DNA of 64,000 nucleotides from Umezawaea tangerina (lineage in GTDB: Bacteria; Actinomycetota; Actinomycetes; Mycobacteriales; Pseudonocardiaceae), in contig NZ_PVTF01000002.1 in the NCBI RefSeq assembly GCF_003002815.1, forward strand, positions 62,001-126,000. The letters are read 5' to 3'. Positions 1-64,000 of this stretch are shown here, piece after piece; position 1 is the first letter of the stretch; each line of letters starts with the position of its first letter. Below the pieces are notes generated by a model. It was not told the origin of the DNA, did no database searches, and saw only the letters and a list, made by a program, of their open reading frames with translations. The position numbers were made by a program, and so were the translations under genes.

Positions 1-431
1 GTCCGGCGCGGCAGGTGGACGCTGACCACCAGGTCGGAGTCGGCGGCGACGGACAGCGCCACGGGGTCGCTGAGCAGCGGCGCCCCCGGTGGCACGGTGG
101 CCGACGCGCGCCCGCCGAACGTGAGCCGCCGGTCGGTGCGCGGGTCGACCGACGACGTCGTCCCGGCGCGGCGGGCCACGTGCGCCTCGCCGATCACCAG
201 CGGCTGGGTGCCGAACTCGTTGGACAGCCGCACCCGCAGGCCGCCACCGCCCACCGAGAGGTGGACGACCTGCCGCAGCGTCTGGTCCTCGAACGCCGTC
301 GTGTCCGAGGCGGGCACGGTCGTGGGCGAGGTCCCCCACGCACCGACCCACGACCGGTGCGGGGTCGCGGACGCCTGCGGCGCGCACAGCAGCAGCGCCG
401 CCGCCGCGACGGCGGCCAACCCCCGCTTCAC
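1..431 (-). CDS. SGNH/GDSL-family secreted esterase, N-terminal part (cut by window edge)
   Basis: Only the first ~143 residues lie in the window. They begin with a signal peptide (MKRGLAAVAAAALLLCAPQASA) and continue with the WVGAWGTSP, LRQVVHLSVGG and RVRLSNEFG blocks typical of actinobacterial SGNH-hydrolase esterases related to rhamnogalacturonan/xylan acetylesterases. The catalytic Asp-His block would lie beyond base 1. The GTG start (431-429) overlaps the xylanase stop codon by 4 bp (GTGA), so the two genes are probably translated together and both products exported. A role in removing acetyl or other ester groups from hemicellulose is inferred from this coupling. Confidence 0.8.
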   Translation of the reverse strand, partial: MKRGLAAVAAAALLLCAPQASATPHRSWVGAWGTSPTTVPASDTTAFEDQTLRQVVHLSVGGGGLRVRLSNEFGTQPLVIGEAHVARRAGTTSSVDPRTDRRLTFGGRASATVPPGAPLLSDPVALSVAADSDLVVSVHLPRR

Positions 432-1552
432 CGGCGCGCCTTGTCCAAAGTGGACCGCAGCGCGTAGTAGGCGGGCTTGCGGGAGAAGTCGTCCCACATC
501 ACCGTCGCCGCGCCCTCGCCCTGGAAGAACACCGGCACCCAGGAGTACTTGTCGGTGAAGCCCCAGATCGTGAACGAGTCGCAGCCCTTGACGTTCAGGC
601 ACGCGGTGAGCGTGCGGGTGTAGTAGTCGGCCTGCTGCGCGAGCTGCGCCACGGTCGGCACACCGCCCTCGGGCAGGTCCATCCGCACGTCCAGCTCGGT
701 GATCGCGGTGCCGAGCCCCAGCGCGGAGAACCGCTTCAGGTTGGTCTCCAGGTCACCGGGGAACCCGTAGCGGATGCTCAGGTGCGCCTGCGCGGAGAAG
801 CCGTCCACGGGCACGTGCTCGGCGCGCAGCCGCTTGATCAGCGCCAGGTAGGCGTCGCTCTTGGCGTTCACGCTCTCGACGCCGTAGTCGTTGAAGAACA
901 GCTTGGCCTTCGGGTCGGCCTCGTGCGCCCAGCGGAACGCGTCGGCGATGACGCCGGGTCCCAGCTCGCGGAGCCAGATGTTGTCCGCGGTGCGCAGCTC
1001 GCCGGTGTCGGTGAAGATCTCGTTGGCCACGTCCCACTGCAGGATGCGGCCCTTGTAGCGGCCGACGACCGTCTTGATGTGGTCGCGCAGGATCGAGCGC
1101 AGCTGGTCGGGCGTGAAGTCGCCCTGCTCCAGCCACGCCGGGTTCTGGCTGTGCCACAACAGGGTGTGCCCGCGCACGACCTGGTCGTGCTGCCGGGCGA
1201 ACCTGACGATGGCGTCGGCCATGCCGAAGTTGTAGCGGCCCTGCTCCGGGTGGACGTACTCCCACTTCATCTGGTTCTCGGCGGACACCGAGCCGAACTC
1301 GGCGCCGAGCACCTTGCGGTAGGGCAGGTCCGAGGTGAACGGGTCGGGGTAGGGCTGGCTCTCGTGGTGCCCGCCGCCCGCGACGGCGGTCCCGATGTGG
1401 AACCCCTTCGGGGCGGCGCGGCGCAGGGTGTTCTTCCCGGCGTGGCCGGGCGACCGGTCGTCGACACCGGGCGCGGCCGAGGTCGCGGGCGTCAGCGGGA
1501 CCGTCAGTGCCACGGCGGCGAGCACCGCGGTGGCCAGGCGGGTCGGCTTCAT
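428..1552 (-). CDS. secreted GH10 endo-1,4-beta-xylanase
   Basis: 374-residue glycoside hydrolase family 10 enzyme that cleaves the beta-1,4-xylan backbone outside the cell. The ATG at 1552 is chosen because AAGGAG lies about 10 bp upstream and a signal peptide (MKPTRLATAVLAAVALTVPL) follows; the open frame runs further upstream without such signals. The acid/base Glu178 sits in WDVANEIF and the nucleophile Glu286 in ITELDVRM. GH10 hallmarks ENQMKWEYVHP, RGHTLLWHSQNP and FNDYG are present. There is no carbohydrate-binding module, so this is a single-domain enzyme. It is followed by the SGNH esterase with a 4-bp overlap. A CGAAA-N-TTTCG operator lies 33 bp before the start. Confidence 0.95.
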   Translation of the reverse strand: MKPTRLATAVLAAVALTVPLTPATSAAPGVDDRSPGHAGKNTLRRAAPKGFHIGTAVAGGGHHESQPYPDPFTSDLPYRKVLGAEFGSVSAENQMKWEYVHPEQGRYNFGMADAIVRFARQHDQVVRGHTLLWHSQNPAWLEQGDFTPDQLRSILRDHIKTVVGRYKGRILQWDVANEIFTDTGELRTADNIWLRELGPGVIADAFRWAHEADPKAKLFFNDYGVESVNAKSDAYLALIKRLRAEHVPVDGFSAQAHLSIRYGFPGDLETNLKRFSALGLGTAITELDVRMDLPEGGVPTVAQLAQQADYYTRTLTACLNVKGCDSFTIWGFTDKYSWVPVFFQGEGAATVMWDDFSRKPAYYALRSTLDKARR

Positions 1553-1584
1553 CAGGCTCTCGCTCCTTTGCGACGGCTTGATTC

Positions 1585-1617
1585 CGAAACTTTCGACCGT
1601 ACAGGTGAAATGTTTCG
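1585..1617. promoter_or_regulatory. LacI-type operators in the xylanase promoter
   Basis: CGAAACTTTCG (1585-1595) is a perfect odd-centred palindrome CGAAA-N-TTTCG. A second, weaker copy GAAATGTTTCG lies at 1607-1617. CGAA-N-TTCG repeats are known regulatory elements of Streptomyces xylanase genes. Very similar sites lie at 28451-28483 and 28650-28662. Function here is inferred. Confidence 0.65.
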
Positions 1618-1723
1618 GTACGCCGGACCTTAAAAGGACAGCCGCGTCACCGTCAAGGGTCGCCAAAGCCGGCGAGGCCACCGAGGACCCGCCGTGGAAG
1701 ACCTACCAGGGGCTACCGCGTTC

Positions 1724-2699
1724 TCAGACCGCCACGCTGCTGCGGCGCACCGTGAGCCCGACCGGGACGCGGGCGCGGCCGACACCGCGGGACGCGGGTT
1801 CCAGCAGCACCATCGTCGCCGACGCCGCCAGCCGCTCCACCGGGCTCGCCACCGACGTCAGCGGGACGCTGGCCGACGAGGCGAGCACGCTGTCGTCGAA
1901 CCCCACCACGGCCACGTCGTCGGGTACCCGACGACCGGACTCGGCCGCCGCCTGGAGCACCGCCGAGGCGGTCAGGTCGCAGGCGGCGAAGACCGCGTCC
2001 ACGTCCGGGTGCCCGGCGAACAGCTCACGGGCCGCCCGCAGCGCCGTCGGACGGGTGAAGTCGCCCTCCAGCGACACCGGCTCCAGCCCGACCTCCGCCA
2101 TCGCCTCCAGGTACCCGGTCCGCCGGTCCACCGCGCACGGGTTGTCCACCGGGCCGTGCACGGCCGCGATCCTCCGGCGGCCGCTGTCGAGCAGGTGCCG
2201 CACCGCCATCCGCACCCCGGCCGCGTTGTCCGGCTCGAAGAACGGCACGCGCGGGGCCGACCGCCCCATCGACACCACCCGGCCGTCGCGCCGCAACCGC
2301 GCCGCCAGGTCGGCGTGGACGTTGACCAGCAGCGTCCCGAGTGGACGGGTGTCGGCGGTCAGCAGCCGCGCCGTCCCGGCGCGCGTCACCAGCTTCACGC
2401 GCAGCTGGACCTCGTTGCGCGCCAGCACTTCCACCCCCCCCGGAGATGACCCGCGAGTAGTGCGGGTTCGCGCTCAGCGCCCGCGGGTCGTCGTCCACGA
2501 TCACCAGGTCCACCACGTCCGCCTGCCCGGACACCAGCGCCCGCGCGCCCAGGTGCGGCTGGTACCCGGTCTCCGCGATGATCCCCCGCACCCACTCGCG
2601 CACCGGTGGCGCCACCCCCGGCTGGTTGTTCACCACTCGCGACACGGTGGCACGGGACACGGCCGCGGCCCTGGCGACGTCTTCCAAGGTCGGCCTCAT
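1724..2699 (-). pseudogene. LacI-family repressor, frameshifted at a G8 tract
   Basis: The N-terminal frame starts at ATG 2699 with a LacI helix-turn-helix (MRPTLEDVARAAAVSRATVSRVVNNQPG) and runs to HYSRVISGG. The ligand-binding domain then continues in another frame from VEVLARNEV to a normal C-terminus (1724). The switch occurs at eight consecutive C on the plus strand (2434-2441, G8 in the message). Seven or ten G would restore one continuous ~325-residue LacI protein, so a +1 slip explains everything. Either a sequencing error, a real null mutation, or a slippery tract that toggles the repressor. It lies directly upstream of the xylanase on the same strand. An inverted repeat TTGGATGCCAA (2709-2719) overlaps its leader. 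Confidence 0.85.
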
Positions 2700-2801
2700 C
2701 GGCACACCTTGGATGCCAACGACTTCCGGGTGCGCGGGGTTTACCGGACCCCGACGACGGCAGCGGGTCCGCCGATCGGGCGGCGGACCCACCCCGAGCC
2801 G

Positions 2802-4166
2802 TCAGCGCGCCTCGGTCGACTCGATCCCCTTGATCCGCCCCTCGCGGAACGCGTCCACGAACAGCCGGTGGTCCTCGCGGGTCTGCGCGGCGTAGCGCAG
2901 GGCGAACTCGACGACCGAGTCGGCGAACTCGGTGTCGCGGTCGCCGATCGCGGCGGCGATGGCCTCCTCGCACTGGAAGTCGACCAGCGTCTGCTCGGAG
3001 TCGGAGTCGGCGACGCAGTGCATCTTCGCGGTCGCCCGGCCGAGATAACCCAGCACCGGCAGCATGTCCGCGGGCTCGGTGAGGTCCGACCAGTCCAGAT
3101 CCGAGACGTACGGGGACAATTCGGACACCACGTACCCCACGCCGTCGATCTCGGTGTGCCCGAGCCACGGGTCGGCGTGCGCCTGCAACGCCCGCTGCGA
3201 CACGGCGGTGCGGTGGCCGTGGTCGGTGAAGTACTCGCGGATGTGCTCGTCGCGCACGATCCGGCTGGGGGCGGCCACGTTCGCCTGCTTCATCGACAGG
3301 ACGACGTCGTTCTCCAACGCCTGGGTGCGACCCTCGACCAGGACGTTGTACGCGGGCAGCCCGGCCGAGCCGATGCCGAAACCGCTGCGCCCCACCACGT
3401 CCTTGACGGCGTAGGTGAGGCTGCTGCTCGCCTTCTTGCCGGAGGGGATGGTGTCCAGGTAGCCGGCGAACGCCCGCTCGACGGCCGCGCGCTCCTCGTC
3501 GCCCAGCTCCCGCACGCCCGCGCGGTCGCGGCGGAACCGCCGCTCGTAGTCGACGATGACCGTGGTGTCGTCCAGCAGCTCGACCCTGGTGGCCAGCCGC
3601 GCCTGCAGCAGGACCTGGTGCAGCGCGCCCTCCGTGCTGTCGAGCCGGAGGCTGAACAGCTCGTCGTTCGGGTTCTCCGCGAAGGACCGGACCTGGTTGA
3701 CGTAGGCGGTGACGTAGGTGCGGACGAGCTCCTCGATGATCCGGTCCGACAACGCCTTGCGCCAGCCGAGCAGCGCCATGCTCGCCGCGAACCGCCGCAC
3801 GTCCCACGTGAACGACCCGAGGTAGGCCTCGTCGAAGTCGTTGACGTCGAACACCAGGGTGCCCTCGGCGTCCATGTAGGTCCCGAAGTTCTCGGCGTGC
3901 AGGTCGCCCTGGATCCACACCCGACTTGTCCGCTCGTCGGCCCATTTGTCGGGTTCCTGAGCCATGTCCGCGTAGAACAGGCACGCGCTCCCGCGGTAGA
4001 ACGCCCACGGCTCGGCCGCCATCTTCCGGAACTTGGCCCGGAAAGCGGCCGGGTCGGCCGACATCAGGTCCTCGAACGCGTCCTCGAGGACGGCGACGAT
4101 GCGATCGCCTCGATCAGTCAAGGCAGTGCCCCTTTCATCGAGCGGACCTCCCCGCTCCACGTCCAA
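2802..4166 (-). CDS. DUF2252 family protein (kinase-like fold)
   Basis: 454 residues. Matches the DUF2252 family: WAFYRGSACLFYADM, then IQGDLHAENFG and VFDVNDFDEAYLGSFTWDVRRFAAS. The GDLHxENFG...DFDE pair resembles the catalytic loop and metal-binding motif of aminoglycoside-phosphotransferase-like kinases, so a phosphotransferase fold is likely; no substrate is known. The start is uncertain: ATG at 4166 has no clear ribosome site, whereas a TTG at 4121 is preceded by AAAGGGG at suitable distance. No operon partner: the next minus-strand gene upstream starts at 4596. Confidence 0.85.
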   Translation of the reverse strand: MDVERGGPLDERGTALTDRGDRIVAVLEDAFEDLMSADPAAFRAKFRKMAAEPWAFYRGSACLFYADMAQEPDKWADERTSRVWIQGDLHAENFGTYMDAEGTLVFDVNDFDEAYLGSFTWDVRRFAASMALLGWRKALSDRIIEELVRTYVTAYVNQVRSFAENPNDELFSLRLDSTEGALHQVLLQARLATRVELLDDTTVIVDYERRFRRDRAGVRELGDEERAAVERAFAGYLDTIPSGKKASSSLTYAVKDVVGRSGFGIGSAGLPAYNVLVEGRTQALENDVVLSMKQANVAAPSRIVRDEHIREYFTDHGHRTAVSQRALQAHADPWLGHTEIDGVGYVVSELSPYVSDLDWSDLTEPADMLPVLGYLGRATAKMHCVADSDSEQTLVDFQCEEAIAAAIGDRDTEFADSVVEFALRYAAQTREDHRLFVDAFREGRIKGIESTEAR

Positions 4167-4233
4167 GACGCCCCGGACGGCACTCCGGTTCCCTCGTGGA
4201 CGGTCGTCCGTTCAGCAGGGGCAGATCACATCA

Positions 4234-4596
4234 TCACCTCGCGGGCGCCCCGACGGCGGCCCGGCGTCGTCGCGGCGCGGTCGCGGTCGCCGCGCACGGG
4301 CACCCGGTGCACGCGGGCTGGTGCACCACCCGCGGGGTGAACGTGCGCCAGTTGCGGAACTGGATGGCCCCGAACCAGAGCGCGGACGCGGCGAGCCCGG
4401 TCAGCCCGGTCACGATCCCCAGCATGATCCACATCACCTGGGTGCCCAGCCCGATCACCCACCCCACGCGGTGGTCGCGCGCCAGGTAGGTGCCGCAGCC
4501 ACCCACGATCGGCAGGACCCAACTCAACACCACGACCCAGTTCATGATCGTGAGCTTGCGCCGCCCCGGCCGACCTTTCCGCGTCACACGACCCAT
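4234..4596 (-). CDS. small membrane protein of unknown function
   Basis: 120 residues with three probable membrane segments: MNWVVVLSWVLPIVGGCGTYLA, VGWVIGLGTQVMWIMLGIVTGL and GLAASALWFGAIQF. The C-terminal tail is basic, with a CTGCPC cysteine cluster followed by RRRRA. The ORF begins with MGRVTRKGRPGRRK; a start at the internal ATG before NWVVV (residue 18) is also possible. No family recognised. The Cys pair could bind a metal or form a disulfide, but this is speculation. Confidence 0.55.
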   Translation of the reverse strand: MGRVTRKGRPGRRKLTIMNWVVVLSWVLPIVGGCGTYLARDHRVGWVIGLGTQVMWIMLGIVTGLTGLAASALWFGAIQFRNWRTFTPRVVHQPACTGCPCAATATAPRRRRAAVGAPAR

Positions 4597-4635
4597 ACCG
4601 GGTGATCTCCGACCACACCTTCGGGACCCCGGAGG

Positions 4636-5682
4636 TCACGCGGGCGCCGGGCACGCGCGCTCCGGCACCGCGAAGCGGCGCCCGCACACCGCGTCCGGTG
4701 ACCTGTCGAGCAGCAGGCGCAACGCCACGTCGACCCGCAGGGCGTCACCTCCGGCCAACCGCGGCAGCTCGGCGGTCCGGTCGGCGACCGTCGCGGCGAC
4801 GAACCGGTAGACCTCCTGCGGCGGGCACGACCGGAACTCCGCGGGCCGGTGGTGCTCGACCGAGTCGCAGATGACCGCGCCCGCGTTCGCCACCACGTCC
4901 GGCACGCACAGCACGCCGCGCGCGACCAGCCGCCGTTCGACCGCACGGCTGGTGAACGGGCAGTTCGCGCCGCTCACCACGACCCGGCAGCGCAGCCGGT
5001 CCGCGACGCGCTCGTCGACCACGCCGGAGGCCGAGCAGAGCACCAGCACGTCCACCGGCCGGTCCCACCAGGCCGCCGCGGGCGGCAGCGCGGTGCAGCC
5101 GGGCACCGGCCGTGCCGACGGGTCGTGGTCGTAGGTGGTGCCCCGGCCGCCGTCCCCGGCGAGCATCGCGGCCACCGACGCGCCGGTCTTCCCGACGCCG
5201 TGCACCAGGAACGCCCTCCCCGCGACCGGTCCGCCCACGGCCTGGCGGACGGCGGCGACCACGCCGTGGGTGGTGGCCAGACCGGCGTCCACGGCGGCCA
5301 GCACGTACGGCGAGAACCCGGCCAGCACCCGCATGTCGGCGTCGGTGGTGTTCATGTCGCAGCCCGTGTACAGCCTGCCGCCTTGGCTGTTGAGGACGTC
5401 CCCCACCGCACGCGGCAGCGCGCCCCGGTCGACCGTCGTGGGGTCCGCGCTCGCGGTCAGCTTCGCCCCGGAGAACCCGGTGGCGTAGAGGGTGTGCTTG
5501 AGCGTCATCCGGCGGGCCAGCCGCACGCCGTCGCCGAGCGCGCGGTGCTCGCTGCCGTAGGCCAGCAGCCGCAGCCCGCCGTTGGCCGGACCGGCGTCCA
5601 GGGCGCGGTCGCGCACCACGAAGAGCACCACCCCCTCGTCGGTCCGGACGCGCTCGACCAGGTGCCGCCCGGTCACCGCCAC
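4636..5682 (-). CDS. Glu/Leu/Phe/Val-type amino-acid dehydrogenase
   Basis: About 348 residues. Family signs: RLLAYGSEHRALGDGVRLA, MTLKHTLYATGFSGAK (the two lysine-containing blocks that bind and deaminate the amino acid), a CDMNTTDADM block, a dinucleotide-binding VHGVGKTG and DVVANAGAVI. Such enzymes deaminate a branched or aromatic amino acid to the 2-oxo acid with NAD. The gene is directly downstream of a decayed FAD oxidase; the GTG at 5682 overlaps that gene by 10 bp, and a GTG at 5676 would give the usual GTGA overlap. The first Lys block reads FSGAK rather than GGAK, so substrate preference cannot be predicted. Confidence 0.8.
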   Translation of the reverse strand: MAVTGRHLVERVRTDEGVVLFVVRDRALDAGPANGGLRLLAYGSEHRALGDGVRLARRMTLKHTLYATGFSGAKLTASADPTTVDRGALPRAVGDVLNSQGGRLYTGCDMNTTDADMRVLAGFSPYVLAAVDAGLATTHGVVAAVRQAVGGPVAGRAFLVHGVGKTGASVAAMLAGDGGRGTTYDHDPSARPVPGCTALPPAAAWWDRPVDVLVLCSASGVVDERVADRLRCRVVVSGANCPFTSRAVERRLVARGVLCVPDVVANAGAVICDSVEHHRPAEFRSCPPQEVYRFVAATVADRTAELPRLAGGDALRVDVALRLLLDRSPDAVCGRRFAVPERACPAPA

Positions 5683-6737
5683 GACCCGACCGCGGTGGGG
5701 CGCCACAGGTCCGGGCTCGACGCCGCCGTGGTGACGTCGTGGCCGGTGCGGCCCTCCAGGGCGAGGTCGACGCAGATCGCACCGAGCAGCGGGGCGATCT
5801 TGAACACCCAGCCGGTGACGCAGACGACGACGTCGGGGTGTCCCGGCACGAGGTCGACCAGGGTCTCGCGCGCCAGCAGACCGGGCGCGTCGGGACGGGT
5901 GAACAGTGAGCAGACGCACGCGGAGGCGTCGACGGGGGTCGGGTCCAGCCACGGCATGTGCCCGCGCACCCAGTCCCCGATCAGGGCGACGACCCCCTGG
6001 TCGGGCGGTCCAGGCCGGTCGTCCGGTTCGCGCCGGACAGCGCTCGGGTAGTTCGCGCCGACCCGCGCGAAGCCGGGGCGTTCCCAGGACAGCTCGGGGA
6101 ACCCGTAGTAGAGACCGGGATCGGTGCCGGTCGAGGCCTGGAAGTCGATCCACGTCGGCAGGTCCGCGGCCGGCGAGGTGGTGCGGAAGTAGGCCGAGAC
6201 CATGGTCCACGTCCTGGTGTCCAGCTCCAGACCCAGCAGCCGCAGCACCGAGTTGGTCTCCGGACCGGCGGCGATCACGAGCTTGGCCGCGTGGACGGTG
6301 GTCCCGGCGTCGGTCTCGACGCGGACGCCGTCGGCACCGGCGCGGATCGCGGTGACCCGCTCCCCCTGCCGCAGCTCGACGTGCGGCGAGTCGCGGGCCG
6401 ACCGGTGCAACGCGCGCAGGGTCGCCTTCACGTCGGTGGCGGCGCCGTCGGGCTGCAGGAACCCCGTCCACCACGCCGGATGCCCGTGAAGCCGAACCGC
6501 CGGGTCACCTCGTGGGCGGTGAGGCGTTCGAACGGCACGTCCAGCTGGGCCATGATCCGTTGCACCGCGTCGATCCGCCCTTCCGCGCCGGGCGCGCGCG
6601 GGTCGCCGAACCACAGGCAGCCCGTGCGGGTGTTGAGCTCCTCGTCGGTCCCGGCCTGCAACCGGGCCCACAGCGGGAGGGAGGCGAGCACCAGCCGCGC
6701 CACCGCCGACGACGACCAGGTCGACAGGCCCGTGCAT
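5673..6737 (-). pseudogene. sarcosine-oxidase-like FAD amine oxidase, decayed
   Basis: The start (MHGPVDLVVVGGG) is the first strand of an FAD Rossmann fold, but the reading then switches frame near 6700 and jumps directly to ARLVLASLPLWARLQAGTDEEL, a block that lies ~50 residues further on in monomeric sarcosine oxidase/N-methyltryptophan oxidase relatives. The missing stretch holds the rest of the FAD-binding motif. A second single-base shift near 6485 returns to the first frame at HPAWWTGFLQPDGAATD, after which the protein is intact to residue FKIAPLLGAICVDLALEG. One internal deletion plus one 1-base deletion make a null allele. The downstream dehydrogenase may still be translated through the overlap. 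Confidence 0.8.
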
Positions 6738-6957
6738 CGGCGTCTCCTCACCGGGCGGGCTCGTCCGCGCGCCGCCTCAGAGGAATAGCGCGCGTGGTGG
6801 ACCCGCGGGCGTCCCGGACCGGCCGCTTCACCTGAAGGTGTCCGCTGTTCCGAGGGTCGCTCGCGATTCGTGGACGGCCCAGATCCGATTCGTTTTCGCG
6901 ATGCCGCGGGGAGAACTCCACCCTGACGGGGGATCGGGCGCCGAATAGCCTCGACGG

Positions 6958-7935
6958 GTGAAGATCCGCGCCGATGACCTCGTTCTGCACCTCAACGACT
7001 ACCACTTCATCCACCTGTACCGGAACGTCAACGCCGGCACGATCCACACCTCCACCGCACCGCACGTGGTGCTGCTCGACGAGTTCCGCGACTGGAACGG
7101 ACTGGCCGCCGCCGCGGCCGCGGCGAAGAAGGCGGACTTCACGTTCGGCGGGATCGAGTGGACCAGGAAGGGCAACGAGATCTTCCCGTCCGACGGCGGC
7201 AACGCGGTGGCGTTGAGCGGTCCGGACATCCAGACCCTGGTCTCCTTCCTCAACGACGACGTCGGGATCCCGGCCGGGAAGCGGACGAAGGACTTCGACA
7301 AGGCCCTCCTGCGCGTCGAGTCGATGCGCAAGGCGAAGGCCTCGAAGGAACTGGGCTTCCAGTGGCCCGCGAAGCTCCCCGGCGGCGTGCGCACCAAGGC
7401 GGGGAAGAGCGGGGCCACCAAGTCCGAGCACTTCGCGTGGGGCCCGAACGGCGCCGTCGAGTACCCGCACGTCCACCTCTTCCTCGACGCGCACGGGTTC
7501 GTGACGGAGGGCAGGGCCACCCTCGTGCCGGCGCACGGCACCTCGACAAAGCGCGGGTTCCCGCTCCTGAACGACCTCACCTTCGACCGCTCGACCGCGC
7601 TCGGGACCGACGACACCGCGCTGCTCGAACTGGAGAAGGTGATGAGGTCCGTCGTGTACGGCGAGGACTTCCAGGGCGGCCCCGCGAAACCCCAGGAGGA
7701 CGCTCCCGCCGAGCCCGTGCACGAGAACGCGGCCCACTACGAGTCGTTCGGGATCGCGTGGAACGTCCCCACCGCCTGGGTCGCGGCCGTCTTCCCGGAA
7801 TGCGGCATCGAACTGCACGAGCTGGGCGACTTCGGCCCCAAGGACCTCGTCCAGATGGCGAACCCGCCGGGCGGGAAGCCGCGGTTCACCGTGCCGGACT
7901 CGGCCTACGACAAGAGGGGCAACAGCGACTACTGA
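6958..7935 (+). CDS. hypothetical protein, 325 residues
   Basis: No family recognised. The GTG start at 6958 follows a 220-bp region without another gene. The protein is soluble, with no signal peptide or membrane segment, and more lysine-rich than its neighbours (AAAKKADF, RKAKASKELGFQW, RTKAGKSGATKSEHF). The C-terminal third contains EYPHVHLFLDAHGF, a His-rich patch, and an ESFGIAWNVPTAWVAAVFPECGIE block. GC-rich third positions and a hairpin terminator right after the stop support a real monocistronic gene. Confidence 0.7.
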   Translation: MKIRADDLVLHLNDYHFIHLYRNVNAGTIHTSTAPHVVLLDEFRDWNGLAAAAAAAKKADFTFGGIEWTRKGNEIFPSDGGNAVALSGPDIQTLVSFLNDDVGIPAGKRTKDFDKALLRVESMRKAKASKELGFQWPAKLPGGVRTKAGKSGATKSEHFAWGPNGAVEYPHVHLFLDAHGFVTEGRATLVPAHGTSTKRGFPLLNDLTFDRSTALGTDDTALLELEKVMRSVVYGEDFQGGPAKPQEDAPAEPVHENAAHYESFGIAWNVPTAWVAAVFPECGIELHELGDFGPKDLVQMANPPGGKPRFTVPDSAYDKRGNSDY

Positions 7936-7942
7936 CCGCTCC

Positions 7943-7967
7943 GGGGAGGACCCCGCTGGTCCTCCCC
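7943..7967. terminator. bidirectional hairpin between convergent genes
   Basis: GGGGAGGACC (7943-7952), loop CCGCT, GGTCCTCCCC (7958-7967): a perfect 10-bp stem between the stops of the 6958 and 7981 genes. It has no U-tract, as is usual in high-GC actinomycetes. Confidence 0.75.
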
Positions 7968-7980
7968 GACCCCGGTGGCC

Positions 7981-8244
7981 TCACTCCCCCGCGATCACGT
8001 CCGCGAGCGCCGCCGACCGGGGCGCGAAGACGTCGAGGACGCCGACGGCCCGCAGCGCCGGGACCAGGCGGCGCAGCTCGGCCAGGACGCCGTCGTGCTC
8101 GGGCGAGCCGGGCCGGAGGTCGTCGAGGCGCTTGGCGTTGGCGACGAACGCCGCGACGCTGCCCTTGCGGACCTCGACGCCGTTCAGGACACCGAAGTCC
8201 ACGCCGTCGGGCAGGACGTCCTCGGGACGAACGGGCTCGGTCAT
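7981..8244 (-). CDS. small conserved-looking protein divergent from MarR
   Basis: 87 residues, mainly helical and acidic (MTEPVRPEDVLPDGVDFGVLNG...). ATG at 8244 is fixed by GGTGAGGAGG 7 bp upstream. No known domain recognised. It shares a 60-bp promoter region with the marR gene, and a perfect palindrome (8262-8282) overlaps that region, so it is probably the regulated target of MarR. Confidence 0.7.
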   Translation of the reverse strand: MTEPVRPEDVLPDGVDFGVLNGVEVRKGSVAAFVANAKRLDDLRPGSPEHDGVLAELRRLVPALRAVGVLDVFAPRSAALADVIAGE

Positions 8245-8261
8245 GGCTGCCTCCTCACCAA

Positions 8262-8320
8262 GTGCGTGTAATCTACACGCACCTTGACGGTAGCAGGAGG
8301 TGCGTGTGGATTGCACGTAC
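8262..8320. promoter_or_regulatory. two MarR-type operators in the divergent promoter
   Basis: Site 1 (8262-8282) is a perfect inverted repeat GTGCGTGTA-ATC-TACACGCAC (9+3+9). Site 2 (8300-8320) has the same 21-bp layout, GTGCGTGTG-GAT-TGCACGTAC, with three arm mismatches. Both start with GTGCGTGT and their starts are 38 bp apart. Size and placement fit a MarR dimer repressing both divergent genes. Confidence 0.8.
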
Positions 8321-8330
8321 CCTGGGTCAC

Positions 8331-8807
8331 ATGTCCAGACGCGACGACGGGGCGCGGGTCGCCGCCGCCTTCGGCGACCTCCTGCTGCGCAGCAGCCGCG
8401 CCCACCTGTACCGGGTGCTGATCGCCGACACCGAGGGCGTGGACGGGACGACCTACCCGGTGCTGTCCGGGCTCGCCCGCCTCGGCCCGGCGACCACCAG
8501 CGAGCTCGCCGCGCGGATCGGCCTCGAACGCACCGTGACCACCCGCTACGCCACCCGCCTCGAACAGGCGGGGCTGCTCGCCCGACAGCCCCACCCCACC
8601 GACGCGCGTGCCACCACACTGGTGCTCACCGAGCTCGGCGAACGGACCGTGGGGGCGATGCGCGAGCGGCTGCGGGACGTGTTCGTCGACGCCATGGCCG
8701 ACTGGACCGCCGAGGAGTCGGCGACGTTCACCCGCCTGTTCGACCGGCTCGTCACCGGTCTCGCCGATCCTCAGACGGCCCCGAGCAGCAGGCCGTCCTC
8801 GCCGTAG
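8331..8807 (+). CDS. MarR-family transcriptional regulator
   Basis: 158 residues. Winged helix-turn-helix: LSGLARLGPATTSELAARIGLERTVTTRYATRLEQAGLLARQPHPTDAR, the recognition helix and wing of MarR proteins. ATG 8331 lacks a clear ribosome site; an upstream in-frame GTG (8304) follows AGGAGG too closely and would put operator 2 inside the coding sequence. Likely ligand-responsive repressor of itself and of the divergent 87-residue gene. Its 3' end overlaps the end of the opposite-strand ABC ATPase gene by 37 bp, so the two may interfere by antisense transcription. Confidence 0.9.
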   Translation: MSRRDDGARVAAAFGDLLLRSSRAHLYRVLIADTEGVDGTTYPVLSGLARLGPATTSELAARIGLERTVTTRYATRLEQAGLLARQPHPTDARATTLVLTELGERTVGAMRERLRDVFVDAMADWTAEESATFTRLFDRLVTGLADPQTAPSSRPSSP

Positions 8808-9826
8808 CAGAGCAGCCGACCGGGTGCCGGGCAGGCGTGCAGCGCGTCACCGACGGCGGGCTCCTCCTGCTCCGGGACGGTCAGGCCGACCAGCGTGCCG
8901 CCGGCGCACTCCAGCGTCACCAACGAGGTCACACCCAGGTTCTCCACGATGGACACCCGACCGGCGATCCCCTCCGCCGCGACGGTCAGGTACTCCGGCC
9001 GCACGCCCACCACGACGGGCGTGCCGTCGGCGAGGTCGGCGGGCAGCGGCAGCAGCGCGCCGACGCACTCGACCCCGTCGCCGCGGACCACGCCGTCGAG
9101 CAGGTTCATCGGCGTGGAGCCGATGAAGTTCGCGACGAACGTGTCGGCGGGCCGCTGGAACACCTCACGCGGCGTGCCGAGCTGCCGGATCCGGCCCGAC
9201 TCCATGACCGCGATCCGGTCGGCCAGCGCCAACGCCTCCGCCTGGTCGTGCGTCACGAACACCGTCGTGAGCGCCAGCTCCCGTTGCAGGCGCTTGAGGA
9301 ACGTCCGCGCCTCCAACCGAAGCCGGGCGTCCAGGTTGGACAGCGGCTCGTCGAGCAGCAGCACGTCGGCCTCCACCGCCACCGCCCTGGCGAGCGCGGT
9401 GCGCTGCTGCTGGCCGCCGGAGAGCTGACCCGGCCTGCGGTCGAGCAGCCCGGACAGGCTCAGTCCCGCCGCGGTCCGCTCGGCCACCTCGCGCTGCCTC
9501 GCCTTGGGGGCGCGGCGGACCCGCAGCGGGTAGGCGATGTTCTCCGCCACGGTCATGTGCGGGAACAGGGCGTAGTCCTGGAACACCATCGCGACCCCGC
9601 GCGAGCCGGGCTGCTCCCGCGTCACGTCGCGCCCGCCGATCAGGACCTTCCCGTCGGTGGCCTGCTCCAGTCCCGCGATCGTGCGCAGCAGCGTGGTCTT
9701 GCCGCACCCGGACGGGCCGAGCAACGCGAACAGCTCGCCGTCGACGACACCCAGGTCCAGACCGTCCACCGCGCGCACCCCGTTCGGGTACACAGTGGAC
9801 AGACCACCGATCTCGACGCCCGCCAT
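8771..9826 (-). CDS. sugar ABC transporter ATPase (MalK/UgpC type)
   Basis: 351 residues. Walker A LGPSGCGKTT, Q-loop VFQDYALFPHMTV, signature QLSGGQQQR, Walker B ADVLLLDEPLSNLDA, H-loop VTHDQAEA; the C-terminal third is a MalK-type TOBE regulatory region. It powers the transporter encoded just upstream: its ATG shares one base with the stop of the permease gene (TGATG, 9828-9824). This is the only sugar-importer ATPase gene in the window, so it could also serve the Lpl-type xylo-oligosaccharide importer, which has no ATPase of its own. Confidence 0.95.
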   Translation of the reverse strand: MAGVEIGGLSTVYPNGVRAVDGLDLGVVDGELFALLGPSGCGKTTLLRTIAGLEQATDGKVLIGGRDVTREQPGSRGVAMVFQDYALFPHMTVAENIAYPLRVRRAPKARQREVAERTAAGLSLSGLLDRRPGQLSGGQQQRTALARAVAVEADVLLLDEPLSNLDARLRLEARTFLKRLQRELALTTVFVTHDQAEALALADRIAVMESGRIRQLGTPREVFQRPADTFVANFIGSTPMNLLDGVVRGDGVECVGALLPLPADLADGTPVVVGVRPEYLTVAAEGIAGRVSIVENLGVTSLVTLECAGGTLVGLTVPEQEEPAVGDALHACPAPGRLLCYGEDGLLLGAV

Positions 9827-10647
9827 CAGCTCTTGATCCCTCCGTGGAAGCGGAACCCGTACCGCTTGCTGACGAACAGGTACAGCACGACCACCGGGAT
9901 CGAGTACAGCAGCGAGAACACCGGGATGACCGCAAGGTCGGCGCTGCCGCCCTCGTCCTGCAAGGTGCGCAGCAGCACCGCCGCCGGTTGCTTGCCGACG
10001 TCGCGCAGCAGCAGGAACGGCAGCAGGAAGTTGCCCCACGCGTTGACGAACGACCACACCAGGATCGTCGCGACCCCCGGCCGCGCGACCGGCAGGACCA
10101 CGTGGCCCAGCACCTGCCCCGGCGAGGCGCCGAACACCCGCGCGGACTCCTCGTAGGAGCGCGGGACCGAGTCCACGAAGTCCTTGAGGATGAAGATCGC
10201 GGCGGGCAGCATGCCGCCCGCGATCACCAGGGCCGTCCCGAACCGGGAGTCGATCAGACCGAGCTGGAGCATCAGCACGAAGATCGGCACCATCGCCGCG
10301 GTGCCGGTCACCACGCTGGACAGCAACAGCAGCAGGTACAGCAGCGCGTCGCGGCCGGGGATCCGCACGCGCGAGAGCGAGTACGCGGCCAGCGCGGCGG
10401 ACACCGTCGTCACCGCGGTCGCGACCACGCACAGCAGGACCGAGTTGACCAGCGACGTCACCGCGTACGGGTGGCGGAAGGTGGTCGCCACGTTGGCGAA
10501 CGTCCAGTCCGGCCACCGCAGTCCCAGCCCCGGCCGCGCGTCGAACGGCGCCGAGGCCAGCCACAGCACCGGCACCGCGAAGAACGCCAGCACCACGGCG
10601 ACCAGGACGTACAGCCCGATCCGCCGCACCACCCACGCCGGGGTCAC
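9826..10647 (-). CDS. sugar ABC transporter permease (MalG type)
   Basis: 273 residues with six predicted membrane segments. The cytoplasmic EAA-like loop ESARVFGASPGQVLGHVVLPVARPG contacts the ATPase. GTG at 10647 overlaps the stop of the preceding permease by 4 bp (GTGA), and the stop overlaps the ATPase start, so the genes are tightly coupled in the order binding protein-MalF-MalG-MalK. Substrate unknown. Confidence 0.92.
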   Translation of the reverse strand: MTPAWVVRRIGLYVLVAVVLAFFAVPVLWLASAPFDARPGLGLRWPDWTFANVATTFRHPYAVTSLVNSVLLCVVATAVTTVSAALAAYSLSRVRIPGRDALLYLLLLLSSVVTGTAAMVPIFVLMLQLGLIDSRFGTALVIAGGMLPAAIFILKDFVDSVPRSYEESARVFGASPGQVLGHVVLPVARPGVATILVWSFVNAWGNFLLPFLLLRDVGKQPAAVLLRTLQDEGGSADLAVIPVFSLLYSIPVVVLYLFVSKRYGFRFHGGIKS

Positions 10648-11543
10648 GCCCGCCTCCGCAGCAGCCTGAGGTACACCAGCGCGACCACCAGGTTGCCGAC
10701 CAGCAGCAGCGATGACATGGCCGACGCGTACCCCAGCCGCCCGCCCTCCAGGGCCTGCCGGTAGATCAGCACGGGCAGCACCTCCGACTCGTGGTTCGGG
10801 CCGCCCGCGGTGAGCAGGAACGGCGTGAAGTCGTTGGCGGTCCACAGGCTGATGAGCAGCGTGTTGGTCAGCACGTGCCCGCGGATGTGCGGGAACACCA
10901 CGTCGCGGACCGCCTGCCACCCGTTCGCGCCGACCAGCCGCGCGGTCTCCAGCTGCGACGGCGGCACGGCGGCCAGCGCGGAGGTGTAGAGCAGCATGGA
11001 GAACGCGGTGCCGCGCCAGACGTTGAACACGACGAGGCTGACCATGGGGTACTGGACGAGCCAGGCCGTCGTCGGGTCGTCCAGCAGCAGGCCCAGGGTG
11101 CCGCCGTCGCGGCTGAGCACCGCGAACCAGAGGTAGGCCACCACCGGGCCGGGCAGGATCCAGGCCAGCAGCACCAGTCCCTCGGTGGTGCGGCGCAGCC
11201 ACGGCCGCACCCGGCGCAGCAGCCACGCCAGCGCGAAGCCGAGGGCGTTCTGGCCCACCACCGCGGACCCGAGGACGAACAGCGCCGTCAGCCACAACGA
11301 GTTCGTGAACAGCGCGTCGTCCAGCACCGCGGCGAAGTTGTCCAGTCCGACCGCGCTCGGCGCCGCGGCCGCCGGCCCGGTGAGCTGGTAGTCGGTGACG
11401 CCGATGTAGAGCGTCCACAGGGCGGGGAAGACCAGGAACACGCCGACCAGCAGCAGCGCGGGCGCCACGAACCCGACCGCCCGCGCGACACCGAGCCCGG
11501 CCACGTCGCGGGGCCCGCTCGCGCGGAGGTCAGCCCGTGGCAA
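10644..11543 (-). CDS. sugar ABC transporter permease (MalF type)
   Basis: About 299 residues with six membrane segments (first one VARAVGFVAPALLLVGVFLVFPALW) and the EAA-like loop ETARLVGANGWQAVRDVVFPHIRG. The TTG start at 11543 overlaps the end of the binding-protein gene by 14 bp; a GTG at 11504 is an alternative. Partner of the downstream MalG-type permease. Confidence 0.9.
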   Translation of the reverse strand: MPRADLRASGPRDVAGLGVARAVGFVAPALLLVGVFLVFPALWTLYIGVTDYQLTGPAAAAPSAVGLDNFAAVLDDALFTNSLWLTALFVLGSAVVGQNALGFALAWLLRRVRPWLRRTTEGLVLLAWILPGPVVAYLWFAVLSRDGGTLGLLLDDPTTAWLVQYPMVSLVVFNVWRGTAFSMLLYTSALAAVPPSQLETARLVGANGWQAVRDVVFPHIRGHVLTNTLLISLWTANDFTPFLLTAGGPNHESEVLPVLIYRQALEGGRLGYASAMSSLLLVGNLVVALVYLRLLRRRA

Positions 11544-12924
11544 CGGATCCCTCGCCGACGGCCTTGACCAGCGCGTCCTGGTAGGCCTTCGCCGCGTCGT
11601 CCGGGCTCTTGCCCGCGACGACGTCGGCGGTGGCCTGCTGGAGCGCCGCCGACACCTTCGGGTAGTCCGCGAGCCCCGGCCGGTACCGGGTGATCGGCAG
11701 GACCTTGTCCGCGACGAAGGACAGCATCGGGTCGCCCGCCAGCACCTCGTCGTTCACGTCGCCCCGTTGGGTGATCTGGGCGGTGCCCGCCAGCGAGGCC
11801 TTGACCGCCTCCGCGGAGTTGAGGAACCGCATGAACTCCCAGGCCTGCTTGGGGAACCGCGAGTTCGGGTTGACCACCCGCACGCCGCCACCGGACATGC
11901 TGACGAAGTCCTGCCCGCCGACACCGGCACCGGGCCGCTGGGCGGGCATCAGGGCCCAGCCGACGGCGGCGTCCCGGTCGGCCATCTTCGCCACGCCGTT
12001 CTTGGGCTCCACCACCGAACGCCAGAAGTAGTCGCCCTCCAGCAGGATGCCGATCTTGTCCTCGGCGAACAGCCGGAAGGACCGGTCCCGCCCGTTCGCC
12101 TCCTGCTGCAGCACCGGATCGCCCAGCCCGTCGCGGTAGATCCGCTGGTAGAGACCCAGGACGTCCTTGACCCCGGAGGTCGCGCCCTGCCACTTGCCGT
12201 CCTCGTGCACCGGCTTCCCGGTACCGACCAGCGCGGGCAGCACACCCTGCATCGAGGTCGCCTCGCCCATCGCGGTGCCCGCGTTGAGCTGGAGGGGCGT
12301 GACACCGGGCAGCGCCTTCAACGCCGCGGCGGCGGACAGCAGCTCGTCCCAGCTCCTCGGCTGCCAGTCGGCGGGCAGCCCGGCCTGCGCGAACAGCTTC
12401 TTGTTGTAGTACAGCACCCGCCCGTCGGTGCCCATCGGGACGCCGTACCGCTTGCCCTCGAACCGGCCGAGCCCCTGCACCGCCTCCGGGATCTGCTTCC
12501 AGCCGTCCCACGCGTCGACATCGGCCTTCCCCACGACGTCGTCGAGCGGCTTGACCTGTCCCGCCTGGGCGAATTCTCCCAGCCAGATGCCGTCCAGCTC
12601 GACCACGTCGCCGCCGCCACCGGTCTTGAAGTCCAGCGCGACCTTGGTCTTGAACGCCTCGTCGGCCGTGCCGCTCTGCTCGAACCTCACCGCCATCGTC
12701 ACGCCCTTGGCCTTCTGGGCCTCGGTGAACCTCGGGATCACCCAGTTCGCGATCCAGTCCGCTCCGCGCGCGTTCTTCCCGCCCGACACCGCGTTCGCGA
12801 CGATCGTCAACGTCACGTCCTTGGCGTCGGCGTTGCGCGCCGGGTCCTCGACCGTCGTCCCGCCCAGGCACCCGGTGACCAGAACACCCACCGCCACCAG
12901 CACGAACGCCGTTGTCCGTCCCAT
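11530..12924 (-). CDS. sugar-binding lipoprotein of ABC transporter
   Basis: 464 residues, family 1 extracellular solute-binding protein. The ATG at 12924 is chosen because a lipoprotein signal follows (MGRTTAFVLVAVGVLVTGC, Cys19 lipidated) and GGGGGA precedes it; the open frame extends upstream only by chance. Mature domain features GTDGRVLYYNKKLFAQAGL, AGTAQITQRGDV. First gene of a four-gene transport operon read leftwards. The ligand is unknown; an oligosaccharide is likely. Confidence 0.93.
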   Translation of the reverse strand: MGRTTAFVLVAVGVLVTGCLGGTTVEDPARNADAKDVTLTIVANAVSGGKNARGADWIANWVIPRFTEAQKAKGVTMAVRFEQSGTADEAFKTKVALDFKTGGGGDVVELDGIWLGEFAQAGQVKPLDDVVGKADVDAWDGWKQIPEAVQGLGRFEGKRYGVPMGTDGRVLYYNKKLFAQAGLPADWQPRSWDELLSAAAALKALPGVTPLQLNAGTAMGEATSMQGVLPALVGTGKPVHEDGKWQGATSGVKDVLGLYQRIYRDGLGDPVLQQEANGRDRSFRLFAEDKIGILLEGDYFWRSVVEPKNGVAKMADRDAAVGWALMPAQRPGAGVGGQDFVSMSGGGVRVVNPNSRFPKQAWEFMRFLNSAEAVKASLAGTAQITQRGDVNDEVLAGDPMLSFVADKVLPITRYRPGLADYPKVSAALQQATADVVAGKSPDDAAKAYQDALVKAVGEGSVATG

Positions 12925-13165
12925 CCGCGATCCCCCGCCCACAGGTCCCGTCGGTACGCCGGACTCCAACATGGCACCCGAACCGCGCAGCCGCAGCGCC
13001 CTAATGGGCGACTCCGGCGCCTCACTCCCCGTCGTCGCGGGTGGTACCGCGGTACTACGCCGCATGCCGCCGATCGCACCACGGGATGACGAACCACCGC
13101 CGCCGCACCTCCTAGCGTGCCAAGAGGAAGCCGCTTACCAGGCGCGGCTCGGACGAGAGGGTGTC

Positions 13166-14380
13166 ATGACCAACCGCACCAGAGCACCGCGGACGCGGGC
13201 ACTCGCGGCGGCGGGCGCCGCGCTGGCGATCGTGCTGGCGGGCTGCTCGTCGGCGACCACGGACGCCAAGTCCGGTGAGGCCTCCGCGACGTCGTCGGCC
13301 GCCTCCGGTCACGCCGGGCACACCGCCACCGGCGCGCCGGTGCCGACCGCGCCGCTGCGGGAGGGCGAGCGGTTCGTCGACCTGTCGATGTCGAACCCCT
13401 ACCAGCCCTCCGCGCCCAACGGCGGCACCGACGAGTACCGCTGCCTGCTGCTCGACCCGAAGATCACCGAGCCCGGATTCCTCACGGGCACGCGGTTCCA
13501 GCCCCAGAACGCGCCGATCGTGCACCACGCCCTGGTGTTCGTCGTGCCGCCCGAGATCGCGGAGGAGGCGAAGGCCAAGGACGCGGGCTCCCCCGGCGAC
13601 GGCTGGACCTGCTTCGGCGACAGTGGGCTGCGGGGCGGCGCCAAGCCCCCGGTGTGGGTGGACACCTGGACGCCCAACGGCACCGAGACGCTGCTCCAGC
13701 AGGACGTCGGGTTCCCGGTCACCCCCGGCAGCCTGGTCGTCCTGCAGATCCACTACAACCTGCTCGCCACCGACGGGAAGTCCGGCGAGACGGACAAGTC
13801 CAGCGTCCGGCTGCGGATGAAGGCGGGGACGGCCGCCACCAAGCCGCTGGACACGGCCCCGCTGGACGTGCCGATCGAGCTGCCCTGCGCCGAGGGCGAG
13901 TCCGGCCCGCTGTGCGACCGCGCGACGGCGGTCGCGGACGTCGCGAAGCGGTTCGGCGAGGACGTCGGCGGCACGGAGGCCAGGCTGGTCGAGCGGTGCG
14001 GCGGCGGTGTGCCGAAGCCCGGCAACACCCAGACCTGCGACGTGGAGGCGCCGCAGGCCCTCACGATCTACGCGGCACTGGGCCACATGCACCTGCTCGG
14101 GCGCTCCATCAAGGTGGAGCTCAACCCCGGCACCCCCACCGCGCAGACCCTGCTCGACGTGCCGGTGTTCGACTTCGACGCCCAGAAGATGCGGCCCACC
14201 CCCGCGCCCGTCGACGTCAAGGCGGGCGACCGGATCCGGGTCACCTGCACCCACGACGCGTCCCTGCGCAAGCAGCTGCCCCAGCTCAAGACGCTGCCGC
14301 CGCGGTACGTGGTCTGGGGCGACGGCACCAGCGACGAGATGTGCATCGGCCTGCTGCTCTACAGCCCCGCCACCGCATGA
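13166..14380 (+). CDS. PHM-like copper type II monooxygenase, lipoprotein
   Basis: 404 residues. Lipoprotein signal [27 protein letters not shown], then a low-complexity linker with histidines ([10 protein letters not shown]). The catalytic part carries the copper-ligand pattern of peptidylglycine alpha-hydroxylating/dopamine-beta monooxygenases: IVHHALVF (His pair), [21 protein letters not shown] (HxH) and a Met in [11 protein letters not shown]. Such enzymes hydroxylate C-H bonds using two copper sites and an electron donor. AGAGGG precedes ATG 13166. It is followed by a hairpin and a DoxX-Rieske fusion that might deliver electrons. Substrate unknown. Confidence 0.8.
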
Positions 14381-14405
14381 CCCGAGCCCGTCCGGGCTCC
14401 GCGCG

Positions 14406-14452
14406 CGCCACGTGGTCCGGGAGCTCCCCCCGGGCTCCCCGACCACGTGGCG
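14406..14452. terminator. hairpin between copper monooxygenase and DoxX-Rieske genes
   Basis: CGCCACGTGGTC (14406-14417) pairs with GACCACGTGGCG (14441-14452), and GGGAGC/GCTCCC extends the stem inside the loop. It lies 29 bp before the next start codon, so it could end or attenuate transcription. The arm is itself partly palindromic (CCACGTGG). Confidence 0.65.
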
Positions 14453-14480
14453 TCCCCGACCACGAAGGAACACCTCGTCC

Positions 14481-15446
14481 ATGGCCTCCCCCACCACCCG
14501 GCCGCGAACCCTGTCCGGCAGGCTGCGGGCCGATCCCCGGCTGGCCTCGCCGGGCTGGGTCCTGCTGCCCCTGCGCGCCTTCCTCGGCGGCACGTTCGCC
14601 TACGCCGGGCTGTCCAAGCTCCTCGACCCTGTCTACCTCGACGACTCGTCCCCTCTCGGCGTCCACGCCCAGATGCTGCACGCCGCGACGACCTCGCCCA
14701 TCGGGGCGCTGGTGTCGCCGCTGGCCGACCACTCCGCGGTAGCCGGTCCGGCCATCGCGTTCGCCGAGGTCGCCGTCGGGCTCGGCACCCTGCTGGGGCT
14801 GTTCACCCGCCTGGCCGCGCTCGGCGGTCTCCTGCTGGCGGTCGGCTTCTTCCTGGTGGTCAGCTGGACCACCAGCCCGTACTACTTCGGCTCCGACATC
14901 GTCTTCGCCTTCGCCTGGACCCCGCTGGTCCTCGCGGGCGACGCGGGTGTGCTCACGGTGACCACCCCGCTGCGCCGACGCGTGCGAGCCGGCTCCGGGC
15001 GGTTCGGCACCGCCGAGGAGGTCGACCGCCGCGTGGTCGTGCTCGGCGGTGCGACCGCGGCCGTGGCGGCGGCGCTCGGGATCGCCGCGGGCAGCGCACT
15101 CGCCCTCGCGCGACGCCCGTCCGAGCAACCCGCGGCCCCGCCGCCCGCCGAGGCCGGCACCAGGATCGCCGCCGTCGACAGCGTCGCGGTCGGGTCGTCC
15201 ACGAGGTTCACCGCGCCCGACGGCACACCCGCCTACCTGCTGCGGCCGGTCGCCGACACCTTCCTGGCGGTCAACGCCGCGTGCACGCACCAGGGCTGCC
15301 CGGTCGCGCCGGTCGAGGACGGGTTCCGCTGCGCCTGCCACGGATCGACCTTCGACCGCGACGGCGGGGTCACCGGAGGCCCGGCCAACGCCCCGCTGGT
15401 CCGCATCCCCGTGCGGGTCGTCGACGGATTCGTCGTGACCGCGTGA
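14481..15446 (+). CDS. DoxX membrane domain fused to Rieske [2Fe-2S] domain
   Basis: 321 residues. Residues ~25-160 are a four-helix DoxX/TQO-like membrane domain ([57 protein letters not shown]). [24 protein letters not shown] segment forms a fifth helix with a Rieske-type anchor. The C-terminal ~110 residues hold a Rieske cluster site CTHQGC...[14 protein letters not shown] lies about 12 bp before ATG 14481. The fusion suggests quinone-linked electron transfer to an exported Rieske centre; the copper monooxygenase upstream is the obvious candidate acceptor (inference). Confidence 0.88.
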
Positions 15447-15495
15447 CCACGGGGGTGCGCCGACCTGCCCGCGCCCGGTCGACCACGATGGGCGG

Positions 15496-16803
15496 GTGAC
15501 CCCCGTAAGCACCACGTCCGGACCGGATGAGGCGGACGCGCTGTGGAGCCATCCCCTGTACGAGCGCGCTTCCCGCCTGTGGCGGCGGCTCCAGCGGCAC
15601 GACGCCGCCCGGCCGTGGCTGACCGACCTCGCCCTGGTCGTGGGTGTCGTGCTGGTGTTCTGCGTGCCCGACCTGGTCCCGTGCGGCTGCTCGGCGGACT
15701 ACGCCGACCACACCATCCTCCCGACCGTGAACCACCTGTCGTGGCAGGGGACCGTCGCGCTCCAGGCCGGGCTGGTACTGCCGCTGTACTGGCGCAGACG
15801 GTGGCCGGGACCGGTGCTGGGCGTCGTGATCGCGGTGTTCCTCGTCCAGTGGTCGCTGGGCGCCTGGCTGCGCGCCGACGCCGCGGTGCTGATCGCCCTG
15901 TGCAGCCTGGCTCTGCACGGGGTGCCGCGGCGGCTGCCCGCCGCCGTCGCCGTCACGATGGCCGTCCTGACCCTGATGATCCTGCGGGTCCGCAACGACG
16001 TGTCGTTCCTGGACGCGTTCTTCTACATCCTGACCAACATCATCGCGGCGGTCTCGGTCGGACTCGCCCTGCGGATCCGCCGCGTCCAGCTCGCCGGACT
16101 CCGCGACCGCGCCGCCCGTCTGGAGGTCGAACGTGACCAGCGCAGCAGGCTCGCCGCCGCCACCGAACGCACCCGCGTCGCCCGCGAGATGCACGACATC
16201 GTCGGCCACCACGTCTCCGTCATGATCACCCTCGCCGACGGCGGCGGCTACGCCGCCGCGCTGTCACCCGACCGCGGCCGCCAGGCGCTGCTGCTCATCG
16301 GCGACACCGGCCGCCAGGCACTGCGGGAGCTGCGCCGCAGCCTCGGCGTGCTGCGCGAGCACACCGACCCCACCGACCTCGCCCTGCACCCCGGCGGCAT
16401 CGACGTCGACGACCTGTGCGCCCGGATCCGCGCCGCCGGTCCGCACGTCGTGCAGCACACCGACGGCGACCTGGCCTCCCTCGACCGCAGCGTGCAGCTC
16501 GCCGTGTACCGCATCGCCCAGGAGTCCCTGACCAACGCGCTCAAGCACGCGGGCGGCAACACCACGATCACCCTGGCCATCACCGTCGAGGACACCCGCG
16601 TGAGCATCGACGTCACCGACACCGGTCCCGGCACCCACCGCCCCGCCGCCGGCCAGGACGAAGGCCATGGCCTCACCGGAATGCGCGAACGCGCCGCGCT
16701 CTACGACGGCACCTTCGGCGCGGGCCCCACCCCGCGGGGCGGCTGGACGGTCCACGCCACCCTCGCCCTGTCCGCACCCCGCGCGACCACGGGGGCCGCA
16801 TGA
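15496..16803 (+). CDS. sensor histidine kinase (NarL/DesK-type)
   Basis: 435 residues. Five to six membrane segments (~45-190) with a short CGCSAD external loop, then a dimerisation domain with phospho-His in REMHDIVGHHVSVM and an ATPase domain (QESLTNALKHAGGN, DTGPG, GHGLTGMRERAALYDG). GTG start 15496. Overlaps the response-regulator start (ATGA). It is 50 bp after the DoxX-Rieske gene on the same strand, so may sense the same redox or metal signal. Confidence 0.93.
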   Translation: MTPVSTTSGPDEADALWSHPLYERASRLWRRLQRHDAARPWLTDLALVVGVVLVFCVPDLVPCGCSADYADHTILPTVNHLSWQGTVALQAGLVLPLYWRRRWPGPVLGVVIAVFLVQWSLGAWLRADAAVLIALCSLALHGVPRRLPAAVAVTMAVLTLMILRVRNDVSFLDAFFYILTNIIAAVSVGLALRIRRVQLAGLRDRAARLEVERDQRSRLAAATERTRVAREMHDIVGHHVSVMITLADGGGYAAALSPDRGRQALLLIGDTGRQALRELRRSLGVLREHTDPTDLALHPGGIDVDDLCARIRAAGPHVVQHTDGDLASLDRSVQLAVYRIAQESLTNALKHAGGNTTITLAITVEDTRVSIDVTDTGPGTHRPAAGQDEGHGLTGMRERAALYDGTFGAGPTPRGGWTVHATLALSAPRATTGAA

Positions 16804-17471
16804 CCACCGTCCTCATCGTCGACGACCACCCGTTGCAGCGCTTCGGCTTCCGCATGCTCCTCGACAGCAACCCCGACACCGAGGTCCTCGGCGAGGCCTC
16901 CCGCGGCACCGAGGCCGTCCGCATGGCCTCCGAACTGCACCCGGACGTCATCCTCATGGACGTCCGCATGCCCGGCATGGACGGCATCGAGGCCACCCGC
17001 CGCATCGTCGACACCGGCGGCCGGTCCCGCGTCCTCATCCTCACCACCTTCGACCTCGACGAGTACGCCCACGCCGCCCTGCGCGCGGGCGCCAGCGGCT
17101 TCCTCCTCAAGGACGCCCACCCCGAAGAACTCCTCGCAGGCATCCGCGCCGTCGCCGCAGGCGACGCCGTCATCGCCCCCGCCCTCACCCGCCGCCTCCT
17201 CGACACCTTCACCCAACACCTCGAACCACCCACCACCCCACCAACCGACGACCCCCGCCTCTCCACCCTCACCACCCGCGAACACCAGATCCTGCTGGCC
17301 ATCGGCCAAGGCTGGACCAACGGCGAAATCGCCGCACGCCTCTTCCTCTCCGAATCCACCGTCAAAACCCACGTAGGCCGTGTCCTGGCCAAAATCGGCG
17401 CCCGCGACCGCGTCCAAGCCGTAATCCTCACCTACGACCTAGGCCTAACCCGCCCCAACGCACCGGAGTAA
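16800..17471 (+). CDS. NarL/FixJ-type response regulator
   Basis: 223 residues. Receiver domain with acidic pocket VDDH, phosphoacceptor Asp in DVILMDVRMPGMDG, and conserved Thr/Lys (LTTFD, LLKDAHPEE). LuxR-type helix-turn-helix at the C-terminus (LTTREHQILLAIGQGWTNGEIAARLFLSESTVKTHV). Cognate partner of the kinase encoded immediately upstream (4-bp overlap). Codon use at the 3' end is less GC-rich, running into the repeat region. Confidence 0.94.
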   Translation: MTTVLIVDDHPLQRFGFRMLLDSNPDTEVLGEASRGTEAVRMASELHPDVILMDVRMPGMDGIEATRRIVDTGGRSRVLILTTFDLDEYAHAALRAGASGFLLKDAHPEELLAGIRAVAAGDAVIAPALTRRLLDTFTQHLEPPTTPPTDDPRLSTLTTREHQILLAIGQGWTNGEIAARLFLSESTVKTHVGRVLAKIGARDRVQAVILTYDLGLTRPNAPE

Positions 17472-17488
17472 AACCCAGAACACCAGCC

Positions 17489-17598
17489 GCCCAACAACGC
17501 TGGAACAAACACACAAGCGGCCCAACGACGCTGGAACCAAAACACAAGTCGCCTGACGACGCTGGAACCAACACACAAGCCCCCAACGACGCTGGAAG
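17489..17598. repeat. 31-bp tandem repeats, 3.5 units, left flank of hairpin element
   Basis: Units start at 17489, 17520, 17551 and 17582 (the last one runs into the hairpin element). Consensus begins GCCCAACGACGCTGGAACC and ends ACACACAAGCS. The period is exactly 31 bp, with no unique spacers. A degenerate version with CCCAACGACGCTG precedes the second hairpin copy near 61940-62013. No coding content seen. Confidence 0.8.
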
Positions 17599-17738
17599 CG
17601 AGCACGCTCGTCCGCTCGTGCGGTCGGCTTGACTTGGGGTTTTTGGGCTTAAAATGAGTCGGCGGGCAGGCTCTACCACCTGCCCTTTTTCGCCCGACGA
17701 AGCCCAAAAAAGGGGCCCCAAGTCAAGCCGACCGCACC
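17599..17738. repeat. 140-bp nested hairpin element, copy 1
   Basis: Outer arms 17618-17650 and 17700-17737 pair over 33 bp (left arm starts GTGCGGTCGGCTTGACTTGG; right arm carries a 5-base AGGGG bulge). An inner stem GGGCAGG/CCTGCCC followed by TTTTT lies in the loop. The right half thus resembles an intrinsic terminator. TTGACT (17629-17634) and TAAAAT, 15 bases apart, resemble a promoter. It differs from copy 2 (62014-62153) at only three positions. The palindrome CGAGC-AC-GCTCG opens the element. Confidence 0.85.
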
Positions 17739-17851
17739 CGGAGACAGCTGTAGCGACACCCCGTAGACCGTGGAAGCGACACCGGGCGAGCCCCACCGCG
17801 GCTAGAACACCAGGCGACCCCCACCCACCCCACCCCCGATAAACTCCCACC
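17739..17851. repeat. right flank of hairpin element with short repeats
   Basis: TAGCGACACC and AGCGACACCGGGCGAG (17775-17790) are short related repeats; the latter recurs at 62166-62181, with similarity continuing through CGCGGCT and GGCGAC. The remainder is C/A-rich leader sequence of the gene at 17852. No ORF supported. Confidence 0.6.
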
Positions 17852-18310
17852 GTGGACGACGCCCAACTCCTCGCCCTCCTCTCCCAACGCGGCACCGTGC
17901 CCTACCCCGGCACCTGGTCGACCGCCCCACTCCCCCTCCTCCCCCACCACAACTGCACCGTCATCGCCCGCGACGACGGCATCAGCACCCTCGCCGTAGA
18001 CCGGCAAACCGGCCACGTGCACCTCTACATGGACGACGACACCGAACCCCACCTCGTCAACTCCGACATCCCCTCCCTGATCGCCTGCTCCCTGGTCTAC
18101 GAACGCGCCAGCGCCGAGGTCGACGCCATGGAAGACCGCGACGACTACCCGGACGACGACGATGACGACGAGGACGTCATGGCCCGCGCGGACGCCTTCA
18201 CCGAGGCCCTGATGGCAGAACTCCGCAGCATCGACGCACCCGCGGTAACCGACCCGGAGAGCCTCTGGTCCACCGCCGCGGAAGAACTCGGCTACGCGAT
18301 ACCGGTCTAG
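17852..18310 (+). CDS. small acidic protein, possibly SUKH-type immunity family
   Basis: 152 residues, strongly acidic with a run of Asp/Glu near residues 93-109 (DDYPDDDDDDEDVM). The pattern ISTLAVDRQTGHVHLYMDDDTEPHLVNSDIPSLIACSLVYERAS resembles SUKH-4-like immunity proteins (strand, turn, then a VNSS-like strand and helix). No toxin gene is adjacent, so an immunity role is only a family-level guess. GTG start 17852 follows the repeat element. Confidence 0.55.
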   Translation: MDDAQLLALLSQRGTVPYPGTWSTAPLPLLPHHNCTVIARDDGISTLAVDRQTGHVHLYMDDDTEPHLVNSDIPSLIACSLVYERASAEVDAMEDRDDYPDDDDDDEDVMARADAFTEALMAELRSIDAPAVTDPESLWSTAAEELGYAIPV

Positions 18311-18403
18311 ACCCCACCAATTTCGACCAACACTGAAACCACGGTGGACACCGACCAACAAGAAGCCTTGCCCCACCAAGCCATCCCTCCTTAAGTTCAA
18401 TGC

Positions 18404-20389
18404 ATGAACCAATCCACCGCCCCCCTCCCCCACGGCGTGGACCCGGCCTGGCTTCCCTCGTTCGCGTTGCGGCCACTGGGTTCCCGGCGGATCCGGATCG
18501 CCGGGAGCGGACCACTCGTCGACACAGTGCGCGGCGAGGTTGCGGCAGCGGTGGCAGAGCACGGCGGCGTACTGGTCGACAGCCAAGAACCCGTGGACCT
18601 GGACCTGATATGCGGGAACGGCGGAACAGAAGCGTTCACCGTGACACGAGAGGACAGGACCACCACAGTCCACGCGAACGGCGGCCCCGGACTGCTCTAC
18701 GGGTTCCACCACGTGGTGCGGCGCGGCGAAGCGGCGTTCGACGGGACCTGGACGGAACGGGTCGCGCCCCGGCAGGCGATCCGGATGCTGGACCACTGGG
18801 ACAACGTGGACGTCCACCCGGTGATGGGGCAGGTCGAACGCGGCTACGCGGGCGGTTCCCTGTTCTACGACAACGGGGTGGTGCGCGCCGACCTGGGCCG
18901 GGTCGCCGCCTACGCGCGGCTGCTCGCCTCCATCGGGATCAACCGGGTGGGCCTGAACAACGTGAACGTGCACCGCACGGAGGCGCGGCTGCTGACTGAC
19001 CTGCTGCCCGACGTGGTCCGGCTGGCCGCGGTGTTCCGCCCGCAGGGCATCAAGGTGTGCCTGTCGGTGAGCTTCGCCGCGCCGGTCACGCTCGGCGGAC
19101 TGGCCACCGCGGACCCGCTCGACCCCGAGGTGCGGGACTGGTGGGCGCGGACCACCGCCGACGTCTACGCGGCGATCCCCGACTTCGCGGGCTACGTGGT
19201 GAAGGCCGACTCGGAGGGGCAGCCGGGGCCGTTCGGGTACGGCCGCGACCACGCGGACGGGGCGAACGCGCTCGCGCGGGCGCTGAAGCCCTTCGGCGGC
19301 ACGGTGTTCTGGCGCGCGTTCGTCTACAACCACCGCCAGGACTGGCGGGACCGGACGACGGATCGGGCGCGGGCCGCCCACGACCACTTCGCGCCGCTGG
19401 ACGGCAGGTTCGACGACAACGTCGTCGTGCAGGTGAAGGCGGGGCCGATCGACTTCCAGACGCGCGAGCCGGTGTCACCGGTGATCGCGGCGATGCCCTC
19501 GACGCGGCTGGCCGTGGAGCTGCAGGTGACGCAGGAGTACACCGGGCACCAGAAGCACGTGTGCCACCTCGTGCCGCTGTGGCGGGAGATGCTCTCGTTC
19601 CGGCCGTGGGGCGAGGAGGAGGGCACGGTCGCGGACATCGCGGCCGGGCGGGCGAGCGGGCCCGCGGGCGGCGTGGTGGCCGTGTCCAACGCGGGCGACG
19701 ACCCGTTCTGGACCGGGCACCCGTTGGCGCAGGCCAACCTCTACGGGTTCGGCAGGCTCGCGTGGGACGACCGGCTGACCTCCGCGGAGGTCCTGGACGA
19801 GTGGATCGGCCTGACGTTCGCCGACCCGGACGTCCGCGGACCGCTGCACCGGCTCGTGGACGACTCCTGGCGCACCTACGAGAAGTACACCGCGCCGCTG
19901 GGCGTCGGCTTCATGGTCCGCCCCGGCGGCCACTACGGGCCCGACGTGGACGGGTACGAGTACTCCCCCTGGGGCACCTACCACTTCGCCGACCGCGACG
20001 GCGTCGGCGTCGACCGCACCCGCGCGACCGGGACCGGGTTCACCGGGCAGTTCCCACCGCCCTGGCGGAACCTCTACGAGTCGCCGGAGACCTGCCCGGA
20101 CGAGCTGCTGCTGTTCTTCCACCACGTCCCGTACGGCCACGTCCTGCACTCGGGCACCACGGTCGTCCAGCACATCTACGACACCCACTTCGACGGCCGC
20201 GAGGAGGTGGTCCGGATGGCCGCCACCTGGGCGGAGCTGGAGGGCCGGGTGCCAGCGTCGACGTTCCGGCGGGTCACCGAGCTGCTCGGCGAGCAGCTCC
20301 GGTCCGCCACCGAGTGGCGCGACCAGGTGAACACCTACTTCCACCGCAAGTCCGGCGTGCCCGACGCTCGCGGCCGTCGGATCTACTGA
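18404..20389 (+). CDS. GH67 alpha-glucuronidase
   Basis: 661 residues, no signal peptide, so intracellular. Removes (4-O-methyl)glucuronic acid from the non-reducing end of aldouronic acids derived from glucuronoxylan. The acid Glu271 is in VKADSEGQPGP; the base pair Asp350 (KAGPIDFQ) and Glu378 (VTQEYTGHQKH) are spaced by 28 residues, as in Cellvibrio GlcA67A (Asp365/Glu393). Family blocks RMLDHWDN, GRVAAYARLLASIGINRVGLNNVN and RPWGEEE are intact. No clear ribosome site precedes ATG 18404. It converges on the GH42 gene with a 7-bp overlap. Confidence 0.96.
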   Translation: MNQSTAPLPHGVDPAWLPSFALRPLGSRRIRIAGSGPLVDTVRGEVAAAVAEHGGVLVDSQEPVDLDLICGNGGTEAFTVTREDRTTTVHANGGPGLLYGFHHVVRRGEAAFDGTWTERVAPRQAIRMLDHWDNVDVHPVMGQVERGYAGGSLFYDNGVVRADLGRVAAYARLLASIGINRVGLNNVNVHRTEARLLTDLLPDVVRLAAVFRPQGIKVCLSVSFAAPVTLGGLATADPLDPEVRDWWARTTADVYAAIPDFAGYVVKADSEGQPGPFGYGRDHADGANALARALKPFGGTVFWRAFVYNHRQDWRDRTTDRARAAHDHFAPLDGRFDDNVVVQVKAGPIDFQTREPVSPVIAAMPSTRLAVELQVTQEYTGHQKHVCHLVPLWREMLSFRPWGEEEGTVADIAAGRASGPAGGVVAVSNAGDDPFWTGHPLAQANLYGFGRLAWDDRLTSAEVLDEWIGLTFADPDVRGPLHRLVDDSWRTYEKYTAPLGVGFMVRPGGHYGPDVDGYEYSPWGTYHFADRDGVGVDRTRATGTGFTGQFPPPWRNLYESPETCPDELLLFFHHVPYGHVLHSGTTVVQHIYDTHFDGREEVVRMAATWAELEGRVPASTFRRVTELLGEQLRSATEWRDQVNTYFHRKSGVPDARGRRIY

Positions 20390-22398
20390 CAGCGCAGCAG
20401 GACCACGGCCGTCGGGGCCAGCGCCAGGTCGTCCCCGGCGGTGAACGCTCGCCCGCCGAGCAGGTCGACACCACCCGCCGGACACGGCACGGTGACCGCG
20501 GAACCGCTGTGGTTCAACACGAACACGTACCGCTCCCCCGCCACCGTGACGCGCTCGGCGACCTCGACGCCCGGCACGTCGGCCAGCGGCCCGACCAGCC
20601 GGTGCTCGGCCAGCACGGACCGCACCACGGCCGCGACACCCGAGTCGTCGAGGAAGGTGCCGACGTACCAGGCACTCCCCCGCCCCCGCGCGGCGCGGGT
20701 GACCGCCGGAGTCCCGGCGTAGAAGTCGGCGCCGTAGGTGCCGAGCACCTCCGCCGACTCCGGCACGACCACCTCGAACACGTGCCGGGCGTCGTGCGCG
20801 GCACCGCCGAACGACACCGGGTTCACCACGTCCGGCGGCTGCGCGTCGGTCTCCTCCACCCGCACCCCGAGCAGGCCCGCGAACGACCCCGGCACGTCGG
20901 CCAGGAACGCGTTGTCGTCCTCGTCCACCCGGCCGGACAGCGCCGTGGTCAGGAACGACCCGCCGCGGTCCACCAGGTCCCACACCCGCTCGGGGAGGTC
21001 GCCCTTCACCATGTGCAGCAACGGTGCCACGACCACGTCGTAGCGGGTGAGGTCGGCCGTCACCGGCAGCACGTCGAGCGGGACGCCCGCCTGCCACAGC
21101 GCGCGGTGGTAGGCGGTGACCACGTCGAGGTAGCGCACGTGGCGGTTCGGCCCGTCGGACATCTCGACCGCCCACCAGCTGTCCCAGTCGACCAGCAGCG
21201 CCACGCGCGCGGGTGTCCGGGCGCCCAGCACCGCGTCGCCGACCCGTGCCAGCTCGGCACCGAGCTCGGCGACCTCGCGGAAGACCCGCGTGTCGGTCCT
21301 GCCCGCGTGGTCGAGCACCGCCCCGTGGTACTTCTCGCAGGCACCCCGCGAGTTGCGCATCTGGAAGTACAGGACGGCGTCCGCGCCGTGCGCCACCGAC
21401 TGCCACGACCACAACCGCAGCACACCCGGCCGTTTGACGGGGTTGACGTCCCGGCTCGCGGTCGTCGACGGGGTCTGCTCCATGACCCAGAACGGCTTCC
21501 CGCCCTTGAGCCCGCGGACGAGCCCGTGCGCCAACGCCATCCGCGCGGCCGTGCGCACCGGTGACGGGTCCGCGGGCGGGTAGTTGTCCCAGGACGCGAA
21601 GTCCAGGTGCGGTGCCCACCGGTGGTAGTCGACGGGCTGGTAGAGGCCCATCAGGTTCGTCGTGACGGGTGTGGTCGGCACGTGCTCGCGGATCGCGGCC
21701 TTCTCCGCGAGGAACCCGCCGAGCAGCGCGTCGGACATGAACCGCCGGTAGTCCAGGGTGATCCCCTGGAACGCCGTGTGGTCCGGTCCGCGCCAGTGCT
21801 CCGACAGCGCGTTCGGCGGCGGGATCTGCTCCCAGTCGGTGAACGTGTGCGACCAGAACACCGTGTTCCACGCGTGGTTCAGCCGGTCGAGGTCGCCGTA
21901 GGACTTCCGCAGCCAGTCCCGGAAAGCCGCGCCGCACGCCGGGCACCAGCACGCGCCGCCGTACTCGTTGCCGACGTGCCAGGCCACGACGGCCTTGTTG
22001 GCGCCGTAGCGGTCGGCGAGCCGCCCGGCCAACGCCGACGACAGCCTGCGGAAGTCCGAAGAGGACGGACACGCGTTGTGCCGCTGCCCGTAGACGTGCC
22101 TGCGCCCCTCGAAGTCCACCCGGCACGCGTCCGGGTAGGCGTGAGCGAGCCAGGGCGGCATCGCACCGGTGGGCGTGGCGAGCACGATCCTCTTGCCCTC
22201 CGCGGTGGCGCGCCCGACGATCGCGTCCATCACGGCGAAGTCGTAGCGGTCCTCCGCCGGTTGCAGGTGCGCCCAGGCGAAGACGCCGACGGTCAGGGTG
22301 TCGATGCCCGCCAGTGCGAACGCCCGGTAGTCGGCGTCCCACACCTCCCGCGGCCACTGCTCCGGGTTGTAGTCGCCGCCGTAGCCGATCCGCGTCAT
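20383..22398 (-). CDS. GH42 beta-galactosidase-type enzyme
   Basis: 671 residues, cytoplasmic. GH42 start (YGGDYNPEQWP), acid/base Glu145 in WHVGNEYG, nucleophile Glu307 in FWVMEQTPS. Cys110 and the ACWCPAC cluster (Cys150, 152, 155) form the zinc site of bacterial GH42 enzymes. Followed by the trimerisation and C-terminal beta domains. Its ATG overlaps the YesL-like gene stop (ATGA). In this xylan operon it may act on galactosyl or arabinosyl side groups; the exact sugar is not readable from sequence. Confidence 0.95.
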   Translation of the reverse strand: MTRIGYGGDYNPEQWPREVWDADYRAFALAGIDTLTVGVFAWAHLQPAEDRYDFAVMDAIVGRATAEGKRIVLATPTGAMPPWLAHAYPDACRVDFEGRRHVYGQRHNACPSSSDFRRLSSALAGRLADRYGANKAVVAWHVGNEYGGACWCPACGAAFRDWLRKSYGDLDRLNHAWNTVFWSHTFTDWEQIPPPNALSEHWRGPDHTAFQGITLDYRRFMSDALLGGFLAEKAAIREHVPTTPVTTNLMGLYQPVDYHRWAPHLDFASWDNYPPADPSPVRTAARMALAHGLVRGLKGGKPFWVMEQTPSTTASRDVNPVKRPGVLRLWSWQSVAHGADAVLYFQMRNSRGACEKYHGAVLDHAGRTDTRVFREVAELGAELARVGDAVLGARTPARVALLVDWDSWWAVEMSDGPNRHVRYLDVVTAYHRALWQAGVPLDVLPVTADLTRYDVVVAPLLHMVKGDLPERVWDLVDRGGSFLTTALSGRVDEDDNAFLADVPGSFAGLLGVRVEETDAQPPDVVNPVSFGGAAHDARHVFEVVVPESAEVLGTYGADFYAGTPAVTRAARGRGSAWYVGTFLDDSGVAAVVRSVLAEHRLVGPLADVPGVEVAERVTVAGERYVFVLNHSGSAVTVPCPAGGVDLLGGRAFTAGDDLALAPTAVVLLRCQ

Positions 22399-23081
22399 GC
22401 GGTGAACCTCCCGGTGGCGTCGCGCAGCACCGGGTCGGCGTTGCGCAGCAGGACGAACGTGCCGGGCGAGGCCAGCAGGACGAGCACCCAGTCGGAGGTC
22501 AGGGCCACGATGCCGACGGCGGCGACGACCAGCGACAGCGTGCCGAGCGCGACCGCCGGGCGGGCGCCGAGGTAGTAGCCCGCCAGCCGCACGAGGTCGC
22601 GCGTCCGCAGCGACAGCGCGGAGGACAGCACGAGGGCCTGCGCGGCCCACACCAGCACACCCAGCGCGACCAGGACCAGCACCGGGCCGTACCCCGCGGG
22701 CACGCCCGCCGCGTCCAGGTTGGCCAGGGTGAAGCCGATCAGGGTGAGCACCGCGAGCGTCGGCACCCACCAGCGCAGCACGTCGAGCCAGTTGAGCCGG
22801 TAGCCGCGCCGGAAGTGCCGGGCGGGCGCCAGGTCCCGGTCGGTGCGGAACACCCGCCAGGCGAAGACCGCGGCCGACAGCGCGGGGGCCACCGGTACGA
22901 AGCACAGGCCGATCAGCGGCGCGTTCCCCTCGCCGCCCGCCAGGAGCACGACCGCGACCAGCGCGGGCGCGGTCGTCAGCACCAGCAGCACCTCGACGAC
23001 CAGGAACCAGTACACGACGGCCGACACGCGCGACAGGAGGTCGCCGCCGATCTCGGCGGCCGGGTCCGAGGTGGCCGTCAC
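22395..23081 (-). CDS. YesL/DUF624-like integral membrane protein
   Basis: 228 residues with six hydrophobic segments (YWFLVVEVLLVLTTAPALVAVVLL first; ends DWVLVLLASPGTFVLLRNADPV). DUF624/YesL-type proteins are regularly found in Lpl-type oligosaccharide uptake operons; role unknown, perhaps linked to transporter assembly. GTG 23081 overlaps the GH39 stop (GTGA), and its stop overlaps the GH42 start, so the three genes form one coupled block. Confidence 0.7.
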   Translation of the reverse strand: MTATSDPAAEIGGDLLSRVSAVVYWFLVVEVLLVLTTAPALVAVVLLAGGEGNAPLIGLCFVPVAPALSAAVFAWRVFRTDRDLAPARHFRRGYRLNWLDVLRWWVPTLAVLTLIGFTLANLDAAGVPAGYGPVLVLVALGVLVWAAQALVLSSALSLRTRDLVRLAGYYLGARPAVALGTLSLVVAAVGIVALTSDWVLVLLASPGTFVLLRNADPVLRDATGRFTA

Positions 23082-24592
23082 CGCTCGTGCTCCGCGACGA
23101 GCCGGTCGTCGGAGCCGCCGAGCAGCCGCCGGTCGTCCAGCCCGGTGTGCTCCTGCGGGCGCACCGGGCGCACCTCGACGAAGGTGATCTCGTGCCGCGC
23201 CAACGGGAGCACCAGCTCCACCCGTCCGCCGTCGACCGCGAGCGACCGGTGCTCCACCGCCGGACGGGCGCAGTCGCGCAGCAGGTCGAACGTCCTGGTG
23301 TCCGGCGAGTCCGGCCTGCCGAGCTCGCGCCAGGCCGCGAACGCGTTGCCGTCGTGCTCGTTCACCCGTTCCCGGCGGACGAACGCGCGGGTCCCGACCA
23401 CCGGGACCGAGACCCGGACCTCGTGCCGGTCCGGCACGTCCGGCGCGGCCGTCCCGCCGACGGGCTGCCACGCCAGCACCGTGACCCGCCCGTCGTCGTC
23501 CGCGCAGACCAGGTGGTCCTCGCCGCAGGCGAGGACGAGCGGGCCCATGCGGGCCAGGAAGGCGTAGAGGTGGTAGGTCGGCTTCGGGACCTGCCGGTGG
23601 GTGAGCAGGCCGAAACCGCCGTGGAACACCGAGGTCGGCACGTCGACCTCCTCGAACACGTCGCAGAACGTCCAGTAGGAGTAGGAGTCCACGAGGTCGA
23701 GGCCGCCGACCAGGACCGGTGCCAGGTACGCGGCGTGGTAGGCCGTGTCGTGGATCGGGTTGTCCGGCCGGTAGGAGGAGTTGAACTCGGTGATGTGCAC
23801 CGGGAGCCCGGCCAGCGCCGTGCCCGCCAGGTGCTTGCGCGGCGCGTCGAACTGGTCGAGCAGCGAGCTGGGCGGCTCCAGCGTCTGGTAGGTGCCGAAC
23901 GGGATGTGCTGCGCGGGACCGGAGGAGTAGGCGTGCCTGCTGACGAAGTCGACCGGCACGTCCCGGCGGGTGGCGAAGTCGGCGAACGGCGCCCACCAGT
24001 CGTCGGAGCCGGGCGACAGGGCGGGCCCGCCGACCTGGAGGCCAGCGTCGACGTCCTTCACCGCCCGCGCGGTGGTCTCGTAGAGCCGGAAGTACGCCTC
24101 CTGGTCGGCGTCCTTCCAGAACTCCACCAGGTTCGGCTCGTTCCACACCTCGATGGGCCAGGTGCGCACCTCGTCGACGCCGTAGCGGTCGACCAGGTGC
24201 AGGACCACCGCGCGCACCAGTGCCGCCCACTCGCTGGGGTAGCGCGGCGGGGTGATGTTGCCCTTCCACCAGAACACCGTGTCGTCGCCGGAGGCCAGCG
24301 AGGACGGCATGAACCCCAGCTCCACGAACGGCCGCACACCCAGCTCCAGGTAGGTGTCGAACACCTGGTCCAGGTAGGTGAACGAGTACCGCGTGCCACC
24401 GTCCACAGCGGACTTCCGGTGCACGCCCATGTCGTCGGACAGCAGCCCGTGGCCGCGGATGTGGCGGAAGCCGATGTCGCGCTGCACGAGCGCGAGCGAC
24501 TCCCGGTAGTCCGATCTCAGCGCCAGGTTGAGCCGTCCCGTGCCGACGCAGTGGCGCCACGAGTCGGACAGGCGTGCGGTGGTGGGTTCCAC
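23078..24592 (-). CDS. GH39 beta-xylosidase
   Basis: 504 residues, no signal peptide. GH39 enzymes release xylose from the non-reducing end of xylo-oligosaccharides. Acid/base Glu152 in EVWNEPN, nucleophile Glu269 in VHITEFNSSY, and the GH39 N-terminus WRHCVGTGRLNLALRSDY. GTG start 24592 is set by GGGGAGGG 6 bp upstream. A hairpin separates it from the binding-protein gene, so expression is likely lower than that of the importer. Confidence 0.94.
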   Translation of the reverse strand: MEPTTARLSDSWRHCVGTGRLNLALRSDYRESLALVQRDIGFRHIRGHGLLSDDMGVHRKSAVDGGTRYSFTYLDQVFDTYLELGVRPFVELGFMPSSLASGDDTVFWWKGNITPPRYPSEWAALVRAVVLHLVDRYGVDEVRTWPIEVWNEPNLVEFWKDADQEAYFRLYETTARAVKDVDAGLQVGGPALSPGSDDWWAPFADFATRRDVPVDFVSRHAYSSGPAQHIPFGTYQTLEPPSSLLDQFDAPRKHLAGTALAGLPVHITEFNSSYRPDNPIHDTAYHAAYLAPVLVGGLDLVDSYSYWTFCDVFEEVDVPTSVFHGGFGLLTHRQVPKPTYHLYAFLARMGPLVLACGEDHLVCADDDGRVTVLAWQPVGGTAAPDVPDRHEVRVSVPVVGTRAFVRRERVNEHDGNAFAAWRELGRPDSPDTRTFDLLRDCARPAVEHRSLAVDGGRVELVLPLARHEITFVEVRPVRPQEHTGLDDRRLLGGSDDRLVAEHER

Positions 24593-24622
24593 GGTGGCCC
24601 TCCCCTGCGTGCGTGCGGATGG

Positions 24623-24651
24623 GCGGGCCGGTCGCGGGAGGACCGGCCCGC
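24623..24651 (-). terminator. intra-operon hairpin after binding-protein gene
   Basis: GCGGGCCGGTC (24623-24633) pairs with GACCGGCCCGC (24641-24651) through a 7-base loop: an 11-bp perfect stem, 6 bp after the lipoprotein stop. It probably acts as a partial terminator or 3' stabiliser that raises the level of the binding protein over the downstream hydrolases. Confidence 0.75.
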
Positions 24652-24656
24652 GGTGG

Positions 24657-26282
24657 TCAGCCGTTCTTCTGCTTGTACCGCTCGTAGGCGGTGTTGACGA
24701 GCTGCACGTACTGGCCCATGCCCTTGCCGTCCAGCTCCTTGACGTAGGCGTCCCAGGTGGACAGGTCGCGGTCGCCGAGGATGAACTGGAGGGTCGCCTG
24801 CTTGGTGAGGTCCTTGAGCGGGGTCTCCCAGAGCGTGGCCTGCTCGCGCTCGGCGTCGGTGAACGGGCTGGGCGGGGCGAGCGGCAGGTTCCTCTTGGCG
24901 GACATGGCCTTCTGGAAGGCGACCTCCTCCTCGGTGAACATTGACTGGAGCAGCTCGGTGCTGCCGCCGTAGGCGAAGACGCCGCCCTGGAAGCCGAAGT
25001 CCTTCTGCAGCTTCTTCGGGGCGTCGGGGTTCATGCCGCCGAACCCGATGTCGGACTTGAGCGCCCGCTTGCCGGTCGCGTCCTTGTCGTAGGTGGTCCC
25101 GACGACGCCCCACTTGACGAACTCGGCGCCCTCGTCGGAGTACCAGAGCCAGTCGACGAACTGCATCATCGCCACGAACTTGTCGCTCTGCAGCGCCTTG
25201 GCGGAGATCATCAGGCCGTTCTCCAGCCTGGTGACCCGCATGACGTCGCCCTGGGGACCGGCCGGGAGCGGGATCTTCGCGACCGTGGCGCCGGGGATGT
25301 TCTTGAGGCCGGGGCGGTAGTCGTTGACGATGGTCTGGGCGTTGCTGCTGATCGCGTAGGACTTGCCGGTGGCGAACTTCTGGATCGCGGGCTCGTCCTT
25401 CTGCGTGAAGCTCTCCGGGTCCATCAGCCCCTCGGCCACCAGCTTGTGGAAGTACTCCACCAGCTTGCGGTACTCCGGGGTCGCCCCGGTGTAGGCGAAC
25501 TTCTTGCCGCCCTCGTCGAACTGCGACTGCTCGTAGCCCCACCCCGCGGTGGTGCCGAACGTCTGCGCGGCGACGTTGAGGATGCTGTTGCCCTCGAACC
25601 GGTCCGACAGCTGGTAGCTGTCCGGGTGCGCCGCCTTGATCGCCTTGAGGACGGTGTAGACCTCGTCCCACGTCTTCGGCGCGGCCAGGCCCAGCCTGGT
25701 CAGCTCGTCGGTGCGGAAGGCCAGCGTGTAGTCCGGCCACGGCGCCTCGTGCACGCCGGGCAGCAGGTAGAACTTGCCGTCGTCCTGGCGCAGCGTGTCG
25801 AGCTCCGGCTGGAGCTTCCACTTCTCGATCTTCGCCTTCAGGTTCGGCATCAGGTCGAGGTAGTCGCTCACCGGGAGGATCGCGCCCGACGCGACGAACG
25901 CGTCCTCCTGGTTGGGGTAGGTCTTGGCGATGATCTCCGGCGCGTCGCCCGCGCCCACGACCAGGCTGCGCTTCTGCTCGTAGTCGCTCATCGGCACGAT
26001 CGTCGGCTTGACCTTGACGTTCGTCCGGCCGGTGATCTCCGACCAGAGCAACCAGTCGTCCTTCACCGGGTAGTTCGGGTGGTCGCTGTAGAGCACCCGG
26101 AGCTCGACCGGCTCGGTGGCCTTGAACCGGTCGCCCGCCTTGTAGTCGGTCATCGCGGCGACGCGCTTGCCGTCGAGGTCCGCTCCCCCCGCGGCCCCCT
26201 CCTCCCCGCTGCACGCCGCCAGGCCTGCCACCAGCCCGGCGGCGGTCAACGCCGCGAGTACGCGGTTCCACTTCGTTCGCAT
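24657..26282 (-). CDS. LipO/LplA-type oligosaccharide-binding lipoprotein
   Basis: 541 residues with lipoprotein signal MRTKWNRVLAALTAAGLVAGLAACSG (Cys24) and GAGGAGAG before ATG 26282. Large family 1 binding protein of the LplA/YtcQ type (YPVKDDWLLWSEITGRTNVKV near the N-terminus; FTDAEREQATLWETPLKDLTKQATLQFILGDRDLSTWDAYVKEL at the end). In the aldouronate utilisation locus of Paenibacillus the orthologous system imports methylglucuronoxylotriose; the surrounding GH67/GH39 genes point to the same ligand class here. Confidence 0.93.
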   Translation of the reverse strand: MRTKWNRVLAALTAAGLVAGLAACSGEEGAAGGADLDGKRVAAMTDYKAGDRFKATEPVELRVLYSDHPNYPVKDDWLLWSEITGRTNVKVKPTIVPMSDYEQKRSLVVGAGDAPEIIAKTYPNQEDAFVASGAILPVSDYLDLMPNLKAKIEKWKLQPELDTLRQDDGKFYLLPGVHEAPWPDYTLAFRTDELTRLGLAAPKTWDEVYTVLKAIKAAHPDSYQLSDRFEGNSILNVAAQTFGTTAGWGYEQSQFDEGGKKFAYTGATPEYRKLVEYFHKLVAEGLMDPESFTQKDEPAIQKFATGKSYAISSNAQTIVNDYRPGLKNIPGATVAKIPLPAGPQGDVMRVTRLENGLMISAKALQSDKFVAMMQFVDWLWYSDEGAEFVKWGVVGTTYDKDATGKRALKSDIGFGGMNPDAPKKLQKDFGFQGGVFAYGGSTELLQSMFTEEEVAFQKAMSAKRNLPLAPPSPFTDAEREQATLWETPLKDLTKQATLQFILGDRDLSTWDAYVKELDGKGMGQYVQLVNTAYERYKQKNG

Positions 26283-26335
26283 CGTGCTCTCCTCAAGAGG
26301 TGTGACTCCGTCGTCGACCCGGGAGGTGGTGCGCC

Positions 26336-27271
26336 CTACTGCTTGACCGCGCCGAGCATCACGCCCGACACGAAGTACCGCTGGATGAAGGGGTAGATCA
26401 CGACGACGGGCAGGACCGTGAGCACCATCGTCACCGACTTGATGTTGGAGTTGACCTGGCCGACGTCGCTGTCGGTGCTGCCCATGGAGGTCGCGGTGGT
26501 GGCACCGGAGACCATGTTGCGCAGGTACACCGTGACCGGGAACAGGTCGGCGCGGTCGAAGTAGAGGAACGCCGAGAACCACGAGTTCCAGTTGGCCACG
26601 GCGTAGAACAGGACCATCGTCGCGATCACCGCCTTGGACAACGGGAGCACGATCCGCAGCAGCACGCCGTAGGTGTTGAGGCCGTCGACCGTCGCCGCCT
26701 CCTCCAGCTCCTTGGGCAGGCTCTCGAAGAACGCCTTCATCACCAGCAGGTTGAACACGCTGATCGCGTTGGGCAGCACGACCGCCCACAGCGTGTTCTT
26801 CATGCCCAGCTCGGAGATCAGCACGTAGTTCGGGATCAGGCCGCCGTTGAAGAACATCGTGAACACCGCGACGCCGACGAGCAGGCCGCGCCCCTTGAGG
26901 TGGTGCTTGGACAGCACGTACGCGTACGTCGTCGTGAGCACCAGCGAGATCAGCGTGGCCGTCACCGTGTACACGACGGTGTTCAGGTAGCTGTTCCAGA
27001 AGGTCGGGTCGGACACGATGATCCCGTAGGTCTTCAGGTTGAACCCGCGGGGCACCAGGTTCACCCGGCCCGTGCGGATGTACTGCTCGTCGCTGAAGGA
27101 CTGCGCCACGATGTTGACGAACGGGTACAGCGTGACCGCGGCGACCACCAGCAGCAGGACCACGTTGACCACGCGGAAGACCCGGTAGCCGCGGGTGTCG
27201 CCGACGCGCGTCGGCCGTGCGGCGGCGGGCTTGCCCATGCGCTCGGCCAGCTCGGCCGGGTCGGTGGTCAC
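26336..27271 (-). CDS. Lpl-type ABC permease (YtcP/LplC family)
   Basis: 311 residues, six membrane segments. Typical GRGLLVGVAVFTMFFNGGLIPNYVLISELGMKNTLWAVVLPNAISVFN stretch and EAA loop EEAATVDGLNTYGVLLRIVLPLSK. GTG 27271 overlaps the LplB stop by 4 bp. Works with the LplB-type permease and the lipoprotein 53 bp downstream. No ATPase gene in this operon. Confidence 0.93.
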   Translation of the reverse strand: MTTDPAELAERMGKPAAARPTRVGDTRGYRVFRVVNVVLLLVVAAVTLYPFVNIVAQSFSDEQYIRTGRVNLVPRGFNLKTYGIIVSDPTFWNSYLNTVVYTVTATLISLVLTTTYAYVLSKHHLKGRGLLVGVAVFTMFFNGGLIPNYVLISELGMKNTLWAVVLPNAISVFNLLVMKAFFESLPKELEEAATVDGLNTYGVLLRIVLPLSKAVIATMVLFYAVANWNSWFSAFLYFDRADLFPVTVYLRNMVSGATTATSMGSTDSDVGQVNSNIKSVTMVLTVLPVVVIYPFIQRYFVSGVMLGAVKQ

Positions 27272-28245
27272 CACAGGCTCGTCCCCACTGTGCGGCGCGA
27301 GATCGCGTTGGCGGACAGGACGAGCGCCAGCCCGATGGCGGACTCGAACAGCCCGATCGCGGCGGCGTAGCTGAAGTTGTTGGACACCAGGCCGACCCGG
27401 AACAGGTAGGTCGAGATCACGTCCGCCGTGGGGTAGGTCAGCGGGTTGTAGAGCAGCAGGATCTTCTCGAAGCCGATCGCCATGAACGTGCCGGTGTTGA
27501 GGATCAGCAGGGTCACCATCGTCGGCCGGATCCCCGGCAGCGTGATGTGCCAGGTCTGCCGCCACCGGTTGGCGCCGTCGATCCTGGCGGCCTCGTAGAG
27601 CTGGTCGTCGATGGTGGTCAGCGCGGCGAGGTAGAGGATCGTGCCCCAGCCGACGGTCTGCCACACCTCGGAGGACACGTAGATGGTGCGGAACCACTGC
27701 GGGCCCTGCATGAACGCGATCGGGCTGCCGCCGAACGCTTCGACGACCTGGTTCACCGTGCCCTCGATCGAGGTCAGCTGCAGCACCATCCCGGCGACGA
27801 TCACCAGCGACAGGAAGTGCGGCAGGTAGGACACCGTCTGCACGAACCGCTTGAACAGCCGCGACCGGACCTCGTTGAGCAGCAGCGCGAGCACGACCGG
27901 CAGCGGGAAGCAGAACAGCAGGGTCAGCGCGCCCAGGACGAAGGTGTTGCCGAAGACCTGCCAGAACGTCGGGTCGTCGAGGAAGATCGTGACGTACCGC
28001 AGGCCGACCCACGTCTCGCCGAACAGGCTGCCGCCGGGGACGAACCGGCGGAACGCGATGACGTTGCCGAGCATCGGCAGGTACCGGAACACCAGGAAGA
28101 ACAGCAGCGGCACCAGCGCCAGCGAGTAGAGCTGCCAGTCGCGCCGCAGCGCCTTGCGCCAGGTCCGCCCCACCCGCCGGTCCCGCGGGGTCTTCGCGGA
28201 CGGCGGCTTGGGCAGGGCCTCGGGTTCGCGCGTGTCGACGCTCAT
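27268..28245 (-). CDS. Lpl-type ABC permease (LplB family)
   Basis: 325 residues. Cytoplasmic basic N-terminus, then LYSLALVPLLFFLVFRYLPMLGNVIAFRRF, six membrane segments, and EAA loop YEAARIDGANRWRQTWHITLPGI. First transport gene of the operon. Its ATG is overlapped (ATGA) by the stop of a short upstream ORF at 28242-28415. Operators at 28451-28483 lie just upstream. Confidence 0.93.
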   Translation of the reverse strand: MSVDTREPEALPKPPSAKTPRDRRVGRTWRKALRRDWQLYSLALVPLLFFLVFRYLPMLGNVIAFRRFVPGGSLFGETWVGLRYVTIFLDDPTFWQVFGNTFVLGALTLLFCFPLPVVLALLLNEVRSRLFKRFVQTVSYLPHFLSLVIVAGMVLQLTSIEGTVNQVVEAFGGSPIAFMQGPQWFRTIYVSSEVWQTVGWGTILYLAALTTIDDQLYEAARIDGANRWRQTWHITLPGIRPTMVTLLILNTGTFMAIGFEKILLLYNPLTYPTADVISTYLFRVGLVSNNFSYAAAIGLFESAIGLALVLSANAISRRTVGTSLW

Positions 28246-28415
28246 CCGCCCACCGCCTCCCGACCGGCCCCGGCGACGACCGGGACGCCGTCCACCTCAC
28301 CGCGGGAGGTGCTCACCGACGGGGCGTGACCGCCTCCGGTCGCCGTCCCGGCGGTCGTGCCGCCCGGCGGCGGCGGGACCGCGTCGCAGGTGCCCTCGGC
28401 CGCCCTGTCCACCAT
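28242..28415 (-). CDS. 57-residue leader ORF overlapping lplB-type start
   Basis: Starts at ATG 28415 with GGAGGTG 9 bp before it, and its TGA (28244-28242) overlaps the permease ATG as ATGA. About nine in ten third positions are G or C, as in the neighbouring genes. The peptide (MVDRAAEGTCDAVPPPPGG..., ending VVAGAGREAVGG) has no signal, no membrane segment and no known domain; it is rich in Gly, Ala, Pro, Thr. Could be a translated leader that couples ribosome flow into the transporter operon. A longer version to 28511 would run over the operators. Confidence 0.5.
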   Translation of the reverse strand: MVDRAAEGTCDAVPPPPGGTTAGTATGGGHAPSVSTSRGEVDGVPVVAGAGREAVGG

Positions 28416-28450
28416 CGACCAGGCACCTCCGATCACGTCGTCGTGAAAGG

Positions 28451-28483
28451 CCGAAAGTATCGAAATCAAGCCCGATACTTTGG
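28451..28483. promoter_or_regulatory. paired operators upstream of xylan-uptake operon
   Basis: CCGAAAGTATCG (28451-28462) and CCGATACTTTGG (28472-28483) are inverted copies of AAAGTATCG, with centres about two DNA turns apart. They match the CGAAASTTTCG-type site before the xylanase and sit between the minus-strand operon and the plus-strand lacI gene, so they probably bind the LacI protein at 28706. Confidence 0.65.
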
Positions 28484-28649
28484 TCCGGTGAGGAGACGGT
28501 AGGGGCATCAACGAGGAGCGTCAACCACTCATCGGACATAACTACGGCCTCATCCGGACACCGATCAGCCCAGCTCTGTTCATATATGTGACCAGAAGGT
28601 CGAACGATGATCACTAGCCCTTGCCGCATTTAACGTTTAGGCTCCTGCT

Positions 28650-28662
28650 CCGAAACTTTAGG
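28650..28662. promoter_or_regulatory. putative autoregulatory LacI operator
   Basis: CCGAAACTTTAGG, a near-palindrome matching CGAAACTTTCG at 1585, lies 44 bp before the lacI-family start (28706). A second small palindrome TAACGTTTA (28631-28639) is nearby. Placement fits autorepression. Confidence 0.6.
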
Positions 28663-28705
28663 ACGTCGCCGAGGTGCCGGGATCGACGCAGGACAAGGGG
28701 TCAGC

Positions 28706-29767
28706 ATGAGCACTCCGCTCGGAACAGGTGCGGACCCGTCGGACGGCGACACCCCGCCGCCCGCGTCCATCGCCTCCATCGCCGCGGAGGCGGGTGTCTC
28801 GATCCCGACCGTCTCGAAGGTCCTCAACGGCAGGCCCGACGTCGCCGCCCACACCCGTGCGCGGGTCGAGAGCGTGATCGAGCAGCGCCGGTACCGGCGC
28901 AGACGGGCCCGCGAGTCGTCCCGCCCCGCGCTCATCGACCTGGTGTTCCACGAGATGCACTCGGCGTGGGCCACGGAGATCATCCGCGGTGTCGAGCAGG
29001 CGGCCGCGAACGAGCGCGCCGCCGTCGTGCTGTCGGAGCTGGGCGGCGAGCACCGGCCGCGCCGGGAGTGGTTCGACGACCTGCTCACCCGGCGGCCGCT
29101 GGGCGTGATCCTCGTGCTCGCCGACCTGGACGAGGACCAGCGCAACCAGCTGACGACGCGCAACATCCCGTTCGTCGTCGTGGACACGGCGGGCGAGCCG
29201 GAGCCCGGTGTCCCCACGGTCGGCTCGGCGAACTGGTCCGGAGGCCTCGCGGCCACCCGCCACCTGATCGGGCTCGGCCACCGCCGCATCGCGGTCGTCT
29301 CCGGCCCCACCACCGTGATGTGCAGCCGCGCCAGGGTGGACGGCTACCGCAGCGCGCTGGACGAGGCAGGACTGGCGGTCGAGCCGGACCTGGTGCGGTG
29401 GGGCGACTTCTACGTGCACGGCGGCTACGACCACGGCATGGCGCTGCTCGACCGCCCGGACCGCCCCACGGCGATCTTCGCGGGCTCGGACTTCCAGGCG
29501 CTGGGCGTGATGCGCGCGGCCCGCGAGCTCGGACTGTCCATTCCGGACGACCTGTCGATCGTCGGCTACGACGACCTGGACGTCACCGAGTGGATCGGGC
29601 CGCCGCTGACCACCGTGCGCCAGCCCCTGCGCGAGATGGCCACGACCGCCGCGGAGATGGTCTTCACCCTCGCCCGCGGCGAACGCCCGCGCAACGAGCG
29701 CATAGACCTGGCGATCGAACTGGTCGTCCGCCAGAGCACCGCCCCGCCACCAGCCCACAAGGACTGA
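28706..29767 (+). CDS. LacI-family repressor of the xylan locus
   Basis: 353 residues. DNA-binding domain IASIAAEAGVSIPTVSKVLNGRPDVAAHTRARVESVIEQRRY, then a periplasmic-binding-protein-like sensor ending VGYDDLDVTEWIGPPLTTVRQPLREM. AAGGGG lies 8 bp before ATG 28706. It is divergent from the uptake operon and 2 bp before the CE7 esterase gene. Likely releases DNA on binding a xylan-derived sugar. Being intact, it may be the main regulator, in contrast to the frameshifted LacI near the xylanase. Confidence 0.93.
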   Translation: MSTPLGTGADPSDGDTPPPASIASIAAEAGVSIPTVSKVLNGRPDVAAHTRARVESVIEQRRYRRRRARESSRPALIDLVFHEMHSAWATEIIRGVEQAAANERAAVVLSELGGEHRPRREWFDDLLTRRPLGVILVLADLDEDQRNQLTTRNIPFVVVDTAGEPEPGVPTVGSANWSGGLAATRHLIGLGHRRIAVVSGPTTVMCSRARVDGYRSALDEAGLAVEPDLVRWGDFYVHGGYDHGMALLDRPDRPTAIFAGSDFQALGVMRAARELGLSIPDDLSIVGYDDLDVTEWIGPPLTTVRQPLREMATTAAEMVFTLARGERPRNERIDLAIELVVRQSTAPPPAHKD

Positions 29768-29769
29768 CC

Positions 29770-30747
29770 ATGGCCCTCTTCGACCTGCCCCTCGCCGAAC
29801 TGGAGAAGTACCGCCCCACCGTGCGGAAACCGGCGGACTTCGACCACTTCTGGACCTCGACGCTCGACGACGCGGCCCGGTTCGAGCCGCTGATCGCCGT
29901 CGACCCGATCACCACCGGCCTGGCGCTGATCCACACCTGGGACATCGCGTTCGCGGGCTACGCGGGCCACCCCATCCGCGCCTGGTACTCGCGGCCCGCG
30001 GGTACCCAGGGCCACCCGCTGCCCGTCGTCGTCGAGTACCCGGGCTACGGCCGCGGCCGGGGCCTGCCCGTCGAACGCCTGCTGTGGCCCAGTGCCGGGT
30101 ACGCCCACCTGCTCGTGGACACCAGGGGCCAGGGCGGCCAGTACGGCAACGGCGGCGACACCCCGGACCCGGTCGGCTCGGCCCCGTCGGCCCCCGGTTT
30201 CCTCACCCGCGGCATCGGCGACCCCGGAACCGCCTACCTGCGCAGGCTCCTGACCGACGCCGCCCGTGCCGTGGACGCGGCGCTCGCGCTGCCCGACGTG
30301 GAGAGCGCGGCCGTGGTGGGCAACAGCCAGGGCGGCGGACTGGCCATCGCCGCCGCCGGTCTCAACAACCGGGTGGACGCCCTGCTCGCCAGCGCTCCCC
30401 TGCTGTGCCAGGTGGAACGCGCGATCGGCATCACCGACGCCGAGCCCTACAACGAGATCGTGCGGTACCTGTCCGTGCACCGGAGGTCCGCCGAGCGGGT
30501 GCTCAACTCGCTGTCCTACTTCGACGGTGTGCACTTCGCGGGCCGCACCACGGCACCGGCGCTGTTCGCCACCGGGCTGCGCGACACGATCTGCCCGCCG
30601 TCCGGTGTCTTCGCCGCGTTCAACGCGCTGGGCACCCCCTTGCACCGCAAGGAGATCGCCGTGTACCCCTACAACCACCACGAGGGCGGCGACGCCCACC
30701 ACGTGGTCCGCCAACTCTCCTGGATGAACGACCACCTCCCGGTATGA
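29770..30747 (+). CDS. CE7 acetyl-xylan esterase (AXE1 family)
   Basis: 325 residues, no signal peptide. Alpha/beta hydrolase with CE7 hallmarks: the R119-G-Q oxyanion motif in VDTRGQGGQ, nucleophile Ser186 in GNSQGG, Asp in FATGLRDTICPP and His in NHHEGG. Removes acetyl groups from imported xylo-oligosaccharides so that GH39/GH67 can proceed. Starts 2 bp after the lacI-family stop, so likely cotranscribed with it. Hexameric enzymes of this family also deacetylate cephalosporin C. Confidence 0.94.
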   Translation: MALFDLPLAELEKYRPTVRKPADFDHFWTSTLDDAARFEPLIAVDPITTGLALIHTWDIAFAGYAGHPIRAWYSRPAGTQGHPLPVVVEYPGYGRGRGLPVERLLWPSAGYAHLLVDTRGQGGQYGNGGDTPDPVGSAPSAPGFLTRGIGDPGTAYLRRLLTDAARAVDAALALPDVESAAVVGNSQGGGLAIAAAGLNNRVDALLASAPLLCQVERAIGITDAEPYNEIVRYLSVHRRSAERVLNSLSYFDGVHFAGRTTAPALFATGLRDTICPPSGVFAAFNALGTPLHRKEIAVYPYNHHEGGDAHHVVRQLSWMNDHLPV

Positions 30748-30867
30748 CCCCACGGGTAACGGTCCCGACCTCGACGATCATTCCTCTTCGGCGCTCCGCG
30801 GGGCATCGTCGTCACCACGCCCAGCACGTGGGCGGATGTCGAACGGGAAGCGGGACAACGGGTTCTC

Positions 30868-31722
30868 ATGATCATTGTCAGCGGTGCAAACGGGGCACTC
30901 GGCGGCGCGGTCGTCGAACGGCTGCTCGACCGGGTCGCACCGGAGCAGGTCGGCGTCAGCGTGCGCGACCCGGAGAAGGCGAAGGGGCTGGCGGCTCGGG
31001 GCGTGCGGGTCCGGCGGGGCGACTTCGCCGACGCCGGCAGCCTGGAGCACGCGTTCGAGGGAGCGTCTCGGATCCTGCTGATGTCGACGGACACCACCGG
31101 GGACCAGGCGGTGCGCCTCATCGGCACGGCGATCGACGTCGCGGCGAAGTCCGGCGCCGAGCGCCTCGTGTACACCAGCCACCTGGGCGCGCGGCCGGTC
31201 TCGGCCTTTCCGCCCATGCCCGACCACGCCGCGAGCGAGGTTGCGCTGCGCGCGTCCGGGGTGCCCTACACGGTCCTGCGCAACGGTTTCTACGCGTCCT
31301 CGGCGGTCATGCTGCTCGGTGCGGCCGTCCAGACCGGCGAGCTGGCCCTGCCGCAGGACGGTCCCGTCTCGTGGACGGCGCACGCCGACCTGGCCGAGGC
31401 GGCGGCGATCGCCCTGACGCAGGACGTGCTGGAGGGCGTGACCCCGGCCCTCAGCGGGGCGGAGGCGATCGACATGGCGGGCGTCGCCGCGATCGCCTCG
31501 GAGCTCACCGGACGGCCGATCCGCCGGGTGGTCGTGACGGACGAGGAGTACCGGGCGGGCCTGCTCTCCCACGGTGTCCCCGAGGAGGCCGCGGACCTGC
31601 TCGTCGGCCTGTTCACCGCGAGCGCGCGAGGCGACTTCGCCGAGGTGGACCCGACCCTCGCCACCCTGCTCGGCCGTCCTCCGGTGCCGCTGCGGGAGGT
31701 CCTGCGGGCCGCGCTCGGCTGA
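30868..31722 (+). CDS. NmrA-type NAD(P)-dependent reductase (quinone reductase 2-like)
   Basis: 284 residues. Rossmann motif SGANGALGGAVVERLL, then the atypical SDR layout of NmrA/YtfG proteins (VRDPEKAKGLAARGVRVRRGDFAD, LVYTSHLGA, PYTVLRNGFY, WTAHADLAEAAAIAL). Lacks the catalytic Tyr-x-x-x-Lys of classical SDRs. A quinone reductase or redox-sensing role is known for relatives. Monocistronic, closed by the hairpin at 31750-31777. Confidence 0.85.
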   Translation: MIIVSGANGALGGAVVERLLDRVAPEQVGVSVRDPEKAKGLAARGVRVRRGDFADAGSLEHAFEGASRILLMSTDTTGDQAVRLIGTAIDVAAKSGAERLVYTSHLGARPVSAFPPMPDHAASEVALRASGVPYTVLRNGFYASSAVMLLGAAVQTGELALPQDGPVSWTAHADLAEAAAIALTQDVLEGVTPALSGAEAIDMAGVAAIASELTGRPIRRVVVTDEEYRAGLLSHGVPEEAADLLVGLFTASARGDFAEVDPTLATLLGRPPVPLREVLRAALG

Positions 31723-31749
31723 GCGCGCCCGCGGGTAGACCGCGACGAC

Positions 31750-31777
31750 GGGCCGCCCACCGCACCGTGGGCGGCCC
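31750..31777. terminator. bidirectional hairpin terminator
   Basis: GGGCCGCCCAC (31750-31760), loop CGCACC, GTGGGCGGCCC (31767-31777): a perfect 11-bp stem between the convergent NmrA gene and the small peptide gene. Confidence 0.85.
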
Positions 31778-31795
31778 GCGTCACCGGTCGGGGCG

Positions 31796-31984
31796 TTACC
31801 CCACGAGGTAGCCGAAGGGCGGCTGGACGGCGGGCGCCGGGCGCTCCGCGACCCAGCTGCTGTCGGTGTGGACGCAGAACCCGAGGTCGTCCAGGACACC
31901 GGCCCGCGGCCCGTCGAACTCGTAGATCACGAGCTCGGCCTCGTCGGCGGTGGTGGGTGTGTCGGTTCGGGTGTCGATGCTCAT
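31796..31984 (-). CDS. 62-residue orphan peptide, RiPP-precursor-like
   Basis: ATG 31984 is preceded by GGGGAG at ideal distance, so the gene is likely real. The N-terminal half is acidic and leader-like (MSIDTRTDTPTTADEAELVIYEFDG); the C-terminal part has one Cys (LGFCVHTDSSW) and ends in APAVQPPFGYLVG. No signal peptide or membrane segment. Lies 104 bp downstream of a DoxX-like gene on the same strand and ends at a strong terminator. The leader/core look suggests a modified-peptide precursor, but no modifying enzyme is nearby, so this remains a guess. Confidence 0.6.
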   Translation of the reverse strand: MSIDTRTDTPTTADEAELVIYEFDGPRAGVLDDLGFCVHTDSSWVAERPAPAVQPPFGYLVG

Positions 31985-32088
31985 CTGTCGTTCTCCCCGT
32001 TGGTGTCGCACCGGTTGTTCCTCCGCATTCTGCTGACACCGGGAAAGGGGCCGGTAGTTACGCCATAACGTGGGTGGGCATGAAGATC

Positions 32089-32544
32089 TCACCCCCTCCG
32101 GTCCGCGGTCGGCGACTCCTCCACGGCGGGGTCGCGGAACACCGCGGTCAGCTTGGCCCGGTCCCGGACGAGCAGGAACGCGCACAGGGCGGTGTAGGCG
32201 GCGGCGAAGTACTTGACCATCGGGTAGTCGAACCCGAAGTCCATGAGCGTGATGTTGAGGCTCACCGCGAACAGGGCGGCGGCACCCGCGAACGCACTGC
32301 GGCGGAACAGGAGCATGACGGCCGGGACGAACTCGAACAGCCCGGTGACGCGGCCGTAGAACGGCGAGTACCCGTAGAAGGCCCACACCAGCGAGGTGCC
32401 GTCGGCCGTGGACTTCGAGATCGTCCAGTCGCCGTAGTAGTACTGGCCGCCCAGCAGCTTGACGCTCCCGTAGAACAGGAAGATCGCGGACAGCAGGAGG
32501 CGGACGCACAGGATCGTCCTGGACGGCGGCTTCGACCAGATCAC
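32089..32544 (-). CDS. DoxX-like membrane protein
   Basis: 151 residues, four membrane helices: SRTILCVRLLLSAIFLFYGSVKLLGG, FYGRVTGLFEFVPAVMLLF, AFAGAAALFAVSLNITLMDFGF, YFAAAYTALCAFLLV. The first helix with GSVKLLG is typical of the DoxX family; the loop GGQYYYGDWTI is unusual. GTG 32544 with TGGAG upstream. Probably redox-linked, function unknown. The small peptide gene follows on the same strand. Confidence 0.75.
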   Translation of the reverse strand: MIWSKPPSRTILCVRLLLSAIFLFYGSVKLLGGQYYYGDWTISKSTADGTSLVWAFYGYSPFYGRVTGLFEFVPAVMLLFRRSAFAGAAALFAVSLNITLMDFGFDYPMVKYFAAAYTALCAFLLVRDRAKLTAVFRDPAVEESPTADRRG

Positions 32545-32706
32545 GGGGGCTCCAGGGGTGGGTCGGCTCGACTTGCGGTGACCATGCTCGCGAGTCCGCG
32601 GGCGGCGCGGACCGTCCTGGCGGCCCGACCTCCCGGCCCGCGGGAGGAAGCGCCTCCTCCCATCGAAGGAGGCGGCGCCCCTCCGGGATCCATAGGCTCG
32701 GGGGTT

Positions 32707-33861
32707 GTGACTACCTGGCCGACCCCGGCGCGGTGGACCCTCCGGCTGGCACCGCTGGTGCTGGTGCCCGCCGCGCTGGTCTTCCTGTTCGAGCCGCGGG
32801 ACGCGGTGACGCCGCGGGTCTGGGCGCTGTCGCTGCTCGGGTGCGCGCTGGTGCTGCTGGGCCACCGGGCGCCGCTGGCGGTCAGCCTCGCCCAGTCGTC
32901 GCTGCTGCTCGCAGCCCTGCTGCTGAGCCCCGCGAGCCTCGCGGTCGTGCAGCTGCTGGCCGCGTTCGCGCTGGGCGAGCTCGCGATGCGACGGCCGTGG
33001 TTCCCGCAGCTGGCCGCGGGGTGCGCGGCGGCGACCGGCGTGGGGGCGTGCTACCTGCTGTCCCAACCGGAGGTCGAGCCGGTGCCCACGGCGCTGCGGC
33101 TGCTCATCGTCGTGGGTGTTCCGGTGCTGGCCGGGCGGCACCTGCGGTCGACGCGCGAGCTGACCCGGTACTACCGGGGGCGCGGGCTCGACGCCGAACG
33201 GCTGCGCGACGCCGAGGTCCGCGCGGCGCGCGAGGCCGAACGCACCTCCATCGCCCGCGAGCTGCACGACCTGGTGGCGCACCACGTCTCGTCGATCGTG
33301 CTCCGGGTGGGCGTGGCCCGGCACGTCGCGCCGGACGCCGCCACGCTCCGGGCGGCGCTCGACGACGTGCACACGACCGGGTCCGACGCGCTCAAGGACC
33401 TGCGCGACCTCGTGGCCGTGCTGCGGGCGCCCAGCGCGTCCGACGCCGCCGTGCTCAGCCCGGACGGCCTCGGCCCGGCGATCCGGCAGGCCGCCGAGCG
33501 GTGCGGGCGGGCCGGGTTCGGCGTCACCTGCTCCATCACCGAGCTCGGCGGCGACCTCGACTCGGTGCGGCGGCTGGCCGTGCTGCGGATCGTGCAGGAG
33601 TCGCTGACCAACGTGATGCGCCACGCGCGCCCTGGGGCGAACGTGGAGGTCGAGGTGCGCGGGACCGCGGACCACGTGGAGATCACCGTCCTCAACGACG
33701 GGGTCCCCCGGCAGCGGCCCGGCGGCGCGTCGGGGCACGGGCTGATCGGGATGTCCGAGCGCGTCACCGTGTTCGGCGGCACGTTCCGCGCGGGCCCCAC
33801 CCCGGCGGGCTGGCACGTCACCGCCAGGTTCCCCCGCACGAACCCCGCGGACCTCCGGTGA
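32707..33861 (+). CDS. sensor histidine kinase (NarL/DesK-type)
   Basis: 384 residues. Five to six membrane segments in the first ~145 residues with almost no extracellular loops, then phospho-His in RELHDLVAHHVSSIVLRV and an ATPase domain (QESLTNVMRHARPG, GHGLIGMSERVTVFGG). The lack of a loop domain suggests sensing within the membrane, as for cell-envelope stress kinases. Overlaps its response regulator by 4 bp. Confidence 0.93.
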   Translation: MTTWPTPARWTLRLAPLVLVPAALVFLFEPRDAVTPRVWALSLLGCALVLLGHRAPLAVSLAQSSLLLAALLLSPASLAVVQLLAAFALGELAMRRPWFPQLAAGCAAATGVGACYLLSQPEVEPVPTALRLLIVVGVPVLAGRHLRSTRELTRYYRGRGLDAERLRDAEVRAAREAERTSIARELHDLVAHHVSSIVLRVGVARHVAPDAATLRAALDDVHTTGSDALKDLRDLVAVLRAPSASDAAVLSPDGLGPAIRQAAERCGRAGFGVTCSITELGGDLDSVRRLAVLRIVQESLTNVMRHARPGANVEVEVRGTADHVEITVLNDGVPRQRPGGASGHGLIGMSERVTVFGGTFRAGPTPAGWHVTARFPRTNPADLR

Positions 33862-34496
33862 TCCGGGTCCTGCTGGTCGACGACCAGCGCCTGGTCCGCG
33901 CCGGGCTGCGGATGCTGTGCGACTCCGCGCCGGACGTGGAGACCGTCGGCGAGGCCTCCAACGGCCACGAGGCCGTCCGCGCGGTCGACGAGCACCGCCC
34001 CGACGTCGTCCTGATGGACCTGCGGATGCCCGGCATGGACGGCACCACCGCCACCGGGCGCATCCTCGCCCGGCACCGGAACGCGCGGATCGTCGTCGTC
34101 ACCACCTTCGACGACGACGAGCACCTCTACGGCGCCCTGTCCGCGGGCGCGTACGGGTTCCTGCTCAAGGACTCCGCTCCGGAGGACCTGCTCGACGCCG
34201 TCCGCCGGGCCGCCGCGGGCGAGCCCCCGTTCAGCCCGACCGTGCTGCGCCGGGTGGTCGGCCGTGCCACCGAACGCCACCGCGCCACCGTCCCCACCAC
34301 CCTCCCACCGCTCACCCCGCGGGAACGCGACGTCCTCGTCCTGCTCGCCCAGGGCCACGGCAACGCCGACATCGCCCACCTCCTGCACCTCGGCGTCACC
34401 ACGGTCAAGACGCACGTCGGCTCGCTGCTCGCCAAGACCGGCACCGACAACCGCGTCCGCCTCGCCCTGCTCGCCCACGCCGCCGGGCTCCTCTAG
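33858..34496 (+). CDS. NarL/FixJ-type response regulator
   Basis: 212 residues. Receiver with phosphoacceptor Asp in DVVLMDLRMPGMDG and VVTTFDDDEH/LLKDSAPED; LuxR-type helix-turn-helix (LTPRERDVLVLLAQGHGNADIAHLLHLGVTTVKTHV). GTG 33858 overlaps the kinase stop (GTGA). No target adjacent except the convergent acetyltransferase, which ends 7 bp away. Confidence 0.94.
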   Translation: MIRVLLVDDQRLVRAGLRMLCDSAPDVETVGEASNGHEAVRAVDEHRPDVVLMDLRMPGMDGTTATGRILARHRNARIVVVTTFDDDEHLYGALSAGAYGFLLKDSAPEDLLDAVRRAAAGEPPFSPTVLRRVVGRATERHRATVPTTLPPLTPRERDVLVLLAQGHGNADIAHLLHLGVTTVKTHVGSLLAKTGTDNRVRLALLAHAAGLL

Positions 34497-34503
34497 ACCG
34501 GCG

Positions 34504-35712
34504 TCAGAACAGCTCCGGGCAGTGCGGGGCGTGGTCGCCGAGGAAGGCGGTGGACAGGGCGGCGACGGTGCCGGGGGTGTGTTCGCGGACGCGGCCCGCG
34601 CGGGCCAGGACGGTGAGGCGGGTGCCGCCGAGGAAGGCGGAGCCGAGTGCGGCGACGTCCGCGGTGGCGTCCGGTGCCGCGTCGGTGCGGCGGACGGTGG
34701 CGCGGCCCTTCTCGACGGTGAGGTGCCAACGGCCCGCGTTGCGCGGCACGAGCGGGTCGAGGACCTCGACCACGGCGTCCACGTCGGACAGGTAGTGGCG
34801 CAGCTCAAGGGCGCGGTCGACGTGGACGAGCCGGACCCACAGGGCGTCGTTGCGGTGGCGGATGGCGGAGCGGGGGTCGGCGAGCATGTGGACGACCGGG
34901 TCGTCGGCGGAGGTGTAGTGCTTGACCTCGCCGCCGAGACCGAGGTCGAGCAGGTGCCGGTAGAGGGCGGCGTGGGCCACGTCGGTCTCCGCGACGAGCT
35001 CGTGGACGTGCAGCTCGTCCTTCGGGCCACGCGCGTCCCATGCCGTCCGGACCCGGTAGACGACGTACCCGCGCGGGTGCAGGGCGAAGCGGAACGCGGA
35101 GAGGCCGTCGCGGTAGCGGTCGTCGTCGGCGAGGTGGAACTCCCACGAGCGCCCGGTGCGGCCGAGCCAGCCTACGCGCGAGGTCCGGACCCGGTCGTAG
35201 AGCTCCTCGAGCACCGGCAGCGCCTCGGCGCGGGAGACCTCGCGGACGAGGGCTTCGCCGATGTCGACGCCCGCGTGGAACGGGGCGCCGTGCGGCAGCT
35301 CCAGGTGCAGCAGGTCGGAGGCGAGCGAACCGCACCCGAAGCGGCTGTAGATCGCCCCCTCGGAGGCCCAGAGGATCGCGAACGCCTCGTCGATGCCGTC
35401 GACCAGGGTCGAGACCAGCCGGTTCAGCACACCCTTGCGCTGGTAGCCGGGCCGCACGCCCGCGGTCGTCAGGGCGGCGGTCGGAGCGACGGCCCCGCCG
35501 GGGAGGGTGATCTCACGGGAGAGGACCGCGCTCACACCGACCAGGTCGTCGTCCTGGAAGACGCCGACCGTCCGGTCGAACTCGATCACGTGCTCCACGC
35601 GCTCCGGCCGCCCGTCGTCGAGCTCGGTGAGGAACGCGCTCGCCAGCACGCGGCGCAGCGACACCACGTCGCGGGGCGTGAGGACACGGACTGTGAAAGG
35701 GTCGTCACCCAT
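34504..35712 (-). CDS. Eis-type GNAT N-acetyltransferase
   Basis: 402 residues, the length of mycobacterial Eis. N-terminal GNAT domain with acetyl-CoA motif TTAGVRPGYQRKGVLNRLV, second GNAT-like domain, and a C-terminal SCP-like region ending in Phe (CPELF), the residue whose carboxylate acts as general base in Eis. Relatives acetylate aminoglycosides and lysines on several amines. An iron box (35745-35763) sits 32 bp upstream of the ATG, so the gene may be iron-repressed. It could protect against own or foreign aminoglycosides (inference). Confidence 0.9.
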   Translation of the reverse strand: MGDDPFTVRVLTPRDVVSLRRVLASAFLTELDDGRPERVEHVIEFDRTVGVFQDDDLVGVSAVLSREITLPGGAVAPTAALTTAGVRPGYQRKGVLNRLVSTLVDGIDEAFAILWASEGAIYSRFGCGSLASDLLHLELPHGAPFHAGVDIGEALVREVSRAEALPVLEELYDRVRTSRVGWLGRTGRSWEFHLADDDRYRDGLSAFRFALHPRGYVVYRVRTAWDARGPKDELHVHELVAETDVAHAALYRHLLDLGLGGEVKHYTSADDPVVHMLADPRSAIRHRNDALWVRLVHVDRALELRHYLSDVDAVVEVLDPLVPRNAGRWHLTVEKGRATVRRTDAAPDATADVAALGSAFLGGTRLTVLARAGRVREHTPGTVAALSTAFLGDHAPHCPELF

Positions 35713-35744
35713 GGCTCATCCTTCTGACCAGTGCAAACGAACAG

Positions 35745-35763
35745 AAAGGTTAGCCTAACCTGA
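35745..35763. promoter_or_regulatory. IdeR/DmdR-type iron box
   Basis: AAAGGTTAGCCTAACCTGA matches the DtxR-family consensus TTAGGTTAGSCTAACCTAA, with a perfect 7+1+7 core (AGGTTAG-C-CTAACCT). It lies in the 106-bp divergent promoter region between the Eis-type gene and the cysteine-desulfurase-like gene, and may control both. Confidence 0.85.
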
Positions 35764-35818
35764 CCTGTAGCCGGATCTTCCGCTTTCGCCGCGAGCCGTA
35801 CTGGGTGAGGCTGGGGGC

Positions 35819-37036
35819 ATGACCTTCGACATCGCCGCCATCCGCTCCTCGTTCCCCGCGCTGGGCGACGGGTACGCCTACCTCGACGGCGCCGCGGGCA
35901 CCCAGACGCCGATCTCCGTGATCGACGCCATCTCGTCGGCCTACCGGCTCGGCATCGGCAACGTCGGCGGCCCGTTCCCGGCCAGCGCGCGGTCGATGGC
36001 GATCGTCGCCGAGGCCCGGCAGGCCGTCGCGGACCTGACCGGCGGCCAACCGGCCGGGGTGGTGCTCGGACCGAACAGCACGACGCTGGTGTACCGCTTC
36101 GCGCACGCGCTGGCCGAGGGCTGGCGGGAGGGCGACGAGATCGTGCTGTCCCGGCTCGACCACGACGCCAACGTCCGCCCCTGGGTGCAGGCGGCGGCCC
36201 GCGCGGGCGTCGTGGTCCGCTGGGCCGAGGTGGACGTCGACACCGGCGAGCTGCCCGTGGAGCAGTACGACGACCTGCTGACCGACCGCACCCGGCTGGT
36301 GGCCGTCACGGCGGCGAGCAACATCCTCGGCACCCGGCCGGACGTCGCCGCGATCACCGCGAAGGCGCACGCGGCGGGCGCGCTCACGTTCGTCGACGGC
36401 GTCCACTCCACCCCGCACGACCTGCCCGACGTACGGGCGTTCGGCGCGGACTTCTTCGTGACCAGCGCGTACAAGTGGGCCGGTCCGCACATCGGCGCGC
36501 TGGTGGCGGACCCCGCACTGCTGGAGTCCCTGCCCGCCGAGAAGCTGACGCCGTCGCCGGACCGGGTGCCGGAGCGGTTCGAGACCGGCACCTCGCCGTT
36601 CGCCGACCTCGCCGGTGTCACCGCGGCGATCGAGCACCTGGCCGGGCTCGCGCTACCGCTGCCGTCACTCCCCCGCCGCGAACGGCTGCGCGTCTCGATG
36701 GAGGCCGTCGGCGCACACGAGCAGGAGCTGTTCGACGTGCTGCTGGGCGGTCTCGGCGGGCTGCCCGACGTGACGCTGTACGGCAAGCCCGCCCGGCGCA
36801 CGGCCATCGCGTACTTCCGGGTCGCGGGCCACACGCCCGCGGAGGTCGCCGAGCACCTGGCGATGAACGGGGTGAACGTGTGGCACGGGCACAGCTACGC
36901 GTGGGAGCTGACCGGTGTGCTCGGCCTGCGGGACACCGGCGGTGCGGTGCGCGCCGGGCTGGCGCACTACAACGACCGCGAGGACGTCGACCGGTTCCTG
37001 GCCGCCGTGGCCGAACTGCCGAAGGCCGCGGGCTGA
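35819..37036 (+). CDS. cysteine desulfurase-like PLP enzyme
   Basis: 405 residues, class V aminotransferase fold. PLP lysine in VTSAYKWAGPHIG; LSRLDHDANVRPW, FVDGVHSTPHDLPDVRAFGADF are typical of the TIGR01976 cysteine-desulfurase-like group. These proteins often lack the mobile active-site Cys of SufS/IscS, so sulfur transfer is not certain; other beta-elimination or aminotransferase roles are possible. An iron box upstream links it to iron supply, consistent with Fe-S cluster metabolism. 62 bp before furA. Confidence 0.9.
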   Translation: MTFDIAAIRSSFPALGDGYAYLDGAAGTQTPISVIDAISSAYRLGIGNVGGPFPASARSMAIVAEARQAVADLTGGQPAGVVLGPNSTTLVYRFAHALAEGWREGDEIVLSRLDHDANVRPWVQAAARAGVVVRWAEVDVDTGELPVEQYDDLLTDRTRLVAVTAASNILGTRPDVAAITAKAHAAGALTFVDGVHSTPHDLPDVRAFGADFFVTSAYKWAGPHIGALVADPALLESLPAEKLTPSPDRVPERFETGTSPFADLAGVTAAIEHLAGLALPLPSLPRRERLRVSMEAVGAHEQELFDVLLGGLGGLPDVTLYGKPARRTAIAYFRVAGHTPAEVAEHLAMNGVNVWHGHSYAWELTGVLGLRDTGGAVRAGLAHYNDREDVDRFLAAVAELPKAAG

Positions 37037-37097
37037 TCCGACACGGCACCGAAACCTGTTCTTGATTGAGTCCAGAAAGGAGGGCACACTCCTGGGC

Positions 37098-37532
37098 GTG
37101 CCAACGCCGTCGGACTTCGAGAGCATGCTGCGCGGGGTGTCCCTGCGCGTGACGCGACCGCGGGTCGCGGTGCTGTCCGCGGTCCACGACCACCCGCACG
37201 CCGACACCGATTCGATCATCGGTATCGTTCGTCAGGGGCTCGGCGGAGTGTCCCACCAGGCCGTTTACGACGTGCTGCGCGCGCTGACCACCGCGGGGCT
37301 GCTCCGTCGCATCGAGCCTCCGGGCTCCGCCGCGCGCTACGAGGCACGGGTCGGGGACAACCACCACCACGTCGTGTGCCGGTCGTGCGGTGCCATCGCC
37401 GACGTCGACTGCGCCGTCGGCGTCGCGCCCTGCCTGACCGCGTCCGACGACCACGGCTTCACGATCGACGAGGCCGAGGTCGTCTACCACGGCCTGTGCC
37501 CCGCCTGCTCCACCACAACAAGTAGCTCCTGA
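37098..37532 (+). CDS. furA: FurA-type redox/iron-sensing repressor
   Basis: 144 residues. Winged helix (LRVTRPRVAVLSAVHDHPHADTDSIIGIV, VSHQAVYDVLRALTTAGLL), metal site NHHHVVCRSCG and a second CPAC pair near the end for structural zinc. Fused in order to katG 21 bp downstream, the classic actinobacterial furA-katG pair in which FurA represses both until peroxide oxidises it. The GTG start 37098 has AAAGGAGG 16 bp upstream, rather far, so a nearby alternative start is possible. Confidence 0.94.
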   Translation: MPTPSDFESMLRGVSLRVTRPRVAVLSAVHDHPHADTDSIIGIVRQGLGGVSHQAVYDVLRALTTAGLLRRIEPPGSAARYEARVGDNHHHVVCRSCGAIADVDCAVGVAPCLTASDDHGFTIDEAEVVYHGLCPACSTTTSSS

Positions 37533-39788
<2,256 letters not shown>

Positions 39789-39795
39789 TACCGGT

Positions 39796-39828
39796 GTCCG
39801 GGTCGGCGGCGCGCCCGCCGACCCGGAC
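39796..39828. terminator. bidirectional hairpin between katG and lnt
   Basis: GTCCGGGTCGGCGG (39796-39809) and CCGCCGACCCGGAC (39815-39828) form a perfect 14-bp stem with a 5-base loop between convergent genes. Confidence 0.88.
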
Positions 39829-39836
39829 GCCCGGCA

Positions 39837-41357
39837 TCACGCTCGACGGCGGCCGCGCAGACCGACCGCGCACGCGGCGAGCGCGGCGAGGGTGAACAGG
39901 GCCTCCAGGACACCGCCCCACCTCGTGGCGACCGTGGTGTCCGACCTCAGCGGCACGGTGTCCACGAGCAGGTCCTCGGTGAACATCCCGGACGACCGCG
40001 CCACGCTGCCGTCGGGCCGCACCACCGCGCTCACGCCGCTGATCGCCGCCACGACCACCGCCCGCCCGTGCTCGACCGCGCGCAGCCGGGACATGGCGAG
40101 CTGCTGGTAGGTCATCTCGCCGCGCCCGTACCAGGCGTTGTTCGTCGGCACCACGAGCAGCCGGGCGCCCGCGGCGGCGCTCTCGCGCAGCACCGCGTCG
40201 TAGGCCACCTCGTAGCAGATCCCCACGCCCACACGGGTTCCGGCGACGTCCAGGACTCCCGGTTCGGTGCCCGCGCGCAGGTCCGGCGAGTCGGCGAACG
40301 GGGTGACCAGGCGGGCCAGGGACCGCAGCGGGATGTGCTCGGCGAACGGCACGAGCTCCTGCTTGGTGTAGGACTCCCCCGCGCCGGTGCGCGGGTCCCA
40401 CGCGATGACGGCGTTCTCCTCGTCCCCGTCGACCTTGCGCAGCGCGCCGACCAGCGTGGGCACGCCGAGGTCCGCCACGGCTCCGTCCAGGACCGGGTCG
40501 CGGTCGCCGGTACCGGTCGCGCTCTCCGGCCACACCACGAGGTCCGGCCTCGGCACCCGGCCCGCCCGGATCGCGTCCGCCAGCCCGGTCGTGGCGCGCA
40601 GGTGGTTGCGGCGCAACACGTCCCGCTCGCCGAGCAGCCCCAGGCCCACGTCCGGCGCGTTGCCCTGCACCACGGCCACCGTGCGCACGCCGTCCTGCGC
40701 GTCCACCCCGACGGCCGGTGCCACGGCGAGCGCCGCGACCAGCGGCAGCACCGGCCACGCCCGCCGGACGTCCCGCGGCCGCGCCGCCCAGGCAGCCAGG
40801 CCGAACCCCGTCGCCACGACCGCGAACGACACCAGCGGCGCCCCGCCGACCGCCGCGAGCGGCAGGTACGGCCCCTCGACCTGGCCGAAGGCCACCCGCC
40901 CCCAGGGGAAGCCGTTGAAGGGCAGCCGTCCGCGGGCGGTCTCCTGGAGCACGAACAGCAGCGCCGCCCACACCGGTGCGGCGGGCAGCCGCGCCACGAG
41001 CGGCACCAGCGCGCACGCGGCGGCGGTGAACAGGGCCATCAGCGCGGACAGCACCAGCCACGGCGCGGGTCCGAAGTCGCGGCCCAGGAAGTCGTCGATC
41101 CACAGCAGGTGGGGCAGGAAGAAGGCCAGGCCGAACACGAAGCCCAGCAGCGCGGCCCGGCGGACGTGGGCCCCGTCGAGGGCGGACCACAGCACCGCGA
41201 AGGCGAGGACCGCCGTCCACCAGATCGTGCGGGGCGGGAACGCGGCGTGCAGCAGCCCGCCCGCCAGCGCGGCGGCGGCGTACCGCAAGGCCGTCCCGGT
41301 GACCCACGCGCGCTTGGCCTGAGCGGGGTCGTGGACGGCGACAGCGAGGTCAGACAC
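39837..41357 (-). CDS. lnt: apolipoprotein N-acyltransferase
   Basis: 506 residues: about six N-terminal membrane helices, then a nitrilase-like periplasmic domain and a last helix. Catalytic Glu in LVVWPESATG (PES), Lys in GALRKVDG and Cys in VGICYEVAYD; family signature FPWGRVAFGQ and VPFAEHIPLR. Adds the N-acyl chain to lipoproteins, matching the several lipoproteins encoded here. GTG 41357 overlaps the MptB-like stop by 8 bp. No fused Ppm1-type mannosyltransferase domain. Confidence 0.94.
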   Translation of the reverse strand: MSDLAVAVHDPAQAKRAWVTGTALRYAAAALAGGLLHAAFPPRTIWWTAVLAFAVLWSALDGAHVRRAALLGFVFGLAFFLPHLLWIDDFLGRDFGPAPWLVLSALMALFTAAACALVPLVARLPAAPVWAALLFVLQETARGRLPFNGFPWGRVAFGQVEGPYLPLAAVGGAPLVSFAVVATGFGLAAWAARPRDVRRAWPVLPLVAALAVAPAVGVDAQDGVRTVAVVQGNAPDVGLGLLGERDVLRRNHLRATTGLADAIRAGRVPRPDLVVWPESATGTGDRDPVLDGAVADLGVPTLVGALRKVDGDEENAVIAWDPRTGAGESYTKQELVPFAEHIPLRSLARLVTPFADSPDLRAGTEPGVLDVAGTRVGVGICYEVAYDAVLRESAAAGARLLVVPTNNAWYGRGEMTYQQLAMSRLRAVEHGRAVVVAAISGVSAVVRPDGSVARSSGMFTEDLLVDTVPLRSDTTVATRWGGVLEALFTLAALAACAVGLRGRRRA

Positions 41358-42864
41358 GTGCCGTCGCCCTTTCCCGGACCGCCGTGCGACCGGCACCCCG
41401 CAGCACCACGAACGCCGCCGCCACCAGGAGGACCCCGATCGCGTAGCCCGCCACGAGGTGGCCGACCCGACCGGAGAAGTTCCCCGCCAGCGGCGGGACC
41501 AGCACGGCGAACACGGCCACCACCCCTGTCAGCCACGTCCACGCCCGGCCCACCGGCAGGCACAGCGCGAGGGGCACCACCGCCCACAGGAGGTACCAGG
41601 GCTGCACCACCGGACCGAAGACGACGACCAGGCCGAGCACCACCCCCAACGAGGTGACCTCACCGATCCGACCCCGCAGCTGCGCGCGCAGCACGAGCGC
41701 GATCCCGACCACCGTCAGCGCGTACCCGACGACCTTCCCGACACCGATCATGGTCTGCATGATGTCGGCACCCACCAGTGCGCCCGCACCCCCGGTCAGG
41801 AAACCGACCCAGTTCGTGGGTGCCATCCAGCTGTTGACCCGCCCCGAAGTGCCCAGCGCCCGCAACCAGCCGAAGCCGAGCCCGGTGAGCAGCGAGACGA
41901 GCACCGACACCACGACGAAGACCGCGACCATGCCGACCCCGGCCAGGGCGAAGTCGCCGACCCGGCCGCCCCGACGGCGGGCCAGCGCGGTCCCGACCAC
42001 CGCGAGCGCGACCAGCGCGGGCATCTTCACCTCGGCGGCCAGCGCGATCAGCACGACCCCGAACGCCAGCGGCCACCACTCCACCCGCTCCCCCAGCGCG
42101 CCGAGCGCGACGGCCGTCCCGGCGAGCATGAGGCCCAGCATCAGGGAGTCGTTGTGCACCCCGGCCACCAGGTGCCACAGCACCAGCGGGTTGAGCACGC
42201 CCAGCCAGAGCGCGGCGCGCGCCGACGTCCCCACGGTCGCGGCCAGCCGGGGCACCGCCCACACGACCAGGACCAGCCCCAGCACCTCGACCAGGCGGTG
42301 CAGCGCGATGCCGACGACCGGGTCGCCGGTCGACACCTGCGCGACCGTCCGCTCGACGGCGCCGAACAGCGGGCCGTACGGCGAGGGCGTCTCGCGCCAG
42401 TAGACGCCGACGCGCTCCACCACCTCCGAGGCCGCCCCGAGGCCCTGCGCGGGCCCGGTGGTGTTGGGGTCGAGACCGCGCGCGGCCACCTCGCCCTGGG
42501 CGAGGTAGCTGAACACGTCCCGGCTGAACAGCGGCGGGGCGACCAGCAGCGGGCCGCACCAGAGCACCAGCGTCCGCTTGAGCCACCGCGAGCTCGGCCT
42601 CGGCCTGCCCGCGAGGACAGGACGCCCCAGCAGCACCCACGACAGCACCACCAGGCCCACCCCGGCGACACCGGCGGCCAGGGACGCCGTGGCCCATCCC
42701 CCTGACGTGGACACCACCCCGGTCCAGGCGGCGGCGGTGAGCAGGACGACACCGCCGAACCCGGTCCAACGCAGCAGGTCCGGCGTCCGCTCCCCCGGCC
42801 CGGTCACCGCGGGCGCCGCGGCGGCCGTCGTGAGCGGACGTCGATCCGTCGCCGGGAGTGCCAT
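41350..42864 (-). CDS. MptB-like polyprenol-phosphomannose-dependent alpha-1,6-mannosyltransferase
   Basis: 504 residues, ~12 membrane segments, GT-C fold. SRDVFSYLAQGEVAARGLDPN in the first external loop carries the acidic pair and the sequence style of MptA/MptB; WHLVAGVHNDSLMLGLMLAG and APTNWVGFLTGG follow. These enzymes extend the mannan core of lipomannan from polyprenol-phosphomannose. ATG 42864 with CGGAGGA upstream. Coupled to lnt; both act on envelope lipid-linked molecules. Confidence 0.85.
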   Translation of the reverse strand: MALPATDRRPLTTAAAAPAVTGPGERTPDLLRWTGFGGVVLLTAAAWTGVVSTSGGWATASLAAGVAGVGLVVLSWVLLGRPVLAGRPRPSSRWLKRTLVLWCGPLLVAPPLFSRDVFSYLAQGEVAARGLDPNTTGPAQGLGAASEVVERVGVYWRETPSPYGPLFGAVERTVAQVSTGDPVVGIALHRLVEVLGLVLVVWAVPRLAATVGTSARAALWLGVLNPLVLWHLVAGVHNDSLMLGLMLAGTAVALGALGERVEWWPLAFGVVLIALAAEVKMPALVALAVVGTALARRRGGRVGDFALAGVGMVAVFVVVSVLVSLLTGLGFGWLRALGTSGRVNSWMAPTNWVGFLTGGAGALVGADIMQTMIGVGKVVGYALTVVGIALVLRAQLRGRIGEVTSLGVVLGLVVVFGPVVQPWYLLWAVVPLALCLPVGRAWTWLTGVVAVFAVLVPPLAGNFSGRVGHLVAGYAIGVLLVAAAFVVLRGAGRTAVRERATARV

Positions 42865-43099
42865 CTGTCCTCCGAGTGAACCGTCCGAGCCCCGATCGGC
42901 GACGACGGGTGATCCCGCCGCCACCGCTTGCGACGATGCTGGCCGGCGAATCGATCATCACGCATCACACCGCGGTCGCATGGCCGCGTACGACCACGGG
43001 AGGACACGGCGTACGACCGGCACGACGCCCACACCCCGGAGATCGCGCCGCACCGCTGGTCAACGGCCCGCGCGGGCGAAGATCGCTAGGGTCGGGGGT

Positions 43100-43612
43100 A
43101 TGCCCGAGCTCATCGGGCCCACCGTCCGCGCCCATTCCGCCTGGCTCGAGGCGCACGACGACTGGGGCCCCGGCATCCACGAGGACGGCTTCGGGATCCA
43201 CCCGTCCGACGAGGTCCGCTCCCCGGCCGGGTTCGCGGCCTGGGTCGCCAGGCTGGACGCCGAACGGGCGGGCGGAGCGGTGTACCGGTGGATCGTCGAG
43301 GACGGCCGGGTGCTCGGCGGGATCGCGCTGCGCCTCGGGGACGCCGACCTCGTCCGGCGGGCCGGGCACATCGGCTACGGCGTCCGGCCGTCGGCGCGCG
43401 GGCGCGGGCTGGGCACGTGGGCGCTCGGGCGGATGCTCGACGAGGCACGGGCGGCCGGCCTGGACCGGGTGCGGCTCGTGTGCGCGGCCGACAACACCGC
43501 GTCGGCCAGGACGATCGAGCGCAACGGCGGCGTCCTGGAGGGCGTGCCCGGCACCGGCGCCGCGCGGTACCGGATCGACCTCGGCCCGACGCCGGGGGCC
43601 GGACCGCGCTGA
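43100..43612 (+). CDS. GNAT-family N-acetyltransferase
   Basis: 170 residues. Acetyl-CoA-binding motif HIGYGVRPSARGRGLGTWALGRML (Q/RxxGxG form RGRGLG) and a C-terminal VRLVCAADNTASARTIERNGGVLEG block as in RimI/YncA-like enzymes. GGGGGT precedes ATG 43100. Substrate unknown. Monocistronic. Confidence 0.9.
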   Translation: MPELIGPTVRAHSAWLEAHDDWGPGIHEDGFGIHPSDEVRSPAGFAAWVARLDAERAGGAVYRWIVEDGRVLGGIALRLGDADLVRRAGHIGYGVRPSARGRGLGTWALGRMLDEARAAGLDRVRLVCAADNTASARTIERNGGVLEGVPGTGAARYRIDLGPTPGAGPR

Positions 43613-43810
43613 CCGGTCCGCGTCGCACAACACCCCTGCGGAGCCGGTACCGGGCACGGCGATGGTGTCGCGCCGACCGGTGGAAACCGTTGCGGATCCC
43701 CGAAATCCGCAGGTGCGGACCCCTGTGCCGAAACCCGTGTCCCCCGGTCCACGTCGTCGTTAGGCTGGCCGCGGGGTGGAACCACCGGGCACCGGGGAGG
43801 TCTGGGGGGC

Positions 43811-46585
43811 GTGGAGCTTCGTCTGCTGGGTGACGTCGGGGTGTGGCGGGACGGGCGGGCGGTCGACGCCGGCCCGGCGAGGCAGCGGTGCGTGCTCGCC
43901 GCGCTGCTGGTCGACGCGGGCCGGGTGGTGTCGACCGACGTGCTGGTCGACCGCGTCTGGGGCGGGCGGCCGCCGCAGCGGAGCCGCGAGACCCTGGGCT
44001 CGTACGCGTCGCGGCTGCGGCGGGTGCTGGCGGACTCGGGCGCGACCGTGCGCAGGCAGGCGGGCGGCTACGTGCTGCGGGTGCCGCCCGACGCCGTGGA
44101 CCTGCACCGGTTCCGCGACCTGTGCGCCCGTGCCCGCGCCGCCGACGACCAGCGGGCCGCCGGGCTGCTGACCGAGGCGCTGGCGCTGTGGCGCGGTGAG
44201 GCGCTGACCGGGGTCGGGGGCGAGTGGGCCGAGATCGAACGCGACCGGCTCCGGCACGAGCGCTGGGGCGCGGAGCACGACCTCACCGACGTCCTGCTGC
44301 GACTGGGGCACGGCGAGGACCTGGTGGCCGACCTGTCCGCCCGCGTGGCGCACCGCCCGCTGGACGAGCGGGTCGCGGGCCAGTACCTGCTGGCCCTGCA
44401 CCGCGCCGGGCGCACGGCCGACGCCTTGGCGCACTACCGGGAGGTCCGGCGGCGGCTGGTCGACGAGCTCGGCACCGACCCCGGCGCCGCGTTGCAGGAC
44501 CTGCACCACCGGATCCTGGCCGCCGACCCGGAGCTCGGCACCGCCACGACCACGTCGGCTCCCTCCGTGGTGCCGCGGCAGCTGCCCGCCGCGCCCGGCC
44601 CGTTCGTCGGCCGCCGCGCGGAGCTGGACCGGCTCGACACCGCCCTGCGGGACGCCGGGAGCCCGGCGGGCTCGGTGGCCGTCTCGGCCATCGCCGGGGT
44701 GGGCGGCGTCGGCAAGACCTGGCTCGCGCTGCACTGGGCCCACCGCAACGTCGACCGGTTCCCCGACGGGCAGCTGTTCGTCGACCTGCACGGCTTCGGT
44801 CCCGACGGCGAGCCGATGGACCCCGCCGTGGCCGTGCGCGGGTTCCTCGACGCCCTCGGCGTGAAACCGGACCGGGTGCCCGCCGACCCGCACGCCCGCG
44901 TCGCCCTGTTCCGCAGCCTGGTCGCCGGGCGGCGGATGCTGGTGGTGCTGGACAACGCCGTCGACTCGGCGCACGTCGCCCCGCTGCTGCCGGGCACACC
45001 GACCTGCGTCGCCGTGGTGACCAGTCGCGCCCGGCAGACGGGCCTGGTCACCGGGCACGGGGCCCAGCACGTTCCGCTGGACGTGCTGACCGATACCGAG
45101 GCGCGCGCCCTGCTCGTGGGCCGCCTCGGCGCCTGTCGGGTCGAGGCCGAGCCCGCCGCGGTGGCCGAGCTGGTCGGGCTGTGCCGCGGGTTCCCGCTGG
45201 TGCTGGCCGTCATCGCCGGTCGCGCGCAGACCCGTTCCGGCGCGCCGCTGGCCGCCTTGGCCGACGAGCTGCGCGAGCTGGGTGTGGAGGCGCTGGACGA
45301 CCGCGACCCGGCCGCGAGCCTGCCCGCCGTGCTGTCCTGGTCGCTGCGCGACCTGAGCGCCGAGCAGCGCGCGGTCTTCGGCCTGCTGGGCGCCGCACCG
45401 GGCCCGGACATCGGTCTGCCCGCCGCCGTCGCCCTCACCGGCCTGTCCCCCGCTCGGACCCGCCGGGCGCTGCGGGCGTTGGAGGAGGCCTCGCTGCTGG
45501 ACCGGACCGACGACGACCGGAGCGCCATGCACGACCTGGTCCGCGGCTGCGCCGCGGGCACCGCCCCCGATGACCGGCAGCACGAGGCCGTGCGCCGGGT
45601 GGTCGACTTCTACCTGCACACCGCGCACGCCGCCGACCACCTGCTGGAGCCCCACCGCCAGCCCGTGCGGCTGGAGGAGGCGCCCGGTGTCGTCCCGCAT
45701 CCGCTGACCGACGTCCCGGCGGCGCTCGCGTGGCTGGAGCGCGAGCACCCGAACCTGCTGGCCGCCCAGCACACGGCGGTGGCCAACGGGTGGCATGCCA
45801 CCGCGTGGAACCTCGCCTGGTCGCTGAACACGTTCCACCTGCTGCGGGGCCACCTGCACAGCGCCCTCACCGCGTGGCGGGCCGCGCTGGCCGCCGCCGA
45901 GCACCTGCCGGACGCGACCACCCGGACCCGCGCCCGCCGGTTCCTCGGCTACGTCTGCTCGCTGCTGGGCCGCCACGACGACGCCACCGCGCACCTGGAC
46001 CGGGCGCTGGCACTCGCGCGGGAGCACCGGGACCTCGCCGAGCAGGCGCACACCCACCGCCAGCACGCGCTGGTCGGCGAGCTGCGCGACGACCTCCGCG
46101 GCGCGCTGGAGCACGCCGGGCACGCGCTCGACCTCTACCGCGCGCTCGACCTGCCGGTGTGGGAGGCCAGCGCGCTCAACATGGTGGGCTGGTTCACCGC
46201 GCACCTCGGCGACCACGACACCGCCCGCGCCCACTGCCTGGCGGCGCTGGACCTGCACCGCCGCCACGACGACCCCGGCGGCGAGGCGCACACCCAGGAC
46301 AGCCTGGGCTGGATCGACCACCGGACCGGCCGCCACCGGGAGGCGATCGGGCACTACCGCCGGGCGCTCGCCCTGTTCCACCACCAGGGCAACACCTACG
46401 AGGCCGCCGACACCCTCGACCGGCTCGGCCACCTGCACACCGCGCTCGACCAGGACGACCGGGCGCGCGAGGCGTGGCAGGAGGCGCTGGGGCTGTACCG
46501 CGACCAGGGACGCGACCGGCAGGTCGACCGGGTGCTGCGGCAGCTCGGCTCCCGCGGTCTGCGCGGGGCCGACCGGTCGGCGTGA
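43811..46585 (+). CDS. SARP/AfsR-family regulator with NB-ARC and TPR domains
   Basis: 924 residues. OmpR-type winged helix (1-90, MELRLLGDVGVWRDG), bacterial transcription activation domain (95-240, ending DPGAALQDLHHRILA), P-loop NB-ARC ATPase (260-545; Walker A GVGGVGKTW, VVLDNA), and TPR repeats (~650-900). The AfsR layout suggests integration of signals controlling secondary metabolism. No biosynthetic cluster is adjacent, so it may act globally. GTG start 43811. Confidence 0.93.
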   Translation: MELRLLGDVGVWRDGRAVDAGPARQRCVLAALLVDAGRVVSTDVLVDRVWGGRPPQRSRETLGSYASRLRRVLADSGATVRRQAGGYVLRVPPDAVDLHRFRDLCARARAADDQRAAGLLTEALALWRGEALTGVGGEWAEIERDRLRHERWGAEHDLTDVLLRLGHGEDLVADLSARVAHRPLDERVAGQYLLALHRAGRTADALAHYREVRRRLVDELGTDPGAALQDLHHRILAADPELGTATTTSAPSVVPRQLPAAPGPFVGRRAELDRLDTALRDAGSPAGSVAVSAIAGVGGVGKTWLALHWAHRNVDRFPDGQLFVDLHGFGPDGEPMDPAVAVRGFLDALGVKPDRVPADPHARVALFRSLVAGRRMLVVLDNAVDSAHVAPLLPGTPTCVAVVTSRARQTGLVTGHGAQHVPLDVLTDTEARALLVGRLGACRVEAEPAAVAELVGLCRGFPLVLAVIAGRAQTRSGAPLAALADELRELGVEALDDRDPAASLPAVLSWSLRDLSAEQRAVFGLLGAAPGPDIGLPAAVALTGLSPARTRRALRALEEASLLDRTDDDRSAMHDLVRGCAAGTAPDDRQHEAVRRVVDFYLHTAHAADHLLEPHRQPVRLEEAPGVVPHPLTDVPAALAWLEREHPNLLAAQHTAVANGWHATAWNLAWSLNTFHLLRGHLHSALTAWRAALAAAEHLPDATTRTRARRFLGYVCSLLGRHDDATAHLDRALALAREHRDLAEQAHTHRQHALVGELRDDLRGALEHAGHALDLYRALDLPVWEASALNMVGWFTAHLGDHDTARAHCLAALDLHRRHDDPGGEAHTQDSLGWIDHRTGRHREAIGHYRRALALFHHQGNTYEAADTLDRLGHLHTALDQDDRAREAWQEALGLYRDQGRDRQVDRVLRQLGSRGLRGADRSA

Positions 46586-46791
46586 GGGCACTTCCCGCTG
46601 GGTCGACGAGCCGCCGCCCTCGGCGGTACCCGTCGCTGCTCTCGTCGATGACGTCCACCTTCCGCCGTGCCACCAGGACGTCCCGATCGTCGGCGGCGGT
46701 GGACGGCAGGACGTGCCACCCGTGCCCGCCCCGTCCGGTTTGCTGGGATTCCTGGCCGTTCCGGCCCCCTGCGCGGTCGTAGGGTGGCGGG

Positions 46792-47784
46792 GTGGAGAGC
46801 CGCCTGGTCGTCATGGTCGGGTTCGACGGGATCGAGCTGATCGACGTCGCCTGCGTGACGAGCGGCTTCGAGCACGCGAACCGCCAGGGCGCCGTGCCCC
46901 CGTACCGCGTGGTGTTCGCGACGCCCGTGGGCAGGCCGGTCCGCAGCGACACGGGTCTGGAGGTGCGCGGCCAGGGCAGGCTGGACGGGATCGAGGGGCG
47001 GGTGGACACGCTCGTCGTGTCCGGCGGACTCGGCCACGAGGCCGCGTCGGCGAACGCCCGGCTGGTCGGCCAGGTCCGGCGCGTCGCGGCGCTGTCGCGG
47101 CGGGTGGCCTCGGTGTGCACCGGCGCGACGGTCCTGGCCGCGGCGGGCCTGCTCGACGGCCGCCGGGTCACCACGCACTGGCACTACGCGACCGAGCTGG
47201 CGCGGCGGTACCCGCGGGTGGACGTCGACCCCGCGCCGATCTACCTCCGCGACGGGGTCGTGTCGACCTCGGGCGGGGTCACCGCCGCCCTCGACCTGAC
47301 CCTGGCCTTCGTCGAGGAGGACCACGGTCCCGAGGTCGCCCGCCGGGTGGCGATGGGCATGGTGACCTACCTGCACCGCCCCGGCGACCAGGCGCAGGTG
47401 AGCCTGTTCACCCGCGTCCCGCGCCCCGAGCAGGTCCTCGTCCGCCGCGTCGTCGACCACGTGGTCGCCCACCTGGACGCCGACCTCGGCACGGCGGGGC
47501 TCGCGGCGTCCGCCGGCGTGAGCGAGCGGCACCTGAGCAGGCTGTTCGCCGAGCACGTCGGCCGCACACCCGCGCGCTTCGTCCGCGACGCCCGGCTGGA
47601 GGCGGCCTCCCGGCTGCTGGTGGCCACGCGCGAGCCGCTGACGGACGTCGCCAGGCAGTGCGGCTTCGCCTCCGCGGAGGCGCTGCGCCAGGCGTTCACG
47701 CCCCGGTTCGGCCTGCCGCCGTCGCGGTTCCGGGCGGAGCACACGCCCCGCCGCGGACCCGGCGGGACGGCGTCCGTCCACTGA
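46792..47784 (+). CDS. GlxA-type AraC regulator with DJ-1/PfpI domain
   Basis: 330 residues. DJ-1/PfpI-like N-terminal domain (1-190) with the nucleophile-elbow-like SVCTGATVLAAAGLL, then two AraC helix-turn-helix motifs (LAASAGVSERHLSRLFAEHV and DVARQCGFASAEALRQAFTPRFG). Domain order matches GlxA-family activators. GTG start 46792. Target genes not evident. Confidence 0.93.
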   Translation: MESRLVVMVGFDGIELIDVACVTSGFEHANRQGAVPPYRVVFATPVGRPVRSDTGLEVRGQGRLDGIEGRVDTLVVSGGLGHEAASANARLVGQVRRVAALSRRVASVCTGATVLAAAGLLDGRRVTTHWHYATELARRYPRVDVDPAPIYLRDGVVSTSGGVTAALDLTLAFVEEDHGPEVARRVAMGMVTYLHRPGDQAQVSLFTRVPRPEQVLVRRVVDHVVAHLDADLGTAGLAASAGVSERHLSRLFAEHVGRTPARFVRDARLEAASRLLVATREPLTDVARQCGFASAEALRQAFTPRFGLPPSRFRAEHTPRRGPGGTASVH

Positions 47785-47793
47785 GGAGGGTGG

Positions 47794-48192
47794 TCAGGAA
47801 CGCGGGCGGCGCGGCGGCTCCGCCTTGGCCTTCTCCTTCAGGCGCGCGGCTTCCCGCCGGACCTCCGCCTGGGTGGAGCGCTCCTGGCGCAGCCACGTCG
47901 GGTTCTCGGTCTTCAACGCCTCGATCTGCTCCGTGGTCAGGGACTCGGTGATGCCACCCCGCACGAGACCGCCGATGGAGATGCCGAGCTTCGTCGCGAC
48001 GACCGGTCGGGGGTGCGGGCCGTTGCGGCGCAGGTCCCGCAGCCACTCGGGCGGGTCGGCCTGCAGGGCGTTGAGCTCGTCGCGCGAAACGACACCCTCC
48101 TGGAACTCCGCGGGGGTGGCTTCGAGGTACACACCCAGCTTCTTCGCCGCTGTCGCGGGCTTCATCGTCTGGGGGGTCTTCTGCGACTTCAT
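47794..48192 (-). CDS. DUF5997 family protein
   Basis: 132 residues, basic and lysine-rich at both ends (MKSQKTPQTMKPATAAKKLGVYLEATPAEFQEGVVSR; REAARLKEKAKAEPPRRPRS). The layout fits the actinobacterial DUF5997 family. Divergent from a HTH-less LysR-type protein, a pairing I recall as conserved in actinobacteria. Its 3' end is 10 bp from the GlxA-type gene end. Confidence 0.75.
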   Translation of the reverse strand: MKSQKTPQTMKPATAAKKLGVYLEATPAEFQEGVVSRDELNALQADPPEWLRDLRRNGPHPRPVVATKLGISIGGLVRGGITESLTTEQIEALKTENPTWLRQERSTQAEVRREAARLKEKAKAEPPRRPRS

Positions 48193-48250
48193 GACGTGCA
48201 GGGTATCGGGCGCGTCCGCCGCCTCCGGTCACGCCCGGTAATCTGACCTC

Positions 48251-48991
48251 GTGACCGGCCCGGACGTACCCACGACATTCACCCTCGCGTACGTGCCGGG
48301 AGTGACGCCCACCAAGTGGGTGCGGCTCTGGGCCGAGCGGCTGCCGCAGGTCTCGCTGACGCTGCTCCAGGTCACCGCCGCCCAGGCCGCCGACGCCGTC
48401 CGCGAGCGCACCGCCGACGCGGTCCTGCTGCGACTGCCGATCGACAGGACCGGCCTGCACGCGATCCCGCTCTACACCGAGACCACCGTCGTCGTGGTGC
48501 CCAAGGACCACGTCGCCGCGGCGGCCGGGGAACTGTCCCCCGAGGACCTGGCCGACGAGATCGTCCTGCACCCGCTGGACGACGCCCTCGACTGGGCGGG
48601 CCCTCCCGGCCGACCCGCGTTGCAGCGCCCCGCCACGACCGCCGCCGCCGTCGAACTGGTCGCGGCGGGCATCGGGCTGCTCGTGGTCCCCCAGTCCCTC
48701 GCCCGCCTGCACCACCGCCGCGACCTCACCTACCGCCCGCTCGTCGACGCCCCGGAGTCGCGGGTCGCGCTGTCGTGGACCGAGGACGAGACCACGGACC
48801 TCATCGACCAGCTCATCGGCATCGTCCGCGGCCGCACCGTCAACAGCACCCGCGGCCGCGCGCCCGTGCAGGCCAAGCCGGAGGCCGACAACCGCAAGGC
48901 GACGGCCGGCAAGCCCGCGGGCCGCACGCCGCAGCGGCGGACCGCTGCCCCGAAGGCGGGCAAGCGCGGCAAGCCCCGCCGCCGGTCCTAG
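48251..48991 (+). CDS. LysR substrate-binding domain protein without HTH
   Basis: 246 residues. Residues 8-200 are a LysR-type effector domain ([73 protein letters not shown]), but there is no N-terminal DNA-binding helix-turn-helix. The last ~45 residues are a basic Lys/Arg/Pro tail ([12 protein letters not shown]), which might bind nucleic acid. Divergent from DUF5997. GTG start 48251. Confidence 0.85.
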
Positions 48992-49022
48992 CCCTCGGGA
49001 GAACCGGCGCGCACCCCGTACC

Positions 49023-50483
49023 GTGGAGGACGTGAGCACCGCACCGGCACCCGTCGTCCCGCTGACCCACCACTTCGCCGAGGCGGTCCCCGAGCTGGCG
49101 CTGCCGTGGCGGGCCGACGAGGCACCCGACCCGCGCCTGCTCGTGCTCAACGAGCCGCTGGCCGCGGACCTGGGCCTGGCCCCCGAATGGCTGCGCACCC
49201 CGGACGGCCTGCGGCTGCTGGTCGGCAACCACGTCCCCGAGGGCGCTACCCCGGTCGCGCAGGCCTACGCGGGCCACCAGTTCGGCAACTACTCGCCCCG
49301 CCTCGGCGACGGCAGGGCCCTGCTGCTCGGCGAGCTCCCGCACGCCGACGGCAGGCCGCGCGACCTGCATCTCAAGGGCTCCGGCCGGACCCCGTTCGCC
49401 CGCGGCGGCGACGGTCTGGCCGCGGTGGGCCCGATGCTGCGCGAGTACGTCGTGAGCGAGGCGATGCACGCGCTCGGGATCCCCACCACCCGGTCGCTGG
49501 CCGTCGTCGCGACCGGCACCCCGGTGCACCGCGAGACCGTGCTGCCGGGGGCCGTGCTGGCACGGGTCGCGAGCAGCCACCTGCGGGTGGGCGGCTTCCA
49601 GTACGCGCGCGCCACCGACGACGTGGACCTGCTGCGCAGGCTGGCCGACCACGCCATCGCCCGGCACCACCCCGCGGCCGCGACCGCCGAGCGCCCGTAC
49701 CTCGCGCTGTTCGAGGCGGTGGTGGCCGCCCAGGCGTCGCTGGTGGCCCGGTGGATGCTGGTGGGCTTCATCCACGGCGTGATGAACACCGACAACACGA
49801 CGATCTCCGGTGAGACCATCGACTACGGACCGTGCGCGTTCCTGGAGGCGTTCGACCCGGCGACCGTGTACAGCTCCATCGACCACGGCGGCCGCTACGC
49901 CTACGGCAACCAGCCCGCCGTGGCTCAGTGGAACCTCGCGCGGCTCGCCGAGGCGCTGCTGCCGCTGCTCGCCGACGACCAGGACGAGGCGATCGCGCTC
50001 GCGGTGGAGGCCCTCACGGCCTTCCGGGCCGAGTACGACGCGGCGTGGTCGACCGGGATGCGGGCCAAGCTCGGCCTGTCCGCCGACGCCGGGCCGCTCG
50101 TCGACGACCTGCTCGTCCTGCTCCAGGGCGACCACGTGGACCACACGTCGTTCTACCGCGCCCTTTCCCACGCCGCCCGCGGTGACGACGAGCCCGTGCG
50201 CGGGCTGTTCCTCGACCTCGCGGCGGTCGACGCCTGGCTGGCGCGGTGGCACGGGCTGGGCCCGGACGCCGACGCGATGGACCGGGTCAACCCGGTGTAC
50301 ATCCCGCGCAACCACCTCGTCGAGGAGGCTCTGGCGGCGGCCACGGACGGCGACCTGGGCCCGCTGGACCGGCTCCTGGACGCGGTGCGCTCGCCCTTCG
50401 TCGAACGGCCCGGCCTGGAGCGCTTCGCCACCCCCGCGCCGCGGGACTTCGCCGACGCCTACCGGACGTTCTGCGGCACCTGA
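49023..50483 (+). CDS. selO: SelO-type protein adenylyltransferase (pseudokinase AMPylase)
   Basis: 486 residues, YdiU/UPF0061 family. Hallmarks: [26 protein letters not shown] (G-rich region binding flipped ATP), [17 protein letters not shown] (Lys), [16 protein letters not shown], and [20 protein letters not shown] (catalytic Asn/Asp). Transfers AMP to Ser/Thr/Tyr of redox-related proteins. GTG 49023 is used; a second in-frame GTG at 49032 follows GGAGG very closely. Confidence 0.95.
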
Positions 50484-50518
50484 CCGGTCGGTCCTGCGCC
50501 GGTCCTGCCAGGTCCTGC

Positions 50519-51208
50519 TCAGTCCTGCCGGGACGGCACCGCCGCGCCGAGCACCGTGCTGGTGTCCCGCAGGTCCTCCGGCACGTCCGCGACCGACCCG
50601 GCACCGCGGGCGCGGTCCAGCCGCTCGCGCCAGGTGAGCGCGAGGCCCAGGTCCTTCACCAGCTCCACGCCGTCGAGCAGGTCGGACAGCAGCAGAGCGC
50701 GCTCGTCGAACGCCCGGTCCTCGTCGTGGACGGTCCGGATCGCGCTGATCAGCGCCTCGCGCGCCGCCGGGTCGGGGAAGTGGCGCTCGCGCCGGAACAC
50801 CCCGCCGGGCTTGCGCCGCAGCACACCCGCGCGGATGAGGGAGGCCCGGTGCACTGCGAGCGGGGTCGCGCCGCGGAAGTCGAGCCACTTGGCCAGCGGG
50901 AGCGGCTTGCGCTCGGCGACCGACCGGTACCGCAGCTCGTCGAGCAGCTCGTCCGCCCAGGCCACGCCGGTGGGCCGGTGGTCGAGCACGTGGATGTCGC
51001 CGCCGAGCTGGTGGACCTCGACGCCGAACCTGGTGAACTTCCGCGACCGCACGGTGATCCGGCGGCGCAGCGCGAGCTCGCCGAGCTCGGCGACCGCGCA
51101 CCCGATCGCCGTCTGGCGCGCGCTGCGCACCTTGCCGTTCTCCAGGTGCGAGAGCAGCAGCAGCTCCTCGGGCAAGGACAGCGCGCCGTGCGGGGAGGGG
51201 GCGGACAT
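50519..51208 (-). CDS. GOLPH3/VPS74-like (GPP34) phosphoprotein
   Basis: 229 residues. N-terminus LSLPEELLLLSHLENGKVRSARQTAIGCAVAELGELALRRRI is typical of GPP34-domain proteins, which bind phosphoinositides in eukaryotes and are common but uncharacterised in actinomycetes. ATG 51208 is preferred over 51226 because CAGGA lies 8 bp before it. No partner gene; function open. Confidence 0.88.
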   Translation of the reverse strand: MSAPSPHGALSLPEELLLLSHLENGKVRSARQTAIGCAVAELGELALRRRITVRSRKFTRFGVEVHQLGGDIHVLDHRPTGVAWADELLDELRYRSVAERKPLPLAKWLDFRGATPLAVHRASLIRAGVLRRKPGGVFRRERHFPDPAAREALISAIRTVHDEDRAFDERALLLSDLLDGVELVKDLGLALTWRERLDRARGAGSVADVPEDLRDTSTVLGAAVPSRQD

Positions 51209-51230
51209 GCGCACATCCTGCCCCATCCCC

Positions 51231-52256
51231 TCAGCGCCCGTCCGGCTCCCGTGACCGGGCGGACAGGTCGAGGGCGATGTCCACGATCATGTCCTCCTGG
51301 CCTCCCACCAGCCCGCGCGCGCCCACCTCGACCAGGATCGCACGGGTGTCCACGCCGTAGCGCTCGGCGGCCGCCTCCGCGTGGCGCAGGAACGAGCCGT
51401 AGACCCCTGCGTACCCGAGGGTGAGGGTCTCGCGGTCGACCCGGACCGGGCGGTCCTGCAAGGGGCGCACCAGGTTCTCGGCGGCGTCCTGCAACGCGAA
51501 CAGGTCGCAGCCGTGCCGCCAGCCGAGCAGGTCGGCGACGGCGACGAACGCCTCGACCGGGCAGTTGCCCGCGCCCGCCCCTTGTCCGGCAAGGGAAGCG
51601 TCGACGCGGGTCGCGCCTTCCTCAACGGCCGCAACGGAGTTCGCGACCGAGAGCGACAGGTTCTCGTGCGCGTGGACGCCGATCTCCGTCGCCGGGTCGA
51701 GCACGTCGCGGTAGGCGCGCACCCGGTCGCGCACTCCGTCCGTGGTCAGCCGCCCGCCCGAGTCGGTGACGTAGACGCAGTGGGCGCCGTAGGACTCCAT
51801 GAGCGCGGCCTGCGCCGCCAGCTCCCGTGGTGGGGCGAGGTGGCTCATCATCAGGAAGCCCGACACGTCCATGCCGAGCTCCCGCGCGGTGGCGATGTGC
51901 TGGGCGGAGACGTCCGCCTCCGTGCAGTGCGTGGCCACCCGCAGCGATCGGACGCCGAGGCGGTGGGCCGCCCGCAGGTCCGCGACGGTGCCGATCCCCG
52001 GCAGCAGCAACGTGGTCAGCCGGGCGCGCGAGACGGCCGCCGCGGCCGCCTCGATCCACTCCTGGTCGGTGTGGCTGCCCGGCCCGTAGGTGAGGCTGCT
52101 CCCACCGAGTCCGTCGCCGTGCGACACCTCGATGGCGTCCACGCCCGCGGCGTCCAGCGCGGCCGCGATCCGACCCACGTCCTCGACGGCCATCCGGTGC
52201 CGCACGGCGTGCATGCCGTCCCGCAGGGTCACGTCCTGCACGAACAGCCCGGTCAC
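51231..52256 (-). CDS. 4-hydroxy-2-oxovalerate aldolase
   Basis: 341 residues. TIM-barrel of the HMGL/DRE family: [17 protein letters not shown] with the DRDG-like motif, [20 protein letters not shown] (metal-binding HxH), [15 protein letters not shown]. Cleaves 4-hydroxy-2-oxopentanoate to pyruvate and acetaldehyde and passes the aldehyde to the dehydrogenase encoded just upstream through a protein channel. GTG 52256 overlaps that gene (GTGA). Last gene of the meta-cleavage operon. Confidence 0.96.
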
Positions 52257-53170
52257 GAGGCCGCCATCCGCTCCGCGACGCGCAGCGCCGCCGACGTCAT
52301 GATGTCCAGGTTCCCCGCGTACGCCGGGAGGTGGTGCGCGGCGCCCTCGACCTCCAGGAAGACCGACACCTGGTGGGTCGCCCGCGCGCCGCCGGTCAGT
52401 GTGCGCACGGGCTGCCCGTCGGGCACCGGGACGACCTGCACCGGCTGCTTGAGCCGGTACCCCGGCACGTACGCCGCGACCCGGTCGACCATGTCCGCGA
52501 CCGCCGCGCGGATCGCGTCGTGCACGGCGGGATCCTCGGCGTCCACCAGGCACAGCACCGTGTCCCTCATCATCGGCGGCGGCTGGGCCGGGGTGAGGAC
52601 GATGACCGCCTTGCCCCTGGCCGCCCCGCCGACAGCCTCGATGGCCCGTGCCGTGGTCTCGGTGAACTCGTCGATGTTCGCGCGGGTGCCGGGACCGGCC
52701 GACCGCGAGGCGATCGAGGCGACGATCTCCGCGTAGGGGACGGGAACCAGCCGCGAGACGGCCGCGACCACCGGGATGGTGGCCTGCCCTCCGCACGTCA
52801 CCATGTTCACGTCCACCGCGCCGACGTGCTCGTCCAGGTTGACCGACGGCACCACGAACGGACCGATGGCCGCGGGCGTGAGGTCCACCAGCCGTTTGCC
52901 GTGCGGCGCGAGCAGGCGGGCGTTGACGTGGTGGGCGTCGGCGGAGGTCGCGTCGAACACGATCCCGATGTCGGCGAACCCGTCCATCGCGATGAGGCCC
53001 TCCACGCCGCGGTGCGTGGTGGCGACGCCCAGCCGGGCCGCGCGGGCCAGGCCGTCGGACGCCGGGTCGATGCCGACCATCGCGCCCATCTCCAGCACGT
53101 CCGACACCCGGATGACCTTCACCATCAGGTCCGTGCCGATGTTCCCGGAACCGATCACGGCCACCTTCAC
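52253..53170 (-). CDS. acylating acetaldehyde dehydrogenase
   Basis: 305 residues. NAD motif [14 protein letters not shown], catalytic Cys in [14 protein letters not shown], and PANIDEF-type dimer block ([16 protein letters not shown]). Converts acetaldehyde to acetyl-CoA in complex with the aldolase. GTG 53170 and the stop both make 4-bp overlaps, so the order hydratase-dehydrogenase-aldolase is translationally coupled. Confidence 0.96.
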
Positions 53171-53949
53171 GTCCGCTCCTCCCCCGTCGTGAACGTCGCG
53201 GTGACGTCCCCCAGCCCGGACAGACGCGCCCGCACGGTGTCCCCGCCCCGGACGACGACCATGGGCCCCAGCGCGCCGGACAGCACGACCTGTCCGGCGA
53301 GCAGCGGCGACCCCGTCGCGCACGCCGTCCGCGCGAGCCACCGCAAGGCCTCCAGCGGGTCGCCGAGGCAGTCGGCGCCGGTGCCCCGCGCGACGACCTC
53401 CCCGCCGCGGGTCATCACCATCCGGGTGGCCACGGGATCCAGGCGCCCCAACGGGACCCGCGCCTCGCCCAGCACGAAGAGCCCGCTCGACGCGTTGTCC
53501 GCGACCGTGTCGCCGAGGGTGATGTCCCAGTCGGCGATCCGGCTGTCCACGACCTCCAGCGCCGGTGCCGCGTAGGCGACCCGCCCGGCGAGGTCGCCGT
53601 CCGGGTCGTCGACGTCCTCCGCCAGCACGAACGCGATCTCGGCCTCGACCTTGGGCTGCAGCAGGAGGTCGACCGGCACCGGGTGGTCCTCGCGCATCGC
53701 CATGTCGTCGAACAGGACGCCGAAGTCGGGGCTGTCCACCCCGAGCTGGGCCCGCACGGCCGCGGACGTGAGCCCGATCTTCCGGCCGACCACCGCGGCC
53801 CCGGCGGCGATCCGGGCCTCGTTCACCCGCTGCTGCACCGCGTACGCAGCCTCGACGTCGTCACCGCCGATCAGGTCGCGCACCGGGGCGCACGGCCTGC
53901 GGTCCCGGTACGCGCCCAGCAACCGGTCGGCGGCCGCCTCGACCGTCAC
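53167..53949 (-). CDS. 2-keto-4-pentenoate hydratase
   Basis: 260 residues of the FAH-like hydratase family: [31 protein letters not shown], metal ligands in [19 protein letters not shown], and [27 protein letters not shown]. Hydrates 2-hydroxypenta-2,4-dienoate to 4-hydroxy-2-oxovalerate. GTG 53949 overlaps the dioxygenase stop by 4 bp. Confidence 0.95.
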
Positions 53950-54857
53950 GTGACGACCTCGAGGAACGCCTGGTCGATCTCGCGGTGGGTGTAGTTGATG
54001 CCGCGCGCGGCCTGGTCCATCGTCCAGGTGATCGGCCGGAAGTCCGGCCCGGTGCGGTAGCCGCCGGAGAAGACCTCGTTGCGGTTGCCGGAGGGGTCGA
54101 AGAAGTAGATGGTGCCGCCGCGGGTGATGCCGTGCCGGGCGGGGCCGAAGTCGATCGGGACGTCGTCCATCGACATGACGTCGCCCGCCCGCAGCAGCGC
54201 GCTCCAGTCGTCGACCTCGTAGGCGAAGTGGTGCAGCTTCCCGTTGGCGCCCTTGACGAACGCGATGTCGTGCGGCTGGTCCCCGCAGTACATCCACGAC
54301 CCGACCAGGTCGGAGTCCTCGTCGCCCGCGACCAGCCGTTCGGCCGGGCGGAACGCCAGCACGTCCTGGAAGAACCGCTCCAGCAGCGCCGGGTCCTCGG
54401 TGGTGATCAGCGCGTGGTTGATCCGGGGCACGCCGATGCCGCGCAGCCCGCGGGGCCACGGCGCCGGGTTGAGCTTGCCGACGTTGGTGCCGAGGTACTC
54501 GACGTCGGAGTAGAGCTCCAGCACGTGGTCGGACGGCAGCGTCACGCGCAGCCCGTCGCCCACGCCCGCGTTGTCCCCCTTGGACATCCGCTCGCAGGAG
54601 GCGCCGAACGAGCGCGCCCTGGTCTCGATCGCGTCGAGCGTGCCGTCGCCGGTGACCTTGTAGCCGAACTTGACCAGGCCGACCCCGCCCTCCTCCAGCA
54701 CGACGGAGTGGTGGTCGTCCTCGTCCCACGACTTGAGGTAGACCCGGCCGTCCTCCTCGTGCACCGGGTCCATGCCCAGCGTCTCCTGGTAGTGCTGCCG
54801 AGCCTGTGCGAGGTCCGTGACGCGCACGTGCACGTACCCCAGCCTGATGACCGCCAT
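53946..54857 (-). CDS. type I extradiol catechol 2,3-dioxygenase
   Basis: 303 residues, two glyoxalase/vicinal-oxygen-chelate halves. Iron ligands expected in GVPRINHALITTED, LHHFAYEVDDW and DPSGNRNEVFSGG; a catalytic-site His/Tyr block INYTHREI closes the protein. Cleaves a catechol next to its hydroxyls to a muconic semialdehyde. Preceded by the ferredoxin gene 2 bp away. Its exact catechol cannot be told; the C-terminal [12 protein letters not shown] is short. Confidence 0.93.
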   Translation of the reverse strand: MAVIRLGYVHVRVTDLAQARQHYQETLGMDPVHEEDGRVYLKSWDEDDHHSVVLEEGGVGLVKFGYKVTGDGTLDAIETRARSFGASCERMSKGDNAGVGDGLRVTLPSDHVLELYSDVEYLGTNVGKLNPAPWPRGLRGIGVPRINHALITTEDPALLERFFQDVLAFRPAERLVAGDEDSDLVGSWMYCGDQPHDIAFVKGANGKLHHFAYEVDDWSALLRAGDVMSMDDVPIDFGPARHGITRGGTIYFFDPSGNRNEVFSGGYRTGPDFRPITWTMDQAARGINYTHREIDQAFLEVVT

Positions 54858-54859
54858 GG

Positions 54860-55213
54860 TCACCGTCCTTCCTGTTCGGTGGTGCGGGAGAAACCCGTGC
54901 GGGGGAGAGCGGTGCTGGCCAGCACCGCGCGCAGCGGTTCGGCGCCGAGGTCGACCACGACGTCCGTGACGGGCACGGCCCGGCACGGCAGGCACAGCCC
55001 CGAGTCCCGTTCGGCGGCGGCGAGCACGGACTCGGCGACCGGCTGCGGGTAGTCCACCCGCCCTTCGACCAGGGGGACCTTGCACACCCCGCAGCCGCCC
55101 CGGCGGCACCGGTACCTGCTCCGCCACCCGGCCCGGCGCAGCGCGTCGACGACCGACTCACCGGGTCGCGCCTGGACGCGGACGTCGTGCGGCACCACCG
55201 TGACCCTTGGCAT
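54860..55213 (-). CDS. XylT-like plant-type [2Fe-2S] ferredoxin
   Basis: 117 residues. Cluster motif CRRGGCGVC followed by CLPC, the plant/chloroplast type. In xyl and dmp operons such a ferredoxin (XylT/DmpQ) sits right before the catechol 2,3-dioxygenase and re-reduces its inactivated iron; the 2-bp spacing here implies the same. ATG 55213 is set by GAGAGGGAG. The protein is longer than XylT by a C-terminal tail. Confidence 0.9.
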   Translation of the reverse strand: MPRVTVVPHDVRVQARPGESVVDALRRAGWRSRYRCRRGGCGVCKVPLVEGRVDYPQPVAESVLAAAERDSGLCLPCRAVPVTDVVVDLGAEPLRAVLASTALPRTGFSRTTEQEGR

Positions 55214-55232
55214 CGTGCTCCCTCTCGGACCG

Positions 55233-55300
55233 AATGTTCCGCAATGTTCCGCTAGTTCCGGAAGCATAAGCGCAGTTCCTCAGATCGTTCAAGTCTGAAC
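55233..55300. promoter_or_regulatory. direct repeats and palindrome in the meta-cleavage promoter
   Basis: AATGTTCCGC occurs twice in tandem (55233-55242, 55243-55252), and a third degenerate copy TAGTTCCGGA follows at 55253: a 10-bp, one-helix-turn period. GTTCA-AGTC-TGAAC (55287-55300) is a palindrome of FadR/GntR operator type. These lie between the ferredoxin start and the divergent hydrolase, and are likely sites for the GntR protein at 56165. Confidence 0.6.
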
Positions 55301-55339
55301 TTCCTAGATTCTTCCAGATACTTGTGCAACTATCGGATC

Positions 55340-56185
55340 GTGACTCAGAGCAACGAGGAGATCGGCCTCACCGTCGACGTGGGCGGCGTGGCGACCAACT
55401 ACCACGACCGCGGCGACGGCCCGCCGGTCCTGCTGGTCCACGGATCGGGCCCCGGTGTGTCCGCGTGGGCGAACTGGCGCACGGTCCTGCCCGAGCTGTC
55501 GCGCCACCACCGCGCGCTGGCTCCCGACGTCCTCGGGTTCGGCTACACGCAACGACCTCGGGACGTCGCCTACGGCCCTGACGTGTGGCTGGACCACCTG
55601 CTGGGGTTCCTCGACGCGCTCGGCCTGGCGCGCGTCTCCGTGGTGGGCAACAGCTTCGGCGGCGCGCTGGCGCTGCGCCTGGCGGCGAAGGCCCCGGAGC
55701 GGGTCGACCGGCTCGTGCTCATGGGCAGCGTGGGCGTGCCGTTCGAGATCACACCGGGACTCGACGCCGTGTGGGGGTTCCAGCCGTCGCTGGAGGCGAT
55801 GCGCGACCTCATGGCCGTCTTCACCCACGACGCGGCGAGCGTGGGCGACGACCTCGCGCGGCTCCGACTGGCCGCCGCCACCAGGCCGGGCGTTCACGAG
55901 GCGTACGCGACGATGTTCCCCGCGCCGAGGCAGCGCGGCGTGGACGGGCTGGCGTTGCCGGACGAGGTGATCGCGGGGATCCCGCACGAGACGCTGGTGG
56001 TGCACGGCCGCGACGACCGGGTCATCCCGCTGGCCACGTCGCTGCGGCTGCTGGAGCTGATCGACCGCTCGCAGCTGCACGTGTTCGCGCGGTGCGGGCA
56101 CTGGGTGCAGATCGAGCAGGGGCCGCGCTTCACCCGGCTCGTCGGGGACTTCCTGCGGGAGGGGTCAGGCGCTGCGACCCGGTGA
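55340..56185 (+). CDS. 2-hydroxymuconic semialdehyde hydrolase-like (MhpC/DmpD type)
   Basis: 281 residues. Alpha/beta hydrolase with Ser in VGNSFGGALALRLA, Asp in VVHGRDDRVIPL, His in ARCGHWVQIEQGP, and the DVLGFGYTQRP block typical of meta-cleavage hydrolases. Cleaves the ring-fission product to 2-hydroxypentadienoate and a carboxylic acid. The GTG at 55340 is chosen; the TTG at 55322 is only 18 bp upstream. Divergent from the operon it serves. The 3' end overlaps the GntR gene by 21 bp. Confidence 0.92.
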   Translation: MTQSNEEIGLTVDVGGVATNYHDRGDGPPVLLVHGSGPGVSAWANWRTVLPELSRHHRALAPDVLGFGYTQRPRDVAYGPDVWLDHLLGFLDALGLARVSVVGNSFGGALALRLAAKAPERVDRLVLMGSVGVPFEITPGLDAVWGFQPSLEAMRDLMAVFTHDAASVGDDLARLRLAAATRPGVHEAYATMFPAPRQRGVDGLALPDEVIAGIPHETLVVHGRDDRVIPLATSLRLLELIDRSQLHVFARCGHWVQIEQGPRFTRLVGDFLREGSGAATR

Positions 56186-56872
56186 CCGCGACGGCTCGGA
56201 GATCCGCACGAGGTCGGAACGGTGCTCCACCAGGACCTTCGCCACCGCGCCGTGGTCGCGGGCCGTGATCGCCCTCGCCAGCCGGGCGTGCACCTCGACG
56301 TTGTGGTCGATGGCCTCGCGCGCGTTCGCCCCGGCGAACTCGGCCCGCACCAGCGTGCCGCGCAGCAGCGTCACGACCGACTCGTACATGCCCGCGAGCA
56401 CCGGAACCCGTGCGGCGCGGGCGATCGCGCTGTGGAACCGCATGTTCGCCTCGAGGTAGGACCGCGCGTCCTCGCGCGCGTTCCGCAGCTCCTCCAACGC
56501 CCACGCGAGGTCCCGCGCGTCCTCGGGCGTGGCCCGTTCCGCCGCGACCGAGGCGAAGCCGTCCTCCAGCAGGGAGCGGGCCTCGAACAGGTCGACGGCG
56601 TCCACGAGCAGCCCGCGGAACCACAGGTCGATCACGCCGAGCCGCACCTGCGGGGGCGGCTGCGAGATGAACACACCGCCCTGGGCGCCCGGCTTGACGT
56701 GCACGACGTCGCGTTCCCGCAGGATGCGCAGCGCCTCGTTCATCGCGTTCGCGCTCACACCGAACCGCTCGATCAGCTCCGTGCGGAGGGCGAAGCGCGC
56801 GCCCGAGTCCAGCCGCTGCTCCAGGATCTCCTGCTCGAGGTCTGCGGCGATCCGTTCGGGGACGGAGGACAT
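56165..56872 (-). CDS. GntR/FadR-family regulator with FCD domain
   Basis: 235 residues. Winged helix (LEQEILEQRLDSGARFALRTELIERFGVSANAMNEALRILRERDVVHVKPG), then an all-helical FCD ligand domain (LFEARSLLEDGFASVAAERATPEDARDL, NMRFHSAIARAARVPVL). ATG 56872, or GTG 56875. Likely controls the meta-cleavage genes in response to a pathway intermediate. Confidence 0.92.
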   Translation of the reverse strand: MSSVPERIAADLEQEILEQRLDSGARFALRTELIERFGVSANAMNEALRILRERDVVHVKPGAQGGVFISQPPPQVRLGVIDLWFRGLLVDAVDLFEARSLLEDGFASVAAERATPEDARDLAWALEELRNAREDARSYLEANMRFHSAIARAARVPVLAGMYESVVTLLRGTLVRAEFAGANAREAIDHNVEVHARLARAITARDHGAVAKVLVEHRSDLVRISEPSRSPGRSA

Positions 56873-56972
56873 CACGAGCGCCCGGCGTACGACATGACCG
56901 CAGTCTCCCACAGCGCGCCGCGCCACCCGTCGAGGCCGATGGCGCCGTGTCGCTCCGGTCCTCTGAGGACGG

Positions 56973-57674
56973 TCACCGGGCGAGCCGGTGGAGCCAGTCG
57001 CGGAGCAGGGCGGTCTCGGCGGGGCGCAGCGGCAGGGCGGCACCGGCGGAGGTGGTCAGGGCGGCGTCGAGGGCGAGGGCCCGCGAGGCGAGGCCCGCGT
57101 CGGCGACCGGGGGCGGGTCGGTGACGAGGGAGTCGACCAGGGTGTCGCGCATCCTCGTGGAGAGCGCGAGGTCGCGCTGCTCCGCGGGCAGGCCGATCAG
57201 CGTCTGCACGACACCCGTGACGGCGGCCAGGGTCAGCTGGGCGGCGAGCGCGGACGGGATGCGGAGGCGGCCCGCGGCGGCCGCGCGGTCGAGGAACCCG
57301 CGCAGCAGGCCGCTCGCCTGCTCCGCGGCGGGCGGTCGGCGGCCGGGCCGGTCGGTGCCGTACATCAGCAGGTAGAAGGCCGGGTGGCGCAGGCCGAAGT
57401 CGACGTGGGCGTCCCAGCCGCGGCGCATGTCGGCGACCGGGTCGTCGGTGGACGCCAGCGCGTTCTTCTCGGCCAGGTAGAGGTCGAAGCCGTGGATGGC
57501 CAGCGCCGCGAGGAGCCCGTCCTTGTCGTCGAACAGCTGGTAGAGCGAGGCCGCGCGGATGCCCGCCGCCGCGGCCACCGAGCGGGTCGAGACCGCGCCG
57601 GCACCTTCACGCTCCAGGATTTCCGCCGCCACCTCGAGGATCTGCCTCCGGGTCCGGGTCTTCGCGTCGTCCAC
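56973..57674 (-). CDS. TetR-family repressor
   Basis: 233 residues. N-terminal HTH (ILEVAAEILEREGAGAVSTRSVAAAAGIRAASLYQLFDDKDGLLAALA), all-helical ligand domain with C-terminal WHG-like part (ALSTRMRDTLVDSLVTDPP). GTG start 57674. Divergent from the aldo/keto reductase, its likely target; GTATCAC (57699) and GTGATAC (57740) are inverted in between. Confidence 0.93.
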   Translation of the reverse strand: MDDAKTRTRRQILEVAAEILEREGAGAVSTRSVAAAAGIRAASLYQLFDDKDGLLAALAIHGFDLYLAEKNALASTDDPVADMRRGWDAHVDFGLRHPAFYLLMYGTDRPGRRPPAAEQASGLLRGFLDRAAAAGRLRIPSALAAQLTLAAVTGVVQTLIGLPAEQRDLALSTRMRDTLVDSLVTDPPPVADAGLASRALALDAALTTSAGAALPLRPAETALLRDWLHRLAR

Positions 57675-57762
57675 GGTTGCGATGTTACGGCAAAAGGCGT
57701 ATCACTGAAACGGGCAGTGCTACGCGAATCCGCGTGGCGGTGATACAGCGAGGGAGAAGCCA

Positions 57763-58662
57763 GTGAACCGAGTCGGGTACGGCGCCATGCAGCTCGCCGG
57801 GCCGAACGTGTGGGGCCCGCCGGACGACCCGGAGTCCGCGCGCCGCGTGCTGCGCCTGGCGGTCGAGCTGGGCGTCACGTTCTTCGACACCGCGAACGCC
57901 TACGGGCCGCGGGTGGTCAACCGGCTCATCGGGGAGGCGCTGCGACCGTTCTCCGAAGACGTGGTCGTCGGCAACAAGGTCGGCGCGGGCCGCGGCCCCG
58001 ACCGGTCCTGGATCATCACCGACCACCCGGACACCATCCGCGCCCAGGTCCACGAGGCCCTGGCCGACCTGGGCGCGGAGGCCAGCGACCTGACTTACCT
58101 GCGGCTGAGCGGCGACGCACCGGTGCCGCCGAGCGACGTGCCGCTGGAGGACTCGCTCGGCGCGCTCGTCGACCTGCGCGACCAAGGGCTCGTCCGGCGC
58201 ATCGGGCTGTCCGGAGCGTCGCCGGAGGTGCTGGAGCGGGCGCGACGGATCACCCCGATCGCGGCCGTGCAGAACCGCTTCAACCTGCTCGACCGCAGCG
58301 GTGTCCAGGTCCTCGCCGACTGCGAGGCGCACGGGATCCTGTTCGTGCCCTACTACCCGCTCGCCGCGGGCAGGCTCACCGACCACGACGCGCTCACCAC
58401 CCCCGCCCGCCGCCTCGACACCACACCCGCGCAGGTCGCACTCGCCTGGCTGCTGCGCCGCTCCCCCGCCGTGGTCGTCATCCCCGGCACGTCGAACCCC
58501 GACCACCTGCGCGCCAACATGGGCGCGTCCGAGGTCGCCGACCACCTGACCGACACCGAGATCACCCGCCTCACCACCCTCGTCGACGAGTCCCACGCCG
58601 CCCTCGACCGACCGGACCAGTCCACGGTGGACGCGCTCAGGTCCGCGACGGGAAGCCGATGA
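57763..58662 (+). CDS. aldo/keto reductase
   Basis: 299 residues, TIM-barrel. Catalytic Asp in TFFDTANAYGPR, Tyr of AYGP, Lys in VGNKVG; the expected His-block reads LTYLRLSG instead of the usual DxxxxH, so activity may differ. NADPH-binding VVVIPGTSNPDHLRANMGA. GTG start with GAGGGAGAAG before it. Probably reduces an aldehyde or toxic carbonyl under TetR control. Confidence 0.92.
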   Translation: MNRVGYGAMQLAGPNVWGPPDDPESARRVLRLAVELGVTFFDTANAYGPRVVNRLIGEALRPFSEDVVVGNKVGAGRGPDRSWIITDHPDTIRAQVHEALADLGAEASDLTYLRLSGDAPVPPSDVPLEDSLGALVDLRDQGLVRRIGLSGASPEVLERARRITPIAAVQNRFNLLDRSGVQVLADCEAHGILFVPYYPLAAGRLTDHDALTTPARRLDTTPAQVALAWLLRRSPAVVVIPGTSNPDHLRANMGASEVADHLTDTEITRLTTLVDESHAALDRPDQSTVDALRSATGSR

Positions 58663-59020
58663 TCCGGTCACGACACCCCAGGCCCACGTTCCCACAGTGG
58701 CCCCACGCCCGACGGGCGAGAGGTGCGGCCAGACCTTGCCCGCGACCAGCGCGTCCGACCGTGACCGCAGGCGCCTCAGCCCACCACCACGACGAACACC
58801 GATACCGACCACGAGGTGTCGCCGCTCCGGCCCGGCGTGAGCACGACCCGCCCCATCGACCACGAGGAGGATCTTCGTGCCCAGTCCACCACGCAACCGA
58901 CCGAGCCCTCTCCTCGACCGCGAGGGCCGCGGTTCCGGTCCCGCATCCCGTTTGCCGCGGTCCGGCGGCGTGCCGGTGCGCTCGGAGCACGCACACCTAA
59001 CGGCGCAGGCCCACCCGGCA
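58663..59020. other. 358-bp region without recognisable gene
   Basis: Between the convergent aldo/keto reductase and CPT-like genes. Open frames exist in several phases but none has a ribosome site or family resemblance. A decayed gene fragment is possible, but nothing identifiable remains. Confidence 0.4.
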
Positions 59021-59554
59021 TCAGACCACGTGCGCGGCGATGGCTCGGGCGCAGTCCAGTGCCTCGGCCCGTCCGGTGTCCACGACCACGTCGTACTCGA
59101 CACCCCGGTGCACCACCTCGGCCTGCGACACCGCCATCCCCACCACCCGGTCACCCCTGGCGACCTCGCGCGCCGCCACCACCTCCGGGTCGCAGCGGAC
59201 CCCGACCCACAGCACCTCGAGACCCGCCAGCCGCACCCGGAGCCGTTCCTGCGAGGCGGCGCCGCCCAGGAACACGTCGTCGAAGACCACCCGCGCCCCG
59301 GCCCGCGCCATCGCGGCGACACCGGCCAGCCAGGCGTCCTCGACCGCTCGGAACGCCGCGCCCACGACGACCTCGCCGCACCGCCCGAACTCGACCCCGC
59401 CGTCGGAGTCCACCAGGGACGGTGGCAGCCGGTCGACCAGGTCGTCCACGCCGAGGCGGAGCCACGGGTCCGGCAGGACGGTCTGCAGGCACCGCGCGAT
59501 CCCGGACTTGCCGGAGCTGGAACCTCCGTTGAGGACGATGACCTGGGTCGTCAC
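59021..59554 (-). CDS. chloramphenicol phosphotransferase-like (CPT) kinase
   Basis: 177 residues. P-loop [17 protein letters not shown], then [19 protein letters not shown] (catalytic Asp of CPT) and VFDDVFL. CPT phosphorylates chloramphenicol at the 3'-hydroxyl in Streptomyces venezuelae; homologues occur widely and may act on other small molecules. GTG 59554. 72 bp downstream of the O-carbamoyltransferase on the same strand. Confidence 0.85.
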
Positions 59555-59626
59555 GTGATCGGCTCGCCTTCCGGGGTCTGCCCGCGGGGTGCGGGCGGGC
59601 CACCGGATCGTCGCAGACGGCCGTCC

Positions 59627-61639
59627 TCAGCAGGGCGTCAGCGTGATGAACCGCAGGCGCCACAGCTCGTGCAGCTCGCCGAGCACGCCGTCCGGCACAC
59701 CACCCGCGACCTTCACCAGGTCGCCGACGGTGCTGACGCCGTCGACCGAGCCCAGCAGCGCGTACAGCTCCGGGGACACCGGGGCGGTCGGGCCGCCGCT
59801 GTAATCGAGCGCGATCTCGTGCACGGCCGGACCGGCGGCGGGCTTGCCGGTGCCCGCCCGCTCGACCAGCCTGGTGACCGGGCGGAAGCGCGGGACGAGG
59901 GCGGTCAGGTCGACGGTCCGGTCGGCCGACCGCCGCCGCACCAGGAAGTCGTCGACCACCAGGTGGTCGAGGTCGGTGGTCAGGAAGCAGGCCACCACGT
60001 CGTCGACGGTCTGCACGATGGGCTCGGCGTTGTTGTTGAACGAGGTGTTGAGCAGGACCGGGGTCCCGGTGCGCTCGCCGAAAGCCTTGACCAGGTGGTG
60101 GAAGCGCTCGTTCGAGGCCTGCTCCACGACCTGCACGCGGGCGGTGCCGTCGACGTGGGTGACCGCGCCGAGCTCCTGCCTGCGCTCCTCGCGCACCGGC
60201 ACCACGAACGACATGAAGTCGTAGTTCGCCCTCGTGACGGGCAGGTCGAAGTAGGTGGTGGCGTCCTCGGCGGCGACCACGGGCGCGAAGGGCCGGAAGC
60301 TCTCGCGCTTCTTGACCATGGCGTTGATCCTGGTCTGGTTCTCCTGGGGTCGCGGGTCGGCGACGATGCTGCGGTTGCCCAGCGCGCGCGGCCCGAACTC
60401 CGAACGCCCCTGCGCCCAGCCGAGCACCGCGCCGCCGGCGAGCAGCCCGGCCGCGACCTCCACGACGTCCTCGTGCCGTTCGACGTCCACCACCGAGTGC
60501 CACGCGGCCAACCCGTCGCGCACCTGGTCCGCGGTGCCCAGCGCGGGTCCGGCGTCGGCCGTCCGCATCCGCCGCACCGGGGCGCTGTCCGCGCCCAGCT
60601 TCCGGGACACCAGGAGTGCGGCGCCCTCGCCCGCGCCCGCGTCGTGCGACGCCGGGTGCACGAACACCTCCTCGAAGAGGCCGGACCGCAGGATCGCGCC
60701 GTTGAGGCTGGAGTTGTGGGCGACGCCGCCGCCGAAGCACAGCCCCGGCAGCCCGGTCGTCTCCGCCCAGTGCGCCAACACGTGCAGGACGATCTCCTCC
60801 AGTCCCGCCTGCGCGGCGGCGGCGAAGTCCCGGTGCGCCTGAGTGAACTCCTCGCCCTTGCGACGCGGGGTGAACCCCCTGGCCACCATCGACGGTCCGA
60901 CGAGGTCGGGCACCACCATGCCCGCCATGAGGTCGTACTCCCCGTTGTCCCGCAACGCGTACAGCGAGCCGAAAGCCTCCCGGTAGGTCTCCGGGTCCCC
61001 GTACGGGGCGAGGCCCATCACCTTGTACTCGTCGCCGAACCCGTACCCGAGCAGCTGGGTGGCGTTGAGGTAGAGCATGCCGAGGGACTTGAAGACCGGG
61101 TAGTCGGCGAGCTTCTCCAGTTGCCCATCGCCCGCCCGGTAGACGGTGCCGGAGTTCTCCTCACCCCGGCCGTCCAGGACGAGCACCAGCGACTCCGCCA
61201 TCCCGGAGCCCGTCACCGTCGACATCGCGTGCGCGTCGTGGTGCGGCGTGAACAGCAGCCTGTCGTCGGCGAGGTCCCACCCGAACGAGTCGGCGAACCA
61301 CCGCTTGATCAGTTCCCGCGAGTACACCGTCGGGACCTGCGGGTGGATGGTGTAGAAGAAGTTCAACGTCGTGTCGACGTAGTCCTCGCGGAAGTAGTAG
61401 GCCACGCTGTCGACCTCACCGATCGACACCCCGGCGACGTCGAGGCACGCGCGGATCGCGTTCACCGGGAACTTGGTCGTCTTCTTGACCCGGTTGAGCC
61501 GCTCCTCCTCCACCGCGGCGACCACCACCCCGTCCCGCACCAGGCACGCCGCCGAGTCGTGGAACCACTGGTCCGGCAACGACGGCACCAGATCCGACGC
61601 CTCGGCCGAGAAGTTCCCGCTCAATCCCAGAACCAACAC
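59627..61639 (-). CDS. O-carbamoyltransferase (NodU/CmcH/TobZ family) with C-terminal extra domain
   Basis: 670 residues. N-terminal Kae1-like domain: LGLSGNFSAEASD start, EEERLNRVKKTTKFP, metal motif PHHDAHAMSTV and DGRGEENSG; C-terminal GPRALGNRSIVADPR, KKRESFRPFAPVV, NTSFNNNAEPIV. Transfers carbamoyl from carbamoyl phosphate to a hydroxyl, as in tobramycin, cephamycin or nodulation factors. The last ~60 residues (ELYALLGSVDGVSTVGDLVKVAGG...LHELWRLRFITL) resemble a PqqD-type winged helix, an unusual addition. GTG 61639 with AGGAGA upstream. No sugar or polyketide genes are adjacent. Confidence 0.9.
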   Translation of the reverse strand: MLVLGLSGNFSAEASDLVPSLPDQWFHDSAACLVRDGVVVAAVEEERLNRVKKTTKFPVNAIRACLDVAGVSIGEVDSVAYYFREDYVDTTLNFFYTIHPQVPTVYSRELIKRWFADSFGWDLADDRLLFTPHHDAHAMSTVTGSGMAESLVLVLDGRGEENSGTVYRAGDGQLEKLADYPVFKSLGMLYLNATQLLGYGFGDEYKVMGLAPYGDPETYREAFGSLYALRDNGEYDLMAGMVVPDLVGPSMVARGFTPRRKGEEFTQAHRDFAAAAQAGLEEIVLHVLAHWAETTGLPGLCFGGGVAHNSSLNGAILRSGLFEEVFVHPASHDAGAGEGAALLVSRKLGADSAPVRRMRTADAGPALGTADQVRDGLAAWHSVVDVERHEDVVEVAAGLLAGGAVLGWAQGRSEFGPRALGNRSIVADPRPQENQTRINAMVKKRESFRPFAPVVAAEDATTYFDLPVTRANYDFMSFVVPVREERRQELGAVTHVDGTARVQVVEQASNERFHHLVKAFGERTGTPVLLNTSFNNNAEPIVQTVDDVVACFLTTDLDHLVVDDFLVRRRSADRTVDLTALVPRFRPVTRLVERAGTGKPAAGPAVHEIALDYSGGPTAPVSPELYALLGSVDGVSTVGDLVKVAGGVPDGVLGELHELWRLRFITLTPC

Positions 61640-61939
61640 GTCGTCTCCTGCTCGATCGATGGGGCGACTGCTCGCCGAACAGGACGAACCACAGGAAGAA
61701 CTACCGAACCGGACGAGTCCCGGCCGAACCGGAGGCGGTCTGTCCACGAGCGCGGACGCCGAACCCGGCAAAAGCTAACCAGCACGGATATCGTCCGGCT
61801 AGCACCACACACCGCCCCGTCCCACCACCACCCGGACCGTCGGCGCGCACAAAACCACCGCACCACACCGCCCTGCGGACCCCACCCATCCAACCGGTCA
61901 CCCCACGTCCAGTGTTCGTCCAAAACAAAAGACAAACGA

Positions 61940-62013
61940 CCCAATGACGCCGAAAAACCGGCTTGCCCAACGACGCTGTAAACCCCAAGTCAAATGACCA
62001 ACCCAGCTGAAAA
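61940..62013. repeat. degenerate tandem repeats, left flank of hairpin copy 2
   Basis: CCCAATGACGCCG (61940), CCCAACGACGCTG (61966) and CCAACCCAGCTG (61998) repeat at 26-32 bp and match the unit core seen at 17489-17598. More diverged than copy 1. Confidence 0.6.
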
Positions 62014-62153
62014 CGAGCACGCTCGTCCGCTAGTGCGATCGGCTTGACTTGGGGTTTTTGGGCTTACAATGAGTCGGCGGGCAGGCTCTACCACCTGCCC
62101 TTTTTCGCCCGACGAAGCCCAAAAAAGGGGCCCCAAGTCAAGCCGACCGCACC
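62014..62153. repeat. 140-bp nested hairpin element, copy 2
   Basis: Same length and layout as 17599-17738 with three substitutions (near 62032, 62038 and 62067). The promoter-like pair is TTGACT and TACAAT, 15 bases apart. The right arm with AGGGG bulge and T5 tract is unchanged. Lies between the divergent carbamoyltransferase and ESX-like genes. The right-hand AGCGACACCGGGCGAG recurs at 62166-62181. Confidence 0.85.
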
Positions 62154-62365
62154 TAGGTCCGCTGCAGCGACACCGGGCGAGACAACACGCGGCTCCCATA
62201 CAGGGCGACACACGACAGCTCGAGTACCCAACGCCGAGAACCCACCCCCACACCCAGTAACCACCCAAACACCCAAAACCCCCACCCTTGTCCCACCGTG
62301 CACAGCCGATGCTCCACCGTGCACCCCGCTGGCCTCCCCCCACCTCCACCGCTCAAGATGTCGCC

Positions 62366-62824
62366 ATGGTCGTCAGGGTGCGCGGCGTGGCAGACGCCGA
62401 ACGGATGCGCGAACAACTGCAAACCGACCGGCCCACCACAACGGTCGCCACCCCGGTCATCGCCCCACCCACCGGCGCGGGCACCGCCGACGTGATCGCC
62501 GACGGCGGTGACCGCATCGAACTGGACCTCGCCGCCTTCACCACCGCTGTCGCCGACCTCGACCGCCTCCACGGCGTCGTCACCGACCTCCTCGGCCGGG
62601 CCGCGCGGGAGTCCGAGCAGCCGCTCGGTGACGGCAAGGGCCCGGTGTCGCTCAACATGCGGCACGCCTTCGGGGTCCGCAGTGGCGACGTGGGTGGTGG
62701 CGTTCGTTCCGCCCTCCGCTCCTATCTCGCCGAACTGGGCGCCCTGCGCGAGGCCTTGCAGCAGGTCAGCACCACTCACCAGGCCGAGGACGAGCACACG
62801 GCCCGAGCGATGGGACAGCTGTGA
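62366..62824 (+). CDS. WXG100/ESX-like small secretion-associated protein
   Basis: 152 residues. N-terminal strand VVRVRGVADAERMREQL then a flexible Thr/Pro linker, and a helical C-terminal half (LAAFTTAVADLDRLHGVVTDLLGRAARES, ALRSYLAELGALREALQQVSTTHQAEDEHTARAM) like an ESX helical hairpin, although no clear WXG turn is seen. Overlaps the next gene by 4 bp (GTGA); such pairs in Pseudonocardiales are type VII-related. ATG 62366, no strong ribosome site. Confidence 0.6.
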   Translation: MVVRVRGVADAERMREQLQTDRPTTTVATPVIAPPTGAGTADVIADGGDRIELDLAAFTTAVADLDRLHGVVTDLLGRAARESEQPLGDGKGPVSLNMRHAFGVRSGDVGGGVRSALRSYLAELGALREALQQVSTTHQAEDEHTARAMGQL

Positions 62825-64000
62825 ACGAGCGCAGGGGCGGTTACCACTCCGAGCTGCACCAGCCGTCGAAGGCCGAGCGGAAGAAGAACGCCAGGCGTGT
62901 CCGCCAACGCCGGGCCAACCGCGAGCCGGAGAACTTCGGCAAGATCAACTGGCGGGCCTACGAGCACCGCAGGCTCTGGGAGATGGTGAAGTCCGCCGAC
63001 ACCGGCCAGATGGCGACCCGCACCTACCAGTGGCAGCAGCTGGCCGCCGACGTCGACCAGGCGACCGCCGACGTCCACAAGGTCGTGCAGAACCTCGTCC
63101 TGTCCTGGCGCGGACCGTCCGCCGTGGCCGGTGCCGCTTCGGCGTCGCGGCTCACCGAGTGGGCATCGGACGCCTCGCAGCGCGCCTACCAGGTGGGCAC
63201 GGGGCTCGACACCTACACCGCGGCGGTCGACGAGGCGGCCAGGGCGATGCCGGAGCCGGTGCACCCGACCGCCGAGAAGTGGTTCCGCGAGGGCTACGAC
63301 GTGACCACCCTCGACGGTCCCGAGGGCGCGTACATGCTCAAGCAGCTGCTGGACGACCACAAGCCGTCGAAGCAGGAGCAGCAGGAGGCCATGGACCGGG
63401 CCGTGCGGGTCATGGACCAGTACGAGGCCGCGAGCTACGAGGTCGGCGTGAAGCTGCCGGTGTTCGAGGAGGCCCCGGTGGGGACCACGATCACCCCGGA
63501 TCCCGTGACCCCCACCGTCCCGGTCCCACCGCCCTACCCGCCGACCACCGCCACCCCCACTCCTCCGCCCACCACCACGCCTCCGGACGCGGGCCCGCCC
63601 ACGACCACACCGGACGGGCGTCCCGACGGCACGACCGGCGTGGCGTCGGTGGCGGGCACGGCCTATGGGACTCCCGGCGCGCAGTCCGGCCACCTCCCCG
63701 GCGGGTCGTCCGGGACCGGCACGGGCGTCGGCACCGGTTTCGGGACCGGGACCGGCGTCGGAACGGGCACCGGTGGCAGCGCCGGGTACGGCGGCGCGTC
63801 CGGCGTGATCGGAGCCGGTCCCGCGGCGGCCGCGGCACGCGGTGGCCTCGTCCCCGGTGCGGCGGGCTCGCAGGGCTACGGCATGTACCCGCCGACGGCA
63901 CCCGGCGGCCGCGAGGAGGACGGCGAGCACCGCAACCGCTACGACCTGGGCTTGGACCTGCTCGACGACCTGCCGCCCGCGTTCCCGCCGGTGCTCGGCG
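62821..64000 (+). CDS. PPE/WXG-like protein with low-complexity tail, partial
   Basis: Open frame from GTG 62821 to the window end, 393 residues visible. Basic N-terminus (AERKKNARRVRQRRANREPENFGKINW), then a helical PPE/WXG-type domain with a WRG turn (WQQLAADVDQATADVHKVVQNLVLSWRGPSAVAGAAS, SQRAYQVGTGLDTYTAAVDEAARAMP). Pro/Thr-rich linker (~230-265) and Gly-rich repeats GTGTGVGTGFGTG. C-terminus begins a possible further domain (YDLGLDLLDDLPPAFPPVLG). Likely a type VII secretion substrate; function unknown. Confidence 0.7.
   Translation, partial: MNERRGGYHSELHQPSKAERKKNARRVRQRRANREPENFGKINWRAYEHRRLWEMVKSADTGQMATRTYQWQQLAADVDQATADVHKVVQNLVLSWRGPSAVAGAASASRLTEWASDASQRAYQVGTGLDTYTAAVDEAARAMPEPVHPTAEKWFREGYDVTTLDGPEGAYMLKQLLDDHKPSKQEQQEAMDRAVRVMDQYEAASYEVGVKLPVFEEAPVGTTITPDPVTPTVPVPPPYPPTTATPTPPPTTTPPDAGPPTTTPDGRPDGTTGVASVAGTAYGTPGAQSGHLPGGSSGTGTGVGTGFGTGTGVGTGTGGSAGYGGASGVIGAGPAAAAARGGLVPGAAGSQGYGMYPPTAPGGREEDGEHRNRYDLGLDLLDDLPPAFPPVLG

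Follow-up and report, generated by a model that had tools for sequence, protein, structure and literature searches.

Candidate solo end-palindromes of a DUF222-HNH mobile element in Umezawaea tangerina

Introduction

A 64,000-nucleotide stretch of the Umezawaea tangerina genome, called the window here, contains two almost identical palindromic elements on its plus strand, copy 1 at 17599..17738 and copy 2 at 62014..62153. What kind of element are they, and how did they come to be so alike? An initial annotation of the window left the choice between a MITE-like or REP-like repeat and a conserved structured RNA, possibly a leader of the small gene that follows copy 1. Comparison with relatives in the same genome, in congeners and in other genera of the family leads us to favour another reading, that the elements are orphan ends of a mobile element built around a DUF222-HNH ('13E12') gene.

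Genomes named below are the window genome (G000), U. endophytica (G001), another Umezawaea (G002), an Allokutzneria closed chromosome (G035), K. aridum (G257) and Lentzea NBRC 105346 (G288). G261 is grouped with K. aridum, and G138 shares an address with G035.

Results

Recounting confirmed that the two copies share 137 of 140 bases, the mismatches falling at 17617, 17623 and 17652. Folded as RNA, copy 1 reaches -85.2 kcal/mol (z -8.4), and the 121-nt stems of both copies folded as DNA have z of about -10; none of 200 dinucleotide shuffles equaled either result. Refolding also recovered the reported 33-bp stem, inner hairpin and run of five T residues. The outer stem of copy 1 is interrupted by a single 5-nt bulge, AGGGG (17711-17715), which is asymmetric (CCCCT on arm A) and recurs in the sequences of relatives. 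Arm B (17618..17650), recognised from the fold and from outer-stem covariation, includes TTGACTTGGGG; arm A (17700..17737), recognised from the fold and by pattern searches, reads TTGACTTGGGGCCCCTTTTTT on the minus strand. Between them the fold places an inner hairpin (17658..17698) with T5 at 17686-17690, terminator-like on the plus strand. Arm B contains a -35-like TTGACT (17629..17634), followed at 15 bp by a -10-like TAAAAT (17650..17655). The 15-bp spacing, reported correctly for both copies, separates the -35-like box of copy 2 (62044-62049) from its TACAAT (62065-62070); the stem of copy 2 spans 62033-62152 and its bulge 62126-62130. A small accessory palindrome, CGAGC-N-GCTCG (17599..17610), adjoins the arm-B end of copy 1.

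The two copies had been placed in otherwise unrelated intergenic regions, which is not wholly so, as both are flanked by degenerate repeat words, CGACGCTG and GCTGYAGCGACACC among them. Copy 1 is bordered on the arm-B side by a degenerate tandem repeat around CCCAACGACGCTGGAA (17481..17598) and on the arm-A side by a degenerate, GGAGACAGCTGTAGCGACACC-like repeat recognised by eye (17741..17800). By eye, CCCAACGACGCTGGAA-type words adjoin many of the 30 window-genome copies printed. Repeat units shared genome-wide surround many palindromes of this genome, CCCAACGACGCTGGAA... on the arm-B side and GGGGTGTCGCTACAGCGGACTCC on the arm-A side; in other genera other arrays flank the palindromes, several of them likewise with TTCCAGC (by eye). 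The genes beside copy 1, both on the plus strand, are a candidate response-regulator-like gene upstream (16800..17471, assigned by eye) and the small gene downstream (17852..18310), for which we found no match in the orthologous G002 stretch or in 60 G002 palindrome loci.

The elements belong to a large family. The 16-base arm motif TTGACYTGGGGCCCCT, searched with at most one mismatch, has 113 matches in the window genome (56 forward and 57 reverse, compared with 2 and 0 for the reversed control pattern), a number that the window alone could not reveal. The same search gave 76 matches in U. endophytica, 75 in G002 and 52 in G035. A two-arm pattern occurs in 9 of 390 genomes of the family and 4 of 46 genera (reversed control 0), namely in 3/3 Umezawaea, with 112, 72 and 48 exact matches, 3/3 genomes of genus g34 (Allokutzneria), 2/8 of g27 (which includes K. 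aridum) and 1/24 of g8 (Lentzea NBRC 105346). Across a class-wide sample of 394 genomes it was present only in the window's own. Among 80 listed 16-mer stretches, those judged by eye to form hairpins came from Umezawaea, Allokutzneria, Lentzea, Kibdelosporangium and one Rhodococcus-labelled record. Searches of 72,556 plasmid and 50,697 phage records returned no match to the palindrome. An origin from plasmids or phages was therefore rejected; around the lone 16-mer match in a viral contig, the 300 bp read contain no second arm.

Conservation across genera is mostly limited to TTKACYTGGGG, present in both arms, and to CCCC(T), which follows it in just one of them; beyond these marks the sequence changes with pairing mostly retained. 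The one-sided CCCC(T) forms an asymmetric bulge in folds from Umezawaea (U. endophytica included), Lentzea and Kibdelosporangium; the single Allokutzneria copy folded gave a weak structure (z -1.9, equaled by 10 of 200 shuffles). Among 140 distinct end pairs passing a strict arm filter, 88% of cells at outer-stem positions -11 to -1 are paired, compared with 29-37% after a shift of the arms by 1-2 bases. At position -1, 86 pairs are C-G and 54 T-A; at position -2, 76 are G-C and 62 A-T. The third base of TTKAC is paired in only 70 of the 140, several Allokutzneria copies are unpaired beyond position -3, and the inner stems vary from lineage to lineage. The arms covary even inside one genome. 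Covariation had been proposed as a mark of a functional RNA, as opposed to the flanking duplications of a mobile repeat; pairing is indeed kept, but it cannot tell RNA from mobile DNA, because DNA palindromes covary too.

Several features bear on transcription. Among copies in which arm B was recognised, those of one genome not being independent, TANNNT lies 15-17 bp from TTKACY in 80/80 distinct copies of the window genome (with varying middle bases), 25/25 of U. endophytica, 34/57 of G002, 34/35 of Allokutzneria, 12/12 of the K. aridum group and 1/10 of Lentzea. This promoter-like TTKACY-N15-17-TANNNT arrangement recurs in several lineages, so arm B may give rise to a transcript. Outside Umezawaea the T-run is not retained and the inner hairpin is different or missing (by eye), and an Rfam search of 17301-18000 gave no match up to E 1. 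Copy-by-copy counts place CGAGC-N-GCTCG next to arm B in 55/82 copies of the window genome, 20/57 of G002 and 5/12 of K. aridum/G261, and in 0/23 of U. endophytica, 0/19 of Allokutzneria and 0/10 of Lentzea; none of the copies of these six groups has it on the arm-A side.

Gene context in Umezawaea was read with a simple home-made gene caller, and copies were counted if genes were called to the left and to the right of them. The midpoints of all examined copies fall outside called genes. The 70 copies of the window genome divide into 33 in convergent, 33 in tandem and 4 in divergent gaps, and the 65 of G002 into 29, 33 and 3; among 1,028 background gaps of the same regions, 190 are convergent and 236 divergent, the test being approximate because this background covers the two genomes together and also counts occupied gaps. 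Within tandem gaps, 47 of 66 copies point along the genes in the promoter- or terminator-like direction (p 0.0008 pooled; 22/33, p 0.08, in the window genome and 25/33, p 0.005, in G002, some positions being common to both). Clustering of 854 predicted proteins encoded within 3.5 kb of fetched Umezawaea copies (12-kb-class loci) gave ordinary families, the largest by eye being ABC transporter ATPases (19), reductases (10) and LacI-type regulators (10). No transposase or mobile gene family recurs among them, and a shared transposase beside the copies was rejected. With 33 of 70 copies in convergent and 4 in divergent gaps, no gene family that generally follows the copies, a T-run that by eye is not retained in other genera and no Rfam match, the idea of a conserved structured RNA or leader of the small gene is not upheld as the defining function.

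Palindrome copies are gained and lost between congeners. The G002 ortholog of the gene upstream of copy 1, at L313, is 87% identical and has no palindrome after it, a different gene following instead. We found no clean empty site with a sharp boundary: L313 and L311 are free of the unit but differ on one side, and the L225/L148 and L167/L157 alignments show presence and absence with no clean boundary. Matches of at least 5 bp between the two ends occur in 21 of 83 copies of the window genome; a swapped-flank control gives 19 of 83. The corresponding figures for G002 are 11 of 57 and, in the control, 3 of 57, a weak excess; the earlier observation that no target-site duplication is visible thus stands. 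With neither a clean empty site nor a convincing target-site duplication, these comparisons fall short of demonstrating true transposition. Y1_Tnp (PF01797) has no match in G000, G001, G002, G035 or G288 and one in K. aridum. An origin as REP elements moved by a RAYT was rejected on this count (5 of 6 genomes, including all three Umezawaea), and with it the label REP-like in that sense. The label MITE-like fits in kind, since the family is dispersed, intergenic and of inverted-repeat anatomy; the missing duplications do not fit.

Orthologous positions show how the copies evolve. Flanks were compared for 83 of the 113 copies of the window genome and 65 of the 75 of G002, with a strict filter for shared addresses that required collinear matches within 900 bp to the left and to the right. 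The two genomes have 18 addresses in common, compared with 1.8 expected under independent insertion into 3000 eligible gaps or 5.4 into 1000. Orthologous cores are 0.79 identical, against 0.78 for random between-genome pairs, and the true ortholog ranks from 0 to 64 (median 29.5) among the 65 G002 copies. Random core identity within genomes is 0.91 in the window genome and 0.79 in G002, whose copies are diverse and fall into several subfamilies. The best paralog is 0.97-0.99 identical in the window genome and 0.67-0.99 (median 0.95) in G002, the lowest value belonging to L163. This palindrome, like that of L133, also from G002, is truncated in the loop with one arm left.

The outermost arm bases are of two types with different flanks, and the type is concordant in 18 of 18 ortholog pairs as assigned (6 and 12; Fisher p 5e-5, or 7e-4 if the ambiguous L155, GGCGG, is scored discordant). 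Leaving out L163 brings the ortholog core mean to 0.81, with 0.79 for the remaining 11 pairs of type I; for the 6 of type II the mean is 0.845, with ranks of 0-26 of 65, partly through inherited outer arms. Three of the 18 address pairs have inverted cores. Flank order is clearly kept in two of them, and in the third, L030/L150, the flank signal is weak. Paralogs are thus more alike than orthologs while the flanks are inherited, as in concerted evolution, most strongly for the 12 type I pairs and partially for the 6 of type II. Between these two genomes, outer arms and flanks are inherited and cores are largely genome-specific, overwriting being incomplete. From these comparisons we infer that gene conversion is the process homogenising the cores. 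Independent re-insertion at hot spots, considered as another source of shared addresses, is countered by the 18/18 outer-arm concordance.

Relatives of the palindrome border DUF222 genes. On the Allokutzneria closed chromosome, a same-strand DUF222 domain lies 290-533 bp downstream of 33 of 39 exact arm motifs (343-378 bp for 28 of the 33) and of 7 of 13 one-mismatch motifs; the random expectation is a mean of 0.11 and a maximum of 2 in 2000 draws. Conversely, a palindrome lies upstream of 40 of the 50 DUF222 matches of this chromosome (a second Allokutzneria genome has 61 matches). DUF222 is at most 700 bp away from 9 of 10 exact palindromes in K. aridum, where 5 of 6 fetched loci have the arrangement palindrome, DUF222 unit and inverted palindrome, the members of a pair being 96-99% identical. 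The interval between the inverted palindromes is 1.05-2.13 kb and holds DUF222, and inverted similarity reaches outward beyond them. L060 and L118 of Allokutzneria likewise have inverted palindromes around DUF222; by eye, the G035 units either retain only a remnant of the 3' palindrome, close to the stop codon, or show none. The longest frame between the palindromes is 178 aa in L289 and 656 aa in L291 of K. aridum, compared with 385-408 aa in the other three loci, which suggests decay or recombination between units. In U. endophytica, L032, L075 and L085 contain inverted pairs of two palindrome subfamilies about 90-150 bp apart, possibly the left and right ends of units whose interior was lost.

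The encoded proteins fall into two DUF222 subfamilies. That of L060, encoded at 5772-6989, matches DUF222 (1.4e-37) and HNH (2e-6) in Pfam, and the shorter subfamily (L267) matches DUF222 with no Pfam HNH at E 0.01; in an alignment of seven sequences from both, the HNH-type Cys, His and Asn residues do not vary. An AlphaFold2 model of DUF222-HNH had a mean pLDDT of 52.6, too poor for a fold search. Proteins of the two subfamilies are only about 25-28% identical and the palindromes in front of them are near-identical: in 20 fetched G035 units, palindrome identity between subfamilies is 0.894, versus 0.884 and 0.898 within them. This likeness regardless of subfamily suggests that palindromes are exchanged independently of the DUF222 genes. 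At an address common to G035 and G138 (flanks 91% identical on the left and 92% on the right), the gene lies in opposite orientation, as expected if inverted palindromes recombine and flip the interior; the G138 unit spans a contig break, of which both edges were read and the middle was not.

The Umezawaea genomes differ from these. The DUF222 domain search gave no match in the window genome or U. endophytica, and the seven matches in G002 are not linked to palindromes. Upstream of these seven we found no TTKAC arm and no perfect stem longer than 16 bp, the latter a weak test that misses imperfect palindromes, since perfect stems are only 10-11 bp in four palindrome-bearing G035 units. What Umezawaea has in common with the DUF222-bearing units is the end palindrome itself, with TTKACYTGGGG arms and the one-sided CCCC, and within this genus a DUF222 origin would be indicated by palindrome homology alone.

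Of the 20 TTGAC palindromes of Lentzea, none of the 10 listed is near DUF222. A different palindrome of 62 bp lies within 700 bp of 16 of the 17 DUF222 matches in this genome, 10 of which have it on both sides; of 30 palindromes of this kind, 26 are linked to DUF222. This second family reads ACGTTGGCATTTTCG...CGAAAATGCCAACGT and is preceded by a small GC hairpin (for example L322, 1196-1257 and 2799-2860). In the units printed, long terminal inverted repeats contain the palindromes, which as judged by eye often follow directly on a stop codon. The exact 62-bp pattern is absent from G000, G001, G002, G035 and G257. The second palindrome makes the association of DUF222 with palindromes more general.

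Discussion

We consider it probable, with some reserve, that the repeats of the window are solo copies of the palindrome that ends a DUF222-HNH mobile element, and that ectopic gene conversion has homogenised them. The full unit would consist of a palindrome, a DUF222-HNH gene as its only recognisable gene and an inverted palindrome. In Umezawaea the gene would have been lost, or become rare and unlinked, and about a hundred palindromes would be left solo in gaps, for the most part behind genes. These would hold inherited addresses while their cores are overwritten by copies from the same genome, and a core could flip in place. The recognition mark may be the conserved TTKACYTGGGG arms with the one-sided CCCC bulge. 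A break or nick at the palindrome would be made by the HNH protein where present and otherwise by host hairpin nucleases such as SbcCD, and repair from another copy would spread a variant and occasionally invert it. Homogenisation in Umezawaea cannot need DUF222, because two of the genomes have no match and the seven genes of G002 are unlinked. Cutting, conversion and mobility are our reading of sequence patterns. More broadly, and only tentatively, DUF222-HNH genes may be the engine of transposase-free mobile elements with palindromic ends, in which the nuclease opens palindromes, homologous repair copies, flips or overwrites them, and solo palindromes go on homogenising themselves after the gene is lost.

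A classical MITE moved in trans by an unrelated transposase, with palindromes acquired by DUF222 genes and shared addresses reflecting insertion hot spots, seems to us rather unlikely. The patchy spread (9/390 family genomes, 4/46 genera), the presence/absence differences between congeners, the strong gap preference (33/70 copies convergent versus 190/1,028 gaps), the weak end-match excess of G002 (11/57 versus 3) and the Lentzea TTGAC copies unlinked to DUF222 (0/10 among the matches listed) would all suit it. But no transposase family recurs among the 854 neighbouring proteins, though a single master gene may lie elsewhere, and the window genome has no excess of target-site duplications. Nor does it sit well with outer-arm types that agree in 18/18 pairs while cores are largely replaced, with 18 shared addresses where 1.8 (3000 gaps) or 5.4 (1000) are expected, or with the tight DUF222 spacing in two genera. 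An RAYT origin, like a conserved RNA, is disfavoured.

Selection for a functional RNA or terminator, with a promoter in arm B and a short RNA ending at the inner hairpin, termination behind genes, or both, is improbable in our view. A -10-like TANNNT near-universal in all three of G000, G001 and Allokutzneria and in the K. aridum group speaks for it, as do the paired outer stem (88% versus 29-37% slid), the common direction of 47/66 tandem-gap copies and the depletion in divergent gaps; against this, the -10 is found in only 1/10 Lentzea copies, genera other than Umezawaea have a different T-run and inner hairpin or none (by eye), no Rfam family matches, and neighbouring genes are mostly unrelated. 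Selection on structure alone would not homogenise cores within a genome, and the promoter-like box of Allokutzneria points away from the DUF222 gene. Quasi-palindromes produced by the host, with no mobile element at all, are more improbable still: hairpin-templated correction during replication would keep the arms paired, SbcCD/RecA repair would homogenise the copies and the DUF222 linkage would be secondary. This reading would lead one to expect arms that covary even within a genome, homogenisation and core flips in the window genome, where DUF222 has no match, and palindromes that the two DUF222 subfamilies have in common independently of the gene. It does not explain the TTKACYTGGGG/CCCC marks common across genera, the almost constant spacing between palindrome and DUF222 gene, or the unrelated second palindrome that occupies the corresponding position around DUF222 genes in Lentzea.

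The proposed solo end-palindromes resemble several known systems in part. REP elements are about 20-40 bp long, and solo LTRs are orphan end-repeats that outnumber full elements. REP/BIME elements with RAYT are likewise palindromic and intergenic, with tens to hundreds of copies per genome, whereas the window family is about 120 bp long and five of six genomes have no Y1_Tnp. Solo LTRs are an analogy only: orphan ends outnumber full elements in both, but here there is no retroelement and the palindromic ends are inverted, not direct. MITEs are also short, non-coding repeats with many intergenic copies and inverted-repeat ends, and have larger coding relatives with the same ends, which here were seen in other genera only and encode DUF222. 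Unlike MITEs, the present family shows no convincing target-site duplication, no transposase was found, copies evolve in concert at inherited addresses, and the end of the element is itself a complete palindrome with an asymmetric bulge. BOX/RUP and other bacterial stem-loop families are similarly dispersed; compared by description only, they differ in that the available portions of PMC3049150 and PMC2267715 mention no link to a nuclease gene.

REP13E12 loci are reported to be among the most gene-converted of M. tuberculosis (87 events) and are described as without defined biological function in the available part of a preprint (PMC13061034), and REP13E12, HNH endonuclease and DUF222 are grouped as repetitive elements in that of PMC10589994, from which the equation of REP13E12 with DUF222/HNH is taken here. 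The likeness is that relatives' palindromes border DUF222(-HNH) genes and that gene conversion, reported for the M. tuberculosis loci, is apparent for the palindromes too; the difference is that the window genome has no DUF222 match and that these portions of the two papers mention neither palindromic ends nor solo palindromes. In the literature searched, including the available portions of PMC13061034, PMC10589994 and PMC6582537, we found no link between DUF222 elements and palindromic ends. DUF222-HNH genes are abundant in some actinobacteria and, in the same portion of the preprint, without defined biological function (PMC13061034). If the palindromes are their ends, the mode of spread would involve a nuclease with palindromic targets or ends and no transposase. 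The Umezawaea palindromes would also be a clear bacterial case of concerted evolution among about 100 dispersed, non-coding 120-bp repeats at inherited addresses, in which short palindromes are copied over each other without moving.

Two minor observations concern the distribution of the family. On the 8.57-Mb Allokutzneria chromosome (G035 C1), all but 3 of the 52 arm motifs (49) fall within the interval 0.44-3.91 Mb. Kibdelosporangium-type palindromes also occur in a record that bears the name Rhodococcus rhodnii NRRL B-16535 (L073 and L108; JOAA01000012.1 and JOAA01000073.1); its 320,956-bp contig has the length of C12 of G261, and the record is possibly mislabelled.
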